Assembly: GCF_035573695.1 (NCBI RefSeq)
Contig: NZ_CP121694.1
Coordinates: 3,014,501 to 3,078,500, forward strand
Reading direction: 5' to 3'
DNA length: 64,000 bases
Origin: Metallumcola ferriviriculae
GTDB taxonomy: Bacteria > Bacillota > JADQBR01
This document shows positions 1-64,000 of the stretch, one piece after another (the stretch's first letter is position 1; the number at the start of each line of letters is the position of its first letter). Made by a program: the position numbers and the translations under genes. Under the pieces are notes generated by a model that did not search any database, was not told the DNA's origin, and was given only the letters and a program-made list of their open reading frames with translations.

Positions 1-57
1 TCCGGTATGGAAAATAAAAGTGTTTGTAGTACAGTCACCCTTCCCATCATATCTCAC

Positions 58-768
58 CTACCCGGAAATTTCTTTGAGCCTGATTCTGAATTCTTGATAA
101 AGTCTTTTTGACAAATATGCCGTATAGTCTTTTCCTTTAAAGAAAATGGCAAACGAGGTTCTTGTGGAAGGTCTTACCGATGCTATTTTTGTAAGATTAA
201 CCAAATATGACCTACCGGTCTTAAAGAACAAGTCCTTATCCACCATTTCTTCCATGTCTTTAAGGGAATAGTTAGCTGTAATTACTTTAGCAGCGGTATA
301 AACAAGCGTTTTCTTGTTATACGCCTCCACAAAATAAAGTTCATTTTGTTTAACTATCTCAACTGTTTCCCCTGTATTAAACTGAATTATTTTATCATTC
401 CCGTTCAGTTTCCTTTTGATTCTAAACAGTGTCTGCTTCAACCGTTTTTTATCCAGGGGCTTTGTAATGTAGTCTGCGGCATAGAGAGCAAATGCTTCTT
501 TCATAAACTGCTCATATGACGTGATAAAGATTATTTCCGTATCCCGCGACCGTTTCCGTATCACCCGTGCCACTTCAACACCGGAAATCTTAGGCATATT
601 AATATCCAAAATAACTAGCTCAGGCTTGATATCTTCAAATACATTAAGAAACTCTTCACCGTTTGCGGCGGTAAATGCCACCTCTATCCCGTTAAATGAT
701 GCAATCTCATCTGCCAATTGCTCCCGAAACCACCGGTTGTCTTCCGCAATCATGGTCCGGATAACCAC
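58..768 (-). CDS. LytTR-family response regulator (AgrA-like)
   Basis: Two-component response regulator with an N-terminal receiver domain and a C-terminal LytTR DNA-binding domain. The receiver shows the acidic pair near the start (AEDN), the phospho-acceptor context LVILDINMP, a Thr/Ser switch region (IIFITSY) and the K of DYITKPLD. The LytTR part contains the typical FFKTGRSYLVNL segment. The reading frame stays open upstream to 858, but a GTG at 768 is preceded by a GGGGGGAG ribosome binding site, so I chose that start. The gene is divergent from an agrD-like gene across an intergenic region with LytTR-type direct repeats, so it probably acts as the AgrA-like output of a peptide quorum-sensing circuit. 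The cognate AgrC kinase and AgrB are not in the window and may lie to the left. A decayed duplicate is at 5113-5533. Confidence 0.9.
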   Translation of the reverse strand: MVIRTMIAEDNRWFREQLADEIASFNGIEVAFTAANGEEFLNVFEDIKPELVILDINMPKISGVEVARVIRKRSRDTEIIFITSYEQFMKEAFALYAADYITKPLDKKRLKQTLFRIKRKLNGNDKIIQFNTGETVEIVKQNELYFVEAYNKKTLVYTAAKVITANYSLKDMEEMVDKDLFFKTGRSYLVNLTKIASVRPSTRTSFAIFFKGKDYTAYLSKRLYQEFRIRLKEISG

Positions 769-908
769 CAATCTCCCCCCCTCTCGCTTGTCGAAGAATG
801 GCTCAATAATTTCTATTTTCCATATTTTACATTTGTATCCTGCTCCTTTTAAAAACATCCTTACATATTAAAACTAACCTACATCTATTTAGATTCAAAA
901 AAGTGTCT

Positions 909-938
909 TTTCGTTCCCGAAAATGACACTTTCGTTCC
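909..938 (+). promoter_or_regulatory. LytTR-type operator: two 9-bp direct repeats 21 bp apart
   Basis: TTTCGTTCC occurs at 909-917 and again at 930-938. The 21-bp period equals two helical turns and is the arrangement bound by AgrA/ComE-type LytTR dimers. The site lies between the divergent response regulator and the agrD-like gene. A possible promoter follows (TTGCCA at 957-962, TAATAA at 981-986, 18-bp spacer). The first repeat also sits inside an inverted repeat (AGTGTC at 902-907, GACACT at 925-930). An almost identical copy is at 5671-5700. Confidence 0.65.
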
Positions 939-1005
939 GTAAATCACATTTTCCCATTGCCATATGCTACCATTAAACTGTAATAATCAGGAAAGGGGGG
1001 AGGCT

Positions 1006-1146
1006 ATGGAATTCCAAAAGGCGGGATTGTTAACGGCATTTTCTGGTTTGTTGGCTTTTGTCGCGACTCTATCAACGGTTACACCAAACTGTATAGGTTG
1101 GTTTTATGAGCCGAGAAAGCCTGAAACTCTATTAAAAACTGACTAA
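1006..1146 (+). CDS. agrD: AgrD-like cyclic (thio)lactone autoinducer prepeptide
   Basis: A 46-residue precursor with an amphipathic or hydrophobic N-terminal leader (about residues 5-25), a core around Cys29 (TPNCIGWF) and an acidic/Pro C-terminal tail (YEPRKPETLL). This matches the AgrD layout, in which AgrB cleaves after the ring residue and the tail carries a conserved P-x-x-P pattern. By alignment to known AgrD peptides the ring would be Cys-Ile-Gly-Trp-Phe; that is inference. The ATG at 1006 follows a GGGGGGAGG ribosome binding site. An in-frame ATG-like extension to 964 lacks one. The gene is preceded by LytTR direct repeats, which implies positive autoregulation. No agrB is visible within the window. 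A nonsense-mutated copy with the same CIGWFYEPRKP core lies at 5771-5902. Confidence 0.8.
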   Translation: MEFQKAGLLTAFSGLLAFVATLSTVTPNCIGWFYEPRKPETLLKTD

Positions 1147-1246
1147 TCTAGTGAAAAAGGGCTTTTTGGGGGGTGTCTAACGCTAAAAATATTATAGTAA
1201 GTTTTGCGTGTATAAATAAATTTGGTAAAATTAAGGAGGGGGAATT

Positions 1247-1879
1247 ATGGCTAATAGAAAATTGTTATTAAGTTTTCTGATGTTTGCAGTAGGATTTATG
1301 CTACCTTTAATTCCGAAAGCTTATGCTGATTTAAGCTACCCAGACACAACTGTGAGCATCAATTATAATGGTGCTTACGATTATTATTATGCGGATGGTG
1401 CAGGTAATGTTGTCGATTTAACTTTTAGGGAATTTCCCACTGTACTTCTTGATCCAGGTGAAACTGTTACACTATCTGTCACCGAAAAAATTGTTTCTAC
1501 TGGAGATTGGGCACCGGTTTTTAGGACAGGATGGGACCAATCCAAGTTAATTCTTTATGACATTCAACCTAAATCTGCAAATGACGCAGATCCTAAAGCA
1601 TTATTTGCCACTGAATTTTATAATTCTGATGGACATATGGTGAAAACATGGTATTTCGCCGTTTCACAGGATCCAACGACTACCTTAACCCAAGGAGAAC
1701 AGGCAGACTATTACATCTATTTCCAATATAATACTACGGGAGATTATGCTTGGGTTCAGGAAGCTGAAATGCATAGTGAGCGGTGGACGTTTAATTCTGG
1801 ATACTATCAAGGCGACAGTGGCTTTATTTATGATGAAGTAGCATCAAAAAGCGGTATGCTCCTTGAGCATGGTTTATAA
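1247..1879 (+). CDS. secreted protein of unknown function
   Basis: A 210-residue protein with a clear Sec signal peptide: basic start (MANRK), hydrophobic stretch of about residues 5-25, and probable cleavage after AYA (residues 25-27). The mature part is rich in Tyr, Asp, Thr and aromatic residues and looks beta-rich, as in small surface or exported domains. I recognise no family. The ATG follows a strong AAGGAGGGGG site. It lies about 100 bp downstream of the agrD-like gene and 16 bp upstream of another secreted-protein gene. The pair is therefore a candidate output of the peptide-sensing system; this is inference from position only. Confidence 0.7.
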   Translation: MANRKLLLSFLMFAVGFMLPLIPKAYADLSYPDTTVSINYNGAYDYYYADGAGNVVDLTFREFPTVLLDPGETVTLSVTEKIVSTGDWAPVFRTGWDQSKLILYDIQPKSANDADPKALFATEFYNSDGHMVKTWYFAVSQDPTTTLTQGEQADYYIYFQYNTTGDYAWVQEAEMHSERWTFNSGYYQGDSGFIYDEVASKSGMLLEHGL

Positions 1880-1894
1880 GGTGGAGGTGAAAAG

Positions 1895-2275
1895 ATGAAA
1901 AAACTTATAGTTACTTGGTTTTCAGTTGGTCTAGTTGCTTCCCTACTCATGACCTCAAGTTTGGCATTTGCTACTCGCGATGCAAACAATCCAGAAGATG
2001 TCTTAGAAGACAAAGCTGAAGCACAGCGTATTTTTAAAGAAGTAAAGGAAGGTAAGCGAGAACGCATGGATTATCCTGTGAAAATATATAATGCAAAAGG
2101 TGATCTCGTACTGGAAACGACGGAAGGTTATCTTCGCAAACACCGAAAGGAAATTGAAAAAAAATATAATTTAGTTCCGAATCAATCTAACACCGATGCT
2201 CAACCAAGAGTAACTCCTGAAAAAATTCAAAAGTTTAGACAAATAAAACAAGAATCCCGGTTAGAAACAAAGTAA
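1895..2275 (+). CDS. small secreted, highly charged protein
   Basis: A 126-residue protein with a signal peptide (MKKL start, hydrophobic residues 4-24, likely cleavage near AFA at 25-27). The mature part is hydrophilic, Lys/Glu-rich and probably helical, with a short YPVKIYNAKGDLVLET stretch in the middle that could form a beta hairpin. No family is recognised. It has a GGAGGTGA ribosome binding site, starts 15 bp after the preceding secreted-protein gene and is followed by an intrinsic terminator. The two genes are thus likely co-transcribed and may act together at the cell surface. Confidence 0.7.
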   Translation: MKKLIVTWFSVGLVASLLMTSSLAFATRDANNPEDVLEDKAEAQRIFKEVKEGKRERMDYPVKIYNAKGDLVLETTEGYLRKHRKEIEKKYNLVPNQSNTDAQPRVTPEKIQKFRQIKQESRLETK

Positions 2276-2291
2276 AATAGGTAATTTTAGA

Positions 2292-2325
2292 AAAGCCAGA
2301 GCTAAAACAATAAAGTTCTGGCTTT
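2292..2325 (+). terminator. intrinsic terminator after the secreted-protein pair
   Basis: AAAGCCAGA (2292-2300) pairs with TCTGGCTTT (2317-2325), followed by a T-rich stretch (GATTTACTTTTTTG). It ends the 1247-2275 transcription unit. Confidence 0.7.
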
Positions 2326-2410
2326 GATTTACTTTTTTGTAATTTAAAACTGATAGATTGTGATTCTCATTCATGTATAAAAAAGGATCTAAGTAAAAAG
2401 GAGGGATATC

Positions 2411-2836
2411 ATTAAAAGAAGGATTATGTTTAGTTTGTTAATATGGGTAGTAGGTCTATTGTTACTTAACTTAGTACTTTCCACTTATATTGAAATTCGA
2501 CAATTGTTAAAGAATTCTATTGTTCCATACTTATTATATTTTAGGTTGGGTATCTTGGAGGTCTTGTTTGGTTCTCTTATAGAATGGAAAAGAATAAGCA
2601 GGATATTTAACGGTGATATAGAAGTAAACTGGCTCCTTGCCCCAGGCCTATTATTACTAATTGCAGGGCTTATACCTGATGTAGTTTATACTCCTCTTGC
2701 ACGATTTAGTTCTTCTCCACTGACGTTGCTGCGATGGCTAATAAACCCTCTGGGCCATACTGCGACTCGTACGTCTCTTCATGTACTAACAGGAATCATA
2801 CTGGTCCGTTCAATTACCAGGATAGAAAGGGGATAA
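2411..2836 (+). CDS. integral membrane protein of unknown function, probable ATT start
   Basis: About 141 residues with hydrophobic segments near the N-terminus, around residues 75-90 and near the C-terminus. It is not AgrB: no conserved His/Cys protease pair is seen. The first ATG at 2426 has only a cramped purine run in front, whereas an in-frame ATT at 2411 sits 5 bp after AAGGAGGG (2398-2405) and gives the typical membrane-protein N-terminus (M)KRRIMFSLL. I therefore favour the rare ATT initiation codon, with ATG 2426 as the alternative. The product family is not recognised. Confidence 0.55.
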   Translation: MKRRIMFSLLIWVVGLLLLNLVLSTYIEIRQLLKNSIVPYLLYFRLGILEVLFGSLIEWKRISRIFNGDIEVNWLLAPGLLLLIAGLIPDVVYTPLARFSSSPLTLLRWLINPLGHTATRTSLHVLTGIILVRSITRIERG

Positions 2837-2978
2837 ATAAAGAAGGAATAATTGGCAAAAGTTCGATATCAAATTCTAAATGAATTCAATATTAAAAAAC
2901 GGAAATGACTGCCTATGAATAAATACCTTACGATTAACCTTTTATACTTTAAGGGGGCCTGAAATTTGGTTAATCTTG

Positions 2979-4603
2979 GGGTCGCTGAACAGTAGTAAAT
3001 TGTGTTCTACCCCACCAATTCAGCGAACCAAAAACGCATCTTGAAAAAATGCCCAAAAAGAATCCGGAGCCTACGTTCCAGATTCATCACCAATAATTGC
3101 ATAGCAATAACAGTCTCACTAGTTTCTTTAAGACGAGCCATGATGCGACCTAGACCATAGAAGCGCTTTCCTTCACCAAATACAGCTTCAACTGAATTTC
3201 TAATTTTAGCATCCATTCTTTCCTCAAGCTTTTGCTTTTTCAAGAGCTCAGCGTCCTTTGTGGGTCGGCCTAAAGGCGGACCGGAAAGGCGGATGCCCAA
3301 TGACTTACAGAATTTAATGTTTTCTCGGTTTCGATAAATCTTATCTGCAATCACCACCTCGGGATAACAACCAAATCGTTGGTGATAATTTTCAATAGAC
3401 TGAATGAGGGTTGTGCCCTCGTTAAAGGCATTAAAGCTTAGATGTTCCATGAAACTAAAGCCGTTGACAGTGCTAATTGCTAGCTTTGCACCAAATTCTA
3501 CGTCAGCACTGGCTTTGCCGCGAACTATGGGGCGGATAAGATAAATGGCATGTGGAGGCTTACTATCCTATCTTCCACTTTATGTATGCGTTGCCGGTAC
3601 ATCTCTAGTTGCTGCCTGTAGATTTCATTACAGACCAAAAGATTACGGTATTGACGTTTGTCAAGAAGGGTCAAAGGACTTTTTAATGAGAGGTCTTTAA
3701 CTATCTTTAGATCTCTTTTAATGTAACGTAATTGCTGACCAACACCTTTTCGTATCTTCTTGGCACTTTTACGTTTTTGCTTGTCAATGTTCAAATAATC
3801 CTTACGAGCTCTTTCTCGGTATGTTCTGGGTTTCTTATTGCTTCCGATGTGAGGTTCATGTAAGACATCTATGATTTCCTCCAGGGCTTCTCGTACTTCG
3901 TTAAGCAGCCATAGGTCTGTAGGATAGTGGATATCTGCGGGAGTACAAGTGGCGTCTAAGATCAGCTTCCCTGATTTTTCTGTTTCTTGTTTTTGGGGAT
4001 TTGTATCAGTGCCTGATGCTCCGTTGCCACCAGGGCCGCCGCCATTTTCGTCACTACCATTACTATCGTTATCATCGGATTTCTTTGGCTTTGCGATCAA
4101 TTCATTAATTTCATTAATGACGCTCTTCCCAAGCCGCTTACGGAAATGTACCATTAGCGAGGGGTCAAAAGGCTTCTCTTGAACGAAGCTTTTAAAGCCT
4201 AGGAAGTACTGAAGATACGGGTTCTCGGAGATTTCTTCTACAAGTTCTCTATCTGAAAGGGATTTTCGGTTTTGTATGATGAGTGCTCCTAAGGCAACTC
4301 TTACAGAATAGGCTGCTTGTCCGCTTTGGCTTTTAAAGTTTTTAGCATATCTGTCTTCGACTTCATCCCAAGGGATGATTGCTGCTAGTTGGCACCACCG
4401 GTTCTTAGGGTTAAGCTTTCCGCCAAAGGGTAAGCAAAATTCGTCAGGCAATATCATCTGTCGTTCGTTATGTTTATACATGAGATCAGCCTCCACAGGG
4501 GCAAGGTTTTAGTGGGGAAAATGCTATTTTCTATGCATCTATTATATCATAAATGGGGCTAAAACTCTGTATTTGCAAGGGCTTTGGGTTGTTCAGCAGC
4601 CCC
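2979..4603 (-). mobile_element. IS1182/IS5-superfamily insertion sequence, inactivated
   Basis: A roughly 1.6-kb element bounded by imperfect terminal inverted repeats: GGGGTCGCTGAACA at 2979-2992 on the left, and the complement of GGGGCTGCTGAACA at 4590-4603 on the right. It contains one transposase gene split by a frameshift. Target-site duplication is unclear from the flanks. The ends are placed by the inverted repeats and could be off by a few bases. Confidence 0.75.
3007..4481 (-). pseudogene. IS1182-like DDE transposase, frameshifted
   Basis: The N-terminal two thirds (to 3525) carries the IS1182/IS5-type DNA-binding region (GQAAYSVRVALGALIIQ, NPYLQYFLGF, FDPSLMVHFRKRL) and the first catalytic Asp context (LILDATCTPADI). 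The C-terminal third (from about 3530) resumes in another frame with RPIVRGKASADVEFGAK and ends with ERRLRILFG. The break coincides with a tandem pentamer, GATAA at 3535-3539 and 3540-3544 on the plus strand. Removing one copy restores a continuous protein. The start is the ATG at 4481, with GGAGG 8 bp upstream. Transposition in cis is therefore unlikely. Confidence 0.85.
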
Positions 4604-4616
4604 TATTTTAAGCAAG

Positions 4617-4856
4617 ATGTTGATGATAGTTATTATAATCTTCGTTTTAATAATTGGAGTCAAAGAGCACAAAGAAAATACAAATGTATATGTGGATGAT
4701 TTTTATCATGAAAATTTATTCAAAATTGAAAACGATATAAAAAAAGTTTCGGTTTCGCGTAAATATCGTCGACAAACAGGAGTTACCTTAGGAGTTATCG
4801 TAGCTATCTATTTTGTCGTATGGTGTTTTTTATTACTCTTTATGAGCTTAAAATAG
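4617..4856 (+). CDS. small two-TM membrane protein, hypothetical
   Basis: A 79-residue protein with an N-terminal hydrophobic segment (residues 1-14), a charged middle (KEHKENTNVYVDDFYHENLFKIE) and a C-terminal membrane segment (about residues 57-77). The gene begins 14 bp beyond the right end of the insertion sequence and has only a weak ribosome binding site. It may be an intact small gene or the 3' part of a gene whose start was displaced by the insertion. No family is recognised. Confidence 0.35.
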   Translation: MLMIVIIIFVLIIGVKEHKENTNVYVDDFYHENLFKIENDIKKVSVSRKYRRQTGVTLGVIVAIYFVVWCFLLLFMSLK

Positions 4857-4917
4857 TTTAATATTATGACACATAAATATTATCAATAATAGGCTCATTA
4901 TTAAGAACTAAATAACC

Positions 4918-5091
4918 AGAATCGGTTTTATCCCCACTATCTTCATATCATTCTTTCTTGTAGCTGTTGCTATTTTTGCCTTTCCTAAACTAATAAACGT
5001 TATAGCAAATTCAGACAGAGAATGCCCCGGATTTCCTGTCAATGTCAAAAATAAAGGAGTGTCAACCCCTTATTTCTATGCCCTTAATTAA
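4918..5091 (+). other. short open frame, probable gene remnant
   Basis: An open frame of about 57 codons without a credible start codon. It encodes a hydrophobic segment (IGFIPTIFISFFLVAVAIFAF) followed by a short polar tail. It lies between a small membrane-protein gene and the decayed response-regulator copy. Probably the debris of a membrane-protein gene; nothing else is recognisable between 4857 and 5112. Confidence 0.25.
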
Positions 5092-5112
5092 TACAGTTTA
5101 TCCATGTCTTAC

Positions 5113-5533
5113 CTAACCAGAAATTTTTTTGAGCCTTATTCTGAATTCTTGATAAAGTCTTTTTGACAAATATGCCGTATAGTCTGTTCCTTTAAAGGAG
5201 ATGGCGAGCGAGGTTCTTGTGGAAGGCTTTACCGATGCTACTTTTGTAAGATTAACCAAATAGGATCTACCAGTTTTAAAGAACAGGTTCTTATCCACCA
5301 TTTCTTCTATGTCTTTAAGGGAGTGGTTAACGGTAATGACCTTAGCAGCGGTATAGACCAGCGCTTTCTTTTTGTTCGCCTAACTCAGGCTTGATATCAT
5401 CAAATACTTTAAGAAACTCTTCACCATTACCGGCGGTAAATGCCACCTCTATCCCGTTAAATGATGCAATCTCATCTACCAATTGCTCCCGAAACCACCG
5501 GTTATCTTCCGCAATCATGGTCCGGATAACCAA
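5113..5533 (-). pseudogene. decayed copy of the LytTR response regulator
   Basis: Nearly identical to the gene at 58-768 at both ends. The N-terminal part runs from the start codon (here TTG at 5533, after GGGGAGGG) to KPEL of the receiver domain, then jumps to a point inside the LytTR domain (KKKALVYTAAKVIT). By comparing spacings to the shared flanks, about 290 bp is missing. That length is not a multiple of three, so the frame is lost. The phospho-acceptor Asp region is deleted. This copy cannot make a working regulator. Confidence 0.85.
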
Positions 5534-5670
5534 CAATCTCCCTCCCCTCGCTTGTCTTAAAATGGTCAATAATTTTTATTTTCCATATTTTACATTTATA
5601 TCCTGCTCCTTTTAAAAACATCCTGACAAATTAAACTCACCTCCATCAATTTAGATTCAAAAAAGTGTCT

Positions 5671-5700
5671 TTTCGTTCCCGAAAATGACACTTTCGTTCC
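5671..5700 (+). promoter_or_regulatory. second copy of the LytTR-type direct-repeat operator
   Basis: TTTCGTTCC at 5671-5679 and 5692-5700, the same 21-bp period and flanks as at 909-938, including the downstream candidate promoter. The operator is intact although both genes beside it are broken, so it could still be bound in trans by the intact regulator at 58-768 and could drive the downstream protease gene. Confidence 0.6.
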
Positions 5701-5770
5701 GTAAATCACATTTTCCCATTGCCATATGCTACCATTAAACTGTAATAATCAGGAAAGGAGAGAGGCGCCT

Positions 5771-5902
5771 ATGAAAGTCTAAAAGGCGGGATTGTTAACA
5801 GCATTTTCCGGTTTGTTGGCTTTTGTTGCCACTCTGTCAACGGTTTCACCGAATTGTATTGGTTGGTTTTATGAGCCGAGAAAACCAACTGAAAAAAAGT
5901 AA
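5771..5902 (+). pseudogene. agrD: agrD-like copy with an early nonsense codon
   Basis: Second copy of the autoinducer prepeptide. Codon 4, CAA in the intact copy at 1006, is TAA here (5780-5782). The rest is conserved, including SPNCIGWFYEPRKP, followed by a different tail (TEKK). A TTG at 5792 could in principle start a shorter leader but has no properly spaced ribosome binding site. Probably inactive. Confidence 0.75.
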
Positions 5903-5974
5903 GTTATTAATAAACTTTCAAAATTTCAAAGGGAGAGTGAGTATTGTGAAAAATCATTAATTGTAGTTTCTGTA

Positions 5975-7123
5975 TTGCTTATTTTGTCTCTATTCTTTTC
6001 AACCTTTGCATTTGCACAAAATAATTCCGCTATAGACAAAACGTTTATAACTAAAAACGTGGCAAAAAAGGCCGCACAGTCGTTTGTAAAAAACAGCCGG
6101 TATTCTTCCGAATGGAGCAAAGGAACTTTGAAATTTCAATCCTTGATGTATGATTTGAATGATAAAGTCTCTGGTTATTACTTTACTATTAATGATGATA
6201 CTGATGCCACAATAGGTTATGTTTTAGTATCCGCATCAAAAAATTTACCCGCAATTCTTCAATACGGACAAGGACAATTATACGGTAATGACGATAAAAA
6301 TATCGAACAGGGAAATAAATTTTATTATTTAGGTGCATTTAAGTTTTTATTTGCTGATAATGCACTAAACGCAAAAGCAAAATTCAATAAAGCTAAATTA
6401 GAGGCCCTTAAATCTCTGAAAGAAAAAGGATTAGAGGGAACTGAAAAGTATATTAAAACAAAAAACTACGTTCTTAAAGATCTTGAAAAGAGCTCCACTC
6501 ACGAAAAAGGGTGGCAGGAACTCCTATCACCACAGACGAATACAATAACTGCAATAACATCAGGCGGGCAGGAGTTATCAGTAAGCCGCATGTGGCAGCG
6601 CACTTCAGGTGTTGATAATCCCAATTCAGCATGTGGACCAACTACGGGGGCTATGATCAGTAATTATTATAAATCTTTAGGTTATAGTGTTCGTGGTTCA
6701 AGTAATTATGGTGGAGATGCTGAATTTATTAACCATATGTATTTTGATATGAATACTGATATTTTTGGTACTTTTGTAGGTAATTTTGGAAACGGATTAG
6801 TCAATCACTTAAATGGGTTATATCTCCCTTCGTCACCTTGGTATGAGTTGCGGTATGACGGTGTAGGAAACTATCCAGAGTATGAAAGTGCAATCATGAA
6901 TAACCGACCTGTTGGTATAATGTCAGACTTATACATGGAAGGCGGGTCAAGCTTAGAAAGTTGGCATTGGATAGTTGGTGTTGGATACGACTATGGAGCA
7001 GGCGATGAGGCATACTTTGGGATAAAAGATCCTGATGGCGGCCAATACAACATAGGAACACACTGGCACGTTTGGACTGTAAATGACCAGGATATGACTT
7101 TTGTTGTTACTGACTATAATTAA
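5975..7123 (+). CDS. secreted C39-like cysteine protease with propeptide
   Basis: About 382 residues. A hydrophobic signal sequence ends near FAFAQ. It is followed by a propeptide-like region resembling those of streptopain-type enzymes (GYYFTINDDTDATIGYVLVSAS) and a papain-fold C39-like domain from about residue 195. Likely catalytic residues are the Cys of NSACGPTTGA and the His of SWHWIVGVGYDY, with KDPDGG near the end. The frame has only a TTG at 5975 as start. A GTG at 5946 with GGGAGAGTGAG upstream would give a normal (M)KK signal peptide if the A-run at 5949-5953 had one more A, so the 5' end looks frameshifted. The gene follows the decayed agrD copy and has its own terminator. Confidence 0.75.
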   Translation: MLILSLFFSTFAFAQNNSAIDKTFITKNVAKKAAQSFVKNSRYSSEWSKGTLKFQSLMYDLNDKVSGYYFTINDDTDATIGYVLVSASKNLPAILQYGQGQLYGNDDKNIEQGNKFYYLGAFKFLFADNALNAKAKFNKAKLEALKSLKEKGLEGTEKYIKTKNYVLKDLEKSSTHEKGWQELLSPQTNTITAITSGGQELSVSRMWQRTSGVDNPNSACGPTTGAMISNYYKSLGYSVRGSSNYGGDAEFINHMYFDMNTDIFGTFVGNFGNGLVNHLNGLYLPSSPWYELRYDGVGNYPEYESAIMNNRPVGIMSDLYMEGGSSLESWHWIVGVGYDYGAGDEAYFGIKDPDGGQYNIGTHWHVWTVNDQDMTFVVTDYN

Positions 7124-7131
7124 CAGACAGT

Positions 7132-7164
7132 CAACTAACCTCTTTTATTTAAAGAGGTTAGTTG
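7132..7164 (+). terminator. intrinsic terminator after the C39-like protease
   Basis: Perfect 14-bp stem: CAACTAACCTCTTT (7132-7145) pairs with AAAGAGGTTAGTTG (7151-7164), followed by CTTACTCTTTTTG. Confidence 0.8.
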
Positions 7165-7189
7165 CTTACTCTTTTTGAGGTGAGTAAAA

Positions 7190-7519
7190 TTGAGTGATAA
7201 AAAATATCCTATATGGTTTTTAATTTCATTTCTTTTATTTAACGCTTTTAGTATACTTGGGCCTTTTGTTTACTTAAAAAAAACGTCAGGTACTACGGCT
7301 GACATGCTTTTTTGGTATGTAAAGGTTGCAGTGATAATCTATCCGTCTTGGGTAGTTTTAATGTTAATTTTATTAGCCATTAGTAGAAGTTTGGGTAAGC
7401 TGCGTGAAACCTTATTAATCTTAGCATTTCCCTGTCTTTATTTTCTTCCTTTTCTTTGGCTGGTTTTAAGCCCAGAAATTCCGGAATTCATTAATTCAAT
7501 ACAGAGATTTCTTAATTAA
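7190..7519 (+). CDS. small three-TM membrane protein, hypothetical
   Basis: 109 residues with about three hydrophobic segments (residues 7-25, 38-62 and 73-93) and few charged loops. The TTG start at 7190 follows GAGGTGAG. It lies directly after the protease terminator. I recognise no family. A role as an immunity or accessory membrane protein of the neighbouring protease locus is conceivable but rests on position only. Confidence 0.5.
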   Translation: MSDKKYPIWFLISFLLFNAFSILGPFVYLKKTSGTTADMLFWYVKVAVIIYPSWVVLMLILLAISRSLGKLRETLLILAFPCLYFLPFLWLVLSPEIPEFINSIQRFLN

Positions 7520-7653
7520 AAAAATGATTCTCCTGCTGAAAGGGAGTGATTATCCCCTGTTAACCCCCGGAGACAATTTAATATAAGTTTCATTTTTGTC
7601 TAATTGCCTCCAAACTGGGAGTTTCTCAGCCGTAAATTATACTACCAAACAAA

Positions 7654-7761
7654 ATGTCAGGCAACAAGCCACCATGGATCTTTCCTGATGAGCCGCCTGG
7701 AGAAGTCGATGCCTTTCTGAAAATTAAAAACCGCCGGAGGACCGGCCCCGGCAGCAGTTAA
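7654..7761 (+). other. short ORF of 35 codons, doubtful
   Basis: An ATG-started frame encoding a Pro-rich peptide (MSGNKPPWIFPDEPPGEVDA...). There is no ribosome binding site. It could be the tail of a degraded gene. The rest of 7520-7768 shows no gene. Confidence 0.15.
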
Positions 7762-7768
7762 ATTGATT

Positions 7769-8194
7769 TTATAAAAATGGATTTTGTACCTTTACGCCTT
7801 CACAGTACTGGCCATTGTTAAGGTCTTCCGTCCAAAGAATGTCACAGGCCAAGCTCTTCGCGCTGCAAACAATCATAGCATCCCAAAAGGATATCTTATT
7901 TCTCTTTTGAATGCCAATAGTTTCCAATACATCGACCATTTCAGGTACATGTAAATCCCATTGGCCCAAGTCACCAATAATTTGAGCTGCAGTCTCCGGC
8001 GGCATTGGTCTTGACAATTTTCGAGTAATATTAACATAGAACTCTTGTAGAACCTGGATACTTAAACAACCTTGTCCCTCTTCCCATAACTCTTTCATTA
8101 GTGCTTTTGCCCTGTTATGTTTTTCTTCGTCGGTTCTATTATATGCATAGATAATAATGTTTGTATCTATAAATTGCAGACTTTTACCTTTCAT
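7769..8194 (-). CDS. PIN-domain ribonuclease toxin (VapC-type)
   Basis: A PIN domain of about 141 residues. The metal-binding acidic residues are seen in QFIDTNIIIYAY (first Asp), near LQEFY (Glu), in ISFWDAMIVCSA (Asp) and in LWTEDLNNG (Asp/Glu). Family members cleave RNA and are held in check by the adjacent antitoxin. I chose the ATG at 8194 (MKGKSLQF), which overlaps the antitoxin gene by 11 bp. An ATG at 8203 is the alternative. The overlap with the upstream ribbon-helix-helix gene is typical of a translationally coupled toxin-antitoxin operon. Confidence 0.85.
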   Translation of the reverse strand: MKGKSLQFIDTNIIIYAYNRTDEEKHNRAKALMKELWEEGQGCLSIQVLQEFYVNITRKLSRPMPPETAAQIIGDLGQWDLHVPEMVDVLETIGIQKRNKISFWDAMIVCSAKSLACDILWTEDLNNGQYCEGVKVQNPFL

Positions 8195-8426
8195 GTAGGT
8201 CATCCCGATTATAGTTGATTTTACCCTCAATACCCAAGTCAAAACCTTGTTCCATCAGGGCTAATTGCCTGCTCTTGGCAGTTTGAAATGCCTCGTCTTT
8301 ACGTACAGTTTCTTCTAGGGCCTTTACCAAAAGCGCAGAAACCGAAGTCCGTTTATCCACAGCAAGATGCTTTATCTTTTGTAGAATCTCTTTAGGAACT
8401 GATAAAGTGACATTCTGACGTTCCAT
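8184..8426 (-). CDS. ribbon-helix-helix antitoxin (VapB-type)
   Basis: An 80-residue protein with an N-terminal ribbon-helix-helix DNA-binding motif (NVTLSVPKEILQKIKHLAVDKRTSVSALLVKALEE) and a charged C-terminal tail that should wrap the toxin. The ribosome binding site GGAGGTG precedes the ATG at 8426. It precedes and overlaps the PIN toxin gene. It likely represses the operon with the toxin as corepressor, as in related systems. Confidence 0.8.
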   Translation of the reverse strand: MERQNVTLSVPKEILQKIKHLAVDKRTSVSALLVKALEETVRKDEAFQTAKSRQLALMEQGFDLGIEGKINYNRDDLHER

Positions 8427-8540
8427 AAATACACCTCCACGTAAATAAGTATAGCACGTATTTCCGTGACAATCAATGAGCGCCGGTTTTGTTCCTGAAT
8501 ATGCTCAAACTTTAGACTCAGTAGTCGATGTTTCGAAAAT

Positions 8541-8576
8541 CTTGATAAAGTCTTTTTAACAAATATGCCGTATAGT
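8541..8576. repeat. third fragment of the LytTR regulator gene
   Basis: 36 bp matching 93-128 with a single mismatch (the 3' coding end of the response regulator). It is isolated between the toxin-antitoxin pair and the GNAT gene, with no regulator frame around it. Confidence 0.7.
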
Positions 8577-8584
8577 AAACAAAA

Positions 8585-8604
8585 CGCCCGGCATTAACCG
8601 GACG
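8585..8604 (-). terminator. intrinsic terminator of the GNAT gene
   Basis: On the minus strand CGTCCGG pairs with CCGGGCG (one G-T pair), followed by TTTTG, 25 bp downstream of the stop at 8629. Confidence 0.55.
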
Positions 8605-8628
8605 CTCAGATTTTATGGTACTATTCGT

Positions 8629-9081
8629 TTATATTTCCTTAATCACCGCATGCTCATCGCAATCAGGAAACTTAGGGCAATTAATACATTCCTTCCACAC
8701 CTTGTGCGGCAAATCCTTATTGGAAATCTCCGTATAACCACATTTAGCAAAAAAACCCGGCTGGTAGGTCAATGCGAACACCTTTGGTATCCTTAAATCC
8801 TTAGCTTGTTTTTCAAGTTCCTGAACCAGTTTGCGGCCGACTCCCTGTTTGACAAAATCCGGAGCAATGGCCAATGAGCGAATCTCTCCTAAGTCCGCCC
8901 AAAGGATATGCAATCCGCCCACTCCCACCACTTGTCCCTGATGCTCTACCACCGTATAATCACGTAGCGACTCATAGAACATACTGCGGGACCGGGCCAA
9001 CATCAATCTTTCCTCTGCATATTTATTAATAATACCATGCATATATTCTACATCATCCATAACTGCTTTTCTTATAATCAT
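8629..9081 (-). CDS. GNAT N-acetyltransferase, ArgA-like short form
   Basis: A GNAT fold of about 150 residues. The acetyl-CoA loop is seen as RSLAIAPDFVKQGVGRKLV, and the C-terminal half has the ALTYQPGFFAKCGY segment. A Cys-rich tail (KECINCPKFPDCDEHAV) is characteristic of the short Firmicute proteins often annotated as amino-acid or glutamate N-acetyltransferases. I chose the ATG at 9081 (MIIRKAV), with GGAGG 11 bp upstream. The longer frame from 9105 starts with an unsupported TTG. Substrate not determined from sequence. Monocistronic between a terminator and the TsaD paralogue. Confidence 0.8.
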   Translation of the reverse strand: MIIRKAVMDDVEYMHGIINKYAEERLMLARSRSMFYESLRDYTVVEHQGQVVGVGGLHILWADLGEIRSLAIAPDFVKQGVGRKLVQELEKQAKDLRIPKVFALTYQPGFFAKCGYTEISNKDLPHKVWKECINCPKFPDCDEHAVIKEI

Positions 9082-9156
9082 TGGTATAACAGCCTCCGCT
9101 CCCAAATTTCGATATTGGTAATTATAACACCGCCTTGCATAATATACAATAGTTAA

Positions 9157-10119
9157 TCATTTGAGAGATATGTTCGAATAATACTGCTTCAAACCCAGCA
9201 AAGCAACCCCTACCGCATTATCGGTACTGTAGTCAGGCTTGGCAAAAACCAGAGACGCACCCACGGCAGGATGGTGCAGCCTCTTCATTAATCTTTTCCT
9301 AATGTAACCGTTGGCTGCAACCCCGCCGGCCAGCAGCACCTCCTTTATGCCTTCTTTTTCTATAGCTCGGCGCAGCACCTTTTCTAACGTGGTGGCAATG
9401 CACTGTTCTACCGACCTAGCCACATCCGCTGCCGGGGCTCCCTGGGCTATTAAACGCTGGGCCTGGCTTTCCGGGCCGGAAAAACTAAATTCATAACCTT
9501 TTACCGCTGTGGCAAGGCCCAATCTTTTTACCGATTGCCGTGCCAGTGTTTCCAGTGCCGCTCCGGCAGGAAAACCAAAACCCAAGGCCACACCAATCCG
9601 GTCGACAAACTGTCCCGCATGAAGATCGATGGTGCCGCCCAAAAGTTTAATGGCATATCCATCTGGATTGCCGCTGACCAACAGCAGCTCCGAAGTACCG
9701 CCGGACAAATGCACTGCTAAAAATTGGCGCGGTATTTGCGTATCCGTCGACCAAAGAGCCGCTTCTAAATGGCCTTCCTGGTGGGTAGCAGCTATAAAGG
9801 GAACGTCTAAGGCAGAAGCCAAGATCTTCCCCTGACCCTGACTAACGGTAAAGACCGGCATATAGGATCCTTTGGTAGGCCGAGGTGCGGTACTAGCAGT
9901 AATCATTGCTATTTTTTCAGCACCTACACTGTTAAAGACATTCTCCAATATGATAGGTAAATTCTGCACATGCTGAAAAACCGCCTGGGATTGCTGTAAG
10001 CCCCTTTCGCCCGGGGGAACAGCTAATAACCGGCGGTCTTCAAATATCAGTTTTCTATTTCGGTCAACCACTGCGACCGATGTAGTATAGCAGCTGGTAT
10101 CTATCCCCAAAGAGTACAT
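9157..10119 (-). CDS. Kae1/TsaD-like ASKHA protein (TsaD paralogue)
   Basis: 320 residues of the Kae1/TsaD (OSGEP) superfamily. The N-terminal ATPase motif is GIDTSCYTTSVAVVD, a metal-binding segment is ATHQEGHLEAAL, and the C-terminal phosphate loop is VLLAGGVAANGYIRKRL. It is shorter and more diverged than genuine TsaD, and fits the paralogue that many Firmicutes carry near nusB. Whether it modifies tRNA is unknown. It is transcribed just downstream of nusB (37 bp) and probably in the same operon. Confidence 0.8.
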   Translation of the reverse strand: MYSLGIDTSCYTTSVAVVDRNRKLIFEDRRLLAVPPGERGLQQSQAVFQHVQNLPIILENVFNSVGAEKIAMITASTAPRPTKGSYMPVFTVSQGQGKILASALDVPFIAATHQEGHLEAALWSTDTQIPRQFLAVHLSGGTSELLLVSGNPDGYAIKLLGGTIDLHAGQFVDRIGVALGFGFPAGAALETLARQSVKRLGLATAVKGYEFSFSGPESQAQRLIAQGAPAADVARSVEQCIATTLEKVLRRAIEKEGIKEVLLAGGVAANGYIRKRLMKRLHHPAVGASLVFAKPDYSTDNAVGVALLGLKQYYSNISLK

Positions 10120-10155
10120 AAGCTCTCCTTAATTAAATTCTTCAAAATAATCATA

Positions 10156-10566
10156 TTAAGTAATAACCAGCTCATTTTTTCGTATGGCATCCAGCAGCCC
10201 ATTGATAAATTTAGCAGAATCTTCATTGCTAAAGGCCTTGGCCAACTCAATTGCTTCATTAATGGTGACTGTGTGCGGCACTTCTTCCACATACTTCATC
10301 TCATAAATGGCCATACGTAGAATGCTCCTATCAACATTAGCCAATCTATCAACGCCCCACTGGACAGCATACCTGACTATGTATTCATCGCATTCTTTCA
10401 AATGTTCTACAGTGCCGGTCACTAACTGACGGGTAAATTGGGCATCTGTTTGCTCCAATACTGACTGTTCCAAGACATAGTCCACTGCTCTCTCAACTTT
10501 AGCGTTGACCAGGTCAATCTGAAATAATGCTTGCAGCGCCTTCTCTCTTGATATTCTCCGGCTCAT
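10156..10566 (-). CDS. nusB: transcription antitermination factor NusB
   Basis: 136 residues, the usual NusB length. It begins MSRRISREKALQALFQIDL and has the conserved helices VDRLANVDRSILRMAIYEM and VTINEAIELAKAF near the C-terminus. NusB binds boxA RNA with NusE/S10 and supports antitermination of rRNA operons. It follows the Asp23/AmaP/DUF2273 cluster, a common clostridial arrangement. Confidence 0.95.
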   Translation of the reverse strand: MSRRISREKALQALFQIDLVNAKVERAVDYVLEQSVLEQTDAQFTRQLVTGTVEHLKECDEYIVRYAVQWGVDRLANVDRSILRMAIYEMKYVEEVPHTVTINEAIELAKAFSNEDSAKFINGLLDAIRKNELVIT

Positions 10567-10609
10567 TGACTACCCCTCTAACTATATTGTCTATGAAATA
10601 TAAGTGCTA

Positions 10610-10825
10610 TTATTTTAGTATTCTCTCCAGAATTTCACGAAAACTTTCATTTTCATCCATTCTCTTGCCAATCAGATAGCCAATAACGATACAGATGCTG
10701 ATAAAAAGGGTCTGCCAAAAGCCTACTAGTGCGGTCAACAAACCAAAGGTCAGGCCAATTATTATACCCAGAAATTTACCTCGATGATTGTTCCACAGTT
10801 CCGCGATTATCTCGTACCAGTCCAT
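10610..10825 (-). CDS. DUF2273 small membrane protein
   Basis: 71 residues with two predicted membrane segments (about residues 16-32 and 34-50) separated by a tight turn, and a charged C-terminus ending ILERILK. This is the typical small DUF2273 protein encoded with amaP and asp23 in Firmicutes. Its role in the envelope is not known; position suggests it works with the Asp23-AmaP membrane complex. Start is the ATG at 10825 after GGGGAGGAT. Confidence 0.8.
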   Translation of the reverse strand: MDWYEIIAELWNNHRGKFLGIIIGLTFGLLTALVGFWQTLFISICIVIGYLIGKRMDENESFREILERILK

Positions 10826-10842
10826 CCTTTTATCCTCCCCTG

Positions 10843-11382
10843 TTACTCAACTCTGACTTTACCCTCATGGCTGACATTTTGCACAACCACCTTGATTTCC
10901 GCTACATCTAAGCCGGCCGCTTCCTGCAAGTAGTCCTTGACCTGCTGCTGCAGCTGCTCACTTACCTTAGGGATGCTTTGGTCAGGCAGGAGGATTGCCT
11001 GAATTAGAACTGTTACGCCGTCACTACCGGGCCGAACCCGGGGGTTTATCTCCTTAACGCCGGCAATCTTTCGTGACGCCCGATGCACCAAATTTTCCAA
11101 TGCAGTGATGCTGAGACGCACTTCACCAAATTGAGTATGATGGCTTACAGCCGCAGGTACCGTCCGCCGTCGCTGGAAGTTTGAAAAAAACAAATTGAGG
11201 CCGACCAATAACAGTAAAGCTGCCGTAATACCAATAATCCAGCGGCTTTGTAGGTGATTAAAATAAATCTCCATATAATTAATCGGGGTTGTCCAGCCGG
11301 CAGCCATCATCAGTGCCAGCAGCGATAGCGCCACCAGCACCAAAGAGTATACCGCCAGCAGAACCCGGTCAAAAAGTTTCAT
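10843..11382 (-). CDS. amaP: Asp23 membrane anchor AmaP
   Basis: 179 residues. Two N-terminal membrane segments (about residues 6-30 and 47-66) form a hairpin, followed by a cytoplasmic domain (ITALENLVHRASRKIAGVKEINPRV...) related to the Asp23 fold. AmaP anchors Asp23 at the membrane in staphylococci. It lies 14 bp after asp23 and 17 bp before the DUF2273 gene, so the three form one operon ahead of nusB. Confidence 0.85.
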   Translation of the reverse strand: MKLFDRVLLAVYSLVLVALSLLALMMAAGWTTPINYMEIYFNHLQSRWIIGITAALLLLVGLNLFFSNFQRRRTVPAAVSHHTQFGEVRLSITALENLVHRASRKIAGVKEINPRVRPGSDGVTVLIQAILLPDQSIPKVSEQLQQQVKDYLQEAAGLDVAEIKVVVQNVSHEGKVRVE

Positions 11383-11396
11383 AGGCCAGTTCCTCC

Positions 11397-11807
11397 TTAT
11401 TTAACCCGCTGCTGCAGCTCTTCCTCATCCGCTTTACGCTCGGGCTCAGGGAAAGCTACCCCCTGAACATGCACATTTATTTCTACTACATTTAAGCCGG
11501 TCATACTGTCGATAGCCTGCTTTACATTCTCCTGAATTTTCAGGGCGACATCGGGAATTCGGATGCCAAACTTAACAATGAGGTAAATATCAATTGCCGC
11601 TTCTTTCTCTCCTACTTCCACTTTAACACCCTTAGAAAGGTTCTTCCTTCCTAAAATTTCAGCAATACCGCCAACTACGCCGCCGCTCATACCAGCCACG
11701 CCGTCGACTTCTGTCGCTGCCAAACCGGCAATTATCGCTACAACCTCGTCTGCTATACGAATTGAACCATTCTCGGTAACTTTATCCATTCCATTTGTCT
11801 CTGCCAT
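11397..11807 (-). CDS. Asp23/Gls24 family envelope stress protein
   Basis: About 136 residues of the Asp23/Gls24 family: GSIRIADEVVAIIAGLAATEVDGVAGM near the start, followed by VGEKEAAIDIYLIVKFG and the C-terminal VVEINVHVQGV strand. The ATG at 11807 sits 8 bp after GGAGG, so the upstream in-frame MEVCK is probably not translated. It is a membrane-associated envelope homeostasis protein in characterised species. First gene of the asp23-amaP-DUF2273 cluster, downstream of the spoIIIA operon. Confidence 0.9.
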   Translation of the reverse strand: MAETNGMDKVTENGSIRIADEVVAIIAGLAATEVDGVAGMSGGVVGGIAEILGRKNLSKGVKVEVGEKEAAIDIYLIVKFGIRIPDVALKIQENVKQAIDSMTGLNVVEINVHVQGVAFPEPERKADEEELQQRVK

Positions 11808-11894
11808 TTTACACACCTCCATATTTCATGACCTTCTTCTATATTATACCAAAAGGGCGGAAATTAAACAATTCAAAAGGAAAATCAGAAACAA

Positions 11895-12515
11895 TTAGTC
11901 CTTTTTGGGGATAACCACGATATCCTTAATATCATGCCCGGTTGAACGACTCACTACATCTGCAATTTTAGTAACATCCTCTTGCGATAGTTGGGTATTC
12001 TTCACAATCACCGTTACTCCCGATGGTTGGATAAAGAGCACCGCATCCTCATAACCCTTGGCAGTAATCAGGTGCTCCAACTGCAATTCCTTTTCCATAC
12101 GCCGGGTGATTTCCAACAACACGGCTTGAGCCTCTTGACGGGTTTCCGCCACGGAGCTTGGATTTTGGATAATATCTTTGAGAAGTTCTATCTGCTGACT
12201 GCGTACCCGGTCTCTTTCCAGCCGATATTCTACGAAGAAATCCTTATCCCCCTGAGCAAGCTTATCTACTTGTTCCAGCAGTTCATAGTTTTCATCTAAT
12301 GGAGCAACCTTTGCATTGGCATCAGCACCGCCGATATTGTCATTCATATCACCGGGGACCATGCCGGTGTTTACTGGAACCTCATTCCGGTTGAGAAGAG
12401 AAGAGGCCAGTTTAAATCCCCCACTCACCGCCATTAAGGCAATTACCAGTACAATAAACCCCATCACTATCCATAAACTTTTCTTTCTATTCAATACCAA
12501 ATTGATTTTTGCCAT
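11895..12515 (-). CDS. spoIIIAH: stage III sporulation protein AH
   Basis: About 206 residues with one N-terminal membrane anchor (residues 14-35) and an extracytoplasmic ring-building domain at the C-terminus (ITAKGYEDAVLFIQPSGVTVIVKN...). SpoIIIAH sits in the mother-cell outer forespore membrane and pairs with SpoIIQ to form the feeding-tube channel. The ATG at 12515 follows AGGTGA; an in-frame GTG at 12524 is less likely. Last gene of the eight-gene operon. Confidence 0.92.
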   Translation of the reverse strand: MAKINLVLNRKKSLWIVMGFIVLVIALMAVSGGFKLASSLLNRNEVPVNTGMVPGDMNDNIGGADANAKVAPLDENYELLEQVDKLAQGDKDFFVEYRLERDRVRSQQIELLKDIIQNPSSVAETRQEAQAVLLEITRRMEKELQLEHLITAKGYEDAVLFIQPSGVTVIVKNTQLSQEDVTKIADVVSRSTGHDIKDIVVIPKKD

Positions 12516-12524
12516 AATAATCAC

Positions 12525-13091
12525 CTACTTTCTTGGTAATACCGTTACCTGGTGGGCAGGAACACCCATTAAAGTCTGCACAGCTCTGCTCATTAATGCC
12601 TTCAAGTAAGGATTTGCCGCCCCTTCAGCGACTACCAGCACACCCTGTACTTCCGGCTTTGTTTCCTTAATTACTACCGGCTTTGCTCCGGCTGAACGGT
12701 TTGCCATCACCATCTGACTTTGTTCGGTAACCTCCGTAGTTACCCGTGCTCCTCCCTGCTGGTCCTGCTCTTCAATTGTGCGCTCACTGGTATTTAAATC
12801 TTGGGCGTAGCTATATTCTGGCCCGGCCGCCAAAAACAGGGTTACCTTTACTTCACCGGCACCTTGTATCTGAGCTAAAATCTCTTCCAGTCTGCTTTCC
12901 ATCTGTTTTTCCATCTCAGCAATTCCCGAGGAAACAGTGATAGGCTGGGAGGATACTCCCTCGGTGAGTTGAGGGATTTCCGCCGTAGTGCCTCCCGTTT
13001 TTACCATACCATTAAGCGACATAAAGACTATCCCAGCCAGCAGCACTACGGCCGCCATAATTAATTTATCCTTACCCAGTTTTTCCTTCAT
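12525..13091 (-). CDS. spoIIIAG: stage III sporulation protein AG
   Basis: About 188 residues. A short cytoplasmic N-terminus and one membrane segment (about residues 9-26) lead to an extracytoplasmic domain with the family hallmark GAGEVKVTLFLAAG and EVQGVLVVAEGAANPYLKALMSRAVQTL. SpoIIIAG forms a large ring in the mother cell-forespore channel. The start ATG at 13091 lies 8 bp after GGAGG and overlaps the 3' end of spoIIIAF by 20 bp, so the genes are translationally coupled. Confidence 0.93.
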   Translation of the reverse strand: MKEKLGKDKLIMAAVVLLAGIVFMSLNGMVKTGGTTAEIPQLTEGVSSQPITVSSGIAEMEKQMESRLEEILAQIQGAGEVKVTLFLAAGPEYSYAQDLNTSERTIEEQDQQGGARVTTEVTEQSQMVMANRSAGAKPVVIKETKPEVQGVLVVAEGAANPYLKALMSRAVQTLMGVPAHQVTVLPRK

Positions 13092-13746
13092 CAACATCAC
13101 CTCCAATCGCTTTACCAGTAATTACCGTAACCACCACACTATCAGGCTGCAATCCGTAAAAATTGGAAACCACTTCCCGCACCTGTTTCTTGATTGCCAT
13201 TCTTTCATCCATCCCCAGGATTGCTGTAGAAGATGGTTGATGTTGGGCTGTCTCATCATCGATATTGACCCGTACAGGGTCCACCATATCCTCTTTCTTA
13301 GTGGACTGACCTACAGATACTACCATGGTAACCTGCCTAATAGAGCCATAATAGGCCTTTTCTCGTTTCTCAACCTGGACGTCTACCTGCACCCCCTTTA
13401 CCCCAGGCACCAATCTGGCCAAGGAGACTATCTGTCTCTCCATACGACTTTTATAATCATGCCAGGCGGCGTTTTCAGCAACACCGGCAAGCTCCTCCCC
13501 ATGTTGGAAAATGCTTTCCATCTGAGCCTGACCGCTTCTTTCATACTGCCAAGCAGTTACTTCAAAAGACTGCGCCAGGTTTAAAAAGGTCAATATCGGA
13601 TTTAGTACGGAAATGATGATAAATAAGCCAACAATCAGTTTTAGGTAACGATCCATCTTCTGCCCCGGCATCAATAAATCAATGAATGAAGCAATCAATA
13701 CCACCAACGACACATTTCGCACCAAGTCACGCAGCATATCCATCAT
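13072..13746 (-). CDS. spoIIIAF: stage III sporulation protein AF
   Basis: About 224 residues with two N-terminal membrane helices (residues 10-28 and 35-53) and a C-terminal soluble domain related to the SpoIIIAF ring-building fold (ERMAIKKQVREVVSNFYGLQPDSVVV). Part of the SpoIIIA complex. The start is either ATG 13746 or GTG 13752; both follow GAGGTAGG closely and I prefer the ATG by spacing. Confidence 0.9.
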   Translation of the reverse strand: MMDMLRDLVRNVSLVVLIASFIDLLMPGQKMDRYLKLIVGLFIIISVLNPILTFLNLAQSFEVTAWQYERSGQAQMESIFQHGEELAGVAENAAWHDYKSRMERQIVSLARLVPGVKGVQVDVQVEKREKAYYGSIRQVTMVVSVGQSTKKEDMVDPVRVNIDDETAQHQPSSTAILGMDERMAIKKQVREVVSNFYGLQPDSVVVTVITGKAIGGDVDEGKTG

Positions 13747-13752
13747 CGTCAC

Positions 13753-14919
13753 CTACCTCATCATTACAGTCACATTGCCAATGCCTACGATAAAACTAAT
13801 GGCAAGGAAAAATGCCAAACCCACGCTGGCAACGGCAGCAAACACCATTAAAAGCATATTTCCTAAGCTATCTAAAACCTCAGCAATTTGGTTATCACCA
13901 AAAGGTTGCGCCAAGGCACCCACAAGGCGGTAAATCAGTACCAAAGACAAGATTTTTATCATTGGGTAGATTGCCATGGCAATAATTAATAGAAGCCCCA
14001 TAATTCCTACCGCGTTCTTTAATAGCAGCGATGTACCCACTAAAGCCTCGGCCGCATCGGCCATCATCCCCCCCACCACCGGTACAAAAGCACCGGTGAC
14101 AAATTTGGCAGTTCGCAGAGTGACGCTGTCCGCCACTGCACCGGCTACCCCTTGAAGCGCCATGAAGCCGGTAAAGGCAGTAAGTAATAGCCCAATAAGT
14201 ATCTTACATGTGTCCTTAAACAGATTTGCAAGTCCATCAACTTTAAAGCGCTCTGATATCTGGCTGACTAAAGTTAGAATAGCCGCGAACAGGACCAATG
14301 GCAGCACAAGATTATTCATCACATTGCTGATTATTCCAACAGCCACTAATACCAGTGGGTGCATTACCGAAGCAGATATCAGCCCGCCCATTGCTGCTAA
14401 AAGACTAAGCAGTACCGGCAATATCGCGTGGAGAAAATCTACCATCTGCTGTATTGCGTCACGGGCGGTACCGATGGCAGCTGTAAATGACGATAAGGCA
14501 ATAGTAATCAGCACCAAATACGCCACCATATATGCCGCCCTGCCACTTCCTGCCGAGCCGAAGGCATCCTGAAGGTTATTAAGCAGAGCACATAAAAGAG
14601 TCAACACTAAAAGCTGCGTCAGTAAATAGGAATGCGCTAAAAACTCGGAAAACAAATAACGAACCAACCCGGAAAGAAACTTGCCAAAGCTTAAGTCAAG
14701 CTTGCCCCTGCGCATATCCTGCACTAACTGTCGCACACTCAGCTGGGGTATGAAACGTTCCATCTCGCCGTCAACCTGGTCCACGAACTGCTGAATGTCT
14801 GTTAAATTTAATTTATCTATCTGCTCTTCAACTACCCGGTCAACCGTAGTATCGGCCATCCCGGCCGGGACAAAGAGCAACAACAACAGTAAAGCTAGGG
14901 AAACCGCTCTTATCCACAT
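13753..14919 (-). CDS. spoIIIAE: stage III sporulation protein AE
   Basis: About 388 residues. An N-terminal signal sequence (MWIRAVSLALLLLLLFVPAGMA) is followed by an extracytoplasmic helical stretch and six to seven membrane segments in the C-terminal two thirds. SpoIIIAE is the polytopic membrane component of the channel. The ATG at 14919 is 9 bp after AAGGTG; the GTG at 14931 has poorer spacing. It directly abuts spoIIIAF. Confidence 0.93.
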   Translation of the reverse strand: MWIRAVSLALLLLLLFVPAGMADTTVDRVVEEQIDKLNLTDIQQFVDQVDGEMERFIPQLSVRQLVQDMRRGKLDLSFGKFLSGLVRYLFSEFLAHSYLLTQLLVLTLLCALLNNLQDAFGSAGSGRAAYMVAYLVLITIALSSFTAAIGTARDAIQQMVDFLHAILPVLLSLLAAMGGLISASVMHPLVLVAVGIISNVMNNLVLPLVLFAAILTLVSQISERFKVDGLANLFKDTCKILIGLLLTAFTGFMALQGVAGAVADSVTLRTAKFVTGAFVPVVGGMMADAAEALVGTSLLLKNAVGIMGLLLIIAMAIYPMIKILSLVLIYRLVGALAQPFGDNQIAEVLDSLGNMLLMVFAAVASVGLAFFLAISFIVGIGNVTVMMR

Positions 14920-14932
14920 TAAATCAACCACC

Positions 14933-15322
14933 TTATGGAAGCAATTTGATCACCGTTTCAACTATAGCCGCCAATATGGGCAGAGCCAGCACCAAGACAA
15001 GAATTTTTCCGGCAAATTCCACCTTTTGAGCAATAGCGCTTTCGCCGGCATCCCGGCATACTTGAGCACCAAATTCGGCAATATAGGCGATACCGATAAC
15101 TTTTAAAATTGTGCCTAGGTAAAATTGATTTACATTGGCTCGAAGGAACAGTTCCTGGACGATGTCCAGTATGTTGGCGATTTTGCCCAGCAGCAAAAGG
15201 AAAACCACCGCACCAAACACAACCCTAATTAGTGCTCCAAGGTGCGCTCCATCCAGCTGCTTTACCAGTACAATAAGCACCACCGTGATTAACCCGAAAC
15301 CTACTATTTGGAATATTTCCAT
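14933..15322 (-). CDS. spoIIIAD: stage III sporulation protein AD
   Basis: 129 residues, mostly hydrophobic with four membrane segments. The GIAYIAEFGAQVCRDAGESAIAQKVEFAGKILVL segment is typical of SpoIIIAD. It belongs to the forespore channel complex and lies 10 bp after spoIIIAC. Confidence 0.93.
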   Translation of the reverse strand: MEIFQIVGFGLITVVLIVLVKQLDGAHLGALIRVVFGAVVFLLLLGKIANILDIVQELFLRANVNQFYLGTILKVIGIAYIAEFGAQVCRDAGESAIAQKVEFAGKILVLVLALPILAAIVETVIKLLP

Positions 15323-15332
15323 GGGGACACCT

Positions 15333-15533
15333 CTAATAAAGCTGGAATACCGACTTGACCTCGCGGAATAAATCAGCGATTACCGGCAGAACCCAAAGTA
15401 CTGCCACAGCAAGACCGGCCAACAATGTCAAATAGGCTATTTCATCCCGTTCCGACTGCTTTAAATATTTAAACAGGATGGACATTACTATTCCCAACGC
15501 CGCTAATTGAAAAATCAGGTTTACATCTGCCAT
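15333..15533 (-). CDS. spoIIIAC: stage III sporulation protein AC
   Basis: 66 residues with two membrane helices (LIFQLAALGIVMSILF; LTLLAGLAVAVLWVLPVI), the expected size and pattern of SpoIIIAC. Located between spoIIIAB and spoIIIAD with short spacers. Confidence 0.93.
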   Translation of the reverse strand: MADVNLIFQLAALGIVMSILFKYLKQSERDEIAYLTLLAGLAVAVLWVLPVIADLFREVKSVFQLY

Positions 15534-15548
15534 TGCTCATCCTCCTTG

Positions 15549-16070
15549 TTAAACAAATACTAGTACCAAGGCAAGCCCTACTAGCACGCCCATGGTCTTA
15601 TAAAGCCGTTCATACTTAAGCCGTTCCTCCGCAGCTTCCCTTTCCTGATAGGCCAGCTGCTGTTGAGCTAGCTGCAAACTCTTTAACTGCTCATCCCGCC
15701 CCCCGGAGCTTAAGCCACTGCCAAACCGTTCTAGTATTTCGCAGTCCGCTTCCAGCAAATCCAGACGTCCTTTTATGACGGTGAGCGCCTCATTCCACGC
15801 CTCAGCCGCGGTCAATCCCTTTCCCGCCTCCAGACCATATTCAAACTGGGTAAACAGTTCCGTTACCGGAGGCCTTGCCACAGCTTTGAGGCGAGGAAGT
15901 ACTTCCAGCATCGGTGTTGCAGTAAAGCCAATCTCCGACTGCATCAGCTGCAAAGCCGAAATCAACTGACGAAGCTGTCCCACCCGCCTGACATAGCGGC
16001 CGCCATAGGAAAATCCCACTAACGAACAGCTGCCAAGCACCATCAGAGCACCAAACGTCTTAATTATCAC
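15549..16070 (-). CDS. spoIIIAB: stage III sporulation protein AB
   Basis: 173 residues with membrane segments at both ends (about residues 5-24 and 155-172) and a long cytoplasmic helical domain (LRQLISALQLMQSEIGFTATPMLEVL), which resembles the type II secretion GspF fold as reported for SpoIIIAB. Overlaps spoIIIAA by 4 bp. Confidence 0.93.
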   Translation of the reverse strand: MIIKTFGALMVLGSCSLVGFSYGGRYVRRVGQLRQLISALQLMQSEIGFTATPMLEVLPRLKAVARPPVTELFTQFEYGLEAGKGLTAAEAWNEALTVIKGRLDLLEADCEILERFGSGLSSGGRDEQLKSLQLAQQQLAYQEREAAEERLKYERLYKTMGVLVGLALVLVFV

Positions 16071-17077
16071 AAAATACCACCCCTTAACCGTAGAGGTGCA
16101 GTATTTAACTTTTTGCCACTACCGTCAAGCACCTGCTCCACCGTACCCACGCCTTGGGAACGGCTTAATATCAGATAGCGTTCAAAGATACGCTGGCTTA
16201 TCAACGGTTCTACCTGGGGCCTTCTTTTTACTTCAGCCAAGTCACTTCCATGCACGGTAGTGATGATTTTCACTCCGGCATTTCGCATTTCTAGTACCGC
16301 AGCAACATCTTCCTGGCGACCAAGCTCATCCGCAGCTACAACCTGAGGCGACATGGACCTTACCAATAAAACCATGCCCTGGGCTTTGGGGCAGCGGTCC
16401 AATACATCCACCCTTGAACCCAAATCCAATTGTGGTACCCCCCGGTGGCAGCCCGCAATTTCAGACCGTTCATCCACTATCCCTACCTGGATTCCCCCTG
16501 TACCGCTCAAATGACGCACTATATCCCGCAATAAAGTGGTCTTGCCGCACTGGGGCGGGGAAATTATCAGCGTATTATTTGGCAAACCGGTGTTTGTTAA
16601 TATATATGAAAGCACCCGCTGCGCGCAGCCGGTTACCTGTCTGGCCAAGCGAACATTTACCGCCGAGATGTGAGTTATGGTTTTTAGTTGGCTCTTTTCC
16701 ATTACTGCCTGTCCGGCAAAACCCAGACGATGCCCGCCCGGGACAGTAACAAAGCCGCTTCTGAGCTCTTCCTCTAAACTGTACATCGCTCCACCGCTTA
16801 CTTGGTTTAACAATACCTGCACATCACGCCGGGTACAGTGGTAGGCCTCAGCCTGGTTTCTGGTGGGACCACGTTCGCTAAGACACCACTCCCCTTCGGC
16901 GCTTCGCACTATCACCGGTTGGCCTATTCGCAAACGTATTTCCTCCACCGTAGCCTGGGTATCGCCGGGCAAATTAGTCAAATAATCCTTTATCGGTGCA
17001 CCAAAGAGCAGCACCAGCTTTTCCGGTATCCCATCCATATGTTGTTGTACCTTAAGCTTTTTCATGGGTCTGGACAA
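16067..17077 (-). CDS. spoIIIAA: stage III sporulation protein AA, secretion-type ATPase
   Basis: 336 residues. P-loop SPPQCGKTTLLRD, Walker-B-like segment MVLLVRSMSPQVVAADELG, and the VKIITTVHG sensor motif, as in secretion ATPases. SpoIIIAA is the presumed motor of the SpoIIIA complex in the mother cell. The start is a TTG at 17077 placed 7 bp after GGAGG. First gene of the operon; a sigma-E promoter is expected upstream but I could not define it. Confidence 0.93.
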   Translation of the reverse strand: MSRPMKKLKVQQHMDGIPEKLVLLFGAPIKDYLTNLPGDTQATVEEIRLRIGQPVIVRSAEGEWCLSERGPTRNQAEAYHCTRRDVQVLLNQVSGGAMYSLEEELRSGFVTVPGGHRLGFAGQAVMEKSQLKTITHISAVNVRLARQVTGCAQRVLSYILTNTGLPNNTLIISPPQCGKTTLLRDIVRHLSGTGGIQVGIVDERSEIAGCHRGVPQLDLGSRVDVLDRCPKAQGMVLLVRSMSPQVVAADELGRQEDVAAVLEMRNAGVKIITTVHGSDLAEVKRRPQVEPLISQRIFERYLILSRSQGVGTVEQVLDGSGKKLNTAPLRLRGGIL

Positions 17078-17272
17078 CCGGAACCCTCCTCATAATCCGT
17101 ACTCTCCTATATAGATATTATGGTCTGTCCAACTTTATGCCAGATTAAAAAAAGTCGCGTAGTTCCACCCGTATTTATACTTGTAGATTTTCATGTGGTT
17201 TTTCTCGTTGCTTATTCGTTAATGTTTGGTTGACAATGCGTATCCGTCTCTTTCCCATCTCGTGCGAATGAA

Positions 17273-17303
17273 AATTATCCACAACCCATAATTTCCTATA
17301 CAT
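17273..17303. repeat. palindromic repeat with a DnaA-box sequence, copy 1
   Basis: Contains AATTATCCACAACCCATAATT followed by TCCTATACAT. TTATCCACA equals the DnaA-box consensus. The arms AATTAT/ATAATT form an inverted repeat. The left outer arm is degenerate here but complete in the copy at 43433-43463. Each copy lies next to an intrinsic terminator. Confidence 0.6.
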
Positions 17304-17305
17304 AC

Positions 17306-17332
17306 AAAAAAACTCCCTCCAATAGGAGAGAG
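17306..17332 (-). terminator. terminator of the efp/CD1247-like unit
   Basis: On the minus strand CTCTCTCC pairs with GGAGGGAG around a TATT loop and is followed by seven T residues. It lies just after the stop at 17353. Confidence 0.85.
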
Positions 17333-17352
17333 TCAGTCTAGTAATATGAAGT

Positions 17353-17835
17353 TTAAATATCGTCAGTACCCGGGCCTTCATCATCGCCCGGTTCATCTGT
17401 TATCTCGTAATCGTCATCATTGACGAATACTACCGTTTCACAATTGGGGCAGGTGACTTCCACATAGTCGTCATCGTCCAGGATATTCGCATCAAAGTAA
17501 AGCGTATCACCGCAATCCGGACACTCCACCTCAACCAGATCCATATCTTCTTCATCGTCATAAAATTCATCGTCAATATCTTCTTCAAACTCTTCATCAA
17601 AGTCTTCGTCAGCGAGATAATACTCGTCCTCCAGGTCATAAAGGTCCTCGTCGATGCTTTCCATGTAATCTTCCAGTTCGTCTTGATTGATGTACAAATC
17701 ATCCATGGTCTCAGCCATTTCGTCAAGCACTTCGAGCATGCCCTGAAATAATTTTCCTTCCTTGGTAGCGGGGTCCATCTCCAAACCAGCCATCAAACCC
17801 TGCAGATAAGCAATCTTTTTCTTTAAATCTTCCAT
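17353..17835 (-). CDS. CD1247-like acidic protein with zinc ribbon
   Basis: About 160 residues. The N-terminal CD1247 domain is MEDLKKKIAYLQGLMAGLEMD. An extremely acidic middle (Asp/Glu runs around residues 55-100) follows, then a C-terminal zinc ribbon with VECPDCGDTLYFD and VTCPNCETVVFV. Function unknown; the family sits next to efp in many clostridia. The ATG at 17835 is 6 bp after AGGAGG, which beats the in-frame ATG at 17841. The terminator downstream ends the unit. Confidence 0.85.
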   Translation of the reverse strand: MEDLKKKIAYLQGLMAGLEMDPATKEGKLFQGMLEVLDEMAETMDDLYINQDELEDYMESIDEDLYDLEDEYYLADEDFDEEFEEDIDDEFYDDEEDMDLVEVECPDCGDTLYFDANILDDDDYVEVTCPNCETVVFVNDDDYEITDEPGDDEGPGTDDI

Positions 17836-17910
17836 ACTCATCCTCCTTTCATACCATAGTATTATTTCCCCAGCAATTAACTTTTAACCCCGGATAACGG
17901 GGAATTCTAT

Positions 17911-18468
17911 CTACGCCCGGGTCATATAATCCCCTGTCCGGGTATCGATACGCAGTACATCACCAATATTGATAAATAAAGGCACCTGAACTGTGGCCCC
18001 AGTTGCTAGAGTGGCGGATTTGGTGGCTCCAGTAGCCGTATCACCCTTAATGCCCGGTTCCGTTTCCACTACTTCCAGCTCAACAAAGTTGGGCAGCTCT
18101 ACATCTATGATGGTAGCGCCGTGCATGGCCACATCCAAGAGCATATTATCCTTCATATAATTACTTTTATCCCCAATTATATCCCTGGTGATCTGTAGCT
18201 GCTCGTAGGTACTTGTGTCCATAAAATGATAGAAATCACCGTCATTATAAAGATACTGCATCTGTTTTCTTTCGACATGGGCCTTAGAAACTTTTTCACC
18301 TGCCCGAAAAGTTTTTTCCACAGTGGACCCGGTTAAGAGGTTTTTTAATTTAGAGCGAACAAAAGCAGCTCCTTTTCCTGGTTTTACATGTTGAAAGTCT
18401 ACAACCTGATACAATTCTCCATCAATTTCGATAGTCACACCAGTTTTAAAATCGTTGGTTGAAATCAT
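17911..18468 (-). CDS. efp: elongation factor P
   Basis: 185 residues, normal length. The N-terminal KOW-like domain is [28 protein letters not shown], and the modification loop is PGKG with Lys32. The C-terminal OB domains end with [20 protein letters not shown] relieves ribosome stalling at polyproline stretches. It follows the Xaa-Pro peptidase gene by about 30 bp, a conserved Firmicute arrangement. Confidence 0.97.
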
Positions 18469-18499
18469 TCATTTCCCCCCTTACATTGTTCATGTGAAA

Positions 18500-19567
18500 C
18501 TACAAGTTTAAAAAATGCTTAGTGCTTCCAGTCAGGATTTCACACCCCTGAGAAGTTACCAGCACTATATCCTCAATTCTGACACCGCCCCACTCGGGGA
18601 GATAGATCCCGGGCTCCACGGTGACCACCATGCCAGGTTCCAATACCACATCCGACTTAGGTGCCAATCGCGGGCCTTCATGAATGTCTAGACCTACACC
18701 GTGACCCAATCCATGACCGAAGTAATCAGCATAACCAGCATCGCCAATCACTTTCCGCGCCACAGCATCAACTTCTGCACCGGTCAACCCAGGTTTCAAG
18801 GCGTTGATAGCTGCAAGCTGTGCTTCCAGCACTATATCATATATTTCCTCTTGTTTGGCATCAGTCCCTGCCACTGCTACACTCCGAGTTATATCGGAAT
18901 GATATCCTTGATAGACAGCGCCAAAATCAATCACTACCAAATCACCGGCCTGAATGAACTTCTCCGATGCCACTCCATGAGGCAGTGCTCCTCTAAAGCC
19001 CGAGGCGACAATAAAATCAAATGCCGGCCCGCTGGCCCCATGACGCCGCATGTAAAATTCCAATTCCAAAGCCACTTCCTGCTCACTTTTACTCGGTGCC
19101 AGTACTTCAGAAGTAATGTGCCTGAAACCCTCGTCAGCAATGGCTATTGCCCGCTTGAGACATGCTAACTCATCTTCATCCTTTACCCGGCGAAGTTCCT
19201 CCACCCAACCCTGTACCGGCTGCAGGTCCACCGCAAGTTTGTCCCCGAACTCTCGATACTCTTGATAAGTAACATCTTTCTCCTCAAAAGCCAGCTTGTT
19301 AATTTTCAGTTTTCCTAAAAGATCTGCCAAATACTGTAGACGGTCGTGTCCGTGCTGACGCACTTCTAAATGCTGTGCCTGCTGCCCGGCTTGATCAGTA
19401 TAGCGAAAATCAACAATTAAAAATGCCTGGCGGACAGTAATTAATATAATCCCGGCGGTACCGGTGAATCCGCTTAAGTAGCGGCGGTTAGTACCATTGG
19501 TCACTAAAAAAGCTTCAATGCGATTGTCTTTTAATTTTTGCTGTATCCTCTCTATACGCTGCTTCAA
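18500..19567 (-). CDS. Xaa-Pro aminopeptidase (M24B)
   Basis: About 355 residues. An N-terminal creatinase-like domain (IEAFLVTNGTNRRYLSGFTG) precedes a C-terminal pita-bread metallopeptidase domain with the metal ligands in VVIDFGAVYQGYHSDITRS, YFGHGLGHGVGLDIHEGP, TVEPGIYLP and GVRIED. It releases N-terminal residues before proline in the cytoplasm. The frame is open to 19594, but AGGAGG lies 6 bp before a TTG at 19567, giving MKQRIERIQQKLK, so I chose that start. Between aroQ and efp, likely one operon. Confidence 0.92.
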   Translation of the reverse strand: MKQRIERIQQKLKDNRIEAFLVTNGTNRRYLSGFTGTAGIILITVRQAFLIVDFRYTDQAGQQAQHLEVRQHGHDRLQYLADLLGKLKINKLAFEEKDVTYQEYREFGDKLAVDLQPVQGWVEELRRVKDEDELACLKRAIAIADEGFRHITSEVLAPSKSEQEVALELEFYMRRHGASGPAFDFIVASGFRGALPHGVASEKFIQAGDLVVIDFGAVYQGYHSDITRSVAVAGTDAKQEEIYDIVLEAQLAAINALKPGLTGAEVDAVARKVIGDAGYADYFGHGLGHGVGLDIHEGPRLAPKSDVVLEPGMVVTVEPGIYLPEWGGVRIEDIVLVTSQGCEILTGSTKHFLNL

Positions 19568-19583
19568 CTTTTTCCTCCTATGA

Positions 19584-20024
19584 TTAGCTTCCAATAAGCA
19601 TTAATTTTGCAGCTTCCAGAGCAAGAATATAACTCCTTTTACCAAAGCCGCTGATTTGCCCCGCTGCCACAGGCGTGATTAGCGACCGATGGCGAAATTC
19701 TTCTCGGGCAGCAATATTGGAAAGATGTACTTCAATTACCGGAACGGCTATCGCAGCCACCGCGTCCCTGATGGCAATGCTGTAATGACTGTAGGCGGCG
19801 GGATTAATTATCAGGCAATCTGCCTCACCCGCAGCGGCATGAATTTTATCCACCAACCAACCTTCGTGGTTGGATTGATAACACTGCACCGCCAACCCTA
19901 GCTGGCGCCCCCGGTTGACAATTTCTTCATTCAGTTCTTCCAGAGTTCCACTGCCGTATATTTTAGGCTCCCTGTTCCCCAGAAGGTTTAAATTCGGCCC
20001 ATTTAGTACCCATACCTTCACCAA
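19584..20024 (-). CDS. aroQ: type II 3-dehydroquinate dehydratase
   Basis: 146 residues. Motifs NGPNLNLLGNREPKIYG, the catalytic Tyr region, YQSNHEGWLVDKIH, INPAAYSHYSIAIRDA and VIEVHLSNI are all typical. It converts 3-dehydroquinate to 3-dehydroshikimate in the shikimate pathway. The other aro genes of this window lie 18 kb away. First gene of the aroQ-pepQ-efp unit. Confidence 0.97.
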   Translation of the reverse strand: MVKVWVLNGPNLNLLGNREPKIYGSGTLEELNEEIVNRGRQLGLAVQCYQSNHEGWLVDKIHAAAGEADCLIINPAAYSHYSIAIRDAVAAIAVPVIEVHLSNIAAREEFRHRSLITPVAAGQISGFGKRSYILALEAAKLMLIGS

Positions 20025-20093
20025 TCTTCCACTCCTTTAACCTGGTTGCATTCTACCACTTTTTTCTAATATAAACAATATATTTATAGGAAT

Positions 20094-20193
20094 GGTGTCA
20101 GGCACCATGTCACTTATTTCGGTGTCAGGCACCTTGTCACTTATTTGTCACTTATTTGTCACTATTTTGGTGTCAGGCACCGTGTCACTTATT
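20094..20193 (+). repeat. three short repeats with GGTGTCAGGCACC core
   Basis: GGTGTCAGGCACC followed by (A/T/G)TGTCACTTATT occurs at 20094-20118, 20121-20145 and 20169-20193, with extra TTTGTCACT units between the second and third. The core is nearly palindromic (GGTG/CACC). It occupies the intergenic gap between tldE and aroQ. This resembles REP-like sequences; no REP transposase gene is in the window. Confidence 0.8.
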
Positions 20194-20208
20194 GGCCACT
20201 GGCTGGGT

Positions 20209-21552
20209 TTAAGCGCCGCTGATGGTCATACGGGCAATGCGTACTGTAGGCGAACCTTTCCCAACAAAGAAAGTCATATCACTACCAATACAGTCAATAG
20301 ACTTGAGCAGGTCCATCACATTTCCAGCAATGGCTACCCCACGGACGGGGTGTGTAAACTTACCGTTCTCTATCCACAATCCTGAGGCACCCACGGAAAA
20401 GTCGCCGGAGATGGGGTTGGCCGTATGCATACCCATTACCTCTGTAATATAAAGCCCTTTATCAATTTCAGCCAATAATTTATCCCTGGGTGTTTCTCCC
20501 GGCGCAATATAGAAGTTGGTTGTGCCTATCTCCGGCGTGCCCTTGAAGGACCCCCTGGTACCATTGCCGGTAGAAGCCACACCGTCTTTGGCAGCGGTAT
20601 ATGTATTGTGTAAGAAACCCTGCAGGTCTCCCTTGTCGATAAGAACCGTTTTGCCGGCAGGGACTCCTTCGCCATCCATAGGTGCAGAAATCACGCCGCC
20701 TTTCATAGCACCGTCGTCGATAATGGTCAACAGGCGGGCCCCCACTGCCTGGCCAACTTTACCGGCAAAAAGAGATTTACCCTTTTGCACCGATTCTGCT
20801 GATAACGCCGGAGCAATAACCCCCAAAAAGTTTGTTGCTACATACGGATCCAATACGACAGTGGCCCGTTGGGTACTTATTTCCTTGGCTCCCAGCATAC
20901 GAACCGCCTTTTCCGCCCCTTCATGGCCCACTTCCTTGGGGTTCAACTGATTATATTTCAGTCGGTACTGCATCCCAAAGCCGGTTTGCTGCTCATCATT
21001 TTCCTCAGCAACTAAAAAGGAGTAGGCCCCACAATAAGCGCCCTTGTATTCCTCACTAATACCATGGGAATTGACAATCGCCACCCGATAGGTGCTATCC
21101 TGGTAGGCGCAACGTTCGGTAATTGTTACCCGCTTATCATACTGACGGGCTTGGCGCTCGATTTCCTTGGCCAAACTTATCTTAGTTTCCACCGGTGTCT
21201 TGTCAATTTCCGGGTCAAAAAGGTCAAGACTGGTATAGTTACCCACGGGTTCAGGCAGAACATTATGTTCATCCACCGCTGACCTTTTGGCATTCTCCAT
21301 CGCTTGAGCAGCTACAAAATCAAGACCTGTTTTTGACAGGTCCGCGGTGTAGGCAAAACCCATCCGCCCATCTTTAAAGACACGCATGCCCAGTCCGGCG
21401 CTTTCTGCCACCTTCATTGTCTCCACTTCTTGATTGGCAACCTCTATAGAAAGCTCACGGTCGGAAACCAAAAAACTTTCTGCCGCACTGGCTCCCAGCT
21501 TAAGCGCCCGGGATACAGTGTCGTCACCCAATTTAAGTAAATCAAAAGCCAT
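20209..21552 (-). CDS. pmbA: metalloprotease subunit TldE/PmbA
   Basis: About 447 residues of the TldD/PmbA family. It lacks the His-rich HExxxH metal motif found in the partner, as expected for the TldE subunit, and ends with HPVRGVAIAGNVMDLLKSID and GSPTVRIARMTISG. TldD/TldE heterodimers degrade small unfolded or modified peptides. The ATG at 21552 is 8 bp after GGAGG; the longer frame to 21561 starts with GTG inside the spacer. Located 12 bp after tldD. Confidence 0.93.
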   Translation of the reverse strand: MAFDLLKLGDDTVSRALKLGASAAESFLVSDRELSIEVANQEVETMKVAESAGLGMRVFKDGRMGFAYTADLSKTGLDFVAAQAMENAKRSAVDEHNVLPEPVGNYTSLDLFDPEIDKTPVETKISLAKEIERQARQYDKRVTITERCAYQDSTYRVAIVNSHGISEEYKGAYCGAYSFLVAEENDEQQTGFGMQYRLKYNQLNPKEVGHEGAEKAVRMLGAKEISTQRATVVLDPYVATNFLGVIAPALSAESVQKGKSLFAGKVGQAVGARLLTIIDDGAMKGGVISAPMDGEGVPAGKTVLIDKGDLQGFLHNTYTAAKDGVASTGNGTRGSFKGTPEIGTTNFYIAPGETPRDKLLAEIDKGLYITEVMGMHTANPISGDFSVGASGLWIENGKFTHPVRGVAIAGNVMDLLKSIDCIGSDMTFFVGKGSPTVRIARMTISGA

Positions 21553-21564
21553 GACAGTCACCTC

Positions 21565-22956
21565 CTAATCTTCGTCCAGAATTCCGCCAACCACCATTTC
21601 CGGAATACGAATGGTGGGTTGAGCATCAGAAACGGGCGCACCCTGTCCGTCCTTGCCGCAGGTACCGATGGCAAAACCCAGATCATTACCCACCCGATCC
21701 ACTATTTGCAGCACCTTAGGTCCGTTACCGGTAAGGGTCGCACCCCGAACCAACGCACCTACCTGACCGTCCTCAATCAAATAACCTTCGGCCACATCAA
21801 AGACAAAATCACCGTTGGTAGTATTTACCTGGCCACCGCCCATTTTCTTTACCAGCAGTCCCGATTTGGTGTCCCTGATAATTTCCTCCGGGTCACTTTC
21901 TCCGGATGCAATATATGTATTAGTCATTCGCGGTATCGGCCGATCCTGATAAGACTGCCGCCGGCCGTTGCCATTAGACTCGCGCTTTTCCTTTATTGCG
22001 GTTAACTTATCGTACATGTAGCTTTTTAGCACTCCCTTTTCAATTAAGACACTTTTCTCACCCGGCGTTCCTTCATCGTCGTAGGCAAGGGAGCCATATT
22101 TACCGGGAATAGTGGCATCATCTATTACCGTAATTAATTCAGAAGCAACCTTCTCACCAACCTTACCACCGTATACTGACAGTTTCTTTTGGACCAAGTC
22201 CGCTTCCAGCCCATGACCGCACGCCTCATGTACCATGGTGCCGCCCGCCTCTCCGGCCATAACCACCGGCATTCTGCCTGCGGGTGCCGGTTTGGCACTA
22301 AGCAGCGCCACCGCTCTTTTAGCAGCATTGCGGGCGGTCTCTTCAACATTGGCAGTATCAAAAATCTCAAAGCCCTGTAACCCTCCGAGAGAATCAAAAC
22401 CGGTCTGAATGGCATCCCCTTCCTGGGCCACTGCATTTATCACCATCCGTGTACGCACCCGTTGGTCCTCTACATAGACACCGTCACTGTTCGCAATCAG
22501 CACATCTTGTTCCACATCCCCGTAGCCCACCGCCACCTGCTTAATTCTCGGATCTGCTGACCTGGCCGCCTTGTCCATCTTTTCCACCAATGCCACCTTT
22601 GCCTCAGTGGGTACCGACCCCGGCTTTTTCTTAAAATCCGGGCGCCAGTTTGCAGGCCTATCGATGACTGGAATATCCTTTTGCCCATTGTGACCCTTTG
22701 CTGCCTTACTGACAATGTCAGCTAAAGCTTCAAGGCCCTTCAACGTCACATCATTGGTATGGGCAAAGGAAGTGCTGTCACCGGAAATAACCCTGATTCC
22801 CGCACCCACATCCAACCCGGAATTAACCCGTTCGATTTTCCCTGCCTCCAAGCTGATGGAAACATTCCGCTTCCTTTCCACAAAAATATCGGCGAAATTA
22901 CCACCGTTTTGAAGCGCTATCTTCAGTATCCTATTGGCATCTTCCCTGCTAACCAT
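21565..22956 (-). CDS. tldD: metalloprotease subunit TldD
   Basis: 463 residues. The zinc motif HEACGHGLEAD near residue 240 and a C-terminal metal-ligand context (GTCGKDGQGAPVSDAQPTIRIPEM) identify the catalytic TldD subunit. Forms a heterodimeric protease with the downstream TldE. Upstream (22957-23074) lies a short intergenic region and then the 3' end of the group II intron. Confidence 0.95.
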   Translation of the reverse strand: MVSREDANRILKIALQNGGNFADIFVERKRNVSISLEAGKIERVNSGLDVGAGIRVISGDSTSFAHTNDVTLKGLEALADIVSKAAKGHNGQKDIPVIDRPANWRPDFKKKPGSVPTEAKVALVEKMDKAARSADPRIKQVAVGYGDVEQDVLIANSDGVYVEDQRVRTRMVINAVAQEGDAIQTGFDSLGGLQGFEIFDTANVEETARNAAKRAVALLSAKPAPAGRMPVVMAGEAGGTMVHEACGHGLEADLVQKKLSVYGGKVGEKVASELITVIDDATIPGKYGSLAYDDEGTPGEKSVLIEKGVLKSYMYDKLTAIKEKRESNGNGRRQSYQDRPIPRMTNTYIASGESDPEEIIRDTKSGLLVKKMGGGQVNTTNGDFVFDVAEGYLIEDGQVGALVRGATLTGNGPKVLQIVDRVGNDLGFAIGTCGKDGQGAPVSDAQPTIRIPEMVVGGILDED

Positions 22957-23074
22957 CTTATCACCCCGTTATTCTGGCTATTGCCTAGTAGTATTATTCA
23001 AGGAAAAGCAAAATATTCCTGCCCAGCCGCCCCTAAGCTTGCCGGGGAACATGGTTCCCTTCACCTATACATGA

Positions 23075-25156
23075 ATCGAGTAGCTAGAAAACAGGATAAT
23101 TAGTCCTGTTTTCTTTGCTCTCACAGAACCGGACTTACGTTTGCCGTATCCGGCTCCTGAAATTTCTCACCGAATTAATAATGATTCGACAACAACCCAA
23201 CTTCGTATTGGTGCATATCGATAAGACCTAGATTCTCAAAGTATTGATTTGGCAGTATCTGATGTATGATGTGAACATTAGAATTTTTCCATTTTGTCAC
23301 AGCCATTTTTAATCCATTTCCTTTGATACCTAGCTTTCTCATCTCTTTATCCATTGCCTTGCAGGTTTTCCATTGCTTCATTTTCACCATTCTTAATCTT
23401 CTGCGTAGCCAACCCATAAAGTTTCGTGTAAATTCCTTAATGTTCGCTACTCGATAGTAATTCATCCATCCTCTTAACACTGGATTTAGCTCTTTGATTA
23501 TGTTTTCAAGCTTTCTCCCTGAATTTCTCCTTGTAATTCTTCTCACTTTATCTTTGAAGCGTTTTATCCTTTTCGGATTGACTCCAAGTGTTTTCCTCCG
23601 AATTACAAATCCTAAAAATTCAACACCTTCATGCACGCTTGTAAGTTTGGTTTTCTCTTTGTTTATCTTTAGCTTCAGTTCTTCTTCTAAGACTTTTGTG
23701 GCATAGGCTCTATAGTCACCTGCTGTTTTCTTATCTTTTGCAAAGATAAGAATATCGTCAGCGTAACGTACTATCCTTATGCCCTTTTTCATCATCTTTT
23801 GGTCAAACTGATTGAGGTAGATATTACTAAGTAATGGTGAACAGACGCCGCCTTGCGGGCTTCCGACTTCTGTCTTTGAGAAGTTATCACTGTGCATTAC
23901 GCCTGATTTTAGAAAGTTTCTAATCAGGTCTAATACTTGCCCGTCACTTATTTGTTCTGATACTGCTTTTATCATGATTTCATGGTCAAGGGTATCAAAA
24001 CATTTACTTAGGTCCATATCTACCACATGCTCTAAACCATACTTATTCATAAAGCGTTCTGCTTTGGCTACTGCTTGGTGTTGTGAATGATTAGGTCGAT
24101 ATCCATAGCTTGATGGATGAAATGTTTTATCAAAGATTGGCTCTATAATATTTACAATGGCCTGCTGCACCACCCTGTCCTTTACGGTAGGAATGCCTAG
24201 TAATCTTACGCCACCTTCTGGCTTCTCGATTTCTACTCTCCTAACTGGACTGGGTTCGAAGCTTTTGGTTTTCAGTCTTTCATGAAGAAACTCAATATTT
24301 AGCTCTAGTTTAGCCGCAAAATCAGAAACGGTTTCCCCATCTATCCCAGGGGCTCCTTTGTTTCTCTTTACGTGCTTAAAGGCTAGTTCTAAATTTTCTT
24401 TTCGATATATTTTATCGATAAGGCTGTACCATTTCTTCATGACTTTCCTCCATTGTTGCTGTATCTTTCAGCATCTTTTGTTTGAGCTATATGTTCTTCA
24501 TTAGGGTTACTTGACGTCTCTAGCTCTATGGCAATCTTATCTTCGTTCCCCTAATTATTCATATCCGTGTGGTCGAGGTAGTTCGCAAGTTTTCTTATGC
24601 CAACTATTCGTACCTTCTAGCGTTTCAGCTTTCTTTTAACTCCTTCACTCTTACAAAAGACCTTTCGGATACACTTTGAAATCTCTTCTGCCCTTCGCAT
24701 CTGTCATAGGCTTTTGACCTAAAACAGTCACATCAACTTTGTGATGTGTCACTTAAGTTTTCTCCTCCTTGCGATTACTCGCTTTCATTGGCTTAAGTTT
24801 AATCACTACTACGGCTTCATCTGCATACTGCACCCTAATTTCACTTCTTGCTTTCGCTTGAAGTAAAGCCTACAGCTACGAGTACAGTACTTCCAAGGTT
24901 AAGTTGCTCTGCCTGTCGTTAAAACGACCATCATAACACATGTAGCTAAGCTAATTTTTGGGACGTTCCCACTTAATGGAGGGTTATCCGCTACATATGC
25001 CAACGTTGGTTCACTGACGTTCCGTTCCAACCACCGCCATCAGCTTCCTTCAGACCCTTTCGTCGCCGAAAACGCCCTTGCTTACAGCTTGTCTTCCCTT
25101 TAGCTAGGTGACAGGTTTTCTTTCAAACCATTGGCTCGGCAACATGCCTCGCAAAC
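23075..25156 (-). mobile_element. group II intron
   Basis: A roughly 2.1-kb intron on the minus strand. The 3' end carries a textbook domain V (starts GAGCCGGATACGG, ends CCGGTTCTGTGAGAG, about 23117-23157) and a domain VI hairpin (AGAAAACAGGA/TCCTGTTTTCT) ending CTACTCGAT at about 23075. The 5' end is placed near GTTTGCGAGG at 25156, about 10 bases below a terminator hairpin; it is approximate. About 700 bases of structured RNA precede the encoded maturase. No exon gene is interrupted. The element sits between a terminator and tldD. Confidence 0.85.
23175..24440 (-). CDS. ltrA: group II intron reverse transcriptase/maturase
   Basis: 421 residues. Reverse transcriptase blocks are clear: GAPGIDGETVSDF, RLLGIPTVKDRVVQQAI, YGYRPNHSQHQAV, VVDMDLSKCFDTLDH, the GSPQGGVCSPLLSNIYL block, and the catalytic RYADDILIFA. 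The maturase X domain (RGWMNYYRVANIKEFTR) follows. No HNH endonuclease domain is present, so mobility would rely on nicked or replicating targets. The ATG follows GGAGG. The frame is intact, so the intron may still splice. Confidence 0.95.
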   Translation of the reverse strand: MKKWYSLIDKIYRKENLELAFKHVKRNKGAPGIDGETVSDFAAKLELNIEFLHERLKTKSFEPSPVRRVEIEKPEGGVRLLGIPTVKDRVVQQAIVNIIEPIFDKTFHPSSYGYRPNHSQHQAVAKAERFMNKYGLEHVVDMDLSKCFDTLDHEIMIKAVSEQISDGQVLDLIRNFLKSGVMHSDNFSKTEVGSPQGGVCSPLLSNIYLNQFDQKMMKKGIRIVRYADDILIFAKDKKTAGDYRAYATKVLEEELKLKINKEKTKLTSVHEGVEFLGFVIRRKTLGVNPKRIKRFKDKVRRITRRNSGRKLENIIKELNPVLRGWMNYYRVANIKEFTRNFMGWLRRRLRMVKMKQWKTCKAMDKEMRKLGIKGNGLKMAVTKWKNSNVHIIHQILPNQYFENLGLIDMHQYEVGLLSNHY

Positions 25157-25159
25157 ATT

Positions 25160-25184
25160 AAAGAGATAGACCGCTTGGCCTATC
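25160..25184 (-). terminator. terminator of the pilus-locus 3' gene
   Basis: GATAGGCC pairs with GGTCTATC on the minus strand (plus 25165-25184), followed by TCTTTAAT. The group II intron begins immediately after. Confidence 0.65.
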
Positions 25185-25219
25185 CCTAGAAAAAGTTGAT
25201 TGATTTTCCTAAAAAGCTT

Positions 25220-25942
25220 TTACTGAAGCTTAAAATTCGCTAAAGCTGCCTTAACTTCATTATAGTCTCCAGTACTAACATCAAACCGCTCCACTTTGAA
25301 GATTAAGGTCTCATATCCGGAAACATTGGTTTCAATATAAGCGGGGTATTGCCCGGGTGAAAATTTAGAGCTTACTAACAACTGCTCCCCGTTGCCCAGA
25401 ATTTCAAGTTTGAATCCACCTGAACTGTTTTGTGTGCTATCATCCACACCAACATAACCGGCTAATTTTTTATATTTACCTTTCAAGTCTATGACAAATT
25501 CAGCCTTTGGAGCGCCTTTGCTAATTTCTGCCGCCACCCCATGAGCGAAAGGACGGTGGGCAATAACAAACTGATTTTTAAAGAAAGGCCCCACATTCCT
25601 AAGCACCAACATATCTTCTAGATATTTAGTCTCGACCTTGGGCTTTGGTTGAGCGGGTACATTTATATTATGCTTACTTCCAATCAGAACCCTGTTGTTA
25701 ACTCCATCCCAAACAACCGGCTCCCCCAATGCTTCACTAACCACTCTTAGTGGTACCATCGTACTGCCGTTATAGATGAAAGGTTCAATATCCGTTGACA
25801 AATGGTTTCCATCTATATATATCTGTATATTGCCGTAAATAACCCCAATCTGCTTCTTTACCCAAGCACTCCCGGCGATGGCCTGGCCGCTAATAAAAAT
25901 CAATACTAACATTGTGCAAACTATCAGACTTTTTTTGCCCAT
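25220..25942 (-). CDS. exported copper-amine-oxidase-N / NPCBM-like protein
   Basis: 240 residues. Signal peptide (MGKKSLIVCTMLVLIFISGQAIA) is followed by a copper-amine-oxidase N-terminal-like module (IYIDGNHLSTDIEPFIYNGSTMVPLRVVSEAL...VVWDG), which in Firmicutes is a cell-wall-associated stalk domain. The C-terminal half (VAAEISKGAPKAEFVIDLKGKYKKLAGYVGVDD) looks like an NPCBM-type carbohydrate-binding domain. It is the last gene of the type IV pilus locus, 11 bp after pilO, with GGAGGTGA before the ATG. A wall-binding helper for pili is a reasonable guess. Confidence 0.8.
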   Translation of the reverse strand: MGKKSLIVCTMLVLIFISGQAIAGSAWVKKQIGVIYGNIQIYIDGNHLSTDIEPFIYNGSTMVPLRVVSEALGEPVVWDGVNNRVLIGSKHNINVPAQPKPKVETKYLEDMLVLRNVGPFFKNQFVIAHRPFAHGVAAEISKGAPKAEFVIDLKGKYKKLAGYVGVDDSTQNSSGGFKLEILGNGEQLLVSSKFSPGQYPAYIETNVSGYETLIFKVERFDVSTGDYNEVKAALANFKLQ

Positions 25943-25953
25943 TTCGTCACCTC

Positions 25954-26688
25954 CTACTTAACTGGGAAACTATATACAGGTGTGCGCCCTTTCTTAGGGT
26001 AATCACTTGATATAACAGCACCACTATTACCAGGCTTTTGCTCCCCGGTCAATGGCTCAAATTCTTGGTCTATAATACTTTGTAATGTAGGACTAAAAAT
26101 ATCAAATCTACCAAGTTCCCACTTCCCCCTGAGCTTACCGGGAACCGCATCATTAATACTGTATAATAGCAGTGTAATTCCGGACTGCAGTTCCGGGTAG
26201 GGACCCTTGTCGGCCGCTGCCATGCTTATCTGGGTGATTTCCGACATGGTGGGTAGGTTTTCCAGGGCCTTAATAAACTGAAGCTGCCCCACATAAGAAC
26301 CCTTTAATTCCATCTGAACCGGCAGCACCTGGTACTGGCCCTTGCTTTCCGGTGGCCGAGGCAGGACTTTGGTTAAGGTCACCTTGTCCTCAGAGCGAAA
26401 GCCCATTTCCACATAAGGATTACCATCGTTGAGGGTTACCTCAAACTTTTGACGCACTTTAGCGGCCTCATCTGCCAGCGCAGCAAATTCTTGTTCCAGC
26501 TTGGGCAGTCTACCCGCCCGGGCTTTATCTTTGGCCAAAGCCACTCTTTCCGTCTGAAGCTTTGAAGTAATATCCTGCCATCTGGGCAGCTGACTTGTCC
26601 ACACAAAGCGGTATAAAGCAAATATGGCCGTGATACTGATGAATACAATGATTAATCTTTTTTCTCTGGTTGAAAGGTTTTCCCACAT
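25954..26688 (-). CDS. pilO: type IV pilus assembly protein PilO
   Basis: About 244 residues. Short cytoplasmic N-terminus, one membrane segment (about residues 14-30), a coiled-coil stretch (KLQTERVALAKDKARAGRLPKLEQEFAAL) and a C-terminal ferredoxin-like domain (VQMELKGSYVGQLQFIKALENLPTMSEITQISM). It forms the inner-membrane alignment complex with PilN and PilM. ATG 26688 has a GGTGA element in front; an in-frame GTG at 26697 is less likely. Confidence 0.88.
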   Translation of the reverse strand: MWENLSTREKRLIIVFISITAIFALYRFVWTSQLPRWQDITSKLQTERVALAKDKARAGRLPKLEQEFAALADEAAKVRQKFEVTLNDGNPYVEMGFRSEDKVTLTKVLPRPPESKGQYQVLPVQMELKGSYVGQLQFIKALENLPTMSEITQISMAAADKGPYPELQSGITLLLYSINDAVPGKLRGKWELGRFDIFSPTLQSIIDQEFEPLTGEQKPGNSGAVISSDYPKKGRTPVYSFPVK

Positions 26689-26701
26689 AGCCGTCACCCC
26701 C

Positions 26702-27238
26702 CTATTTGGCCAGCCGCGCAGTAACTTTAAATGTCACGGCATGGGGATACTCGTCAGCTTGGTCCATCTGATTGAGAACTACCGTGCTAAAATATGACAG
26801 GTCATTAAGCTGATGTATCAGCACACCAACATCCTCCAAAGCAACGCTCTGTCCTTCAATAACCAACATACCGCCATCGCCGGTACTCAGAGATTGCAGC
26901 CATACCTTCTGAGGAAAGTTATCCTCCACATCTTCCAGCATTTGGGCCCAGCGCAATCGGTTGGTAGTAATTTGCTGTAACTGTGTAATTTCCGCCTGCC
27001 GATTGTCGATATCTTTTTCCAATTTGTCAACCTTGGCAAGGGTGGTTGTTAACTGCTTGCGCTGACTCTGAACCTGAGACAACTGTTGTTCTAGACTATT
27101 CATGTACCAAAACCATCCGCCCACCAAAGTAACAGCAATTATAACCAGCAAGCCGACTAGCACAGCACTAATAACCTTGGGATTATTTAATGGTGATTTG
27201 GGGCGCAGCTCAATCGGTAATAGGTTAATCTGTGCCAC
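26702..27238 (-). CDS. pilN: type IV pilus assembly protein PilN
   Basis: 178 residues. It starts MAQINLLPIELRPKSP, the conserved PilN motif that docks on PilM. A membrane segment (about residues 26-46), a coiled coil and a fimbrial-assembly domain (MLEDVEDNFPQKVWLQSLSTGDGGMLVIEGQS) follow. Overlaps the end of pilM by 14 bp. Confidence 0.92.
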   Translation of the reverse strand: MAQINLLPIELRPKSPLNNPKVISAVLVGLLVIIAVTLVGGWFWYMNSLEQQLSQVQSQRKQLTTTLAKVDKLEKDIDNRQAEITQLQQITTNRLRWAQMLEDVEDNFPQKVWLQSLSTGDGGMLVIEGQSVALEDVGVLIHQLNDLSYFSTVVLNQMDQADEYPHAVTFKVTARLAK

Positions 27239-28316
27239 TAGCGGCCACCTCCCGCATTGCCAATCCAGCGGTTACTGCCCAAGCAGGATGTAGCAGACCT
27301 TCTTTTTGCCCGGGCATGTCCGCATCCAGCCATGAAAGGACCGGTTTCAACAGCATCACCGTTACCTCTAGTTCCTGCCGCAAGAATTCTTCCAATCCCG
27401 ACAACGCTGCCAGTTCACCGCTAAGAAAAATCCGCCGTACAGTCTTTCCCTTGGACTGTACGCCATAGAAATCCAAAGAACGTTTTATTTCGTGCACCAC
27501 TCGATTCATTTCCTCGAGAACAGTGAAATCCAAGTTAGATTGGCTTCCCGGTTCATCGGTGTTCAATGGTACCCGCACCTTATCCCACAGGGTCTCTTCG
27601 GCTGAAGCAGCATCAACCATCAAACTGCTAGCCAGCGAATTAACTAAATTATTAATGCCGATGCCAAAGGAACGGCTAAATTCTAAACGGCGGCCGTTGG
27701 CAATGGCGATTTCCGTGCTGGCAGCGCCAATATCCACCAAACCAACGGGCTCACTGTCCGCGTTTTGCAAAAATAAAAGCCGCCATAAGGCCAAGGGTTC
27801 AATATCTATCGCCAACAGCTCTAACCCTGCCAGAGAGAATATTTCATAGTACTGGTAGATAACCTTCTTAGGAACAGCCACCAGCAGGATATTAAGCTGG
27901 TTCCCTCCGGTACCGTCCGGTCCGAAGTTAATGTGTTCAATCACTAAGTCAGCTTCGGAGATAGGAATGTATTTTTCTGCTTCCCATTTTAAAGTTTGTG
28001 CTACTTCGTTATCTCTCATCTGCGGCAATTTTAAGTACCTGGTAATCACATGTTCACCAGGAATAGCCGTTACTACCTGACGCTGCTTGGAGCCTGTCTT
28101 TTCCACTACCTTGGCCAGAGTCCCCGCCAGCACGTCACCTTTCACTATTTTGCCGTTTTCCATTATTCCTGCAGGTATAGGTTCAATAGCCGTGCCGGTG
28201 ACCATCAAACCACCCTTTGCTTTGGTAATCACCATGGCCTTAACCTCTCTACCGCCGAATTCAATACCCAAACAGCTATTATTCTTAAACTTATCCCAGA
28301 TAGCCAACGCCTTCAC
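27225..28316 (-). CDS. pilM: type IV pilus assembly ATPase-fold protein PilM
   Basis: 363 residues with the actin-like fold of PilM: GIEFGGREVKAMVI at the start, the LKWEAEKYIPI segment, VGLVDIGAASTEIAIANG and FLSGELAALSGLEEFLRQEL phosphate and adenosine motifs. It binds the PilN N-terminal peptide at the cytoplasmic face. Directly precedes pilN in the operon. Confidence 0.93.
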   Translation of the reverse strand: MKALAIWDKFKNNSCLGIEFGGREVKAMVITKAKGGLMVTGTAIEPIPAGIMENGKIVKGDVLAGTLAKVVEKTGSKQRQVVTAIPGEHVITRYLKLPQMRDNEVAQTLKWEAEKYIPISEADLVIEHINFGPDGTGGNQLNILLVAVPKKVIYQYYEIFSLAGLELLAIDIEPLALWRLLFLQNADSEPVGLVDIGAASTEIAIANGRRLEFSRSFGIGINNLVNSLASSLMVDAASAEETLWDKVRVPLNTDEPGSQSNLDFTVLEEMNRVVHEIKRSLDFYGVQSKGKTVRRIFLSGELAALSGLEEFLRQELEVTVMLLKPVLSWLDADMPGQKEGLLHPAWAVTAGLAMREVAASGTD

Positions 28317-28331
28317 CCTCTTTCACAGCTG

Positions 28332-29705
28332 TTAAAAAACAGAATAAATCTCACGCCACGCCTTCATTTTATATTCATTGCCGGGCAACCCCTCACCCAG
28401 AAGTTTTATGGTTGCTGTACTGTACTCAATGTTCAAATGCCCCGATACGTCAATTATCCGGGGTATCAAGCTGCCGTTAATCTCAACATCGCCATTGGTG
28501 CTATAGACGCCTTCACAAATAAATATACCCCCCAGCTGCAAGCCGCCGCCCGCAGCCATGTTACCCTTACTGATAAGAGCAAGGGAACTGTAGTTGGAAT
28601 CATCCGGCAGCAGGTTGGAGTCTATGTCAATATCCCCTTCCGCCACAATCATCCCTACCCCGGAATAATTCTTGCCGGTACCGATATCAAGATTTCTTAA
28701 TCTCACATTTCCCTTTATGTAAATGATATAAGGTATATCACCGGCAATTTGCATATCCTTTAAGTGTGCGCCTTCAAAGGTGACTATACTGCCTGTATTA
28801 TTATAAATCTCATTTGCGTTAGCCAAATACCAACCATAATCCACCGGCGGTACCTCGGGCACTAACACCAATGTATGTTCCCGGTTGTAAAGTCGAGTTC
28901 CGTTGGGGGCCGTGCCGGAAAGAGAACCTCTGTAAAAGTAGTCACTGACAATAGAACCGCTGCTGTTTATCAAATTAGTATCTGTATGCACCACGCCGCC
29001 TGCACCGGTATAAATTGAGCCGCTGTTATCTATTTGCTCACCAGCCTGAACAATGCCTTCGCCCCCAGCATCAATGATGTTGCTATTTTCAATAAACCCG
29101 CCGGCAACCAAACTGCCGTTAACAGTACCAGCATTAATGATATCTCCTTTGGTAGTGATATCACCATGAATAACTGCACTTGAACTATTGATGTTAATCA
29201 ATCCGTTATAAATGAAGTTTCCGCTAATCTCAGAGTTTCCAGTGATGGTAAGAGTATTACCCACGGTATTACCCTGCTGAACAGCCCCCACCGCGCCGGC
29301 AAAGGCAGCATCATATGGCGGTTTCAAGATAATCACCTGTACAGATTTTCGGGATCTCACAGACCCATCCGGCCCCTTTATTATGCCGGTGCTCACCACC
29401 CTCAGTCCGGTGCCCTGATCAGTCACGGTCAGGGATTCGATAAACCCATCGCCAACCGATATATTGGCAAAATCCGCTTCCCAGCCTTCAGCCCATGAAG
29501 GGATATCATGGTTTGCTTCAAGCTTGGCCATCAGCATGGAAATGCCGGCATCGGCAATATAAAGGGCCTTGGTTTCATCCAGGTGATTTAAGCTGATTCT
29601 GCTTTCCATTGCCGATACCTGTAATAGAGTAGCGGACGTAAAAAATATGATCAGCATGGCCACCATTACAGTAACCAATGCTGCTCCCCGTTGATTATGC
29701 CACAA
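28332..29705 (-). CDS. PilX-like pilus protein with beta-helix-like region
   Basis: 457 residues. N-terminal PilX-type segment (RGAALVTVMVAMLIIFFTSATLLQVSAMESRISLNHLDETKALYIADAGI) with one membrane helix. Next comes a long region of short repeats rich in Asn, Gly, Ser and Ile (residues about 150-260, e.g. INSSSAVIHGDITTKGDI) that suggest a right-handed beta-helix or bactofilin-like stack. The C-terminal part repeats the style. Probably a large minor-pilin-like component or surface adhesin. It sits between minor pilin genes and pilM. Confidence 0.75.
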   Translation of the reverse strand: MWHNQRGAALVTVMVAMLIIFFTSATLLQVSAMESRISLNHLDETKALYIADAGISMLMAKLEANHDIPSWAEGWEADFANISVGDGFIESLTVTDQGTGLRVVSTGIIKGPDGSVRSRKSVQVIILKPPYDAAFAGAVGAVQQGNTVGNTLTITGNSEISGNFIYNGLININSSSAVIHGDITTKGDIINAGTVNGSLVAGGFIENSNIIDAGGEGIVQAGEQIDNSGSIYTGAGGVVHTDTNLINSSGSIVSDYFYRGSLSGTAPNGTRLYNREHTLVLVPEVPPVDYGWYLANANEIYNNTGSIVTFEGAHLKDMQIAGDIPYIIYIKGNVRLRNLDIGTGKNYSGVGMIVAEGDIDIDSNLLPDDSNYSSLALISKGNMAAGGGLQLGGIFICEGVYSTNGDVEINGSLIPRIIDVSGHLNIEYSTATIKLLGEGLPGNEYKMKAWREIYSVF

Positions 29706-29728
29706 AACGACACCGCCCCCCCTTCTTT

Positions 29729-30205
29729 TTAAAAGCCGGCAGCCCTGATAAATACATAACTATCAGCTGTATAGCGGCCGCTAGTAACGGAAACTGACAA
29801 AGCCGTATTTTCCTGATACACTGCATAATTTACCGCCGTAATACCATAGCCTACAATATTATTACCGGTTGGAACACCATTCTCATCCAAAACCTGCCTG
29901 ACAATTTGGCCCGCATCGATATCAAAAGCATAGCGAATATTCCGCCCCTGATAATCTTTAAATTTAACACTTCTCCCATCCTCACTAACGTTAATCAATC
30001 TTTCTGCTTGACGAACCTCCCTCACAAGTCGGTCCATCATTATGCGGACATTCTGCTGCCGGTCTACCTGGGCTTCGCCACGCTGCCAGCTGCGTATGCC
30101 GCTCTGCATTACCGCAAATACTACAGAGAACAGAAAGACTAATATTATAGCTGTGACCAACAGTTCCACCAGAGTAAATCCGGAATCATCACGCATAACA
30201 TTCAC
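29729..30205 (-). CDS. type IV minor pilin, PilW/PulJ-like prepilin
   Basis: 158 residues with a class III prepilin signal: DDSG|FTLVELLVTAIILVFLFSVVFAV, including the Glu at position +5. The mature globular part contains RSWQRGEAQVDRQQNVRIMMDRLVREVRQAERL, as in PilW/GspJ pseudopilins. Cleaved by the prepilin peptidase encoded in the locus. The frame overlaps the previous minor pilin gene by 4 bp; ATG 30196 is an alternative start. Confidence 0.85.
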   Translation of the reverse strand: MNVMRDDSGFTLVELLVTAIILVFLFSVVFAVMQSGIRSWQRGEAQVDRQQNVRIMMDRLVREVRQAERLINVSEDGRSVKFKDYQGRNIRYAFDIDAGQIVRQVLDENGVPTGNNIVGYGITAVNYAVYQENTALSVSVTSGRYTADSYVFIRAAGF

Positions 30206-30573
30206 CGCTTCTTTATGTAAGTTGCCAACGAAAGGTTTTTGGCATTATTAACCATGGGATATTCTACAGTTACTTTCACCTGATAAAGGTCCGGAAAATT
30301 GACATTAGATATGTTTGTTATCTCAACATGATAGGTATATCCTGATATTGTTTGGTCGGAAACGACGCCCGCGGTAAGGGATCCGGAGTCCGCCTTTATC
30401 TCTTCTATAAGCTGTTGAGCAATATTCAGCGCCTGGGTACGGTCGCCCGCTTTCTGAGTTAGCACAAAGCCGGACTGATAGACACTAAGCATGCCCAACA
30501 CTACTGCCACCAAGATAAACATGGCCACTAAAACCTCTACTAAGGTAAGGCCCCGCTCTTCCCGCCAAATCAT
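30202..30573 (-). CDS. type IV minor pilin, PilV/GspI-like prepilin
   Basis: 123 residues with a prepilin leader and hydrophobic stalk (EERG|LTLVEVLVAMFILVAVVLGML) followed by a short globular domain (ALNIAQQLIEEIKADSG) typical of PilV/GspI. Overlaps its neighbours by 4 bp on both sides, so the three minor pilins are translationally coupled. Confidence 0.85.
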   Translation of the reverse strand: MIWREERGLTLVEVLVAMFILVAVVLGMLSVYQSGFVLTQKAGDRTQALNIAQQLIEEIKADSGSLTAGVVSDQTISGYTYHVEITNISNVNFPDLYQVKVTVEYPMVNNAKNLSLATYIKKR

Positions 30574-31034
30574 TGTAACACCCGTCTTCCTTTATATACC
30601 TTAACCCGCCCGGTAACCGGCGTAATGCTGATTTCTCTGTATTGTCCCGCACCTTTTAGAATAATGTGCCCGCCCAAATTAGGCGTTCCCTTGGCGTTAA
30701 AACTGAGCCGGCTAGAGGAAGTGCCTACATAAGAAACTTCCTCAAAGGTTACTCCCTGCGGCAGATCAATCCTATGCTTGATAAAGTTGTCTTGTCGTAG
30801 AGGCAAATGGTAGTAGTTAAAGTCAGAGTAAAACTTTATCACATAGGAATCCTGCAGGGTGATAGACCACTGCTGCACTTCGCGGATTTCCTGGGCCATC
30901 TGCCGCGCTGCCGTATCTAGCCGATAACCCTCGATAATGCCACTCATATTAGGCAGCATTATGCTGCTAAGCAGCACAAGCAAAAACATAACCACCAATA
31001 ATTCTATTAAGGTAATGCCTTCTTCCCGTTTCAT
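30570..31034 (-). CDS. type IV minor pilin, GspH/FimT-like prepilin
   Basis: 154 residues with leader KREEG|ITLIELLVVMFLLVLLSSIMLP and the GspH/FimT signature IIEGYRLDTAARQMAQEIREVQQWS. It likely sits in the pilus tip complex that primes assembly. First of the overlapping trio of minor pilin genes. Confidence 0.88.
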   Translation of the reverse strand: MKREEGITLIELLVVMFLLVLLSSIMLPNMSGIIEGYRLDTAARQMAQEIREVQQWSITLQDSYVIKFYSDFNYYHLPLRQDNFIKHRIDLPQGVTFEEVSYVGTSSSRLSFNAKGTPNLGGHIILKGAGQYREISITPVTGRVKVYKGRRVLQ

Positions 31035-31136
31035 AAATTACCTCTCAGTTTAAGGGAATACTGGTAGGCTTACCCTGCTGTCTCCTTAGCGTCTTTCGAC
31101 AAACTGTCAGATTATCCCTCTTTTACGGATTGTTCG

Positions 31137-33032
31137 CTACGTTTTACCATCGTCCGCCCAAAACTGTATCTTAGTCAATATTTCATTTGCTTTAGCACTA
31201 TAATGGCGCGCAGATTCTGTATTACCCAACTTCTCTTCAACTGCTGCCATACCTCGGTATAAGTCCACCGACGCCAATTGCAGCTTTACCCGCTGGCCGC
31301 TATCAGGTGCGGCGCGCAAGGCAGTGGAAAACCAATAAATTCCTTCAGCAAAAACCTCTTTGGCCAATAGATACCGCTTTTGGTCAAGATAAAAATTACC
31401 CAATTTCACCCGTGCCTGAGGATAAAAGCCGCTAGCCTCCACCGCCTGCCGGTAAAGCCGCTCAGCCTGTTTGGCTTGACCCTTTGCTTCAAAATAAGCA
31501 GCCTGGACATCCATCAAGTAACTGTTACTGGGATTGACAAGCAAAGCTTTGTCTAAAAACATGGTAGCCCTGTTGAGGTTACTCTCAATATTTTCAGAAC
31601 GGTACAGACGGTCATAAGTAAAGCTTAAACCGGACCAATAGGTATCCTTCCAGGGATATATCTTTACTGCCAAACTATATTTTTCGATTGCTTGACGATA
31701 TTGCTGTTGCTCGGTAAACCGAGACCCCTGCCGGGCCAGCCAATCAGAACCAAACTGCATTCCCCCGATCAGCAGCATCGCCACCATGGCCAATGCCAAA
31801 AACCGCCGGCTGCTCGCCACTGTGGTGGGGTCAGTTAAAGACCAGGCCATGCCTACAACCGCCCAAAAGGTCAGGGTCACCGCCGGCATATCCCAGCTAA
31901 AATCAATACCCATATGTATAATAAAGGAAAGTAATGCCAGGAAAAATCCCCAGTAAAGCGGGTCACCACGCCTCTGCCGCCAAAGAACCCATATAACCAT
32001 TGCCATTGTCAAAGTGAAAAAGAAAAAACCGAACATCCCTGTCTCCGCCAACACTTGAAGATATTGATTATGAGTAAAACGAGAATAAAAACGGTCATCA
32101 TTCCAAAAATAGAAGTAAGCGTTATGGTAATTGCCAGCACCCACACCAGTAAAGGGATGGGCCTGAAATTCCTTTAGGGCCACCAGCCAGAAGCTGAGCC
32201 TACCGCCCACAGAACTTGAGGCAAAGGAGCCAGCCCGCACCAGATTATGCTCCAATAATTTCCTGCCTTTAGCTATGGGATAAGCATCTCCGACAGTCTC
32301 ATTAATTGAAGTTTGCACACAGGGAGCGATGATAGATATCAGAATAACAACGGCAACCACCAGGGCAGTCACCTTCATCAATCGCCTAACTCCGCCTGGT
32401 ATGCGTAATCTTACAATTTGTATTAAAGTAATAAGGTACGGTAGAAAAGCAGCAACCATCGAACCACGGGAGCCGGTAAGCATGGCCCCAGTGCCGGTCA
32501 GCAATAAAGCCAACAGATAACCCTTCTTACCGTTATAGAGGTAAGGAAAGAGGGCGAGAAAGAAACCCATCACTAAAAAAAGGCCCAGTGGGTTTGAATT
32601 GATAAAGGTTGACTCGATGCGGCTGCTATTTAAGAGCAGAAAGTAGAGAATGCCGGTAGAAGCAACCAAAGAAGTAACAACGACAAGGAAAAGGTTGAGC
32701 CGATAGATTTCCTCTCGGATCAAAGTGGATGAAGCGAGGTAACAAACACCCAAGTAAAGCAGTAGTTTCAAGCCAACGTACAGAGTTTCATGAGGGTCAA
32801 TCCCCGAAAAGAAGGTTAAAAATACTATGATAATGTAACCGGAAAAATAAATTACAGTCATCTTATGCCAGCGGGGTCGAGCGCCTTTTCCTAAGGCATA
32901 AAGTACTGCAAGCCCTACCAGCATCATGTCTAGATATAATATCCAGTGATAAAATCCGTTTTTCAACAACGGAGTGACACCCAGTACCAGCATCAGTACG
33001 AGCAGGTAAATGTTTGTGGCTGCACGCTGCAC
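31137..33032 (-). CDS. O-antigen ligase/polymerase-like membrane protein with TPR tail
   Basis: 631 residues. About 12 membrane segments in the first 440 residues include the Wzy_C/WaaL signature loop (HPFTGVGAGNYHNAYFYFWNDDRFYSRFTHNQYLQVLAETG). A C-terminal tetratricopeptide region follows (QQYRQAIEKYSLAVKIYP..., NSYLMDVQAAYFEAKGQAKQAERLYRQAVEAS). Such proteins occur in type IV pilus loci, where some attach glycans to pilins; that is an analogy, not shown here. Lies between pilD and the minor pilins. Confidence 0.8.
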   Translation of the reverse strand: MQRAATNIYLLVLMLVLGVTPLLKNGFYHWILYLDMMLVGLAVLYALGKGARPRWHKMTVIYFSGYIIIVFLTFFSGIDPHETLYVGLKLLLYLGVCYLASSTLIREEIYRLNLFLVVVTSLVASTGILYFLLLNSSRIESTFINSNPLGLFLVMGFFLALFPYLYNGKKGYLLALLLTGTGAMLTGSRGSMVAAFLPYLITLIQIVRLRIPGGVRRLMKVTALVVAVVILISIIAPCVQTSINETVGDAYPIAKGRKLLEHNLVRAGSFASSSVGGRLSFWLVALKEFQAHPFTGVGAGNYHNAYFYFWNDDRFYSRFTHNQYLQVLAETGMFGFFFFTLTMAMVIWVLWRQRRGDPLYWGFFLALLSFIIHMGIDFSWDMPAVTLTFWAVVGMAWSLTDPTTVASSRRFLALAMVAMLLIGGMQFGSDWLARQGSRFTEQQQYRQAIEKYSLAVKIYPWKDTYWSGLSFTYDRLYRSENIESNLNRATMFLDKALLVNPSNSYLMDVQAAYFEAKGQAKQAERLYRQAVEASGFYPQARVKLGNFYLDQKRYLLAKEVFAEGIYWFSTALRAAPDSGQRVKLQLASVDLYRGMAAVEEKLGNTESARHYSAKANEILTKIQFWADDGKT

Positions 33033-33050
33033 TATGTCATCTCCTTAATA

Positions 33051-33791
33051 TCACCAAGTACTGAAATACCAGCCCAGGAGAGTTTCCCCCCATAAAAGTG
33101 CCAATAGCGCTCCCACTGCCAAAAAGGGGCCAAAGACGATAGCATCCTTACGCCCTTTTTTTCCCGCCAATATCAGTGCCACACCTGCTGCCGCCCCTAA
33201 TGCCGAGGCAAGTACCAGTGTCACCAATACCAGCTTGGGGCCGAGAAATATACCCATTACTGCGGTCAATTTAATATCGCCGCCACCCATTCCGCCCCGG
33301 GATACCACAGCCAGCAGAAGCAGCAACCCGCCACCGGTAAAAAAACCCAGTAGCTGCTGCTGCCAGGTAAGTGAAACATTAAGAAAAATATCTGCCAGGC
33401 CAACAACCAGCCCAGCTATTATTAATTGATTGGGAATAATACCGTGTTTAAAATCAATGGCTGATGCGGCAATTAATATTGCTGCCAGAAATAATAGGCC
33501 AATTAACTGCCATCCCTGGAAATATAAAGAAAGAATAAGAAAAACAAGTGCCGTAAACAGTTCAATCAGAGGATAGCGCCTGGATATCCGTGTCCCGCAG
33601 TTGCGACAGCGTCCCTGAAGGAAAAGCCAGCTTAAAACCGGAACCAAGTCCCGAATCAGTAGGTGCACGCCACAGTTTGGGCAATGAGAAGCAGGAAATA
33701 TTATCGATTGTTTTAGAGGCAGGCGATATATTACTACGTTTAAAAAGCTGCCTATTACTAAGCCAAATAGAAAAACAATAATCTGTGTCAT
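33051..33791 (-). CDS. pilD: prepilin peptidase PilD (A24)
   Basis: 246 residues. N-terminal cytoplasmic zinc-binding domain with two CxxC pairs (SHCPNCGVHLL and GRCRNCGTRIS), followed by membrane helices carrying the aspartic protease motifs AASAIDFKHGIIPNQL and GMGGGDIKLTAVMG. It cleaves and N-methylates prepilins. Lies 60 bp after pilA, separated by a terminator. Confidence 0.95.
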   Translation of the reverse strand: MTQIIVFLFGLVIGSFLNVVIYRLPLKQSIIFPASHCPNCGVHLLIRDLVPVLSWLFLQGRCRNCGTRISRRYPLIELFTALVFLILSLYFQGWQLIGLLFLAAILIAASAIDFKHGIIPNQLIIAGLVVGLADIFLNVSLTWQQQLLGFFTGGGLLLLLAVVSRGGMGGGDIKLTAVMGIFLGPKLVLVTLVLASALGAAAGVALILAGKKGRKDAIVFGPFLAVGALLALLWGETLLGWYFSTW

Positions 33792-33811
33792 ACTGCCACC
33801 CCAACAATAGG

Positions 33812-33834
33812 AATAAGGCCCCCGGAAGGGGGCC
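33812..33834 (-). terminator. terminator between pilA and pilD
   Basis: GGCCCCC pairs with GGGGGCC around a 4-base loop on the minus strand, followed by TTATTCC. It lies 17 bp after the pilA stop and probably boosts pilA over downstream genes by partial termination. Confidence 0.65.
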
Positions 33835-33850
33835 AGATAAAACGAACAAA

Positions 33851-34234
33851 TTATAAATCATTTGAAGCTATATCGTCGCCACCGTCAGTAGTATCAGGAC
33901 CTTGAGAGTAGAAATACAGTAAGCTGTCACTTGTACCATCTTGGTAAGAATTACCCCAAGGGTCATTTTTAGCAGTTGGGTCATACCCAATCTCATCAAC
34001 TAAGTCCGCTGCTGCAGGCGAGGCATTATACTCTAAATAATACACCTCAATCGCATTCTGCATGGACCTCAATTCGGCCTTAGCCCTGGCAGCTCTTGCT
34101 TTGTCAGTACTATTACTGAACTGGGGAATAATCACCGCGGCTAAAATGCCTAAAATAACTACAACCACCATTAACTCAATTAGGGTAAAACCAGATTCAT
34201 TGTTCTTTAACCACTTATTGATTTTGGCAAACAT
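33851..34234 (-). CDS. pilA: major type IV pilin, GspG-like
   Basis: About 127 residues. Leader ending NNESG|FTLIELMVVVVILGILAAVIIPQF with Glu+5, then the long helix (KARAARAKAELRSMQNAIEVYYLEYN) and a GspG-like C-terminus (DPWGNSYQ, Asp-rich calcium-type end TDGGDDIASND). The ATG at 34234 is 8 bp after GGAGG; the longer frame to 34258 is not supported. Likely the main pilus subunit given the adjacent terminator and strong ribosome binding site. Confidence 0.9.
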   Translation of the reverse strand: MFAKINKWLKNNESGFTLIELMVVVVILGILAAVIIPQFSNSTDKARAARAKAELRSMQNAIEVYYLEYNASPAAADLVDEIGYDPTAKNDPWGNSYQDGTSDSLLYFYSQGPDTTDGGDDIASNDL

Positions 34235-34324
34235 TTCCTTCACCTCCTCCCTTGACATGTCAGTGTACGTCCTAATGCAGGAAAAGCACCTCTTTTTTGT
34301 CTCCTGCTTCCATCCGAAAATATG

Positions 34325-35536
34325 TCAGCCGATGGCATCAACCATGCTGAACATGGGCAGCATGATGGAAATGATAATAAAGCCGACGATCCCGCCAAGA
34401 AGCACTATCAGGATGGGCTCAATGATAGTAGAAAGTCTGGATACCATCTCATCCACTTCCCGATCATAAAAGACGCTAAGACGTTCAAGCAAGTCATCTA
34501 AGGTGCCGGTCTCCTCACCTACCTGAATCATCTGAATGACCATGGGCGGGAAAACGCCTGTATCTTTTAAGGGCTTCACCATGCCCTGCCCCTCTCGGAT
34601 AAAATCTTGGGCCCGGCTTAAGCCTGCTTCAACCACCGAATTGCCAGCTGTCTTTTTGACTACCTCGAGAGCTTGCAGTACGGGTACACCACCGCGAACG
34701 AGGGTTCCCAGCGACCGACAAAAACGTGAAATAACAGTCAACTTATGCAGTGAACCGGCCACCGGTACCCTAAGGAGCAGTCTATGCCAATACATTTTCC
34801 CGGGGTTTTGCCTGATGGCGTTGTAAAATATGAGAGGCAGGCCAATAAATAATAACGGTAACAGGTACCAAAAACGCCTTAGAACATTACTTGTTCCAAT
34901 GACAATTTTTGTGGGCAGCGGCAGTTCCGCACCTAAGTCAGTGAGCATGGCCGTGAATGTAGGAAGAACGAATGTCAATAAAAAAATGATTGCAACTAAA
35001 GCAATGATCAGTACCACCGCAGGATAGGTCATTGCCGACTTTACTTTTTCCCGGATATCATGTTCACGCTCATAATTTACTGCCAGCTGCTCAAGCACTT
35101 CATCCAGCACACCGCCCATTTCCCCTACCTCGATCAGGTTAATAAAGAGAGTGGGAAAGAGCTTGTCATGCTTCTTGAGGGCTTCGGCAAAACTGCTGCC
35201 ACTTTCCAAGTCTTCTGCTACGACAGATAATACATCCCGTAATTTGTCATTATCCAGCTGTTTGGTACAAATGTCTAATGCATTTAACAGTGGTAGACCG
35301 GCGTTTATCATGGTAGCCAACTGCCTGGCAAACACCGATAAATCCCGGCTGCTAATCCTTCTGGCAGGTAATTTAATAGAAAACTGCCGATTACTTACTT
35401 TCTTCTTATTAATATCAATAACGAAGCAGTTGCGGTCCTGCAGGCGGCCCACCACCTGGCCCACAGTATCCGCTTCAATGGTCCCCGTCATCATTCGCCC
35501 GGTTCTGTCTCTTACCTTATATTTAAAATGGGGCAC
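34325..35536 (-). CDS. pilC: type IV pilus inner membrane platform protein PilC
   Basis: About 403 residues with two GspF domains (FARQLATMINAGLPLLNALDI; FCRSLGTLVRGGVPVLQALEVV), three membrane segments and the MIQVGEETGTLDDLLERLSVFYDREVD signature. The start GTG at 35536 (MPHFKYKVRDRTG) lies about 8 bp after AGAGG, better placed than the upstream GTG at 35545. Platform for the PilB/PilT motors. Confidence 0.93.
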   Translation of the reverse strand: MPHFKYKVRDRTGRMMTGTIEADTVGQVVGRLQDRNCFVIDINKKKVSNRQFSIKLPARRISSRDLSVFARQLATMINAGLPLLNALDICTKQLDNDKLRDVLSVVAEDLESGSSFAEALKKHDKLFPTLFINLIEVGEMGGVLDEVLEQLAVNYEREHDIREKVKSAMTYPAVVLIIALVAIIFLLTFVLPTFTAMLTDLGAELPLPTKIVIGTSNVLRRFWYLLPLLFIGLPLIFYNAIRQNPGKMYWHRLLLRVPVAGSLHKLTVISRFCRSLGTLVRGGVPVLQALEVVKKTAGNSVVEAGLSRAQDFIREGQGMVKPLKDTGVFPPMVIQMIQVGEETGTLDDLLERLSVFYDREVDEMVSRLSTIIEPILIVLLGGIVGFIIISIMLPMFSMVDAIG

Positions 35537-35683
35537 CGTTAACACCTCTAGACACTAGTCACGCTATTAATATCCATGTCAGGATCTATTTCCTAGTAAA
35601 GACAAATTTTAACAACTTATTTCTAAGCAACGCTTCGACATTATCGTCCATATCCCTGCTGAAATATGGATTATTTCCGCTAT

Positions 35684-36727
35684 TTAGAGCATTGTCGCTG
35701 TGCCGGAACTGAGCCGCGCATACATATCATCGGAAGAAATCAAACCGCTCTGCATTAACTTCTTTAGATGAGAGTCCATCGTCTGCATGCCGTACTGACC
35801 GCCGGTTTGGAGGGCATGCATCAGTTGGTGACTCTTTCCTTCCCGGATGATATTACGTACGCCGGGAGTAGCAACCAGAATTTCCACTGACGCAACCCGA
35901 CCGCCGCCTATTTTGGGAACTAGCTGCTGAGCAATTACTCCACGCAGGGTTTCCGCCAGCTGCACCCTGATCTGGGATTGCTGATAAGGAGGAAATACAT
36001 CGATAATCCGGTCAACAGTTTGTGCGGCATTGTTGGTGTGCAGGGTTCCTAACACCAAATGCCCCGTCTCTGCCGCTGTGATAGCAATGGCAATAGTATC
36101 TAGGTCCCGCAGTTCCCCTACCAGAATTACGTCGGGATCCTGACGCATGGCAGAACGCAGGGCGGCGGTAAAACTCTTAGAGTCCGCACCGATTTCACGC
36201 TGGTTAACTATACATTTGTGGTGCTGATGGATGTATTCGACAGGGTCTTCTAAAGTAATGATGTGAGCGGCTCTCTCCCTGTTAATCATGTCAATTATGG
36301 CAGCCAAAGTGGTAGATTTGCCGCTTCCGGTAGGTCCGGTGACCAGGACCAGCCCGTTGGGCCTACGGCTTAATTCCTTCACTACCGGGGGCATCCCTAA
36401 CTGTTCTAAGGCCAAGATTTGAGAATTAATTCTCCGCAAGGCCATGGCCATGCTGCCGCGCTGGTGAAAGGTGTTGACACGAAAGCGTCCTAATCCAGCC
36501 ACAGAATATGCCAGATCCAGTTCGCCGCTGGTTTGAAATTGTTCAAACTGTTCTTCAGACATTACCTGAGTCACAAGGTCTCGGGTATCATCAGGCATTA
36601 ATACTGCAAAACCTTGTACCGGAGATACAGAACCATTTTTACGAAAAACCGGCGGCCTGCCTACGGTGATGTGAATGTCAGAAACGCCCTGTTCTACTGC
36701 CAACTCCAAAATTTCATTGATATTCAC
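35684..36727 (-). CDS. pilT: type IV pilus retraction ATPase PilT
   Basis: 347 residues. SDIHITVGRPPVFR at the start, Walker A GPTGSGKSTTLAAIID, the Asp box ITLEDPVEYIH, the Walker B region DPDVILVGELRD, and the His box TGHLVLGTLHTNNA. It powers pilus retraction, so twitching motility or DNA uptake is possible. 13 bp downstream of pilB. Confidence 0.95.
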   Translation of the reverse strand: MNINEILELAVEQGVSDIHITVGRPPVFRKNGSVSPVQGFAVLMPDDTRDLVTQVMSEEQFEQFQTSGELDLAYSVAGLGRFRVNTFHQRGSMAMALRRINSQILALEQLGMPPVVKELSRRPNGLVLVTGPTGSGKSTTLAAIIDMINRERAAHIITLEDPVEYIHQHHKCIVNQREIGADSKSFTAALRSAMRQDPDVILVGELRDLDTIAIAITAAETGHLVLGTLHTNNAAQTVDRIIDVFPPYQQSQIRVQLAETLRGVIAQQLVPKIGGGRVASVEILVATPGVRNIIREGKSHQLMHALQTGGQYGMQTMDSHLKKLMQSGLISSDDMYARLSSGTATML

Positions 36728-36740
36728 TAAGGTCCCCTCC

Positions 36741-38444
36741 CTAATCTATTACCTGATCGGAATGTGCCACCCGCATAACTTCCTGAATGGTAGTCAAACC
36801 TTTAAAGGCTTTATCTATGCCATCTTCCTTCAGGGTGGCCATTCCCTCGGCAATGGCTGTCTGGCGTAATTGGTCTTGGCCTTCTCTTGCCACCAAAGAG
36901 CGTAGTTTAGGGCTGAGCGGCAGCACCTCATGGATGGACAGTCTCCCCCTAAAACCTGTATGGTCACAGTAGCCGCAGCCCTCACCACGATAAAGCTCCA
37001 CTGTCTCATTCTGTCCGACACCCAAATAAAGTCGGGCCGGGTCTTCCGAGTCCAACTGGTAGGTGGTACGGCAGCGACCGCAGATTCTACGCACCAAGCG
37101 CTGGGCGACCACGCCCACCACCGATGAGGCTACTAAAAACGGCTCGGCACCCATATCAATTAACCGCGTCAACGCACCAGGTGCATCATTGGTATGCAGT
37201 GTGCTGAAAACCAAGTGCCCGGTGGTGGCAGCCCTAATGGCTATACTTGCCGTCTCTCCATCACGAATTTCACCTACCATTACCACATCAGGGTCCTGAC
37301 GCAGGATAGAACGCAGGCCCGCAGCAAAAGAAAGGCCGGATTTCATATTTACCTGCACTTGATTAATACCGCCCAACACATATTCTACCGGGTCCTCCAC
37401 GGCAATTATATTCAAATCCGGGGTGCTGATGGCGTTAAGTGTAGTGTAAAGGGTAGTGGTTTTACCGCTGCCGGTTGGTCCGGTGACCAAAACCATCCCG
37501 TATGTACTGCTAATCATTTCTTTAAACCTTTTACCGGCGGCAGGAGAAAATCCCAACTCATCCAAGCTAAGCATAAGCTGTCCTTTATCCAAGATACGCA
37601 GCACTGCTTTTTCACCGAAGATGGTTGGCAGGGTAGAAATCCTCAGATCCACTTCTTTTGTCAGGATATGTACCCGAATGCGTCCGTCTTGGGGAATACG
37701 TTTTTCTGCTATATCCATCCCCGCCATAATCTTAATTCGTGAAATCAAAGAAGGATGAGAATCCCGGGGTAGATTCATATAGTCCCGCAGTAATCCGTCA
37801 ATACGCATGCGTATCCGCACCGTTTCTTCGTGGGGCTCAATATGAATATCACTGGCCCGCTTTTGCACCGCCTGGCCGATAACAGAGTTTACCACTCGTA
37901 CTATCGGTGCTTCATCCATCATCTGATTTTCCATTTCGTCCAGTTTAAAAGTCTTATGGTCACTTAAGTTTTCCGAAATCTGGTCAAGGTCAAATGCTCG
38001 GCTCATTAGATCCTGCATTCCAAAAAACTTCTGGATAGTTTTATCTATTGACCTCTCAGCAACCATCACCGGCTTCACTTCTAGACCGGTAGCAACCTTT
38101 ATATCATCTGCGGCGACAATGTTTAAGGGGTCAGCCATGGCCACCGTCAGCACATTACCTGCTTGGGCAATTGGTATTACTCGATGCCGCCTAATCATTG
38201 ATTCGGGGATTTTATTAATAACCTCAGGGTCCACCTGGGTGTTTAAAAGGTCTACCTGGTCAATGCCCAATTGGAACTCCAGTACGTCCATAATGTCCTT
38301 TTCGGTAACGTAGCCCAGGTTAACCAGGATTTCGCCTAACCGCCCTGCCGAATTTTTTTGTATACGCAGTGCTTCTTGGAGCTGGACATAGGTTACTAAT
38401 TTATTCTCAACCAGAAACTCGCCAAGCTGCTTTCTTCTTGCCAC
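36741..38444 (-). CDS. pilB: type IV pilus extension ATPase PilB
   Basis: 567 residues. N-terminal MshEN/GspE_N domain (LGEFLVENKLVTYVQLQEALRIQ), Walker A GPTGSGKTTTLYTTL, EDPVEYVLGGINQVQVN, DPDVVMVGEIRDGETA, and a tetracysteine zinc motif near the C-terminus (CGRCRTT...GCGYCDHTG). Motor for pilus assembly. It is the first gene of the pilus operon read from the right; its promoter should lie in 38445-38529. Confidence 0.95.
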   Translation of the reverse strand: MARRKQLGEFLVENKLVTYVQLQEALRIQKNSAGRLGEILVNLGYVTEKDIMDVLEFQLGIDQVDLLNTQVDPEVINKIPESMIRRHRVIPIAQAGNVLTVAMADPLNIVAADDIKVATGLEVKPVMVAERSIDKTIQKFFGMQDLMSRAFDLDQISENLSDHKTFKLDEMENQMMDEAPIVRVVNSVIGQAVQKRASDIHIEPHEETVRIRMRIDGLLRDYMNLPRDSHPSLISRIKIMAGMDIAEKRIPQDGRIRVHILTKEVDLRISTLPTIFGEKAVLRILDKGQLMLSLDELGFSPAAGKRFKEMISSTYGMVLVTGPTGSGKTTTLYTTLNAISTPDLNIIAVEDPVEYVLGGINQVQVNMKSGLSFAAGLRSILRQDPDVVMVGEIRDGETASIAIRAATTGHLVFSTLHTNDAPGALTRLIDMGAEPFLVASSVVGVVAQRLVRRICGRCRTTYQLDSEDPARLYLGVGQNETVELYRGEGCGYCDHTGFRGRLSIHEVLPLSPKLRSLVAREGQDQLRQTAIAEGMATLKEDGIDKAFKGLTTIQEVMRVAHSDQVID

Positions 38445-38529
38445 GATGTCATCACCCCTCTTCCCCCTGGTATTTCGATTAACAGCGACGTATTTCCTTT
38501 TTTTTCTTATTTTAGGCGCACAATAAATA

Positions 38530-38550
38530 AACCGGCGATTTCCGCCGGTT
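38530..38550 (-). terminator. terminator of the aroCKB unit
   Basis: AACCGGCG pairs with CGCCGGTT on the minus strand with a 5-base loop, followed by TATTTATT. It separates aroB from the pilus operon. Confidence 0.75.
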
Positions 38551-38578
38551 AAAAAATATGTTCAATTGGAAGTAGACC

Positions 38579-39655
38579 TTATTCTACGGGAAGGAGGTCA
38601 TCCAACTGCTGGTCAGATACTTTTTTAATGTGCACTCGCCCAATACATTCCGGTAGCACAAAAAACATTTCGTTGCCCACCGCCTTCTTATCTTGGCGCA
38701 TTAGTTCTATCGCCTGCTGCTTATGCCATTCGCCGGGCAGAGAAATATCCAGCGGTACCTTTTGAATTAATGCCATTAGACGCTCCAGTTCCTTTACATC
38801 CAACTGCCCCATTTGCCGGGCTAACACCGCCTCCATAACCATGCCCACTGCCACCGCTTCACCATGATTCTTCAAATGATAGCCGCCTAATGACTCAACG
38901 GCATGGCCGATAGTATGACCGTAGTTTAATATGGCCCGCAGGCCGCTTTCCCGTTCGTCCTCGGCCACTATCCCGGCCTTTATCTCACAACAGCGGGCCA
39001 CAACCGCTTGCATGACCCGGCTATCCAACCCCATGGCTGCGTCCAGATTACTCTCAAGGTATTGAAAAAATGCATCATCCCAAATTACCCCGTATTTAAT
39101 TACTTCCGCCATACCGCTGCGCATCTCGCGGACCGGTAGAGTATCAAGCAGGGAAAGGTCACTGATTACCGCCGATGGCTGATAGAAAGCACCGATAATA
39201 TTCTTCCCCCTCGGGTGATTGACGGCTACCTTGCCGCCCACGCTGCTGTCTACCTGGGCCAAAAGGGTTGTGGGTATCTGAATAAAGGGCACGCCGCGCA
39301 TATAAGTGGCGGCAATGAACCCCGCCAAGTCTCCAACTACGCCGCCGCCTAAGGCAATTATCGGCGAACGGCGATCTAGGCCATGCTCAAAAGCGCGGTC
39401 ATAAAGCGCTTCAGCACCCGCCAGACTTTTGCTTGCTTCTCCAGCCGGGACCACTACCTTGGCCGGTCGGAAACCAAGGCTCTTTAAGACGTTGATCAAT
39501 CTTTGTCCATAGATGGGATCCACATTATCGTCAGTTACCACTAGGCACCTGGAACTGAGCTCCCGGGGGAGAAATTCTTCTAAGCGCGCCAACAAATCCC
39601 GCCCAATAAATATTTTATAATTCCTTCGGCCCAAAGCCACTGTCACCGTATTCAT
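38579..39655 (-). CDS. aroB: 3-dehydroquinate synthase
   Basis: 358 residues. NAD-binding motifs (ALGGGVVGDLAGFIAATYMRGVPFIQIPTTLLAQVDSSVGGKVAVNH) and metal ligands (E of MAEVIKYGV, the GHTIGHAVES His, and KNHGEAVAVGMVME) are present. It converts DAHP to 3-dehydroquinate. ATG overlaps the aroK stop as ATGA. Confidence 0.97.
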   Translation of the reverse strand: MNTVTVALGRRNYKIFIGRDLLARLEEFLPRELSSRCLVVTDDNVDPIYGQRLINVLKSLGFRPAKVVVPAGEASKSLAGAEALYDRAFEHGLDRRSPIIALGGGVVGDLAGFIAATYMRGVPFIQIPTTLLAQVDSSVGGKVAVNHPRGKNIIGAFYQPSAVISDLSLLDTLPVREMRSGMAEVIKYGVIWDDAFFQYLESNLDAAMGLDSRVMQAVVARCCEIKAGIVAEDERESGLRAILNYGHTIGHAVESLGGYHLKNHGEAVAVGMVMEAVLARQMGQLDVKELERLMALIQKVPLDISLPGEWHKQQAIELMRQDKKAVGNEMFFVLPECIGRVHIKKVSDQQLDDLLPVE

Positions 39656-40164
39656 TGCCGCACCTCGATCTGCTTAAGAATTTCTGCGACTATTTGGTCG
39701 TGATTCTTGTCCTTAGTATCAATCACCATATCTGCTGCATCACGATAATATTTTTCCCGGGCGGCCAGCATCTGCCGGATTTTATCCAGGTCAGGACGCG
39801 GCCTCAGCATCGGTCTATTTCGACTTCGCCCGATACGATTAGCAACTTCCCGGCTATCTGCTTTTAACCAGATAACAATACCGTTTTCCTTAAGCCGGCG
39901 GACATTATCAGGATTTAATACTACCCCGCCGCCCGTGGCTATAATGGCATTACCCCCGGCAACTACCTTTTGCACCATTAACTCTTCCTCCGAACGAAAC
40001 CGCCGCTCGCCGTGCTTGATAAATATCCGCGTAATGGTCAATCCGGTCAGCCTTTCAATCTCCGAATCCGTGTCTATGAATTTTCTTTTCAAAGCACGAG
40101 CCAAGCGAAAACCGATGGTGGTCTTCCCCGAACCCATAAATCCAATTAATACAAGATTGGCCAT
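39652..40164 (-). CDS. aroK: shikimate kinase
   Basis: About 170 residues. P-loop GFMGSGKTTIG, Asp-x-Asp region FIDTDSEIE, RFRSEEE, IIATGGGVV and the LID RNRPML. I chose ATG 40164 (MANLVLIGF), 9 bp after AAGG; two further in-frame starts upstream are less well placed. Overlaps aroB by 4 bp and follows aroC by 11 bp. Confidence 0.95.
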   Translation of the reverse strand: MANLVLIGFMGSGKTTIGFRLARALKRKFIDTDSEIERLTGLTITRIFIKHGERRFRSEEELMVQKVVAGGNAIIATGGGVVLNPDNVRRLKENGIVIWLKADSREVANRIGRSRNRPMLRPRPDLDKIRQMLAAREKYYRDAADMVIDTKDKNHDQIVAEILKQIEVRQ

Positions 40165-40175
40165 AACATCCATCC

Positions 40176-41330
40176 TTAAACACTTTTTAGATACTGCTGC
40201 CATTCCTGCCAGCGCTGCTTGATTGTCTCTAAATCGTCCCCGCCGAAATGTTCCAAGATGCTTTGGGCCAAGGTGAAAGCGACAACCGCCTCACCAACGA
40301 CACTGGCGGCAGGTACCGCGCAGGCGTCAGACCTTTCCACAGCAGCATCTTCGGCGGCCTTAGTATCCATATTTATACTACGTAAAGGCTGCATCAGGGT
40401 GGGAATGGGCTTCATCGCTGCCCGCACCACCAGTTCTTCACCATTAGTAATACCGCCCTCGATACCGCCGGCACCATTTGTTTCCCGAAAGATCCCCCGT
40501 TTCGGCCCATGAAATATTTCGTCATGTACTTGGGAACCAGGCAGCATGGCACTTTCAAAGCCAAGGCCTATTTCCACTCCTTTGATAGCTTGAATACTCA
40601 TCAATCCTTGGGCCAGCATCCCGTCAAGGCGACGATCCCAATGAACATGGCTGCCCAAACCTACCGGCAGCCCCTTCACCCGCACTTCAAAGACTCCGCC
40701 CAAGGTATCACCTTGCGCACCGGCCCTATCAATGGCAGTAACCATTTGTGATGAAACATGGGGGTCGGCACAGTAAACCGGGGAGGCGGCCGCTGCCGAC
40801 AGCTGCTCCCAGGGCAGCAGCTTTTCTGCTGCAGCTTCACCAACACGCACCACATGAGCAGCCAACTCTATCTCCAGTTCGCCGAGCAGTTGCTCAGCCA
40901 CCGCGCCAACCGCCACCCTTACTGCGGTTTCTCTGGCGCTAGATCGCTCTAGCACATTGCGCATATCCTTATGTCCATACTTTATGCTTCCAGACAGGTC
41001 CGCATGCCCAGGCCGCGGCCGCCTCACTACCCGCTTTTCAGTATCCGCCTCGGCAGCAGCTGACATAATCCCCTGCCAATTTTTCCAATCTTTATTTTTA
41101 ATGTTAAGGCAAACCGGACTGCCTAAAGTAAAACCGCCACGAACACCGGCAGTTATTTCTACCCGATCTGTCTCTATTTGCATACGGCCGCCTCTGCCGT
41201 GGCCGCCCTGACGCCGAGCCAGCATACTGTCAATAATGCCAACATCTACTGGTAATTTCGCCGGGAGTCCCTCTATTATCGCCGTCAATGCCGGCCCGTG
41301 GGATTCCCCGGCCGTAAGAAATCGCAGCAA
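40176..41330 (-). CDS. aroC: chorismate synthase
   Basis: 384 residues. Starts LRFLTAGESHGPALTAIIEGLPA, has RRQGGHGRGGRMQIE, the RPRPGHADLSGSIKYGHKDMRNVLERSSARETA motif and SDACAVPAASVVGEA near the end. It makes chorismate from EPSP using reduced FMN. The start is TTG at 41330, 8 bp after GGAGG. EPSP synthase (aroA) is not in the window. Confidence 0.97.
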   Translation of the reverse strand: MLRFLTAGESHGPALTAIIEGLPAKLPVDVGIIDSMLARRQGGHGRGGRMQIETDRVEITAGVRGGFTLGSPVCLNIKNKDWKNWQGIMSAAAEADTEKRVVRRPRPGHADLSGSIKYGHKDMRNVLERSSARETAVRVAVGAVAEQLLGELEIELAAHVVRVGEAAAEKLLPWEQLSAAAASPVYCADPHVSSQMVTAIDRAGAQGDTLGGVFEVRVKGLPVGLGSHVHWDRRLDGMLAQGLMSIQAIKGVEIGLGFESAMLPGSQVHDEIFHGPKRGIFRETNGAGGIEGGITNGEELVVRAAMKPIPTLMQPLRSINMDTKAAEDAAVERSDACAVPAASVVGEAVVAFTLAQSILEHFGGDDLETIKQRWQEWQQYLKSV

Positions 41331-41385
41331 TTGTACCGCCTCCAGTCCGTTTTCATCTGTTTCGCCATTTACGACATATTTCCTG

Positions 41386-41853
41386 CTAACCTGCCTCGGG
41401 AGTTCTGGCGGACAAACGGCTTTTAATCATTTCCAGAATAGTCTTATTCTGTTCTTCAACCAGTCGTTGTTCCATCTGCTCTTTCTGCTCCCGCAACAGT
41501 TCAATTTCCCTGGCTAATTTCTTGCTTTCCTCCCGGGACTGCTGCAGTTCATCCATAATTGCGGAAAACATATATAGCACCGTGGTTTTTAATGTCTGCT
41601 CGACACCTAATGCAGAAGTCAGAGTTCGTTCCAAATCCAGCCGGCGTTTGGCCCCTTTAATGGTGTACTGCTCGGTATAGAGAAGTTCCTTAATTTGGCC
41701 GAATACCTCCATGTGGTTCTGATTATAACGGCGCCTTTTTTTCTTGTCTACCTTAGTTAGATAATCTTCAAATTCCTTTTCCCAAAAACGCACCGTACTC
41801 ACTTCAACTTGAAGGATATTTGCCAACTGCTGAATGGTTAATACTTGTGACAT
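41386..41853 (-). CDS. MerR-like helix-turn-helix protein with coiled coil
   Basis: 155 residues. N-terminal MerR-type winged helix (LTIQQLANILQVEVSTVRFWEKEFEDYL...RRRYNQNHMEVFGQIKELLYTEQYTIKGAKRRL) and a long C-terminal coiled coil (ESKKLAREIELLREQKEQMEQRLVEEQ). The Firmicute family with this layout is poorly characterised; no effector domain is present. It sits between aroE and aroC on the same strand, after a terminator. Confidence 0.8.
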   Translation of the reverse strand: MSQVLTIQQLANILQVEVSTVRFWEKEFEDYLTKVDKKKRRRYNQNHMEVFGQIKELLYTEQYTIKGAKRRLDLERTLTSALGVEQTLKTTVLYMFSAIMDELQQSREESKKLAREIELLREQKEQMEQRLVEEQNKTILEMIKSRLSARTPEAG

Positions 41854-41925
41854 ATGCCCTCACCTCAGTTACAAACATTCCCCTTTCACGCCATAAATTC
41901 CTTCCTCTTTTTTCCAGCAGAAACG

Positions 41926-41954
41926 CAAAAAAATCGACAGACTTACTGCCGATT
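41926..41954 (-). terminator. terminator overlapping the aroE stop codon
   Basis: On the minus strand AATCGGCAG pairs with CTGTCGATT (one G-T pair), followed by TTTTT. The TAA of aroE lies in the loop. Confidence 0.75.
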
Positions 41955-42797
41955 TTCCTTTTTGAGTACCTGAAGCATTAGTTCCACCGGTGCTTCCCGG
42001 CCGGTCCATATCTTAAAGCTTGCCGCTCCCTGATAAATGAGCATACCTAGTCCGCTGACAGTGCGACATCCCCTCGCCCGGGCCTCAATCAACAGCTCAG
42101 TCTCAACGGGGTTATAGACAAGGTCCGCCACTATCAAATGGGATTTGATAAGCTCAGCCGGAATGGGTAGTGCTCCGGCATGAGGATACATCCCCACCGA
42201 CGTGGTGTTGACTAAACAATGACATGCGTCAATAACCTTTGTCAGATCATCTCGAAAAAATCCGGCGGCTGCTCCGATATTAGGCGGCAATGCCCCCGCT
42301 AATGCTTCGGCACGGTTGAATGTACGGTTAGCAATAAATACTTTATCCGCCCCTGCACCAACTAGGGCAAAGGCTGCCGCCCGGGCGGCCCCCCCGGCCC
42401 CCAACAGAAGAAACCTCTTTCCCGTAGGATTAAAGCCTGCCTCAGCGAGGGAAGCAATGAAGCCTGCCCCATCGGTATTGTAACCCTGCAATCGGCCTTG
42501 GTGCAGCGTCACCGTATTGACCGCCCCCACCGCTTGGGCGTAGGGGTCTATTTCGTCTAGACAGTCCATTACCCGCACTTTGTGAGGGACAGTAACATTA
42601 ACACCCTTTACACCCGCCTGAAAAAGGCCGCGCACGGCCCGAGCCAACCCTGTAGGCGGCACCGGAAACGGTATATAGGCGTAATCCATATCCAGATATT
42701 CAAAAACTGCATTATGCATCGCCGGAGAAAAAGAATGCTCCACCGGCCAGCCCAGCAAACCGACAATTTTTGTTGTTCCCGAAATCCGTTCCTTCAT
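41943..42797 (-). CDS. aroE: shikimate dehydrogenase (NADP+)
   Basis: 284 residues. Shikimate-binding region HSFSPAMHNAVFEYL, catalytic Lys in NVTVPHKVRVM, NTDGAGFIASL, the nucleotide loop LLGAGGAARAAAFAL with FIANRTFNRAEAL (NADP-type Arg), and GLGMLIYQGAASF. The ATG overlaps the yqeG stop (TAATG). Confidence 0.97.
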   Translation of the reverse strand: MKERISGTTKIVGLLGWPVEHSFSPAMHNAVFEYLDMDYAYIPFPVPPTGLARAVRGLFQAGVKGVNVTVPHKVRVMDCLDEIDPYAQAVGAVNTVTLHQGRLQGYNTDGAGFIASLAEAGFNPTGKRFLLLGAGGAARAAAFALVGAGADKVFIANRTFNRAEALAGALPPNIGAAAGFFRDDLTKVIDACHCLVNTTSVGMYPHAGALPIPAELIKSHLIVADLVYNPVETELLIEARARGCRTVSGLGMLIYQGAASFKIWTGREAPVELMLQVLKKENRQ

Positions 42798-43297
42798 TAT
42801 TTAACCTCATTTTTACTGAGAAATGGCAGTACCAGCCGCTCAACCCGACGCATGATACGAGTACCGAAAAACTCCACAGAACTAATTGGCGCTACCAGGA
42901 TGGTATACAACCCGGCACGATTGCCGCCCAGTACATCAGTAAATACCTGGTCTCCAACCACCGCGAGCTCTTTTTGATCTAATTCCAGCAAAGACAAGGC
43001 CTTCCTGTACGCACGCCTCCGGGGTTTTGCTGCCTTGGATAAAAAGGGTACACCCAACATCCTCCCGACCCGGGCTACTCGGTCTTCATTATTATTTGAG
43101 GCAATGCAAAGCTTAAAACCCTTAGCATCCGCCTTTTTAAACCACTCTATTACTTCCGGGGTAACCTCTTTGTTGTTCCATTCAGTGATGGTATTATCCA
43201 AATCAAGCACAAAACCCCTAATACCCTTGTTATGAAGTCGGCCCATAGGTATGTCGTGCAGGGAATCAACATATAAATCAGGTCGCAATATATTCAT
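42797..43297 (-). CDS. yqeG: YqeG-family HAD IIIA phosphatase
   Basis: About 166 residues. HAD motif I GFVLDLDNTITEW, motif II CIASNNN, and motif III/IV region ELAVVGDQVFTDVLGGNRAG. The ATG at 43297 (MNILRPDLYVDSL) sits behind GAGGGAG and matches the family N-terminus; the frame upstream to 43360 is not supported. Substrate unknown (a role in phosphatidylglycerophosphate dephosphorylation is known for related proteins). Translationally coupled to aroE. Confidence 0.88.
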   Translation of the reverse strand: MNILRPDLYVDSLHDIPMGRLHNKGIRGFVLDLDNTITEWNNKEVTPEVIEWFKKADAKGFKLCIASNNNEDRVARVGRMLGVPFLSKAAKPRRRAYRKALSLLELDQKELAVVGDQVFTDVLGGNRAGLYTILVAPISSVEFFGTRIMRRVERLVLPFLSKNEVK

Positions 43298-43432
43298 GAT
43301 AAAACTCCCTCTAATAGTATGTTTTGACCAAGCCGCAACCTTGCCCAATTCTATCACCATATTATACCATAGGTAAATACTTACTCAAAATACTGAAGAG
43401 CTCAGCCCCTTACCAACTCCCCATGTATAGGA

Positions 43433-43463
43433 AATTATCCACAACCCATAATTTCCCATACAT
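43433..43463. repeat. palindromic repeat with a DnaA-box sequence, copy 2
   Basis: ATGTATAGGAAATTAT, then CCACAACCC, then ATAATTTCCCATACAT: near-perfect inverted arms of 16 bp. The left arm/loop junction reads TTATCCACA, the DnaA-box consensus. It shares the centre and right arm with 17273-17303. Confidence 0.65.
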
Positions 43464-43498
43464 AAAAAAAGACAGCTCACCGATAAGGCAAGCTATCT
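43464..43498 (-). terminator. terminator of the hemerythrin/nor operon
   Basis: On the minus strand AGATAGCTTGCC pairs with GGTGAGCTGTCT (12 bp, three G-T pairs), followed by seven T. It lies 32 bp after the hemerythrin stop. Confidence 0.8.
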
Positions 43499-43529
43499 TG
43501 GAGCTCGGGCCTGGCATATACACTGCCGG

Positions 43530-44066
43530 TTATTTCATGTAGTCAGCCAATCTATCAAGCTCTCCCAGCAGTTTTTCGTGGGCACCTTCACCCATCACAT
43601 CAACCTCAATTCTCTCAAACTCCGCTATCACCTTTTCCCCTTTTTCCTCTATCATCAATTTATCCGCCAGGGGAAACAGCACTTCATTTTCTTTGACTAT
43701 ATGGTCACGCAGCATATTTACGTAACTCCTCGCCGCTTCTTTTATTTGGGTGAGGCGGTGGTGGTCAGCGCCGTCCTCAATTGCGGCAATCAGCTTCCTG
43801 CCCCGCTCGTGTTCCGTGAGCATTTGGCCGATAGGGCCGCCATCCACCGGCACACCTACCCGTTCTAGTTCTGGGAAGAGCACCTTTTCTTCTTTACCAT
43901 GGTGGCAGGTATCCGCAAATTGCCGCAGGAAGCTTACTGAACCGTGGAAAAAATCCATATCTACTTCCTTACCATCATCCAGACGTCTACAGGCAGTTTC
44001 CAACAATCCCAATAACCGCTTAATCACTTCGTGTTCATGCACCAATTCTTCAGTTACTCTCATCAA
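43530..44066 (-). CDS. hemerythrin-domain protein
   Basis: 178 residues of the bacterial hemerythrin type: LVHEHEVIKRLLGLLE, FADTCHHGKEEKVLFPELE, LTEHERGRKLI and LRDHIVKENEVLFPLADKLM supply the His/Glu/Asp ligands for a di-iron site. These proteins bind O2 or NO. It is the last gene of the norC-norB-hemerythrin operon (3 bp after norB), which suggests a role in NO sensing, delivery or repair of nitrosylated iron centres. Confidence 0.9.
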   Translation of the reverse strand: MMRVTEELVHEHEVIKRLLGLLETACRRLDDGKEVDMDFFHGSVSFLRQFADTCHHGKEEKVLFPELERVGVPVDGGPIGQMLTEHERGRKLIAAIEDGADHHRLTQIKEAARSYVNMLRDHIVKENEVLFPLADKLMIEEKGEKVIAEFERIEVDVMGEGAHEKLLGELDRLADYMK

Positions 44067-44069
44067 TAA

Positions 44070-45434
44070 TCACCCCTTATTAATATAATCCTCATAAGTT
44101 ACCCCTGTTTGGTAATATTCCGTAGAACCGGAAAATAAGCCAAGGCTGTCTTTGACCAGCCACAACGTCCCCCAAGCAAAGAAGAAACCGGCAACTAAAC
44201 GCCATAACAACCAGAAGTTGGTAAAGCTGTTCTTGACGTAGGTGAAATCAAGGCCCATAATCCGCTCCATATACACCTGGGTGATGCCCGCGCCAAACAT
44301 AATCAGACTCATGGCACACATACTGAGCAGCATCATCCAAAAGATACGGGAACCGCTTTTACGGGAAACCAGTGCACCGGTCATCTCCGGAACCATGTAA
44401 TACATAGCCGCTATCACCAGCATGGCAAAAGCACCGTAAAAAGCCAAGTGACCGTGGGCAGCAGTCAATTGGGTCCCGTGCGTCCACTTATTAATTGAGG
44501 GTAATGTCTGCACCACACCCATCAAACCGGCGCCGACAAAGTGGGTAATAGCAGCACCAACCAGCCACAGCAGCGCCACCCGATTGGTACCTGCTGTCTT
44601 CATGCCCTTCGTGTGACGAAGGGTATCAATAACCATCAGTAGTATGGGAATTGGCTCGAGTAAGCCAAACAGCCCGCCTATCATTAACCAGTACTTAGGC
44701 GTGCCAATCCAGTAATAATGATGTCCAATACCCAATACTCCGGTAAAGACCACTAGAGTTACTTCAATATACAGCCATTTTGCCACCACTTTAGTATTCA
44801 CGCCGGTGAGCTTTACCAGTAAATAAGCAGTAATGGCCGCAGCGATTAACTCCCATGTTCCTTCAACCCAGAAGTGGATAACCCACCACCAAAAAAACTG
44901 GTCCACACTGATCGAGCCGAAAAACTTCATGCCTACCAAATACATTAATGATAACCCTGTCATACCGGCAAACAGAACTCCCATAATGGCGGTCCAGCGC
45001 CGAGATTTCAAAATAGTCGCTAACACATTGAAAAGGAAAATAAGCGCGCCAATGACAATCAACCAATCTAGCAGTCGCGGCGCCTCAATATATTCTCGTC
45101 CTTCTGTCCAACCAAAGAGGAAGCCCACCACCGTGGCAACTCCTGTCAGGCCTAACAGCCAAAACTGCAAAGAAGCGAGCTTTGTGCTATATAGCTCAGA
45201 TTGGGTCTCTTCCGGAACTAAGTAGTATGTCGCACCCATCAATCCCAGCAGCAGCCAAAAAACCATAGTATTCAGATGAACCTCTCTGCCAACGCTAAAG
45301 GGCAGAATATTCCTTAACAACTGCGGCCAGATAAACTGTGCCGCTATAACCAGGCCAAAAAGCACCTGCAAGCCAAACAATATCATTGCCAGCACAAAAT
45401 ACGGATAGGCCGCCCTTTGAGATTTATACTTCAT
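44070..45434 (-). CDS. norB: nitric oxide reductase large subunit NorB (cNOR type)
   Basis: About 454 residues with 12 membrane helices of the heme-copper oxidase superfamily. The segment WWWVIHFWVEGTWELIAAAITAYLLVKLTG carries the His and the Glu characteristic of NorB (FeB ligand). GIGHHYYWIGTPKYW gives two further FeB His, and HGTQLTAAHGHLAFYGAFAM the heme ligands. There is no Cu-type Tyr-His cross-link motif. It reduces 2 NO to N2O. The ATG at 45434 has AGGAGG 8 bp upstream. Located 12 bp after norC. Confidence 0.92.
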   Translation of the reverse strand: MKYKSQRAAYPYFVLAMILFGLQVLFGLVIAAQFIWPQLLRNILPFSVGREVHLNTMVFWLLLGLMGATYYLVPEETQSELYSTKLASLQFWLLGLTGVATVVGFLFGWTEGREYIEAPRLLDWLIVIGALIFLFNVLATILKSRRWTAIMGVLFAGMTGLSLMYLVGMKFFGSISVDQFFWWWVIHFWVEGTWELIAAAITAYLLVKLTGVNTKVVAKWLYIEVTLVVFTGVLGIGHHYYWIGTPKYWLMIGGLFGLLEPIPILLMVIDTLRHTKGMKTAGTNRVALLWLVGAAITHFVGAGLMGVVQTLPSINKWTHGTQLTAAHGHLAFYGAFAMLVIAAMYYMVPEMTGALVSRKSGSRIFWMMLLSMCAMSLIMFGAGITQVYMERIMGLDFTYVKNSFTNFWLLWRLVAGFFFAWGTLWLVKDSLGLFSGSTEYYQTGVTYEDYINKG

Positions 45435-45446
45435 GTTCTGCACCTC

Positions 45447-46163
45447 CTATTTTAATGTCACTAAGTAATTAACCAAAGCATCCAGCTTTTCTTCAGAAAG
45501 ATCTGCCGCAGGCATAATAGATCCCGGAATCACTGAACCAGGGCTGCTGATAATGTTACGTAGATACTTGTCACTGCGTTTGCCACCAATATGGGATAGG
45601 TCAGGACCTACATTGCCGCCACGGTCGTCAACCGTGTGGCAGTTTGTGCATCCTGCAGTGAGGAAGATGTTCTTACCGTCAAGGCCACTTCCTTTACCGC
45701 TATCAGCACCGCTACCTTCTTGCTCCTGCCCGGTGCGTGTCGACGAGGAATCGCTGGACATTATCGCCTCGGGCGGCCAATCATTAGTATCCACCTCGTT
45801 CACCCATTCCAAGAAACGTACCACATTCTCTGCATCCGCAGCATCAAGCTGCACCGAGCTCATAGCCGTTCCCGGCATTACCGCATCAGGGTTTTGAAGA
45901 AACTTCATCAGCCAATCACTGCTGCGCTTACTGGCCTCTTTGGTTAGGTCAGGCGCAAAATAAGCACCATTACCCAAAATTGTATGGCAATTGATACAGT
46001 TTTCCCGCTGCCACACTTTCTTACCCTCTACCACGCTGACAGTAAGCGGTGGTGAACTAGCCTGAATGTGCTGCAGCGAGTCAATAGTAAGAAATATAAA
46101 CACCGTGAGACTTAGAAGTGAAACAACAATAAAGAGATTCCGATGTGTTCGTGAACTTGCCAT
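45447..46163 (-). CDS. norC: di-heme NorC-type cytochrome c subunit
   Basis: 238 residues. An N-terminal membrane anchor (residues 9-27) is followed by a NorC-like domain with heme motif CINCHT (Cys56-His60) and a Met in MPGTAMS. A Ser/Gly/Glu-rich linker (about 135-162) leads to a second class I cytochrome c domain with CTNCHT (Cys172-His176) and IPGSIMP. Canonical NorC has one heme, so the second domain is a fusion that may replace a soluble electron donor. First gene of the operon; a Crp/Fnr-like site lies about 98 bp upstream. Confidence 0.88.
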   Translation of the reverse strand: MASSRTHRNLFIVVSLLSLTVFIFLTIDSLQHIQASSPPLTVSVVEGKKVWQRENCINCHTILGNGAYFAPDLTKEASKRSSDWLMKFLQNPDAVMPGTAMSSVQLDAADAENVVRFLEWVNEVDTNDWPPEAIMSSDSSSTRTGQEQEGSGADSGKGSGLDGKNIFLTAGCTNCHTVDDRGGNVGPDLSHIGGKRSDKYLRNIISSPGSVIPGSIMPAADLSEEKLDALVNYLVTLK

Positions 46164-46260
46164 TTACACCATCCTTTCAAATTTTTATCTTAAGGTGTCC
46201 GCTTACTAAAATCCTATCGGACTTTCCAAATATGGCATATGATTCCTATCACTAATCTGA

Positions 46261-46276
46261 TGTGACATCACTCACA
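46261..46276 (-). promoter_or_regulatory. Crp/Fnr-family operator upstream of norC
   Basis: TGTGACATCACTCACA, a perfect TGTGA-N6-TCACA palindrome. A possible -10 (CATATG or CATATT) lies 25-40 bp downstream on the minus strand, compatible with class II activation of norCB-hemerythrin. The remainder of 46164-46424 holds only leader sequence and a terminator. Confidence 0.65.
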
Positions 46277-46370
46277 GTTAACTTTAAAGCTCAAGAAAAG
46301 CGATTTCATCGCCTTCGCAATCTTAAGGTAATCGTTTTTCCTCTCCGAACCTATAATTGCCTAAACATTC

Positions 46371-46412
46371 AAAAAAGCCCATCTTCTCCGATGAGAAGAT
46401 GGGCCGTTTTTT
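46371..46412. terminator. bidirectional intrinsic terminator
   Basis: GCCCATCTTCTC (46377-46388) pairs perfectly with GAGAAGATGGGC (46393-46404), with an A-run before and a T-run after. On the minus strand it ends the gene at 46425. Confidence 0.9.
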
Positions 46413-46424
46413 TTTAGTATCTAA

Positions 46425-47189
46425 CTACCTTTGTCCTACGGGGCAGGCAGCAAGACATTTGAAGCAGAAATATTGAAATCCAATAAACCCTGCCTGATAT
46501 AACCGCCAAAAATAATCATCCCGCAGCATTTCTTTCCTGTCTTCCGGTGATGCGTCAGCAAACTTACTCCAAAAACGAATGTTCCCTCCCAGACCATAAG
46601 GCTGGGAGTTCTTTAAGCACTTGAAAAAGTCAGTTTTACCCTCTTCATTTAAAGCCTGCGCCGGACATGCCTCTACGCATTGATTACATTGGTCGCATGG
46701 GTTCTCCTTTGGCGGCGCATCAGAGGTGATTTCCAAATCAGATAGTATCGCAGTAAAGATCATCCGACTGCCTAATTGGGGGTGTACCACCAGATTATGC
46801 CTGCCAAACGCCCCCAATCCCGCTGCTATGGCGGCATGCCGCAGGGAAACCTCCCCGATTACCCCTTTAGTTTTGTTATTAATATCCATCGGCCAAGAGG
46901 CAGGTACGGTCATAGCCTTGGCACCACACTCCCTTTCTAAAAACTGGGCCACCTTATAATTGCAGGAACGAGAAAACTCCATTACATCTAGCCTGCCGTT
47001 CATAGCAATCTGCGGGTTTGGGCTTTCACAGGTGGACAATTCCCTGTATGCCAGCACCACCATGCTTTTAGCTCCTGGGTAAATACTTTCCAGTGCCGGT
47101 GACTGAGGGCTTTGGTAATCTTCCACTGCGGCAATACCCACATCTTCTACGCCAAGCTCCACTGCATATTTTTTTATTTTCTCTCTCAT
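46425..47189 (-). CDS. QueG-like double [4Fe-4S] protein
   Basis: 254 residues. It resembles the QueG/reductive-dehalogenase-like fold without a clear corrinoid site. The N-terminal half contains GVIGEVSLRHAAIAAGLGAFGRHNLVVHPQLGSRMIFTAILSDL. A ferredoxin domain CDQCNQCVEACPAQALN and a further C-terminal cluster region FCFKCLAACPVGQR follow. Shorter than true QueG (around 380 residues), so substrate is unclear. Monocistronic, bounded by terminators. Confidence 0.8.
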   Translation of the reverse strand: MREKIKKYAVELGVEDVGIAAVEDYQSPQSPALESIYPGAKSMVVLAYRELSTCESPNPQIAMNGRLDVMEFSRSCNYKVAQFLERECGAKAMTVPASWPMDINNKTKGVIGEVSLRHAAIAAGLGAFGRHNLVVHPQLGSRMIFTAILSDLEITSDAPPKENPCDQCNQCVEACPAQALNEEGKTDFFKCLKNSQPYGLGGNIRFWSKFADASPEDRKEMLRDDYFWRLYQAGFIGFQYFCFKCLAACPVGQR

Positions 47190-47362
47190 TTTTAAACCTC
47201 CTTGTAAATGCCTTTGTTACTATATTATTTAAATATTCTGCACTTTCCTGCTTAAGACCAAAATAATTAGCAGCTTCAAATTTAATAGCAACTGTCACAC
47301 CCCTGGAATAAACTAATAGAAAAAGAACACAACAGCTAAAATCAGAGAAAGGAGGCTGTCCA

Positions 47363-47977
47363 TTGTCTCATCATGATCTTTCAGCCGGAATAGCAGAAAA
47401 AAGTATTGAAACAGAATGTATCGATGTGATATATCCCCAGGTATCACTAATTGACCAAAATGTGGAAAACAAAATTAACAGCATGATCGAACAGATGGTC
47501 AATAGCTTAGTACCCACAGATGTAGAAGATGCGGAAGGCTGTACCGTCAATGTCACCGGCCGTTATGAAATCACCGTTAATCAGGATGGTATCTTGAGTT
47601 TGTGGATTGACGTTTTCACAATTCGCCGCATGGCAGCTAATGGTATCACCATACGGGATTCTTTAACTGTAGATTTAGGTACCGGTAAATCTTACGAACT
47701 TTACGAATTATTCAAGCCGGGTGCCAATGACCGCATAGTTATCAGCGACATCATTAAGCGAGAAATAAAAAAGCGTGATTTACCCACAATTACAGAGTTC
47801 ATAACTATTACTGATAACGAAGGATACTATCTTACTCCTACTGATTTGGTGATCTATTTCCAAGAAATTACCTATTTCCCCCATGCAGCGGGTATCCAGG
47901 AATTTCCTATTCCCTTCGTGGTGCTGGCCAATATGGTGCGTCCCGGCACCCCCATTGCCAAACTCCTTAATGCCTAA
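47363..47977 (+). CDS. DUF3298/RsiV-like domain protein
   Basis: 204 residues. The C-terminal half matches the DUF3298 style (LTVDLGTGKSYELYELFKPGAND...YYLTPTDLVIYFQEITYFPHAAGIQEFPIPF), a fold found in lysozyme-binding RsiV-type proteins and clostridial exported proteins. No signal peptide or membrane segment is seen. TTG start after AAAGGAGG. Followed by a symmetrical terminator shared with the convergent aminotransferase gene. Confidence 0.7.
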   Translation: MSHHDLSAGIAEKSIETECIDVIYPQVSLIDQNVENKINSMIEQMVNSLVPTDVEDAEGCTVNVTGRYEITVNQDGILSLWIDVFTIRRMAANGITIRDSLTVDLGTGKSYELYELFKPGANDRIVISDIIKREIKKRDLPTITEFITITDNEGYYLTPTDLVIYFQEITYFPHAAGIQEFPIPFVVLANMVRPGTPIAKLLNA

Positions 47978-48020
47978 GGTAAGATGAACCCTTAAGCCCT
48001 TCTTTTTTAAAAGGCATCAA

Positions 48021-48044
48021 AAAACCCGCTTATAAGCGGGTTTT
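48021..48044. terminator. bidirectional terminator between convergent genes
   Basis: AAAACCCGCTTATAAGCGGGTTTT is a perfect palindrome with A and T tracts, serving the gene ending at 47977 and the one ending at 48050. Confidence 0.9.
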
Positions 48045-48049
48045 TCATG

Positions 48050-49249
48050 TTAGATAATGTTTCGAGTTTTTTTCGAGGAGAGTACCGCATCTATTTTTTC
48101 CAGCGCTTTTGTAATATTCTCCTGCGAATTGGCGTAAGAGAAACGCAGATAGCCATTCCCTGCTTCACCAAAAGAACTGCCGTTGAGAGCCGCGACACCA
48201 CCTTCTTCCAACAGCTTATTGGCCAAGGTTTTACTATCAAACCCAGTGCCCTCTATATTGGGAAACGCATAAAAGGCCCCCTTAGGAGTAGGACAGCGAA
48301 AGCCATTGATGTTTCGCAAGCCCTCTACTAAAATATCTCTTCTTTCTTTGAACTCCTTGACCATTCGTTCCAGGCTTGCTTGCCCTTCTTTAAGAGCCTC
48401 CACACCGGCCAACTGCACGAAGGGCGGCGTACAGGAATGAACATTAACTGCCAGCTTGCTGAATTGCTCCACCAACATTTTAGGCATAATACCATAACCT
48501 AATCGCCAACCGGTCATAGCGTAACTTTTGGAAAACCCATCAATAATGATGGTCTTCTCACGCATTCCCGGAAAAGAAGCTATGGTAATTGGCGGCTCAT
48601 CATAATAAATATCGCTATAAATCTCATCAGAAATGACCAAAATATTTTTATCCTGCAGTAAAGACACAATGGCAGCCATATCCTCCTGCGGAATAATGCC
48701 GCCGGTAGGGTTATGCGGCGAATTTAAAATAATTGCCCGAGTACGAGGGGTAATTGCCGCCTCCAATGCATCAAGGTCCATGGTAAAGTTGTCATCCTTC
48801 TCAATAATAGGGACATGCTTAGGAACGGCACCACAGTAGCGAATCACAGACTGGTAAATCGGAAAACCAGGATCAGGCAGGATAACTTCATCACCCGGGT
48901 TGACACAGGCCTGCATGGCAAAAAACAAAATTGGTTTTGCACCCGGTGTAACCACTACCTGCTCCGACAGCACTTCTATCCCCCGCCTGGCGCCGGCATG
49001 ACCGGCAATCGCCTGGCGCAGTGCAGGCAGCCCTACCGGCGGGCCGTACTTGGTGTGCCCTTCCTCTAATGCTCTGGCAGCAGCCTGCAAAACACTACTG
49101 TCAGTACTAAAATCCGGTTCCCCTATTTCCAGGTGAACCACTTCCATACCCTGAGCTTGCAAACGATTGGCCTTTTCCAAGACTTCAAATGCTGACTCTG
49201 TCTCCAATAACTTTACTCTATCTGCTAATTGTATTCCGCTCAACGGCAA
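48050..49249 (-). CDS. class I/II PLP-dependent aminotransferase
   Basis: 399 residues. PLP-binding features: NSPHNPTGG, VISDEIYSDIYYD, the Schiff-base Lys in DGFSKSYAMTGWRLGY and the C-terminal Arg in GYLRFSYANS. It matches aspartate/aromatic-type aminotransferases of subgroup I-alpha/gamma; substrate cannot be fixed from sequence. ATG at 49249 has a GGGAGG element upstream (CTGGGAGGACATT). Monocistronic. Confidence 0.9.
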   Translation of the reverse strand: MPLSGIQLADRVKLLETESAFEVLEKANRLQAQGMEVVHLEIGEPDFSTDSSVLQAAARALEEGHTKYGPPVGLPALRQAIAGHAGARRGIEVLSEQVVVTPGAKPILFFAMQACVNPGDEVILPDPGFPIYQSVIRYCGAVPKHVPIIEKDDNFTMDLDALEAAITPRTRAIILNSPHNPTGGIIPQEDMAAIVSLLQDKNILVISDEIYSDIYYDEPPITIASFPGMREKTIIIDGFSKSYAMTGWRLGYGIMPKMLVEQFSKLAVNVHSCTPPFVQLAGVEALKEGQASLERMVKEFKERRDILVEGLRNINGFRCPTPKGAFYAFPNIEGTGFDSKTLANKLLEEGGVAALNGSSFGEAGNGYLRFSYANSQENITKALEKIDAVLSSKKTRNII

Positions 49250-49499
49250 TGTCCTCCCAGTGTGTATATTTGTATCTGCACCAAAAACAAAGATTGCTTG
49301 AAAAGATTGTAGAACTTGCAGCGAAATTTGTCAACCTTTTTGTCCTTTTTTACCATTATGAAGTCTAGGCTTAAGATAACATCTATTTATTAGCTTTAGG
49401 ACATCTGTTTAGGACATCCTTCATAAGAATTAATTTTCCTAAAAGTTCCATCATGTTTCTAAGCTTTTGGTAAGAAACTATGCTTAAGGGGTGATTTAA

Positions 49500-49685
49500 T
49501 TGACCAAGGAAGATAATAAGGAAAAGAACCTGACAGATAAAAGTACGCATGTCCCATTATCCGCAAAATGGCGGGATACTACCGCAGAGGAATTAAAAAA
49601 GATGTACGCTGTAGACATCCCCAGAGTTTCAGCCGGTGAATTGGAACAGGAATATAATTATGATGAGGGTTCTGAAGAAGAATAG
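49500..49685 (+). CDS. small acidic protein, hypothetical
   Basis: 61 residues, hydrophilic, ending in an acidic run (EYNYDEGSEEE). TTG start after AAGGGGTGA. The gap 49250-49499 shows no other gene. No family recognised; it precedes ubiX by 113 bp on the same strand. Confidence 0.5.
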   Translation: MTKEDNKEKNLTDKSTHVPLSAKWRDTTAEELKKMYAVDIPRVSAGELEQEYNYDEGSEEE

Positions 49686-49798
49686 TTAGTCCGACCGTAA
49701 GAAAGGTCGAAACTTGTCCCACCTCCTGCCAATTTAATTTTTCAACAAATGTTTTTATGTTATAATTTTTATGATGCGCATTGGTAAAGGAGGAAGTT

Positions 49799-50368
49799 AT
49801 GAAAATAGTCTTAGGAATAACCGGTGCCAGCGGTGCCATGTACGGTATACGACTGCTGGAAGTCCTGCAGCAAAAGGGACACGATATCGAACTAATTATC
49901 AGTCCCTGGGCAGAGAAAACCATACACTTTGAAACTGATTACACCTTGGCTGATATTAGGCCGCTCGCAGCCAAAGTATATAACTTCGACAATTTGGCAG
50001 CAGCAGTTTCCAGCGGTTCATATCATGTAGACGCAACGGTTATTGCCCCCTGCAGCATGAAAACCTTAGCGGCCATTGCTCACGGGTATACCGATAACTT
50101 AATCAGCCGAACAGCTGATGTGGCCTTAAAAGAAAAAAGGAAATTGATACTAGTTCCTCGGGAAACACCACTAAATGTGATTCATCTAGAAAATATGAAA
50201 ATAATTGCTGCCGCCGGCGGGATACTACTGCCGCCTATGCCGTCCTTCTATCACATGCCCAAGACCATTGATGACATTATTAATCAAACCATTGGCAAAA
50301 TCCTTGATTGCCTTAATATCTCCCATAATCTGTTTGACCGATGGGGAGAAACTAACATCCGTGACTAA
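49799..50368 (+). CDS. ubiX: flavin prenyltransferase UbiX
   Basis: 189 residues. GITGASGAMYGIRLLEVL at the start, VIAPCSMKTLAAIAHGYTDNLISRTADVALKEKRKLILVPRETPLN and the GGILLPPMPSFYHMP segment define UbiX/Pad1. It prenylates FMN to make the cofactor of UbiD-type decarboxylases. ATG 49799 follows AAAGGAGG; the longer frame from 49781 is not needed. No ubiD is present in the window. Confidence 0.95.
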   Translation: MKIVLGITGASGAMYGIRLLEVLQQKGHDIELIISPWAEKTIHFETDYTLADIRPLAAKVYNFDNLAAAVSSGSYHVDATVIAPCSMKTLAAIAHGYTDNLISRTADVALKEKRKLILVPRETPLNVIHLENMKIIAAAGGILLPPMPSFYHMPKTIDDIINQTIGKILDCLNISHNLFDRWGETNIRD

Positions 50369-50464
50369 TAAATAACAAATTTATTAAAACTAAGCTCAAT
50401 CCACCGATTGAAGCTCATTTATTATCTAGTATACCATCCCATATTGTGTTTAAATCAACACAAA

Positions 50465-51061
50465 TTAACCTGTACTAGTTTCGTTTATCTGCTTTACTTT
50501 TTTCCTGATAAGCACAACTACAATGAAATAGAGTAGAAAAACGGGCGCAGCCAGATAGAACTTGCTAAAATCATTAATGACCGCGGCCAGCAATCCATAA
50601 ACCAAGGTTTCCGGCAAAAATCCTAAAAACGAAGCCGTAAAAAAAGAGGTAAACGGGACATTGGTTGTACCTGATACTGCGGATAAAATGTCGAAATGTA
50701 CCAACATACTCCCACGTAGAAACAATATGGTTTCGAATCCGTATTGTTTTGTTTTCTTCAACCACCGATTATTGGCCCAGTATTTCAGTAAAGGATTTGC
50801 AAATCTGCGGGAGATAGAAAAGATAACTGTAGAACTAATGAAGGCGGATATGTTGAGAATAATGATACTTCCAAGAGACGAGTGGGTGGCCGCTACGATA
50901 AAGCCCAGCATAGAAATGGGTATCAAGGTAAATGGCCTAATCAAAGAAAGCACGACAATCCATCCTATTGATGTCAGATGATGACCTAAAATAAAGTTTT
51001 GTAGGTAATTATAATATACGGTGAAAAGGTTTAACCCAATAGATGGGGATAATGAGCCCAT
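50465..51061 (-). CDS. VTT-domain (TVP38/TMEM64) membrane protein
   Basis: About 198 residues with five to six membrane segments and the VTT core (SLIRPFTLIPISMLGFIVAATHSSLGSIIILNISAFISSTVIFSISRRF; SGTTNVPFTSFFTASFLGFLPETLVYGLLA). Related DedA/VTT proteins act in lipid scrambling or envelope homeostasis. ATG 51061 (MGSLSPS) has GGGAG about 10 bp upstream; the frame to 51091 is open. Confidence 0.8.
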   Translation of the reverse strand: MGSLSPSIGLNLFTVYYNYLQNFILGHHLTSIGWIVVLSLIRPFTLIPISMLGFIVAATHSSLGSIIILNISAFISSTVIFSISRRFANPLLKYWANNRWLKKTKQYGFETILFLRGSMLVHFDILSAVSGTTNVPFTSFFTASFLGFLPETLVYGLLAAVINDFSKFYLAAPVFLLYFIVVVLIRKKVKQINETSTG

Positions 51062-51201
51062 AGAATTCAACTCCCTGCTGTCCAAAAACACCTACCAAGG
51101 AAGTGGCTCTCGGCTAGCTTTCTTATAAACCACAACCTTTTGATGTTTTACTACATTTTATCCCCAATCGTTAAAAAAGTGAAGCAATAAATAGTTCCGG
51201 A

Positions 51202-51810
51202 TCATTCGATTTCCACCATGGTACCAATGGATACCATGTCGTACAATTCTTTCACATCTTTATTATACATTCTGATGCATCCCCCGGAAGCATCAGTGCC
51301 AATAGTAGTCTCATCATTAGTTCCATGAATGCCGTATTTTTGGCCTTTGGGTGCCCGGTGATCCGGCCCTCCGTCAACCTTATTACCACGCCTATCCTTA
51401 GCAAAGGGAACCTCCATCCCCATCCATCTAGGGCCCATTGGTGCTTCAGGAGCCTTTCCTTTAGGATATAAAAGCTTATTAGTTATTTCAAACACTCCCT
51501 CAGGGGTATAGTAAGGTTCTTTCCCTGTCGACACAGTATATTCTTTTGCCAACAATCCTTGTTGAAAAAAATATAGACGATTTTTCTCTTTATTTATTAG
51601 GATATAATCTTTGGTTTTATAAATAGTCGGGTATCTACTTAAGAGGCTAAATTCAGGCATAATCTGTACCACAAAACTTTCTTTGTCACCAACCAAGAGA
51701 ATGCCTTTCTCAAATGTTTCATTAATCAACGGAACCTGCCCAAGCGCTTTATCAGTAAATATCTCAGTGCGGTTTAATGCAGCCTCACCAATTCTTAATG
51801 TTTTTTCCAT
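51202..51810 (-). CDS. L,D-transpeptidase catalytic part, start separated by in-frame stop
   Basis: 202 residues. YkuD-type catalytic domain with YILINKEKNRLYFFQQGLL, the TPEGVFEI segment, IHGTNDETTIGTDASGGCIRMYNKDVKELYDMV (catalytic His and Cys). It cross-links peptidoglycan with 3-3 bonds or attaches proteins. The ATG at 51810 has no ribosome binding site. Translating upstream in the same frame, 11 codons precede a TAA (51844-51846) that ends a 64-residue membrane-anchor ORF. The two look like one gene with a nonsense codon, so the anchored enzyme is probably not made. Confidence 0.8.
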   Translation of the reverse strand: MEKTLRIGEAALNRTEIFTDKALGQVPLINETFEKGILLVGDKESFVVQIMPEFSLLSRYPTIYKTKDYILINKEKNRLYFFQQGLLAKEYTVSTGKEPYYTPEGVFEITNKLLYPKGKAPEAPMGPRWMGMEVPFAKDRRGNKVDGGPDHRAPKGQKYGIHGTNDETTIGTDASGGCIRMYNKDVKELYDMVSIGTMVEIE

Positions 51811-51843
51811 GCCATTAGCTTTATTTTGTAAGGTTATAGTGTC

Positions 51844-52038
51844 TTAATTTTGGTAGAGGATATGTTCTTTATCTTCGATAAGCTTTTTGCCTGATGTCGG
51901 GGTAGGTGGCTTTTTATTCTGACCAGGGATTGGCTTTTGTATCGGCGGTACAGTTCCAAGTAAAAAACCATAGATAATTATCGCCAATGTCACTACGATT
52001 AAAGAAACTATTGATGCCTTGCGCCACATTTCATTCAC
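51844..52038 (-). CDS. N-terminal membrane anchor of the split L,D-transpeptidase
   Basis: 64 residues: MNEMWRKASIVSLIVVTLAIIIYGFLLG is a single membrane segment, followed by a Pro/Lys-rich linker (PPIQKPIPGQNKKPPTPTSGKK) as in anchored cell-wall enzymes. In frame with the transpeptidase at 51202-51810 across one TAA. ATG 52038 follows GAAGGTGAA. Confidence 0.65.
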   Translation of the reverse strand: MNEMWRKASIVSLIVVTLAIIIYGFLLGTVPPIQKPIPGQNKKPPTPTSGKKLIEDKEHILYQN

Positions 52039-52135
52039 CTTCAGTTCGAGATTGCTTTAACCATATTTTTTAACAAAACCCGCACTGATATTTGTGAAAA
52101 TCATGGTAACAGTTAAGTAGTAATCTAGATTATAA

Positions 52136-52163
52136 AGAGCCTCGGCATGAAAACCAAGGCTCT
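52136..52163 (-). terminator. terminator-like hairpin, weak T tract
   Basis: AGAGCC (52136-52141) pairs with GGCTCT (52158-52163) with inner GG/CC contacts. The following T-run on the minus strand is weak. It lies just after the stop at 52170. Confidence 0.45.
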
Positions 52164-52169
52164 AAGGTA

Positions 52170-52876
52170 CTAATTGGTAGTAATTTTTAAAGCGTCTACC
52201 ATCAACCCTCTCTCTTCTAAAAATTGTCGCAAATCATCCATCCCACTTTTGAAAGATGCTAGCTCTTCCTCAGTAATTAACTCCCTGCCAAAAGGGGTCA
52301 GCGTAGTTTCGGTAATTTCTTGGGCAGAGTAACCACCCGCATAAGGTTCATATTTATTTACAGTGCTATCTCTATCTTGCACAACACTCTTAAGTACCAT
52401 TACTCTAAAGTCCTTACCCAATTTATCTTTTACCTTTAACGTGTTACTCTCGGATAAATAATCTTCAATACGTAGTGGTACAATATTCCCTTCCGTAACC
52501 TCCAGTAATAAAAGGAGCCCTTTACCTTTAACAACTTTATAAAAGCTGTCGTTATAATTAAACCACTTACTGATTATTGGTTCTATATTTTTCTCCAGGG
52601 CCTTTTGATGCTCTAATAGAACCTCTTTTTCTCGCCAATCCATTCCAATCAATTCCTCTTCTTTACCTTCCTTACCGCAAACATTACACCTGAAGGTATG
52701 TGGAAAAGCAAAAGGAATCCAGCAGAAGAATATCCCAAAGGGAACGAATAACAGCACAATAGTACCACGCGTAAGCCAATAGATGAAGTTCTCTCAATGT
52801 TGTCACTATAACATTCCGGGCAAACTTTCAACCGATGTCTTCTCCTCTTTCTAACATTCTCTTTCACCTTTTCCAA
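52170..52876 (-). pseudogene. zinc-ribbon/two-TM protein broken by a 2-bp insertion
   Basis: The N-terminal frame (to about 52790) encodes RRHRLKVCPECYSDNIE. The C-terminal frame reads FIYWLTRGTIVLLFVPFGIFFCWIPFAFPHTFRCNVCGKEGKEEELIG and then a soluble domain of about 150 residues. Together they make a zinc ribbon whose CxxC pairs flank two membrane segments. The frames separate at a GAGAGA run (TCTCTC at 52790-52795 on the plus strand); removing one GA restores continuity. No family recognised for the C-terminal domain. The downstream ORF starting at 52757 lacks a good ribosome binding site. Confidence 0.65.
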
Positions 52877-53029
52877 TTAGGGATTCATCCTAATAATCCC
52901 TGCATTGAGTTTGAAATTAGACCAAAGAGCATTTTGGGTTACGAAAGCAGGAAAGGGAAAAGAAATCGGTTAATAAAAAGGACCAAAAGAAGTGTGCTGA
53001 CTTCGAGACTAATCTAATCTTAGCCTTTT

Positions 53030-53785
53030 CTAGCCAGTATAAATGAGAATTGCCTCTCTTAAAAAGGCTGCTGTACCCGGCTGCTTTTGATCATAATATG
53101 CTCTAAACCTGTTATCATCGACATACATTTGGGCTAGCCCGGCATGGCCCTCCTTACTATATTGTCCCCAACAAAGGGTTATCCACTGCTTGTGCAAACC
53201 AGCTGCTTTTTGAGCTAGGTCACTTGCCGGGTCACCAGTTTTAATTGCTTGGGAAAGTACTTCCCTAACTTGAATTTCAAGACTTGTCATTGCTTCATAT
53301 TCTTCTTGTGTCATATTCTTGAATTTTTCATTCGCCTGATTCATAATATCATTGCCATACCTTTTCCGAATTTCTTCACCGTATTTCTTCTCATTATCAT
53401 CAACCATTTTTAGTCTAAATCCTTCAAATTTTTCTTTATCCGTCATTTTAAGTCTCCCTTCTTTTGAAGCTAAAGTTTTATCCACATTGGCTATCAATAT
53501 ATCCAACTGTTCTCTCTTTTTTAGGAGCTTTTCGCGATGTTCCCTTAGTACATTTGCTGCATCAAAGGAAGGTGCCGTTATTATATTTTTGATGCTTTCT
53601 AAACTCACACCCAATTCTCTGTAGAATAGTATTTGCTGTAGCCTATCAACTTCCGCCTGCCTATAAATCCGATATCCTGACGAATTAATTCTTGCCGGCT
53701 TAAGAATGCTTATTTCATCATAATACCTTAGTGTTCTAGTGCTAACGCCTGCCAGACTGCCGAGCTTTTGTACTGTATATTCCAT
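53030..53785 (-). CDS. MerR-family regulator with TipAS effector domain
   Basis: 251 residues. MerR winged helix (YTVQKLGSLAGVSTRTLRYYDEISILKPARINSSGYRIYRQAEVDRLQQILFYRELGVSLESIKNII), coiled-coil dimer helix, and a C-terminal TipAS-type antibiotic-recognition domain (NMTQEEYEAMTSLEIQVREVLSQAI...AAGLHKQWITLCWGQYSKEGHAGLAQMYVDDNRFRAYYD). TipA proteins bind thiopeptide and other drugs and activate transcription. Its own upstream promoter has the 19-bp MerR-type spacer, so autoregulation is likely. Confidence 0.92.
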   Translation of the reverse strand: MEYTVQKLGSLAGVSTRTLRYYDEISILKPARINSSGYRIYRQAEVDRLQQILFYRELGVSLESIKNIITAPSFDAANVLREHREKLLKKREQLDILIANVDKTLASKEGRLKMTDKEKFEGFRLKMVDDNEKKYGEEIRKRYGNDIMNQANEKFKNMTQEEYEAMTSLEIQVREVLSQAIKTGDPASDLAQKAAGLHKQWITLCWGQYSKEGHAGLAQMYVDDNRFRAYYDQKQPGTAAFLREAILIYTG

Positions 53786-53808
53786 CTTTCCGTCCCCCTT
53801 ATAACCTT

Positions 53809-53839
53809 ACTTTACACCTTTACGCAACGTTAATGTCAA
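53809..53839 (-). promoter_or_regulatory. MerR-type promoter with 19-bp spacer
   Basis: On the minus strand TTGACA (53839-53834), then 19 bases, then TAAAGT (53814-53809). The spacer holds an ACGTTGCGT dyad-like core. The over-long spacer is the hallmark of promoters activated by MerR proteins through DNA untwisting. Confidence 0.65.
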
Positions 53840-54069
53840 TAGCTTATTAACTGATAATATACGGTTCCACAAGATAGTGTAATAGCGGCAATTAACGGGA
53901 GTAAATATTGCTTTCCCCGTAACACACATTCCTGAGGTATCTGTTTGAGGTTCAAAAATTTAATTACCATATAGATTTGGATATCAACGTACATAAGGAA
54001 CAATAGGGGCTCAAATAACTGGGTAATACTACTCGCAACACCAAACAGTAAGTCTATTTGATGAAAGTA
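53836..54069 (-). pseudogene. C-terminal fragment of a membrane protein, GerAB-like
   Basis: An open frame of 77 codons without a start. It encodes VASSITQLFEPLLFLMYVDIQIYMVIKFLNLKQ and a last membrane segment (YLLPLIAAITLSCGTVYYQL). The pattern is similar to the C-terminus of GerAB-type spore germination permeases, but this is weak. Its stop overlaps the -35 box of the MerR promoter. The rest of 54070-54270 shows no gene. Confidence 0.35.
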
Positions 54070-54270
54070 TTATAGGTAAATATCCTTCCAAAGTGTTTAA
54101 AATATAGAATTCGCGCGGTGCCCAGCACACCTGTTATGGCCTTCTTCACAGCTTGCCTTTAAACTAAAACACGTATATTATTTAATTAGGCAGGTTAAGC
54201 ATGGAACCCACTTGAGACCCGACAAAACAAAGGATAATAACACGTAACCTTTAAGAAAGGGGTTTTTTCT

Positions 54271-55929
54271 ATTAGTTCTCTCAGTCCAATACATAAATGG
54301 CTTCAAACGTACAGAATATTGTTAGTGTTCGTAGTTATGGTGACTGCCTTTCTAAAACCTGATAACGTCTTGCTATTAACTTTTATTGGATGGATTGGTT
54401 TGTTTGTTTATGTGTTAATTGTCAGCCTCAAAATGTTTGGAATCAAACTTTTGTATCGTATTGAACCGTTTCCGGCAATGATTATTGATTTGGCTTTAAT
54501 TTCCGTTTTGGTAAAAGTAACGGGTGACACCCATAGTGTCCTCCACCCACTATACGTTGTTGAATTTTTATTTATGGGCTACTTCTATGGCTTTAAGGAA
54601 GTATTTACAGCGGGCCTACTGGCAGCAGCTGGCTTTTATTACGCGTCCTACTCTGAACATCATATCGCGGATACCCTTATACACGTGAGCATAACATTTA
54701 GTACCGCGTTATTTATTGGCTTTATGTCACGAAAAAGCACCCTCTTGAAAAAACACTTCCAAAAGAATGCAGACGACCTCAAGATACAACAATCTAAACT
54801 CTCTAAAACACAGAATATAATTGAATCCCTTAACGAAATAGGTCTTGCTATGAGTAAAGCTGAGAATTTAGATCAGATTGCAGAACTGCTTGAAACTTAT
54901 TCCCGTTTTATAAACTACACAGATAAGGCTGCTTTTATTTTCCCCTTTGAAGACCATGGTGTTATATATTTAAAGGATATTGCCAAAGAGTTAAAAATGA
55001 CCCGTTTAAAAATTAATAATTTTAGCAAATTAAGCTATCAACTAGTTATTGAAGACAATAAAACAAGGACTATCACAGATGCAGAAAATGACGAACAGTA
55101 CCGACGTTGGTTTGAGAATTCTAGGTCAATCCCCGGATTACGTGATTTCTTACATGATGTTAAGAGCTTAGTAATCTCACCAAATGTGTATGCAAATGAA
55201 CCTTATGGACTTATTATTATGGCTAACTGTAATCATACCCATGCTTTCGGAAAAGACCAAATGCAAGTGATAACATTGTTAAGTTATTCTTTAGCAAATT
55301 ACCTAAAGACTATAGACTTTTCCACAAAATTAAATGAGAGGTACCAGGAAATAGTGAAGTTGACTTCTAGGGTTGTTGACTTAAAAGACCACTATACCAA
55401 TACCCACTCCCAGCAGGTGGCAAAATACGTCCGCCAAATAGGCAGTGCTTACGGTTTTGATGAAAAGAAGCTGGAGAAACTAACTATTGCTGGTTTACTA
55501 CATGATATTGGCAAGGTTGGATTGCCAACTAACCTGCTTAACAAACCAGGAAAGTTAACTAACGAAGAGTTTGAACTTGTTAAGAAACACCCAGAATACG
55601 GATCAAAACTTTTGCGCGATATGAATGATTTTAAAGAAATTGCTGATTGGGTCGAACAACATCATGAACGTTTCAATGGCAAAGGATACCCCTATGGCTT
55701 AGCAGGAAGAGATATTTCATTGGAAGGTAGAATTATTGCAGTGGCAGATGCCTTTGAGGCGATGACTTCTGATAGGCCTTATCGAAAAGCGTTTTCTTAT
55801 TTTGAAGCTCTACAGAAACTTAGAAAAAATTCCGGAACACAATTTGACCCTGATGTAGTAGAAAAATTTATTAAAATTCTCGTCAATGCTGATACATTAA
55901 TGGAGAACACAAACGATACTGTCCTTTAG
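54271..55929 (+). CDS. membrane-bound HD-GYP phosphodiesterase-type protein
   Basis: About 552 residues. Six N-terminal membrane segments (to about residue 145), a GAF-like middle (residues 180-345), and a C-terminal HD-GYP domain with LLHDIGKVGLP, KKHPEYGSKLL, HHERFNGKGYPYGL, AVADAFEAMTSDRPYR. Predicted to hydrolyse cyclic di-GMP or a similar dinucleotide. A TTG at 54319 lacks a ribosome binding site, whereas an in-frame ATT at 54271 lies 8 bp after AAAGGGG and gives (M)SSLSPIHKWLQTYRILL, so I favour the ATT start. Monocistronic. Confidence 0.85.
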   Translation: MSSLSPIHKWLQTYRILLVFVVMVTAFLKPDNVLLLTFIGWIGLFVYVLIVSLKMFGIKLLYRIEPFPAMIIDLALISVLVKVTGDTHSVLHPLYVVEFLFMGYFYGFKEVFTAGLLAAAGFYYASYSEHHIADTLIHVSITFSTALFIGFMSRKSTLLKKHFQKNADDLKIQQSKLSKTQNIIESLNEIGLAMSKAENLDQIAELLETYSRFINYTDKAAFIFPFEDHGVIYLKDIAKELKMTRLKINNFSKLSYQLVIEDNKTRTITDAENDEQYRRWFENSRSIPGLRDFLHDVKSLVISPNVYANEPYGLIIMANCNHTHAFGKDQMQVITLLSYSLANYLKTIDFSTKLNERYQEIVKLTSRVVDLKDHYTNTHSQQVAKYVRQIGSAYGFDEKKLEKLTIAGLLHDIGKVGLPTNLLNKPGKLTNEEFELVKKHPEYGSKLLRDMNDFKEIADWVEQHHERFNGKGYPYGLAGRDISLEGRIIAVADAFEAMTSDRPYRKAFSYFEALQKLRKNSGTQFDPDVVEKFIKILVNADTLMENTNDTVL

Positions 55930-56007
55930 CCCCAGTTGGTTTCATCAGACAGACGCACAACTAATCCTTTTGCACCATTTAAAAGTAATTTTTTATGTGT
56001 ACTGCAC

Positions 56008-56038
56008 AAAAAAAGGCAGCGTGCCGAAAGCACGCTGC
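56008..56038 (-). terminator. terminator of the cytochrome/rhodanese operon
   Basis: GCAGCGTGC pairs perfectly with GCACGCTGC around a 5-base loop; on the minus strand it is followed by eight T. It lies 37 bp after the rhodanese stop. Confidence 0.9.
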
Positions 56039-56074
56039 TAAATGGTATATATATGAAAGGAGGTCCACAAGAAG

Positions 56075-57067
56075 TTATTGCTTTACCAGCTCAAATCCAT
56101 TTCCTTCAACCCAGCCGGCATTAATTCCTCTATTAAGCGATACTGTCTTAATTCCAATGAGGTTTAATACAGCATCAGTTTGGCCGGCAGTCTGCCCTGT
56201 ATAGCAGGCTACTACAGCAGTTTTACCTTTTGCCATTTCTGTAATCTCAGCGAAATGCTTGGAAACTTCTTTAAAAGGAATATCAATAGCGCCAGTGACG
56301 GTTCCTTTGGCATACTCTTCATGACCCCTAATGTCGATCATTACGAATTTTTCCGGGTTTTTCTCCAGCTGATCCTTCAGATCTGGCTCGGAAATTTTAT
56401 AACTTTTAAACATCCCGTTACTTGGCATTTTGTCAAAATATTTTTCCACAGCTTCTTTAACAGGCAGTTTATCGCCCCAATCATATGCTTCTGCCGCCTT
56501 AAGCTCAACGGCGTCTTGAACCATGGGATAATTCTTTGCTTTCCAGCCTAATTCCATTCCTAAATTGATGCTTCTAGCATTTATGCCCAACATATTTAAC
56601 ACTGCTACCGTTTGTCCAGCTGTTTGCCCTGTCCAACATACCACCAGCACTGCCTTCTTACCCTTGGCATTAGTAGCAATTAAGTCTAGATTCTGCCCAA
56701 GCTCAGCAAACGGAATATCAATTGCTCCTTGGATATGACCCTCAGCATAATGATCATGCCCCGTGATATCCAATACCAAGTAATCCTCTAGGGTCCCACT
56801 ATCAAGCAGGTCTTTAACTTCATCGCTAGTAATCTTATAAATGTGACTTGGCATTTTCTCATAGTATTTAGTAGCAGCGTCCAAAATAACTTGCTGTGCG
56901 TCGACCTTAGAACCGGTGTCTTCCTTGGGTGCAGCTTGTTCAACTTGCGGTTTTTCAGGTGTTTCTGCCAGTTGGCCTTGCCCTCCGCAGCCCACAACCA
57001 AGCTAATACTAAAAATTAATACCAATAACAAGCCAAAAAACTTTAACTTTTGTCCTTTAAAAAACAT
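56075..57067 (-). CDS. double-rhodanese lipoprotein
   Basis: 330 residues. Lipoprotein signal with lipobox VVGC (Cys27), a charged linker, then two rhodanese domains. Domain 1: DYLVLDITGHDHYAEGHIQGAIDIPFAEL with active-site loop CWTGQTAG. Domain 2: FVMIDIRGHEEYAKGTVTGAIDIPFKEV with CYTGQTAG. Both catalytic Cys are present. Extracytoplasmic sulfurtransferases of this type move sulfane sulfur. It is the last gene of the cytochrome operon, 20 bp after the multiheme gene, so it probably supplies or accepts sulfur for that complex. Confidence 0.9.
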   Translation of the reverse strand: MFFKGQKLKFFGLLLVLIFSISLVVGCGGQGQLAETPEKPQVEQAAPKEDTGSKVDAQQVILDAATKYYEKMPSHIYKITSDEVKDLLDSGTLEDYLVLDITGHDHYAEGHIQGAIDIPFAELGQNLDLIATNAKGKKAVLVVCWTGQTAGQTVAVLNMLGINARSINLGMELGWKAKNYPMVQDAVELKAAEAYDWGDKLPVKEAVEKYFDKMPSNGMFKSYKISEPDLKDQLEKNPEKFVMIDIRGHEEYAKGTVTGAIDIPFKEVSKHFAEITEMAKGKTAVVACYTGQTAGQTDAVLNLIGIKTVSLNRGINAGWVEGNGFELVKQ

Positions 57068-57087
57068 TTAACTTCCCCCTTTGTGTT

Positions 57088-58503
57088 TTACTTTTTAGCC
57101 TCAATGGCTTCAGGAATCTCCGTCACCACATATTCTAAAGATGCCTTACTATCGGTGGGCAGAATATCCTCTTCGGTAAGAAAGACCTTTTCCACTCCAT
57201 GACAAGAATTACAATCAGCTGCCTGAGGTGTGTACAACTGGGTATTATGCGTTGGTGATTCCTTCCAGCTGGATATTTTATCGAAGTTATCTAGTTCAGG
57301 ATAGCCCATACCCTCAAGCGAATCACGAACCATCGGCATATGCCGTACCGTAATGAATTTATTAGGATGCAGTTCTGTCGGATTAGGATTTTTGGCAATT
57401 TTAAAAACGTCAATAACTTTTGAAGAAGGTAAAACACTGTTCTGTTTTTCATCCTTATAGGAAACATGACAATCACTGCACCCATGCGCCTCTTGAGAAT
57501 GACAGACGGAACACGATAGCAAATCGGGGTCCTCATGCGCTAAGTGCATTTCAATACCCTTTTCCTCTGACAAGGTATCCGCATGACAATTGGCTGAAAT
57601 ACAGGTTGGTAAATCCTCCTTAACATGCATGTTTTCCGGTAAATCCCCGGTGCCATGAAAATTTGACTTAGGATGGCAATCAGTGCACACCATATCGTAA
57701 TCATAATAATGGGTATCAGCAGCCGGCCCCACATTACCAATAAATTCTCCGCCGTTTCTTGTAGAGTGGCAGCCTACGCAAGTTTTCTCCATTGGTGGAA
57801 CCTTTTCAAACTGGTGAGCTGAGAGCAATCCGCCTTCCTGTACCTTAGGTCGGCTTACATGACAGCCGCCGCATTCTGCATGACATTCGTTACAATCCAA
57901 TTCCCAACCCTTGGTTATGGCATTTGTCCCTTCCGCCAATATGCCTTCATGGGTATATGAAATCATAGAATTAACTTGACCATTTTGTGTGTAATGCAGC
58001 GATTCAGCATAAAATTCTGTAACGTCATCATGACACTTTTCACAGACACCAAATTGCAAACCTTCATCGTTCCATTCGGGTGATGCGGGACTTTCTATCA
58101 TTCCTTCATGAGCAGTTTCAGGTTCCATAGCGTTCTTGCCGCCGTGGCAGCTGCGACAGCTAATAAACCCATGGGTAGTTGTAGAAAAATCCTGAGACAC
58201 GACAAACTTGTCGGTCAGCGAAAGCTTTGGAGGCGGAGCTCCTCAACCGCCACCGGCTTCTTCTACTTCCCCTTCCCCCTCCGGCTTTTCATAGGCACTT
58301 ATTGCTTCAGCATCCGTATGGCATCCTTCGCAACTGGTACTGTCTAAAATCTCAATCCCTGCTTCCGCCGGGGTCTTTGGTATAGCATTTGTAGCAACAG
58401 TTGTTTGTTGAGCACACCCGGCAAAAGCTGCAGCAATCAATATGGCAATGATTACGAGAAGCAGCAGTCCATAGTAGTTTCTATTTTTAGTCAATGATTT
58501 CAC
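57088..58503 (-). CDS. multiheme cytochrome c lipoprotein with in-frame UGA, candidate selenoprotein
   Basis: Read through one TGA (58243-58245) this is a 471-residue protein. Residues 1-30 form a lipoprotein signal (lipobox AFAGC), then one heme site CEGCH, an acidic/Gly linker (EEAGGG), the UGA at codon 87, GAPPPKLSLTDK, and ten more heme sites: CRSCH, CEKCH, CNECH, CGGCH, CVGCH, CTDCH, CISANCH (CX4CH), CSVCH, CSDCH and CNSCH. The frame is the same on both sides. The distal part alone would start at a GTG (58200) with no ribosome binding site and no export signal, although c-type hemes are attached outside the cytoplasm. So the UGA is either recoded as selenocysteine (a SECIS-like hairpin follows) or is a nonsense mutation of a Gly codon. 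Third gene of its operon. Confidence 0.75.
58196..58216 (-). promoter_or_regulatory. SECIS-like hairpin downstream of the in-frame UGA
   Basis: In the mRNA, GAC-CGACA pairs with UGUCG-U-GUC around an AGUU loop: eight base pairs with one bulged U. The loop is 35-38 bases after the UGA and has G as its second base. As I recall them, bacterial SECIS elements need a G in the first two loop bases and a loop about 16-37 bases from the UGA, so this is compatible but not proof. Confidence 0.4.
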
Positions 58504-58583
58504 CTCCTTTTAGTTAAGTAAGCACCTGTGGTAGGAAATAAAGATATAAAGCAATCAATATAGCAGCATATAACATAATCTCA

Positions 58584-59312
58584 CTAATGAGTAGCACTAG
58601 GTTGTTGTGGTACTTCCCTGCCATCCAACGATCCCTCCTTGTTCTCAATAAGGGCTAACTCCAAGGGATATTCATGTTCCATTACTTCCCGGCTTACTTT
58701 ACCAGTTAGCCAAACATTATTCATGGGGAAAAAATCCAGTGAAAAGTGTACCGCGTAAATATGCCAGGTAAAAATAACCAAAAAGGCAAGCATTCCTTCT
58801 CCCTGGTGGGCAAAATGCGAGCATTCAATGACCCACCTGGGCATGATAGCTATTGCTTTTCCCGGATATAACAAAATCAAGCCAGTAATAATCATCAGCG
58901 GCGTACCCCAGTATTCTGCCAAGTAATCTATCTTTTCTTTATAGGAGTATTTCGCAAACTGCGGTGCACTTCTTGTTAAACCACAGTAAAAACAAATATT
59001 TAATGCAAAATCCTTTAGGTCTTTCCAAACAGGCAGCATAGTTCCCCTTAAATTGCCCTTGAAAACTCTATGCACCAAATAAAACAAATGATAAACTCCC
59101 GCAATAATCATGATGACAGCCCCAGCCAAATGTATTGCAAATAATGTATTGAAGTTACCAAATAACTTGGCAAAGCTCTGCGCCCACGTTGTATACGCGA
59201 ATTTAATCACGATACCGGTTACGGCGCAGCTTAAGAAACTTATCACCGTTAGATAGTGCTGAAGGCGCTGATGAATATCCCAACGTTTGTACATAGTTGA
59301 TGTTCCAGTCAT
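58584..59312 (-). CDS. cytochrome b membrane subunit (FdnI/DUF4405-like)
   Basis: 242 residues with four membrane segments and His residues placed as in b-type cytochrome subunits of formate dehydrogenase and related enzymes (WDIHQRLQHYLTVISF; FAIHLAGAVIMIIAGVYHLFYLVH; FAHQGEGMLAFLVIFTWHIYAVHF). It likely exchanges electrons between the quinone pool and the multiheme cytochromes encoded on either side. ATG 59312 after AAAGGGGGTG. 2 bp after the heptaheme gene. Confidence 0.85.
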   Translation of the reverse strand: MTGTSTMYKRWDIHQRLQHYLTVISFLSCAVTGIVIKFAYTTWAQSFAKLFGNFNTLFAIHLAGAVIMIIAGVYHLFYLVHRVFKGNLRGTMLPVWKDLKDFALNICFYCGLTRSAPQFAKYSYKEKIDYLAEYWGTPLMIITGLILLYPGKAIAIMPRWVIECSHFAHQGEGMLAFLVIFTWHIYAVHFSLDFFPMNNVWLTGKVSREVMEHEYPLELALIENKEGSLDGREVPQQPSATH

Positions 59313-59314
59313 TT

Positions 59315-60175
59315 TTACACCCCCTTTGTTTCATCTTTCTTCCTAGTCAAAGCAGTTCGCAAACGATGGAATAAATCTAACTCAATGTGCAATAAGAAAA
59401 CAGTGACAACAACCAAGATAAGCCATATGAATATCTCTTTTGTCAAATACATCGGCAAACTATAACCCTCTGGCTGTATTACATAGTGCTCCATGCTTTC
59501 CGTTCCTAATAGACTGCTGCCATGACAGCTTTTGCAGAGAAAAGATTTCTTTTCCTCACTAGTCATAGCGACTGGATTGTCTTGACTCAGAATTTGGTGA
59601 TATCCATGACAGGTGACGCAATCTGCGGAATTTTCCGCATTAAGAGCTGCGGCCTTGCCATGAAAACTCTCTTTAAAATGTTCACTCTCTTGAGCATGGC
59701 ATTTCTGCCCACAGGTATCGGCAAGACTAACCGCCGCGACGGGAGAATCCACTCCGTCAATTTTCTTAATATAATGGCCCCCATGACAATCGACACAATT
59801 TGGCTGCTCCTGTTCGCTGTTTTGGTTATGCACACTGCGGCTATACTCGAAGGTAGCTCCGGTGTGACAGTTGGCACATTTTTCAGATACTCTGTTTGTC
59901 AGCACTTTCCCGTATTGATGAGGTTCCTCAAATTTGTGGCAGCCGATACAAGCAAACTGACCATGCACCGAATTCTCATATTTCTCCTGATCCACATATA
60001 GCGAGATCTTCTTTCCCTCTTTTTCAATACCAAAAGTTTCTTTTTCGTGGCAGCTTAAACATTGCTCTTTGGTTTTAAAGGGTTTTGGCTCAGTTTCCTT
60101 TGCAGTTGCATTTGTCACACCACTGATAATTGTGATTACTATCACAATTAAAATCAAAACTGTATATCTTTTCAA
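59315..60175 (-). CDS. membrane-anchored heptaheme cytochrome c
   Basis: 286 residues. Signal peptide (TVLILIVIVITIISGVTNATA), seven heme motifs in order CLSCH, CIGCH, CANCH, CVDCH, CGQKCH (CX3CH), CVTCH and CKSCH, then a C-terminal membrane helix (FIWLILVVVTVFLLHIELDLFHRL) with a basic tail. Paired His ligands (EEPHQYG, GGHY, FHGK) are evident. It faces outward and probably relays electrons between the cytochrome b and the other multiheme protein. TTG start after GGGAGGGGGGA. First gene of the operon. Confidence 0.88.
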   Translation of the reverse strand: MKRYTVLILIVIVITIISGVTNATAKETEPKPFKTKEQCLSCHEKETFGIEKEGKKISLYVDQEKYENSVHGQFACIGCHKFEEPHQYGKVLTNRVSEKCANCHTGATFEYSRSVHNQNSEQEQPNCVDCHGGHYIKKIDGVDSPVAAVSLADTCGQKCHAQESEHFKESFHGKAAALNAENSADCVTCHGYHQILSQDNPVAMTSEEKKSFLCKSCHGSSLLGTESMEHYVIQPEGYSLPMYLTKEIFIWLILVVVTVFLLHIELDLFHRLRTALTRKKDETKGV

Positions 60176-60208
60176 TTCACTCCCCCCTCCCTAACTGAAT
60201 TTTTGATT

Positions 60209-60246
60209 AAAAAAAATCAGAGGCCAGCAAAAAACACCGGCCTCTG
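60209..60246 (-). terminator. terminator-like hairpin in the operon leader, possible attenuator
   Basis: On the minus strand CAGAGGCCGG pairs with CTGGCCTCTG (10 bp, one G-T) around a 9-base loop, followed by ATTTTTTTT. It lies between the Crp/Fnr-like site (60273) and the first gene (60175), so transcription from upstream would meet an intrinsic terminator in the leader. The remaining 60290-60520 holds the divergent promoter region of the LysR gene; no ORF is seen there. Confidence 0.7.
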
Positions 60247-60272
60247 GACTACAGTCTCATGACTTACAGTAT

Positions 60273-60288
60273 TGTGATCTATTTCACG
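60273..60288 (-). promoter_or_regulatory. Crp/Fnr-like operator upstream of the cytochrome operon
   Basis: TGTGATCTATTTCACG, one base from TGTGA-N6-TCACA and close to the Crp consensus. It is about 100 bp upstream of the heptaheme gene. The same motif type stands before norC. Confidence 0.55.
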
Positions 60289-60520
60289 ACCTTGCCAAAA
60301 ACAATTAGTCTTAAATTCACATACAGGAGATCCTTTTGTTATTTATATTATTCACAATTCCATGTCAGTTTTCTTTTAACCTTTTTATATGCCATCAGCG
60401 TTCCACATAACCATATAGAAATGTGTTATAGAAGCGAATATTCTTAATATTTACTTAAAAGGATAACCATAATGAATAGCGAAATAATTCCATAATATAA
60501 TCTTTAAAGGGGTTATGCTA

Positions 60521-61426
60521 ATGCAGATTAACCAATTAGAAATATTTTGTATGGTTGCTCAAATAAAAAGCTTTTCAAAAGCAGCAAAACTGCTATACAT
60601 GACTCAACCGGCTGTCAGTAATCACATTATCTCTATGGAGAATTATTACGGCGCTAAGCTCTTTCACCGACATAGCTACGGTGTCTCTCTCACTGAAGTT
60701 GGCGATGTTGTCTATAAGCATTCCCAGAAGCTTTTAGACTTACATGATGCTATGGAGAAAGAAATCGACAAGGTCTTGAGCAAAGAAAATAGAAAATTAG
60801 TCGTGGGTGCAAGTTCAACCATCGGAAATTACACATTACCATGCAGTATATGGGCCTTTAAAGAAAAGTACCCCACTGTTGATATTAGTTTAGAAATTGG
60901 CAATTCAGCCACAATTATTAAAACGGTATTAAACAACCAAGTAAACCTGGCCGTGGTGGAAGGCCCTATTAATCATAAGGATTTAGAAGCTACTGATGTA
61001 TTCCAGGACGAATTAATCTTAATTACTCCTCCAAAGGGGAAATGGCTAGATATCCAAGAAATCACGTTAACGGAAATAAAAAAAGAACCCTTAATTATTC
61101 GAGAACAGGGCTCAGGAATTAGAAAGCTATGGGAAGAATTCTTACAATCTAATGGACTTGACCTGACCGACTTACAGGTAGTTACCGAGATGGGCAGTAT
61201 TGATGCCATTAAATCAGCGGTTGAATCAGGCCTTGGAGTTGCAATCGTTTCCAAACTCTCCGTAAAAAAGGAAATTAGGCGGGCGACTCTGAGAGAGGTT
61301 AAAATAAAAGATATTGTTTCTGATATAAATTTCCAAATTATCTACCGGCCAGAGAAAAACCAACCGACAATTACTAAGCGTTTCATCCGATTTTTGACTG
61401 TGCCCGAAGAAAGGTCCTTTTGTTAA
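60521..61426 (+). CDS. LysR-family transcriptional regulator
   Basis: 301 residues. N-terminal helix-turn-helix (INQLEIFCMVAQIKSFSKAAKLLYMTQPAVSNHIISMENYYGAKLFHRHSYGVSLTEVG) and a periplasmic-binding-protein-like effector domain (VGASSTIGNYTLPCSIWAFKEKYP...GLGVAIVSKLSV), as in the CysB/CbbR-type LTTRs. ATG 60521 sits 8 bp after AAAGGGG; the ATG at 60515 is too close. Divergent from the cytochrome operon and upstream of a convergent yedE gene, so it probably controls these sulfur genes. Confidence 0.92.
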   Translation: MQINQLEIFCMVAQIKSFSKAAKLLYMTQPAVSNHIISMENYYGAKLFHRHSYGVSLTEVGDVVYKHSQKLLDLHDAMEKEIDKVLSKENRKLVVGASSTIGNYTLPCSIWAFKEKYPTVDISLEIGNSATIIKTVLNNQVNLAVVEGPINHKDLEATDVFQDELILITPPKGKWLDIQEITLTEIKKEPLIIREQGSGIRKLWEEFLQSNGLDLTDLQVVTEMGSIDAIKSAVESGLGVAIVSKLSVKKEIRRATLREVKIKDIVSDINFQIIYRPEKNQPTITKRFIRFLTVPEERSFC

Positions 61427-61447
61427 ATCCGAATTTTAAAAAATTCA

Positions 61448-61963
61448 TTAGTTAGTAAGGTAACGGGAAATCACCTTAAGTCCCAACCAAGCACCCGGTA
61501 AAAGAAATATGCCAAATACCCAGCCATGCAGCGATAAGGAAGCACTGCCGCCAACCAAAGCACCGACACTACAGCCGCCGGCTAAACGGGCACCGTACCC
61601 CATAAAAAGACCGCCCAGCAGTGCCGCCATCACTTGTTTTATATTTCTCGGGCGGCGAATACGAAATTCGTGATAAATCAGGGCAGCAAACATAGCCCCA
61701 AAGATGATACCAATATTTAATAAAGTGCCAATCAAAAACGGTTGGTATTCAGTTAAGTGGTTATGCATCTGAATTTCCCCAAAGTATAACCACTGCTCAG
61801 GGGCCGCACCAAAAAACTTACTAAATTCTGCACCCCAATGGGACATAGCGGTTGTAATGCCCCACGGTTTTTCACTGAGCATAAACACAACAATATTAAG
61901 CAGTCCGAGCGCTACTCCTCCCAACCAATAGGGCAATCCGGTAAAAATAGTATTATTCTTCAT
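61448..61963 (-). CDS. YeeE/YedE-family sulfur transporter, second half-size unit
   Basis: 171 residues with about four to five membrane segments. The family motif is GYGARLAGGCSVGALVGGSASLSLHGWVFGIFLLPGAW, in which the GGC motif Cys takes part in thiosulfate or sulfane-sulfur passage in characterised YeeE. It lies 15 bp downstream of tusA. Together with the gene at 62187 it provides the two halves of a full YeeE-like channel. Confidence 0.9.
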   Translation of the reverse strand: MKNNTIFTGLPYWLGGVALGLLNIVVFMLSEKPWGITTAMSHWGAEFSKFFGAAPEQWLYFGEIQMHNHLTEYQPFLIGTLLNIGIIFGAMFAALIYHEFRIRRPRNIKQVMAALLGGLFMGYGARLAGGCSVGALVGGSASLSLHGWVFGIFLLPGAWLGLKVISRYLTN

Positions 61964-61978
61964 CTTTATCCCAACCCA

Positions 61979-62209
61979 TTATTTTTCTATTCTAACCTGC
62001 CAGACACCGGCCCCTTCCTCATCGACATCGATGGTAAAACCTTCCCGGCATGCCCAATCAAGTATATTCCTTACTGCCCTGGCATGCTCGGTCTCTAAAA
62101 TTAATACATCCCCCGGAGCTAGTTCCTGAAATTTTTCCTTTGTCCGCATTAACGGCACCGGGCACACATAACCCAATAAGTCTAAATTATATTGAGTGAT
62201 TTTCCCCAC
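61979..62209 (-). CDS. tusA: TusA-family sulfurtransferase
   Basis: About 76 residues. The sulfane-sulfur-carrying Cys is in LDLLGYVCPVPLMRTKEKFQELAPGDVLILETEHARAVRNI, the TusA signature. It sits between the two yedE-like genes and overlaps the upstream one, so it likely receives sulfur from the transporter inside the cell. The start is uncertain: GTG 62209, ATC 62200 (7 bp after GGAAGGTGG) and ATG 62230 are possible. Confidence 0.9.
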   Translation of the reverse strand: MGKITQYNLDLLGYVCPVPLMRTKEKFQELAPGDVLILETEHARAVRNILDWACREGFTIDVDEEGAGVWQVRIEK

Positions 62210-62825
62210 CTTCCTTTCGGAGCATCTCATTTTTAGCAGCTTTTTCAAAATGTAATATTAAAACCATTATCCCGACCAAAACCAATAATTGAACCAATAT
62301 AGCTATCGGCCACCCAAAAACTTCAGGAAAAAATACCACTACGGAGGAATGCTTAATACTACCCCAAAGACCATAATGGTAAGCACCCATAACTGAGCCA
62401 AAGATTAAACCTAACAATGTGGGAATAAATAATAGATATCCTTCACCAATTCTCATTAACGTCCCCGCTGCACAGCCACCCGCTATAGTCATTCCAAAGC
62501 CAAACAATAATGCTCCAAGAACAGTTCGCCACCCAACGGTTACTAGGTATCCCTCCCCGCCAGTAATTTGTATAAAAGTAAAACCCAATGTTGAAACAAA
62601 AATAAAAGCCACCAATGCTTTCAACAAATTCCCGTCACGAAATAACAAAAAATCACTAAACGCCGAGGCAATACAAAATCTAGATCTTTGCATTATAAAA
62701 CCCAGGCTTAACCCAACTACAGCAATCGCCATTAGGCTATAACCTATTTGACTGAAAATGATTGCAGTAAAAGTTAGGAAACCAGGCAGCAGTAAAGTGA
62801 ATTTATTATCGGGTCGAATTATCAT
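62187..62825 (-). CDS. YeeE/YedE-family sulfur transporter, first half-size unit
   Basis: 212 residues with about six membrane segments. It carries MQRSRFCIASAFSDFLLFRDG (a Cys-containing family motif) and LFGFGMTIAGGCAAGTLMRIGEGYLLF (GGC motif). Likely imports thiosulfate or a sulfane-sulfur species and hands it to TusA. First gene of the yedE-tusA-yedE unit, transcribed toward the LysR gene. Confidence 0.9.
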   Translation of the reverse strand: MIIRPDNKFTLLLPGFLTFTAIIFSQIGYSLMAIAVVGLSLGFIMQRSRFCIASAFSDFLLFRDGNLLKALVAFIFVSTLGFTFIQITGGEGYLVTVGWRTVLGALLFGFGMTIAGGCAAGTLMRIGEGYLLFIPTLLGLIFGSVMGAYHYGLWGSIKHSSVVVFFPEVFGWPIAILVQLLVLVGIMVLILHFEKAAKNEMLRKEGGENHSI

Positions 62826-63018
62826 TTATAGTCCTCACTTAAATTATGGTTTTATAACTCCTCCATTAATAAATTCTATTTTTATTATATATTTCCTTTG
62901 CCTCCGGCCAACTGTTTATTTTCAATTTTAACCCCTCCCCACCCCGAAATTACCGCTTATCCACCCCTGTGGGGTCCTTTAAAAATCTCAAGCCCGATGA
63001 CAAAGCCTAGCTAAAAAG

Positions 63019-63051
63019 TTAAGAGCCCCGGTATAAAACCAAGGCTCTTAA
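63019..63051 (-). terminator. terminator of the M14 carboxypeptidase gene
   Basis: TTAAGAGCC pairs with GGCTCTTAA with further inner pairs, followed on the minus strand by CTTTTTAG. It lies 6 bp after the stop at 63057. Confidence 0.8.
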
Positions 63052-63056
63052 CAAAC

Positions 63057-64000
63057 TTACTCCATCGTTGATGGGTCGCGCATGCGGTTAGATGACTCCG
63101 GAATATCATCGTATAGTGATTCATCAACATCGGAAACTGACCCATCTGCTAAAGATTTTAAAATCTCATATACCGGAACTTTAGCAGTCTGCTTAAGCAT
63201 ACCATTTTGCTTTTGCCCTAAACTGCCACTCTGCCCCTTAATTTCAATGAGCATAATAGCAGTATCGTTTAAAGCAAAGGCTCCTAAAGAAGTACCTGGT
63301 AAATTAACATCTGGATACTTCTGAATAGCACCATAATGAGAAAATCCGCGTTGAATGGCTTGATAACCTACAACATTAATCTGCTTACCAAGCTTCAGTA
63401 CGGAGTCATCGACTTCGTATTCATTACCGGTAAACGGGTCAGTATATGGGTCTGCAACTACAGCAGCTATCTGAATAGGTACTGACCTAATATCCTCCTC
63501 TGACACTGTATTAAAACCCCTGTGATGAATATCAAAATATACATCTGGATCTAGTTCTTTAAACACTTTGGTAACTATTCTAGACTCAGGTGTTACATAA
63601 AAACCGCCGAAATCACTATTATTTCTGTCGCCGTTATTTAAGACTTGCTCTAAAGTCATACCTTCAGTATCCGCTTCAGTAATAAAATCTTCAGGCCTGA
63701 AGTCAAGATTAGGATTGTAATCCCTGTTTTCGTCATAACCCTTTTCTCTATCACGGTAATACCATGGTGCTTCAGTTCCGGCGGGTAAACCTAGAAATTC
63801 AGGATCCCAGAGTTGATGCGTCCTTCTCTGAGGGGACCATTTTCCCTCCACCTCATTCATTGCACCATCAGGATTTATTCTGGGCATAAACCATACCGTA
63901 ACATTGTCTAAAATTTCATTGAATTCTTTACCGCTGCCGGCAAATTGTTTCATTAACTCAACCATAGCTTCTGTGCCCAAGGGTTCATTACCATGTATTT
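63057..64000 (-). CDS. M14 zinc carboxypeptidase, 5' end outside the window
   Basis: C-terminal 314 residues of a metallocarboxypeptidase. The frame continues to the window edge, where HGNEPLGTEAM supplies the HxxE zinc pair. Further on are MPRINPDGAMNEVEGKW, DIHHRG (third zinc His) and IMLIEIKGQSG with the catalytic Glu. It hydrolyses C-terminal residues of peptides, probably outside the cell. Signal peptide and N-terminus are not visible. Confidence 0.88.
   Translation of the reverse strand, partial: IHGNEPLGTEAMVELMKQFAGSGKEFNEILDNVTVWFMPRINPDGAMNEVEGKWSPQRRTHQLWDPEFLGLPAGTEAPWYYRDREKGYDENRDYNPNLDFRPEDFITEADTEGMTLEQVLNNGDRNNSDFGGFYVTPESRIVTKVFKELDPDVYFDIHHRGFNTVSEEDIRSVPIQIAAVVADPYTDPFTGNEYEVDDSVLKLGKQINVVGYQAIQRGFSHYGAIQKYPDVNLPGTSLGAFALNDTAIMLIEIKGQSGSLGQKQNGMLKQTAKVPVYEILKSLADGSVSDVDESLYDDIPESSNRMRDPSTME

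Follow-up and report, generated by a model that had tools for sequence, protein, structure and literature searches.

Organization of the Locus

The window, a stretch of 64,000 nucleotides of the Metallumcola ferriviriculae genome (contig NZ_CP121694.1, positions 3,014,501 to 3,078,500), contains a run of same-strand genes for a membrane multiheme cytochrome, a cytochrome b561, a putative small membrane protein, a putative selenocysteine (Sec)-containing c-type cytochrome and a rhodanese, in that order (Table 1). The small membrane ORF, which was read by eye, is placed between the genes for cytochrome b and the Sec cytochrome, and split YeeE/TusA genes of the thiosulfate type are found about 1.3 kb upstream.

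Table 1. Features of the Sec cytochrome locus, in window coordinates.
Feature	Position	Strand	Basis or remark
LysR gene in divergent orientation, with split YeeE/TusA/YeeE genes, next to the operon	60515-62825
Membrane-anchored multiheme cytochrome (C7/NapC-like)	59315-60175	-
Cytochrome b561-type membrane subunit, probable quinol-side partner	58584-59312	-	PF01292
36-residue ORF with a single membrane span and a Shine-Dalgarno sequence	58514-58624	-	Sequence read by eye
Shine-Dalgarno sequence AAAGGAGG	58503-58510	-	Sequence
Sec-containing undecaheme cytochrome c lipoprotein (predicted)	57088-58494	-	Likely TTG start; 81 UGA homologues
In-frame UGA, inferred selenocysteine codon	58243-58245	-
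Candidate bSECIS hairpin, loop AGUU	58196-58216	-	Loop 34 nt past the UGA, off-register for the family
Tandem-rhodanese lipoprotein, conserved partner	56075-57067	-	Pfam PF00581

The initial annotation, made from the sequence alone, had described a TGA that separates a lipoprotein leader with one heme site from a same-frame segment with ten heme sites, and had proposed that the two are one selenocysteine-containing cytochrome. On re-reading, the in-frame TGA lies at 58245-58243, 86 codons past a GTG; the local residues are AGGG-U-GAPPP, as described; and the leader upstream of the UGA has both a lipoprotein signal (AAAFAG followed by Cys) and heme 1. The ten distal heme sites were counted correctly, but they are nine CXXCH motifs and one CX4CH motif, CISANCH at 57603-57583 on the reverse strand, where aligned homologues show CXXCH. 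With 11 heme motifs in all and a lipobox recognized by eye, the product has the features of a multiheme c-type cytochrome with an export signal. The UGA falls in a Gly-rich linker separating hemes 1 and 2, and the window protein has no obvious resolving Cys next to it. Its numbering as codon 87 holds when counted from the GTG at 58503; because this GTG sits within the Shine-Dalgarno sequence AAAGGAGG (58510-58503), the TTG at 58494-58492 is the more likely translation start, which would make Sec residue 84. Further pairs of same-frame open segments divided by a stop exist in the window, and among these split pairs a homologous protein spanning the TGA was established only for the Sec cytochrome.

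Homologues at the UGA Site

Homologues were collected by stop-tolerant searches or with heme-motif patterns, neither of which relies on the UGA. Among 60 relatives, the stop-tolerant search turned up two homologues with 38-39% identity, both with one TGA in this Gly-rich linker. Once about 400 genomes of the phylum had been searched, the TGA-bearing genomes numbered eleven, including that of the window, and two heme-motif patterns run over genome contigs yielded 80 loci. The 79 scan loci that cover the site have UGA (74), Cys encoded by TGC or TGT (4; L104, L111, L115 and L117) or, in L096 alone, Ser encoded by TCA. After removal of duplicates, 81 distinct loci carry UGA at the same linker position, preceded by Gly in 77 and followed by Gly or Ala in all 81, and all heme sites after the UGA are retained. 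The initial annotation had held that UGA or Cys at this codon would favor selenocysteine and Gly a nonsense mutation; Gly was found at the site in none of the aligned homologues. In L023/L096, where TCA replaces the UGA, the downstream hairpin sequence is still present, and the genome holding L023 contains selA, selB and tRNA-Sec; this TCA either arose recently or stems from an error in the assembly.

The hosts, mostly MAGs, belong to about ten phyla, with records from Bacillota, Spirochaetota, Thermodesulfobacteriota, Nitrospirota, Chloroflexota, Armatimonadota, Rokubacteria, Actinomycetota and KSB1, and locus L039 comes from a named strain, Anoxynatronum buryatiense. A tblastn search of plasmids gave no match. 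A gene remnant with stops that matches the post-UGA segment was also observed (L031; G152:C109:8259-8405). In a midpoint-rooted tree with several long branches, the clade bearing the linker is composed almost wholly of Sec proteins, and the three Cys proteins placed on the tree all fall within it; the window copy is divergent, with a branch of 1.45. Three non-Sec multiheme paralogues (L012, L027 and L028) resemble the family in heme layout, at low identity, but unlike it they have no Gly-U linker and lie outside the Sec clade.

Selenium Machinery of the Host Genomes

In the window genome, selA, selB, selC (tRNA-Sec) and selD all score over their cut-offs, and selD and two fdhA (formate dehydrogenase) genes have one in-frame TGA each. 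Of the findings that the initial annotation had named as refuting selenocysteine, a genome lacking sel genes and homologues uniformly carrying Gly were both absent. Every UGA genome tested has a tRNA-Sec score of at least 61 bits, and selB is over cut-off in all of them except G401, a small MAG of 2.2 Mb whose tRNA-Sec scores 73 bits. Neither selA nor selB exceeds the profile cut-offs in the Cys genomes of L104, L115 and L117, whose best tRNA-Sec scores are 52, 43 and 46 bits, respectively. The exception is L111, which has Cys at the site though its genome contains selA and selB.

A Hairpin Downstream of the UGA

In the family, bases +12 to +17 after the UGA pair with bases +21 to +26, with a typical spacing of 17 nt and a GUU loop in 55 of 81 members. 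Compared with synonymous shuffles of the same genes, 84% of the cells are paired vs. 53±1.7% (sd) expected, the top of 300 shuffles being 58%, and the mean stem is 5.4 bp vs. 1.6 bp. The types of pair vary on both strands of the stem; for instance, positions 13/25 are CG in 54 members and GC in 17. The published bSECIS criteria, which are a G in the first two loop bases, a distance of 16-37 nt from the UGA and an MFE of -7.5 or lower (PMC13188914), are passed by 70 of the 81 members, 49 of them at a spacing of 17. Because these criteria alone discriminate poorly, being passed also by 36% of ordinary TGA stops and 28% of other coding stretches, our argument is built on conservation of the hairpin within the family. 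The window copy does not have the +17 register. Its candidate hairpin (GACA-AGUU-UGUC) has a predicted energy of -9.3 kcal/mol (p = 0.003 vs. synonymous shuffles) and passes the published criteria at a spacing of 34 only. Since 28-36% of control sites pass these criteria as well, it is on its own weak evidence for Sec; a fold of the whole region made without homologues gave an uninformative z of -0.11.

Probable Decoding of the UGA as Selenocysteine

Judged from these comparisons, the window UGA is almost certainly decoded as selenocysteine, because more than 80 relatives keep the UGA and the few that carry Cys mostly do so in genomes without selenium machinery. The conserved UGA/Cys exchanges, the sel genes, the family hairpin and the rhodanese partner described below all argue strongly for this decoding, as do the in-frame TGAs of selD and the two fdhA genes. 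A nonsense mutation, pseudogene or sequencing error that converted GGA to TGA in the Gly-rich linker would take a single-base change from Gly, and the window copy is indeed divergent with one heme motif altered. The same UGA is, however, present in 81 distinct loci from about ten phyla, its replacements are Cys rather than Gly and every post-UGA heme site is retained, which from the homologues makes such an accident very improbable. The UGA might instead be read as another amino acid, or might act as a regulated stop that yields a short one-heme product. Sec is decoded inefficiently and in a selenium-sensitive manner, which makes some short product plausible, but the Cys replacements, found mainly in genomes that lack sel genes, and the conservation of both the hairpin and the post-UGA sequence render either variant highly unlikely as the main explanation.

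With the UGA read as selenocysteine, the two segments are very likely one 11-heme extracytoplasmic lipoprotein of a widespread and apparently undescribed Sec family, whose role we infer from its surroundings. Automated gene calling in which UGA counts as a stop will break these genes into a one-heme piece and a ten-heme piece that lacks a signal peptide, and a conserved redox selenoprotein of about ten phyla would thereby be missed or misread.

Rhodanese Partner and Proposed Role

A rhodanese gene is found within 2.5 kb of the Sec cytochrome gene in 67 of the 77 loci with adequate flanks, as confirmed with Pfam in samples; it is absent from this interval in the other 10, and lies about 3.5 kb away in three Spirochaete loci. 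In L055 (10004-12187), one open frame joins the Sec cytochrome to two rhodanese domains. Relatives of the cytochrome b561 also occur in a few Chloroflexi, Armatimonadota and other loci, and LysR relatives flank many Chloroflexi copies too. In the AlphaFold2 model of the protein (mean pLDDT of 77, hemes absent), the arm carrying Sec is disordered, and Sec cannot be placed near a heme because the linker is of low confidence. A Foldseek search of this model against the PDB found nothing at E up to 10, and a PDB sequence-profile search matched other multiheme cytochromes only weakly and in part.

Based on the gene order of the operon, the conserved rhodanese and the fusion in L055, we propose that electrons of the quinol pool may reach the Sec cytochrome by way of the cytochrome b561 and the membrane multiheme protein. 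Its Sec, located in a flexible Gly-rich arm, would react with sulfane sulfur or selenium delivered by the rhodanese to give a selenenyl-sulfide (or -selenide), and the hemes would thereafter supply or accept electrons, so that the whole would be an electron conduit with a selenium tip that serves inorganic sulfur or selenium. Such an exchange of sulfane sulfur or selenium between Sec and the rhodanese, with electrons carried by the hemes, is a real possibility, which we put forward as a tentative proposal. More speculatively, a mobile Sec arm on an 11-heme wire, together with the rhodanese, could let membrane-derived electrons act on persulfides through a Se-S intermediate, with Sec possibly touching a heme iron; this combination may also be a selenoenzyme architecture without description in the literature searched.

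Two other roles that accept the Sec decoding were considered. The protein might be a reductase of selenite, tellurite or another oxyanion, or part of a metal-reduction conduit, in the manner of the Geobacter Ext cluster, which likewise unites a Sec cytochrome with other cytochromes and a rhodanese (PMC5877670); family members also match ExtM, ExtN and ExtO weakly, probably through their heme motifs. This role appears somewhat unlikely, given that the family is not homologous to the Sec cytochrome of that cluster, that neither porin nor Ext proteins were identified beside the window Sec cytochrome, and that thiosulfate-type YeeE/TusA genes lie upstream. Alternatively, Sec might bind one heme as its axial ligand and not act as a mobile nucleophile. 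The family alignment has ten near-invariant His residues outside the motifs vs. 11 hemes, and the UGA site is nearly invariantly Sec or Cys, both in favor of such a ligand; but an open substrate heme would account equally well for ten His, Sec lies in a disordered Gly/Pro arm in the model, and the Ser variant L096 exists, so that we regard an axial role as quite unlikely.

Comparison with Known Selenocysteine-Containing Cytochromes

None of the NCBIfam models (June 2026) covers the family, the window protein being unmatched and other members matching other cytochrome families only weakly. No description of this selenoprotein family was found among open PMC papers, and a 2026 review names ExtKL and an octaheme cytochrome as Sec cytochromes, with no other under cytochrome terms (PMC13188914). 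The octaheme protein, of the tetrathionate reductase family TIGR04315, is listed there in a Sec form and is likewise a multiheme cytochrome, but has eight hemes, whereas the present family has eleven and a Sec in a Gly linker. The TIGR04315 profile does not match the window protein and matches 2 of the 39 members searched, with a best E of 2e-4.

ExtKL (GSU2937-2936, NCBIfam NF040886) is the Sec-containing cytochrome of the Geobacter ext cluster (PMC1914089; PMC5877670). Both it and the present family are multiheme c-type cytochromes whose genes contain a single in-frame UGA and are clustered with a rhodanese gene. ExtKL, however, has five hemes with Sec on their C-terminal side (HGIPDG-U-PTPNR in L132), unlike the 11 hemes and Gly-linker Sec described here. 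The two have no significant sequence similarity (BLASTP E of 0.5), the NF040886 profile matches neither the window protein nor any of 39 members searched over its cut-off, and a single genome (G403) carries both as separate genes. On these sequence comparisons ExtKL is not homologous to the new family. Sec multiheme cytochromes are already known as a kind, of which the present family is a variant; beside ExtKL, it would be a second and unrelated Sec multiheme cytochrome. The rhodanese that accompanies both suggests that the coupling of selenium chemistry to cytochrome electron conduits recurs.
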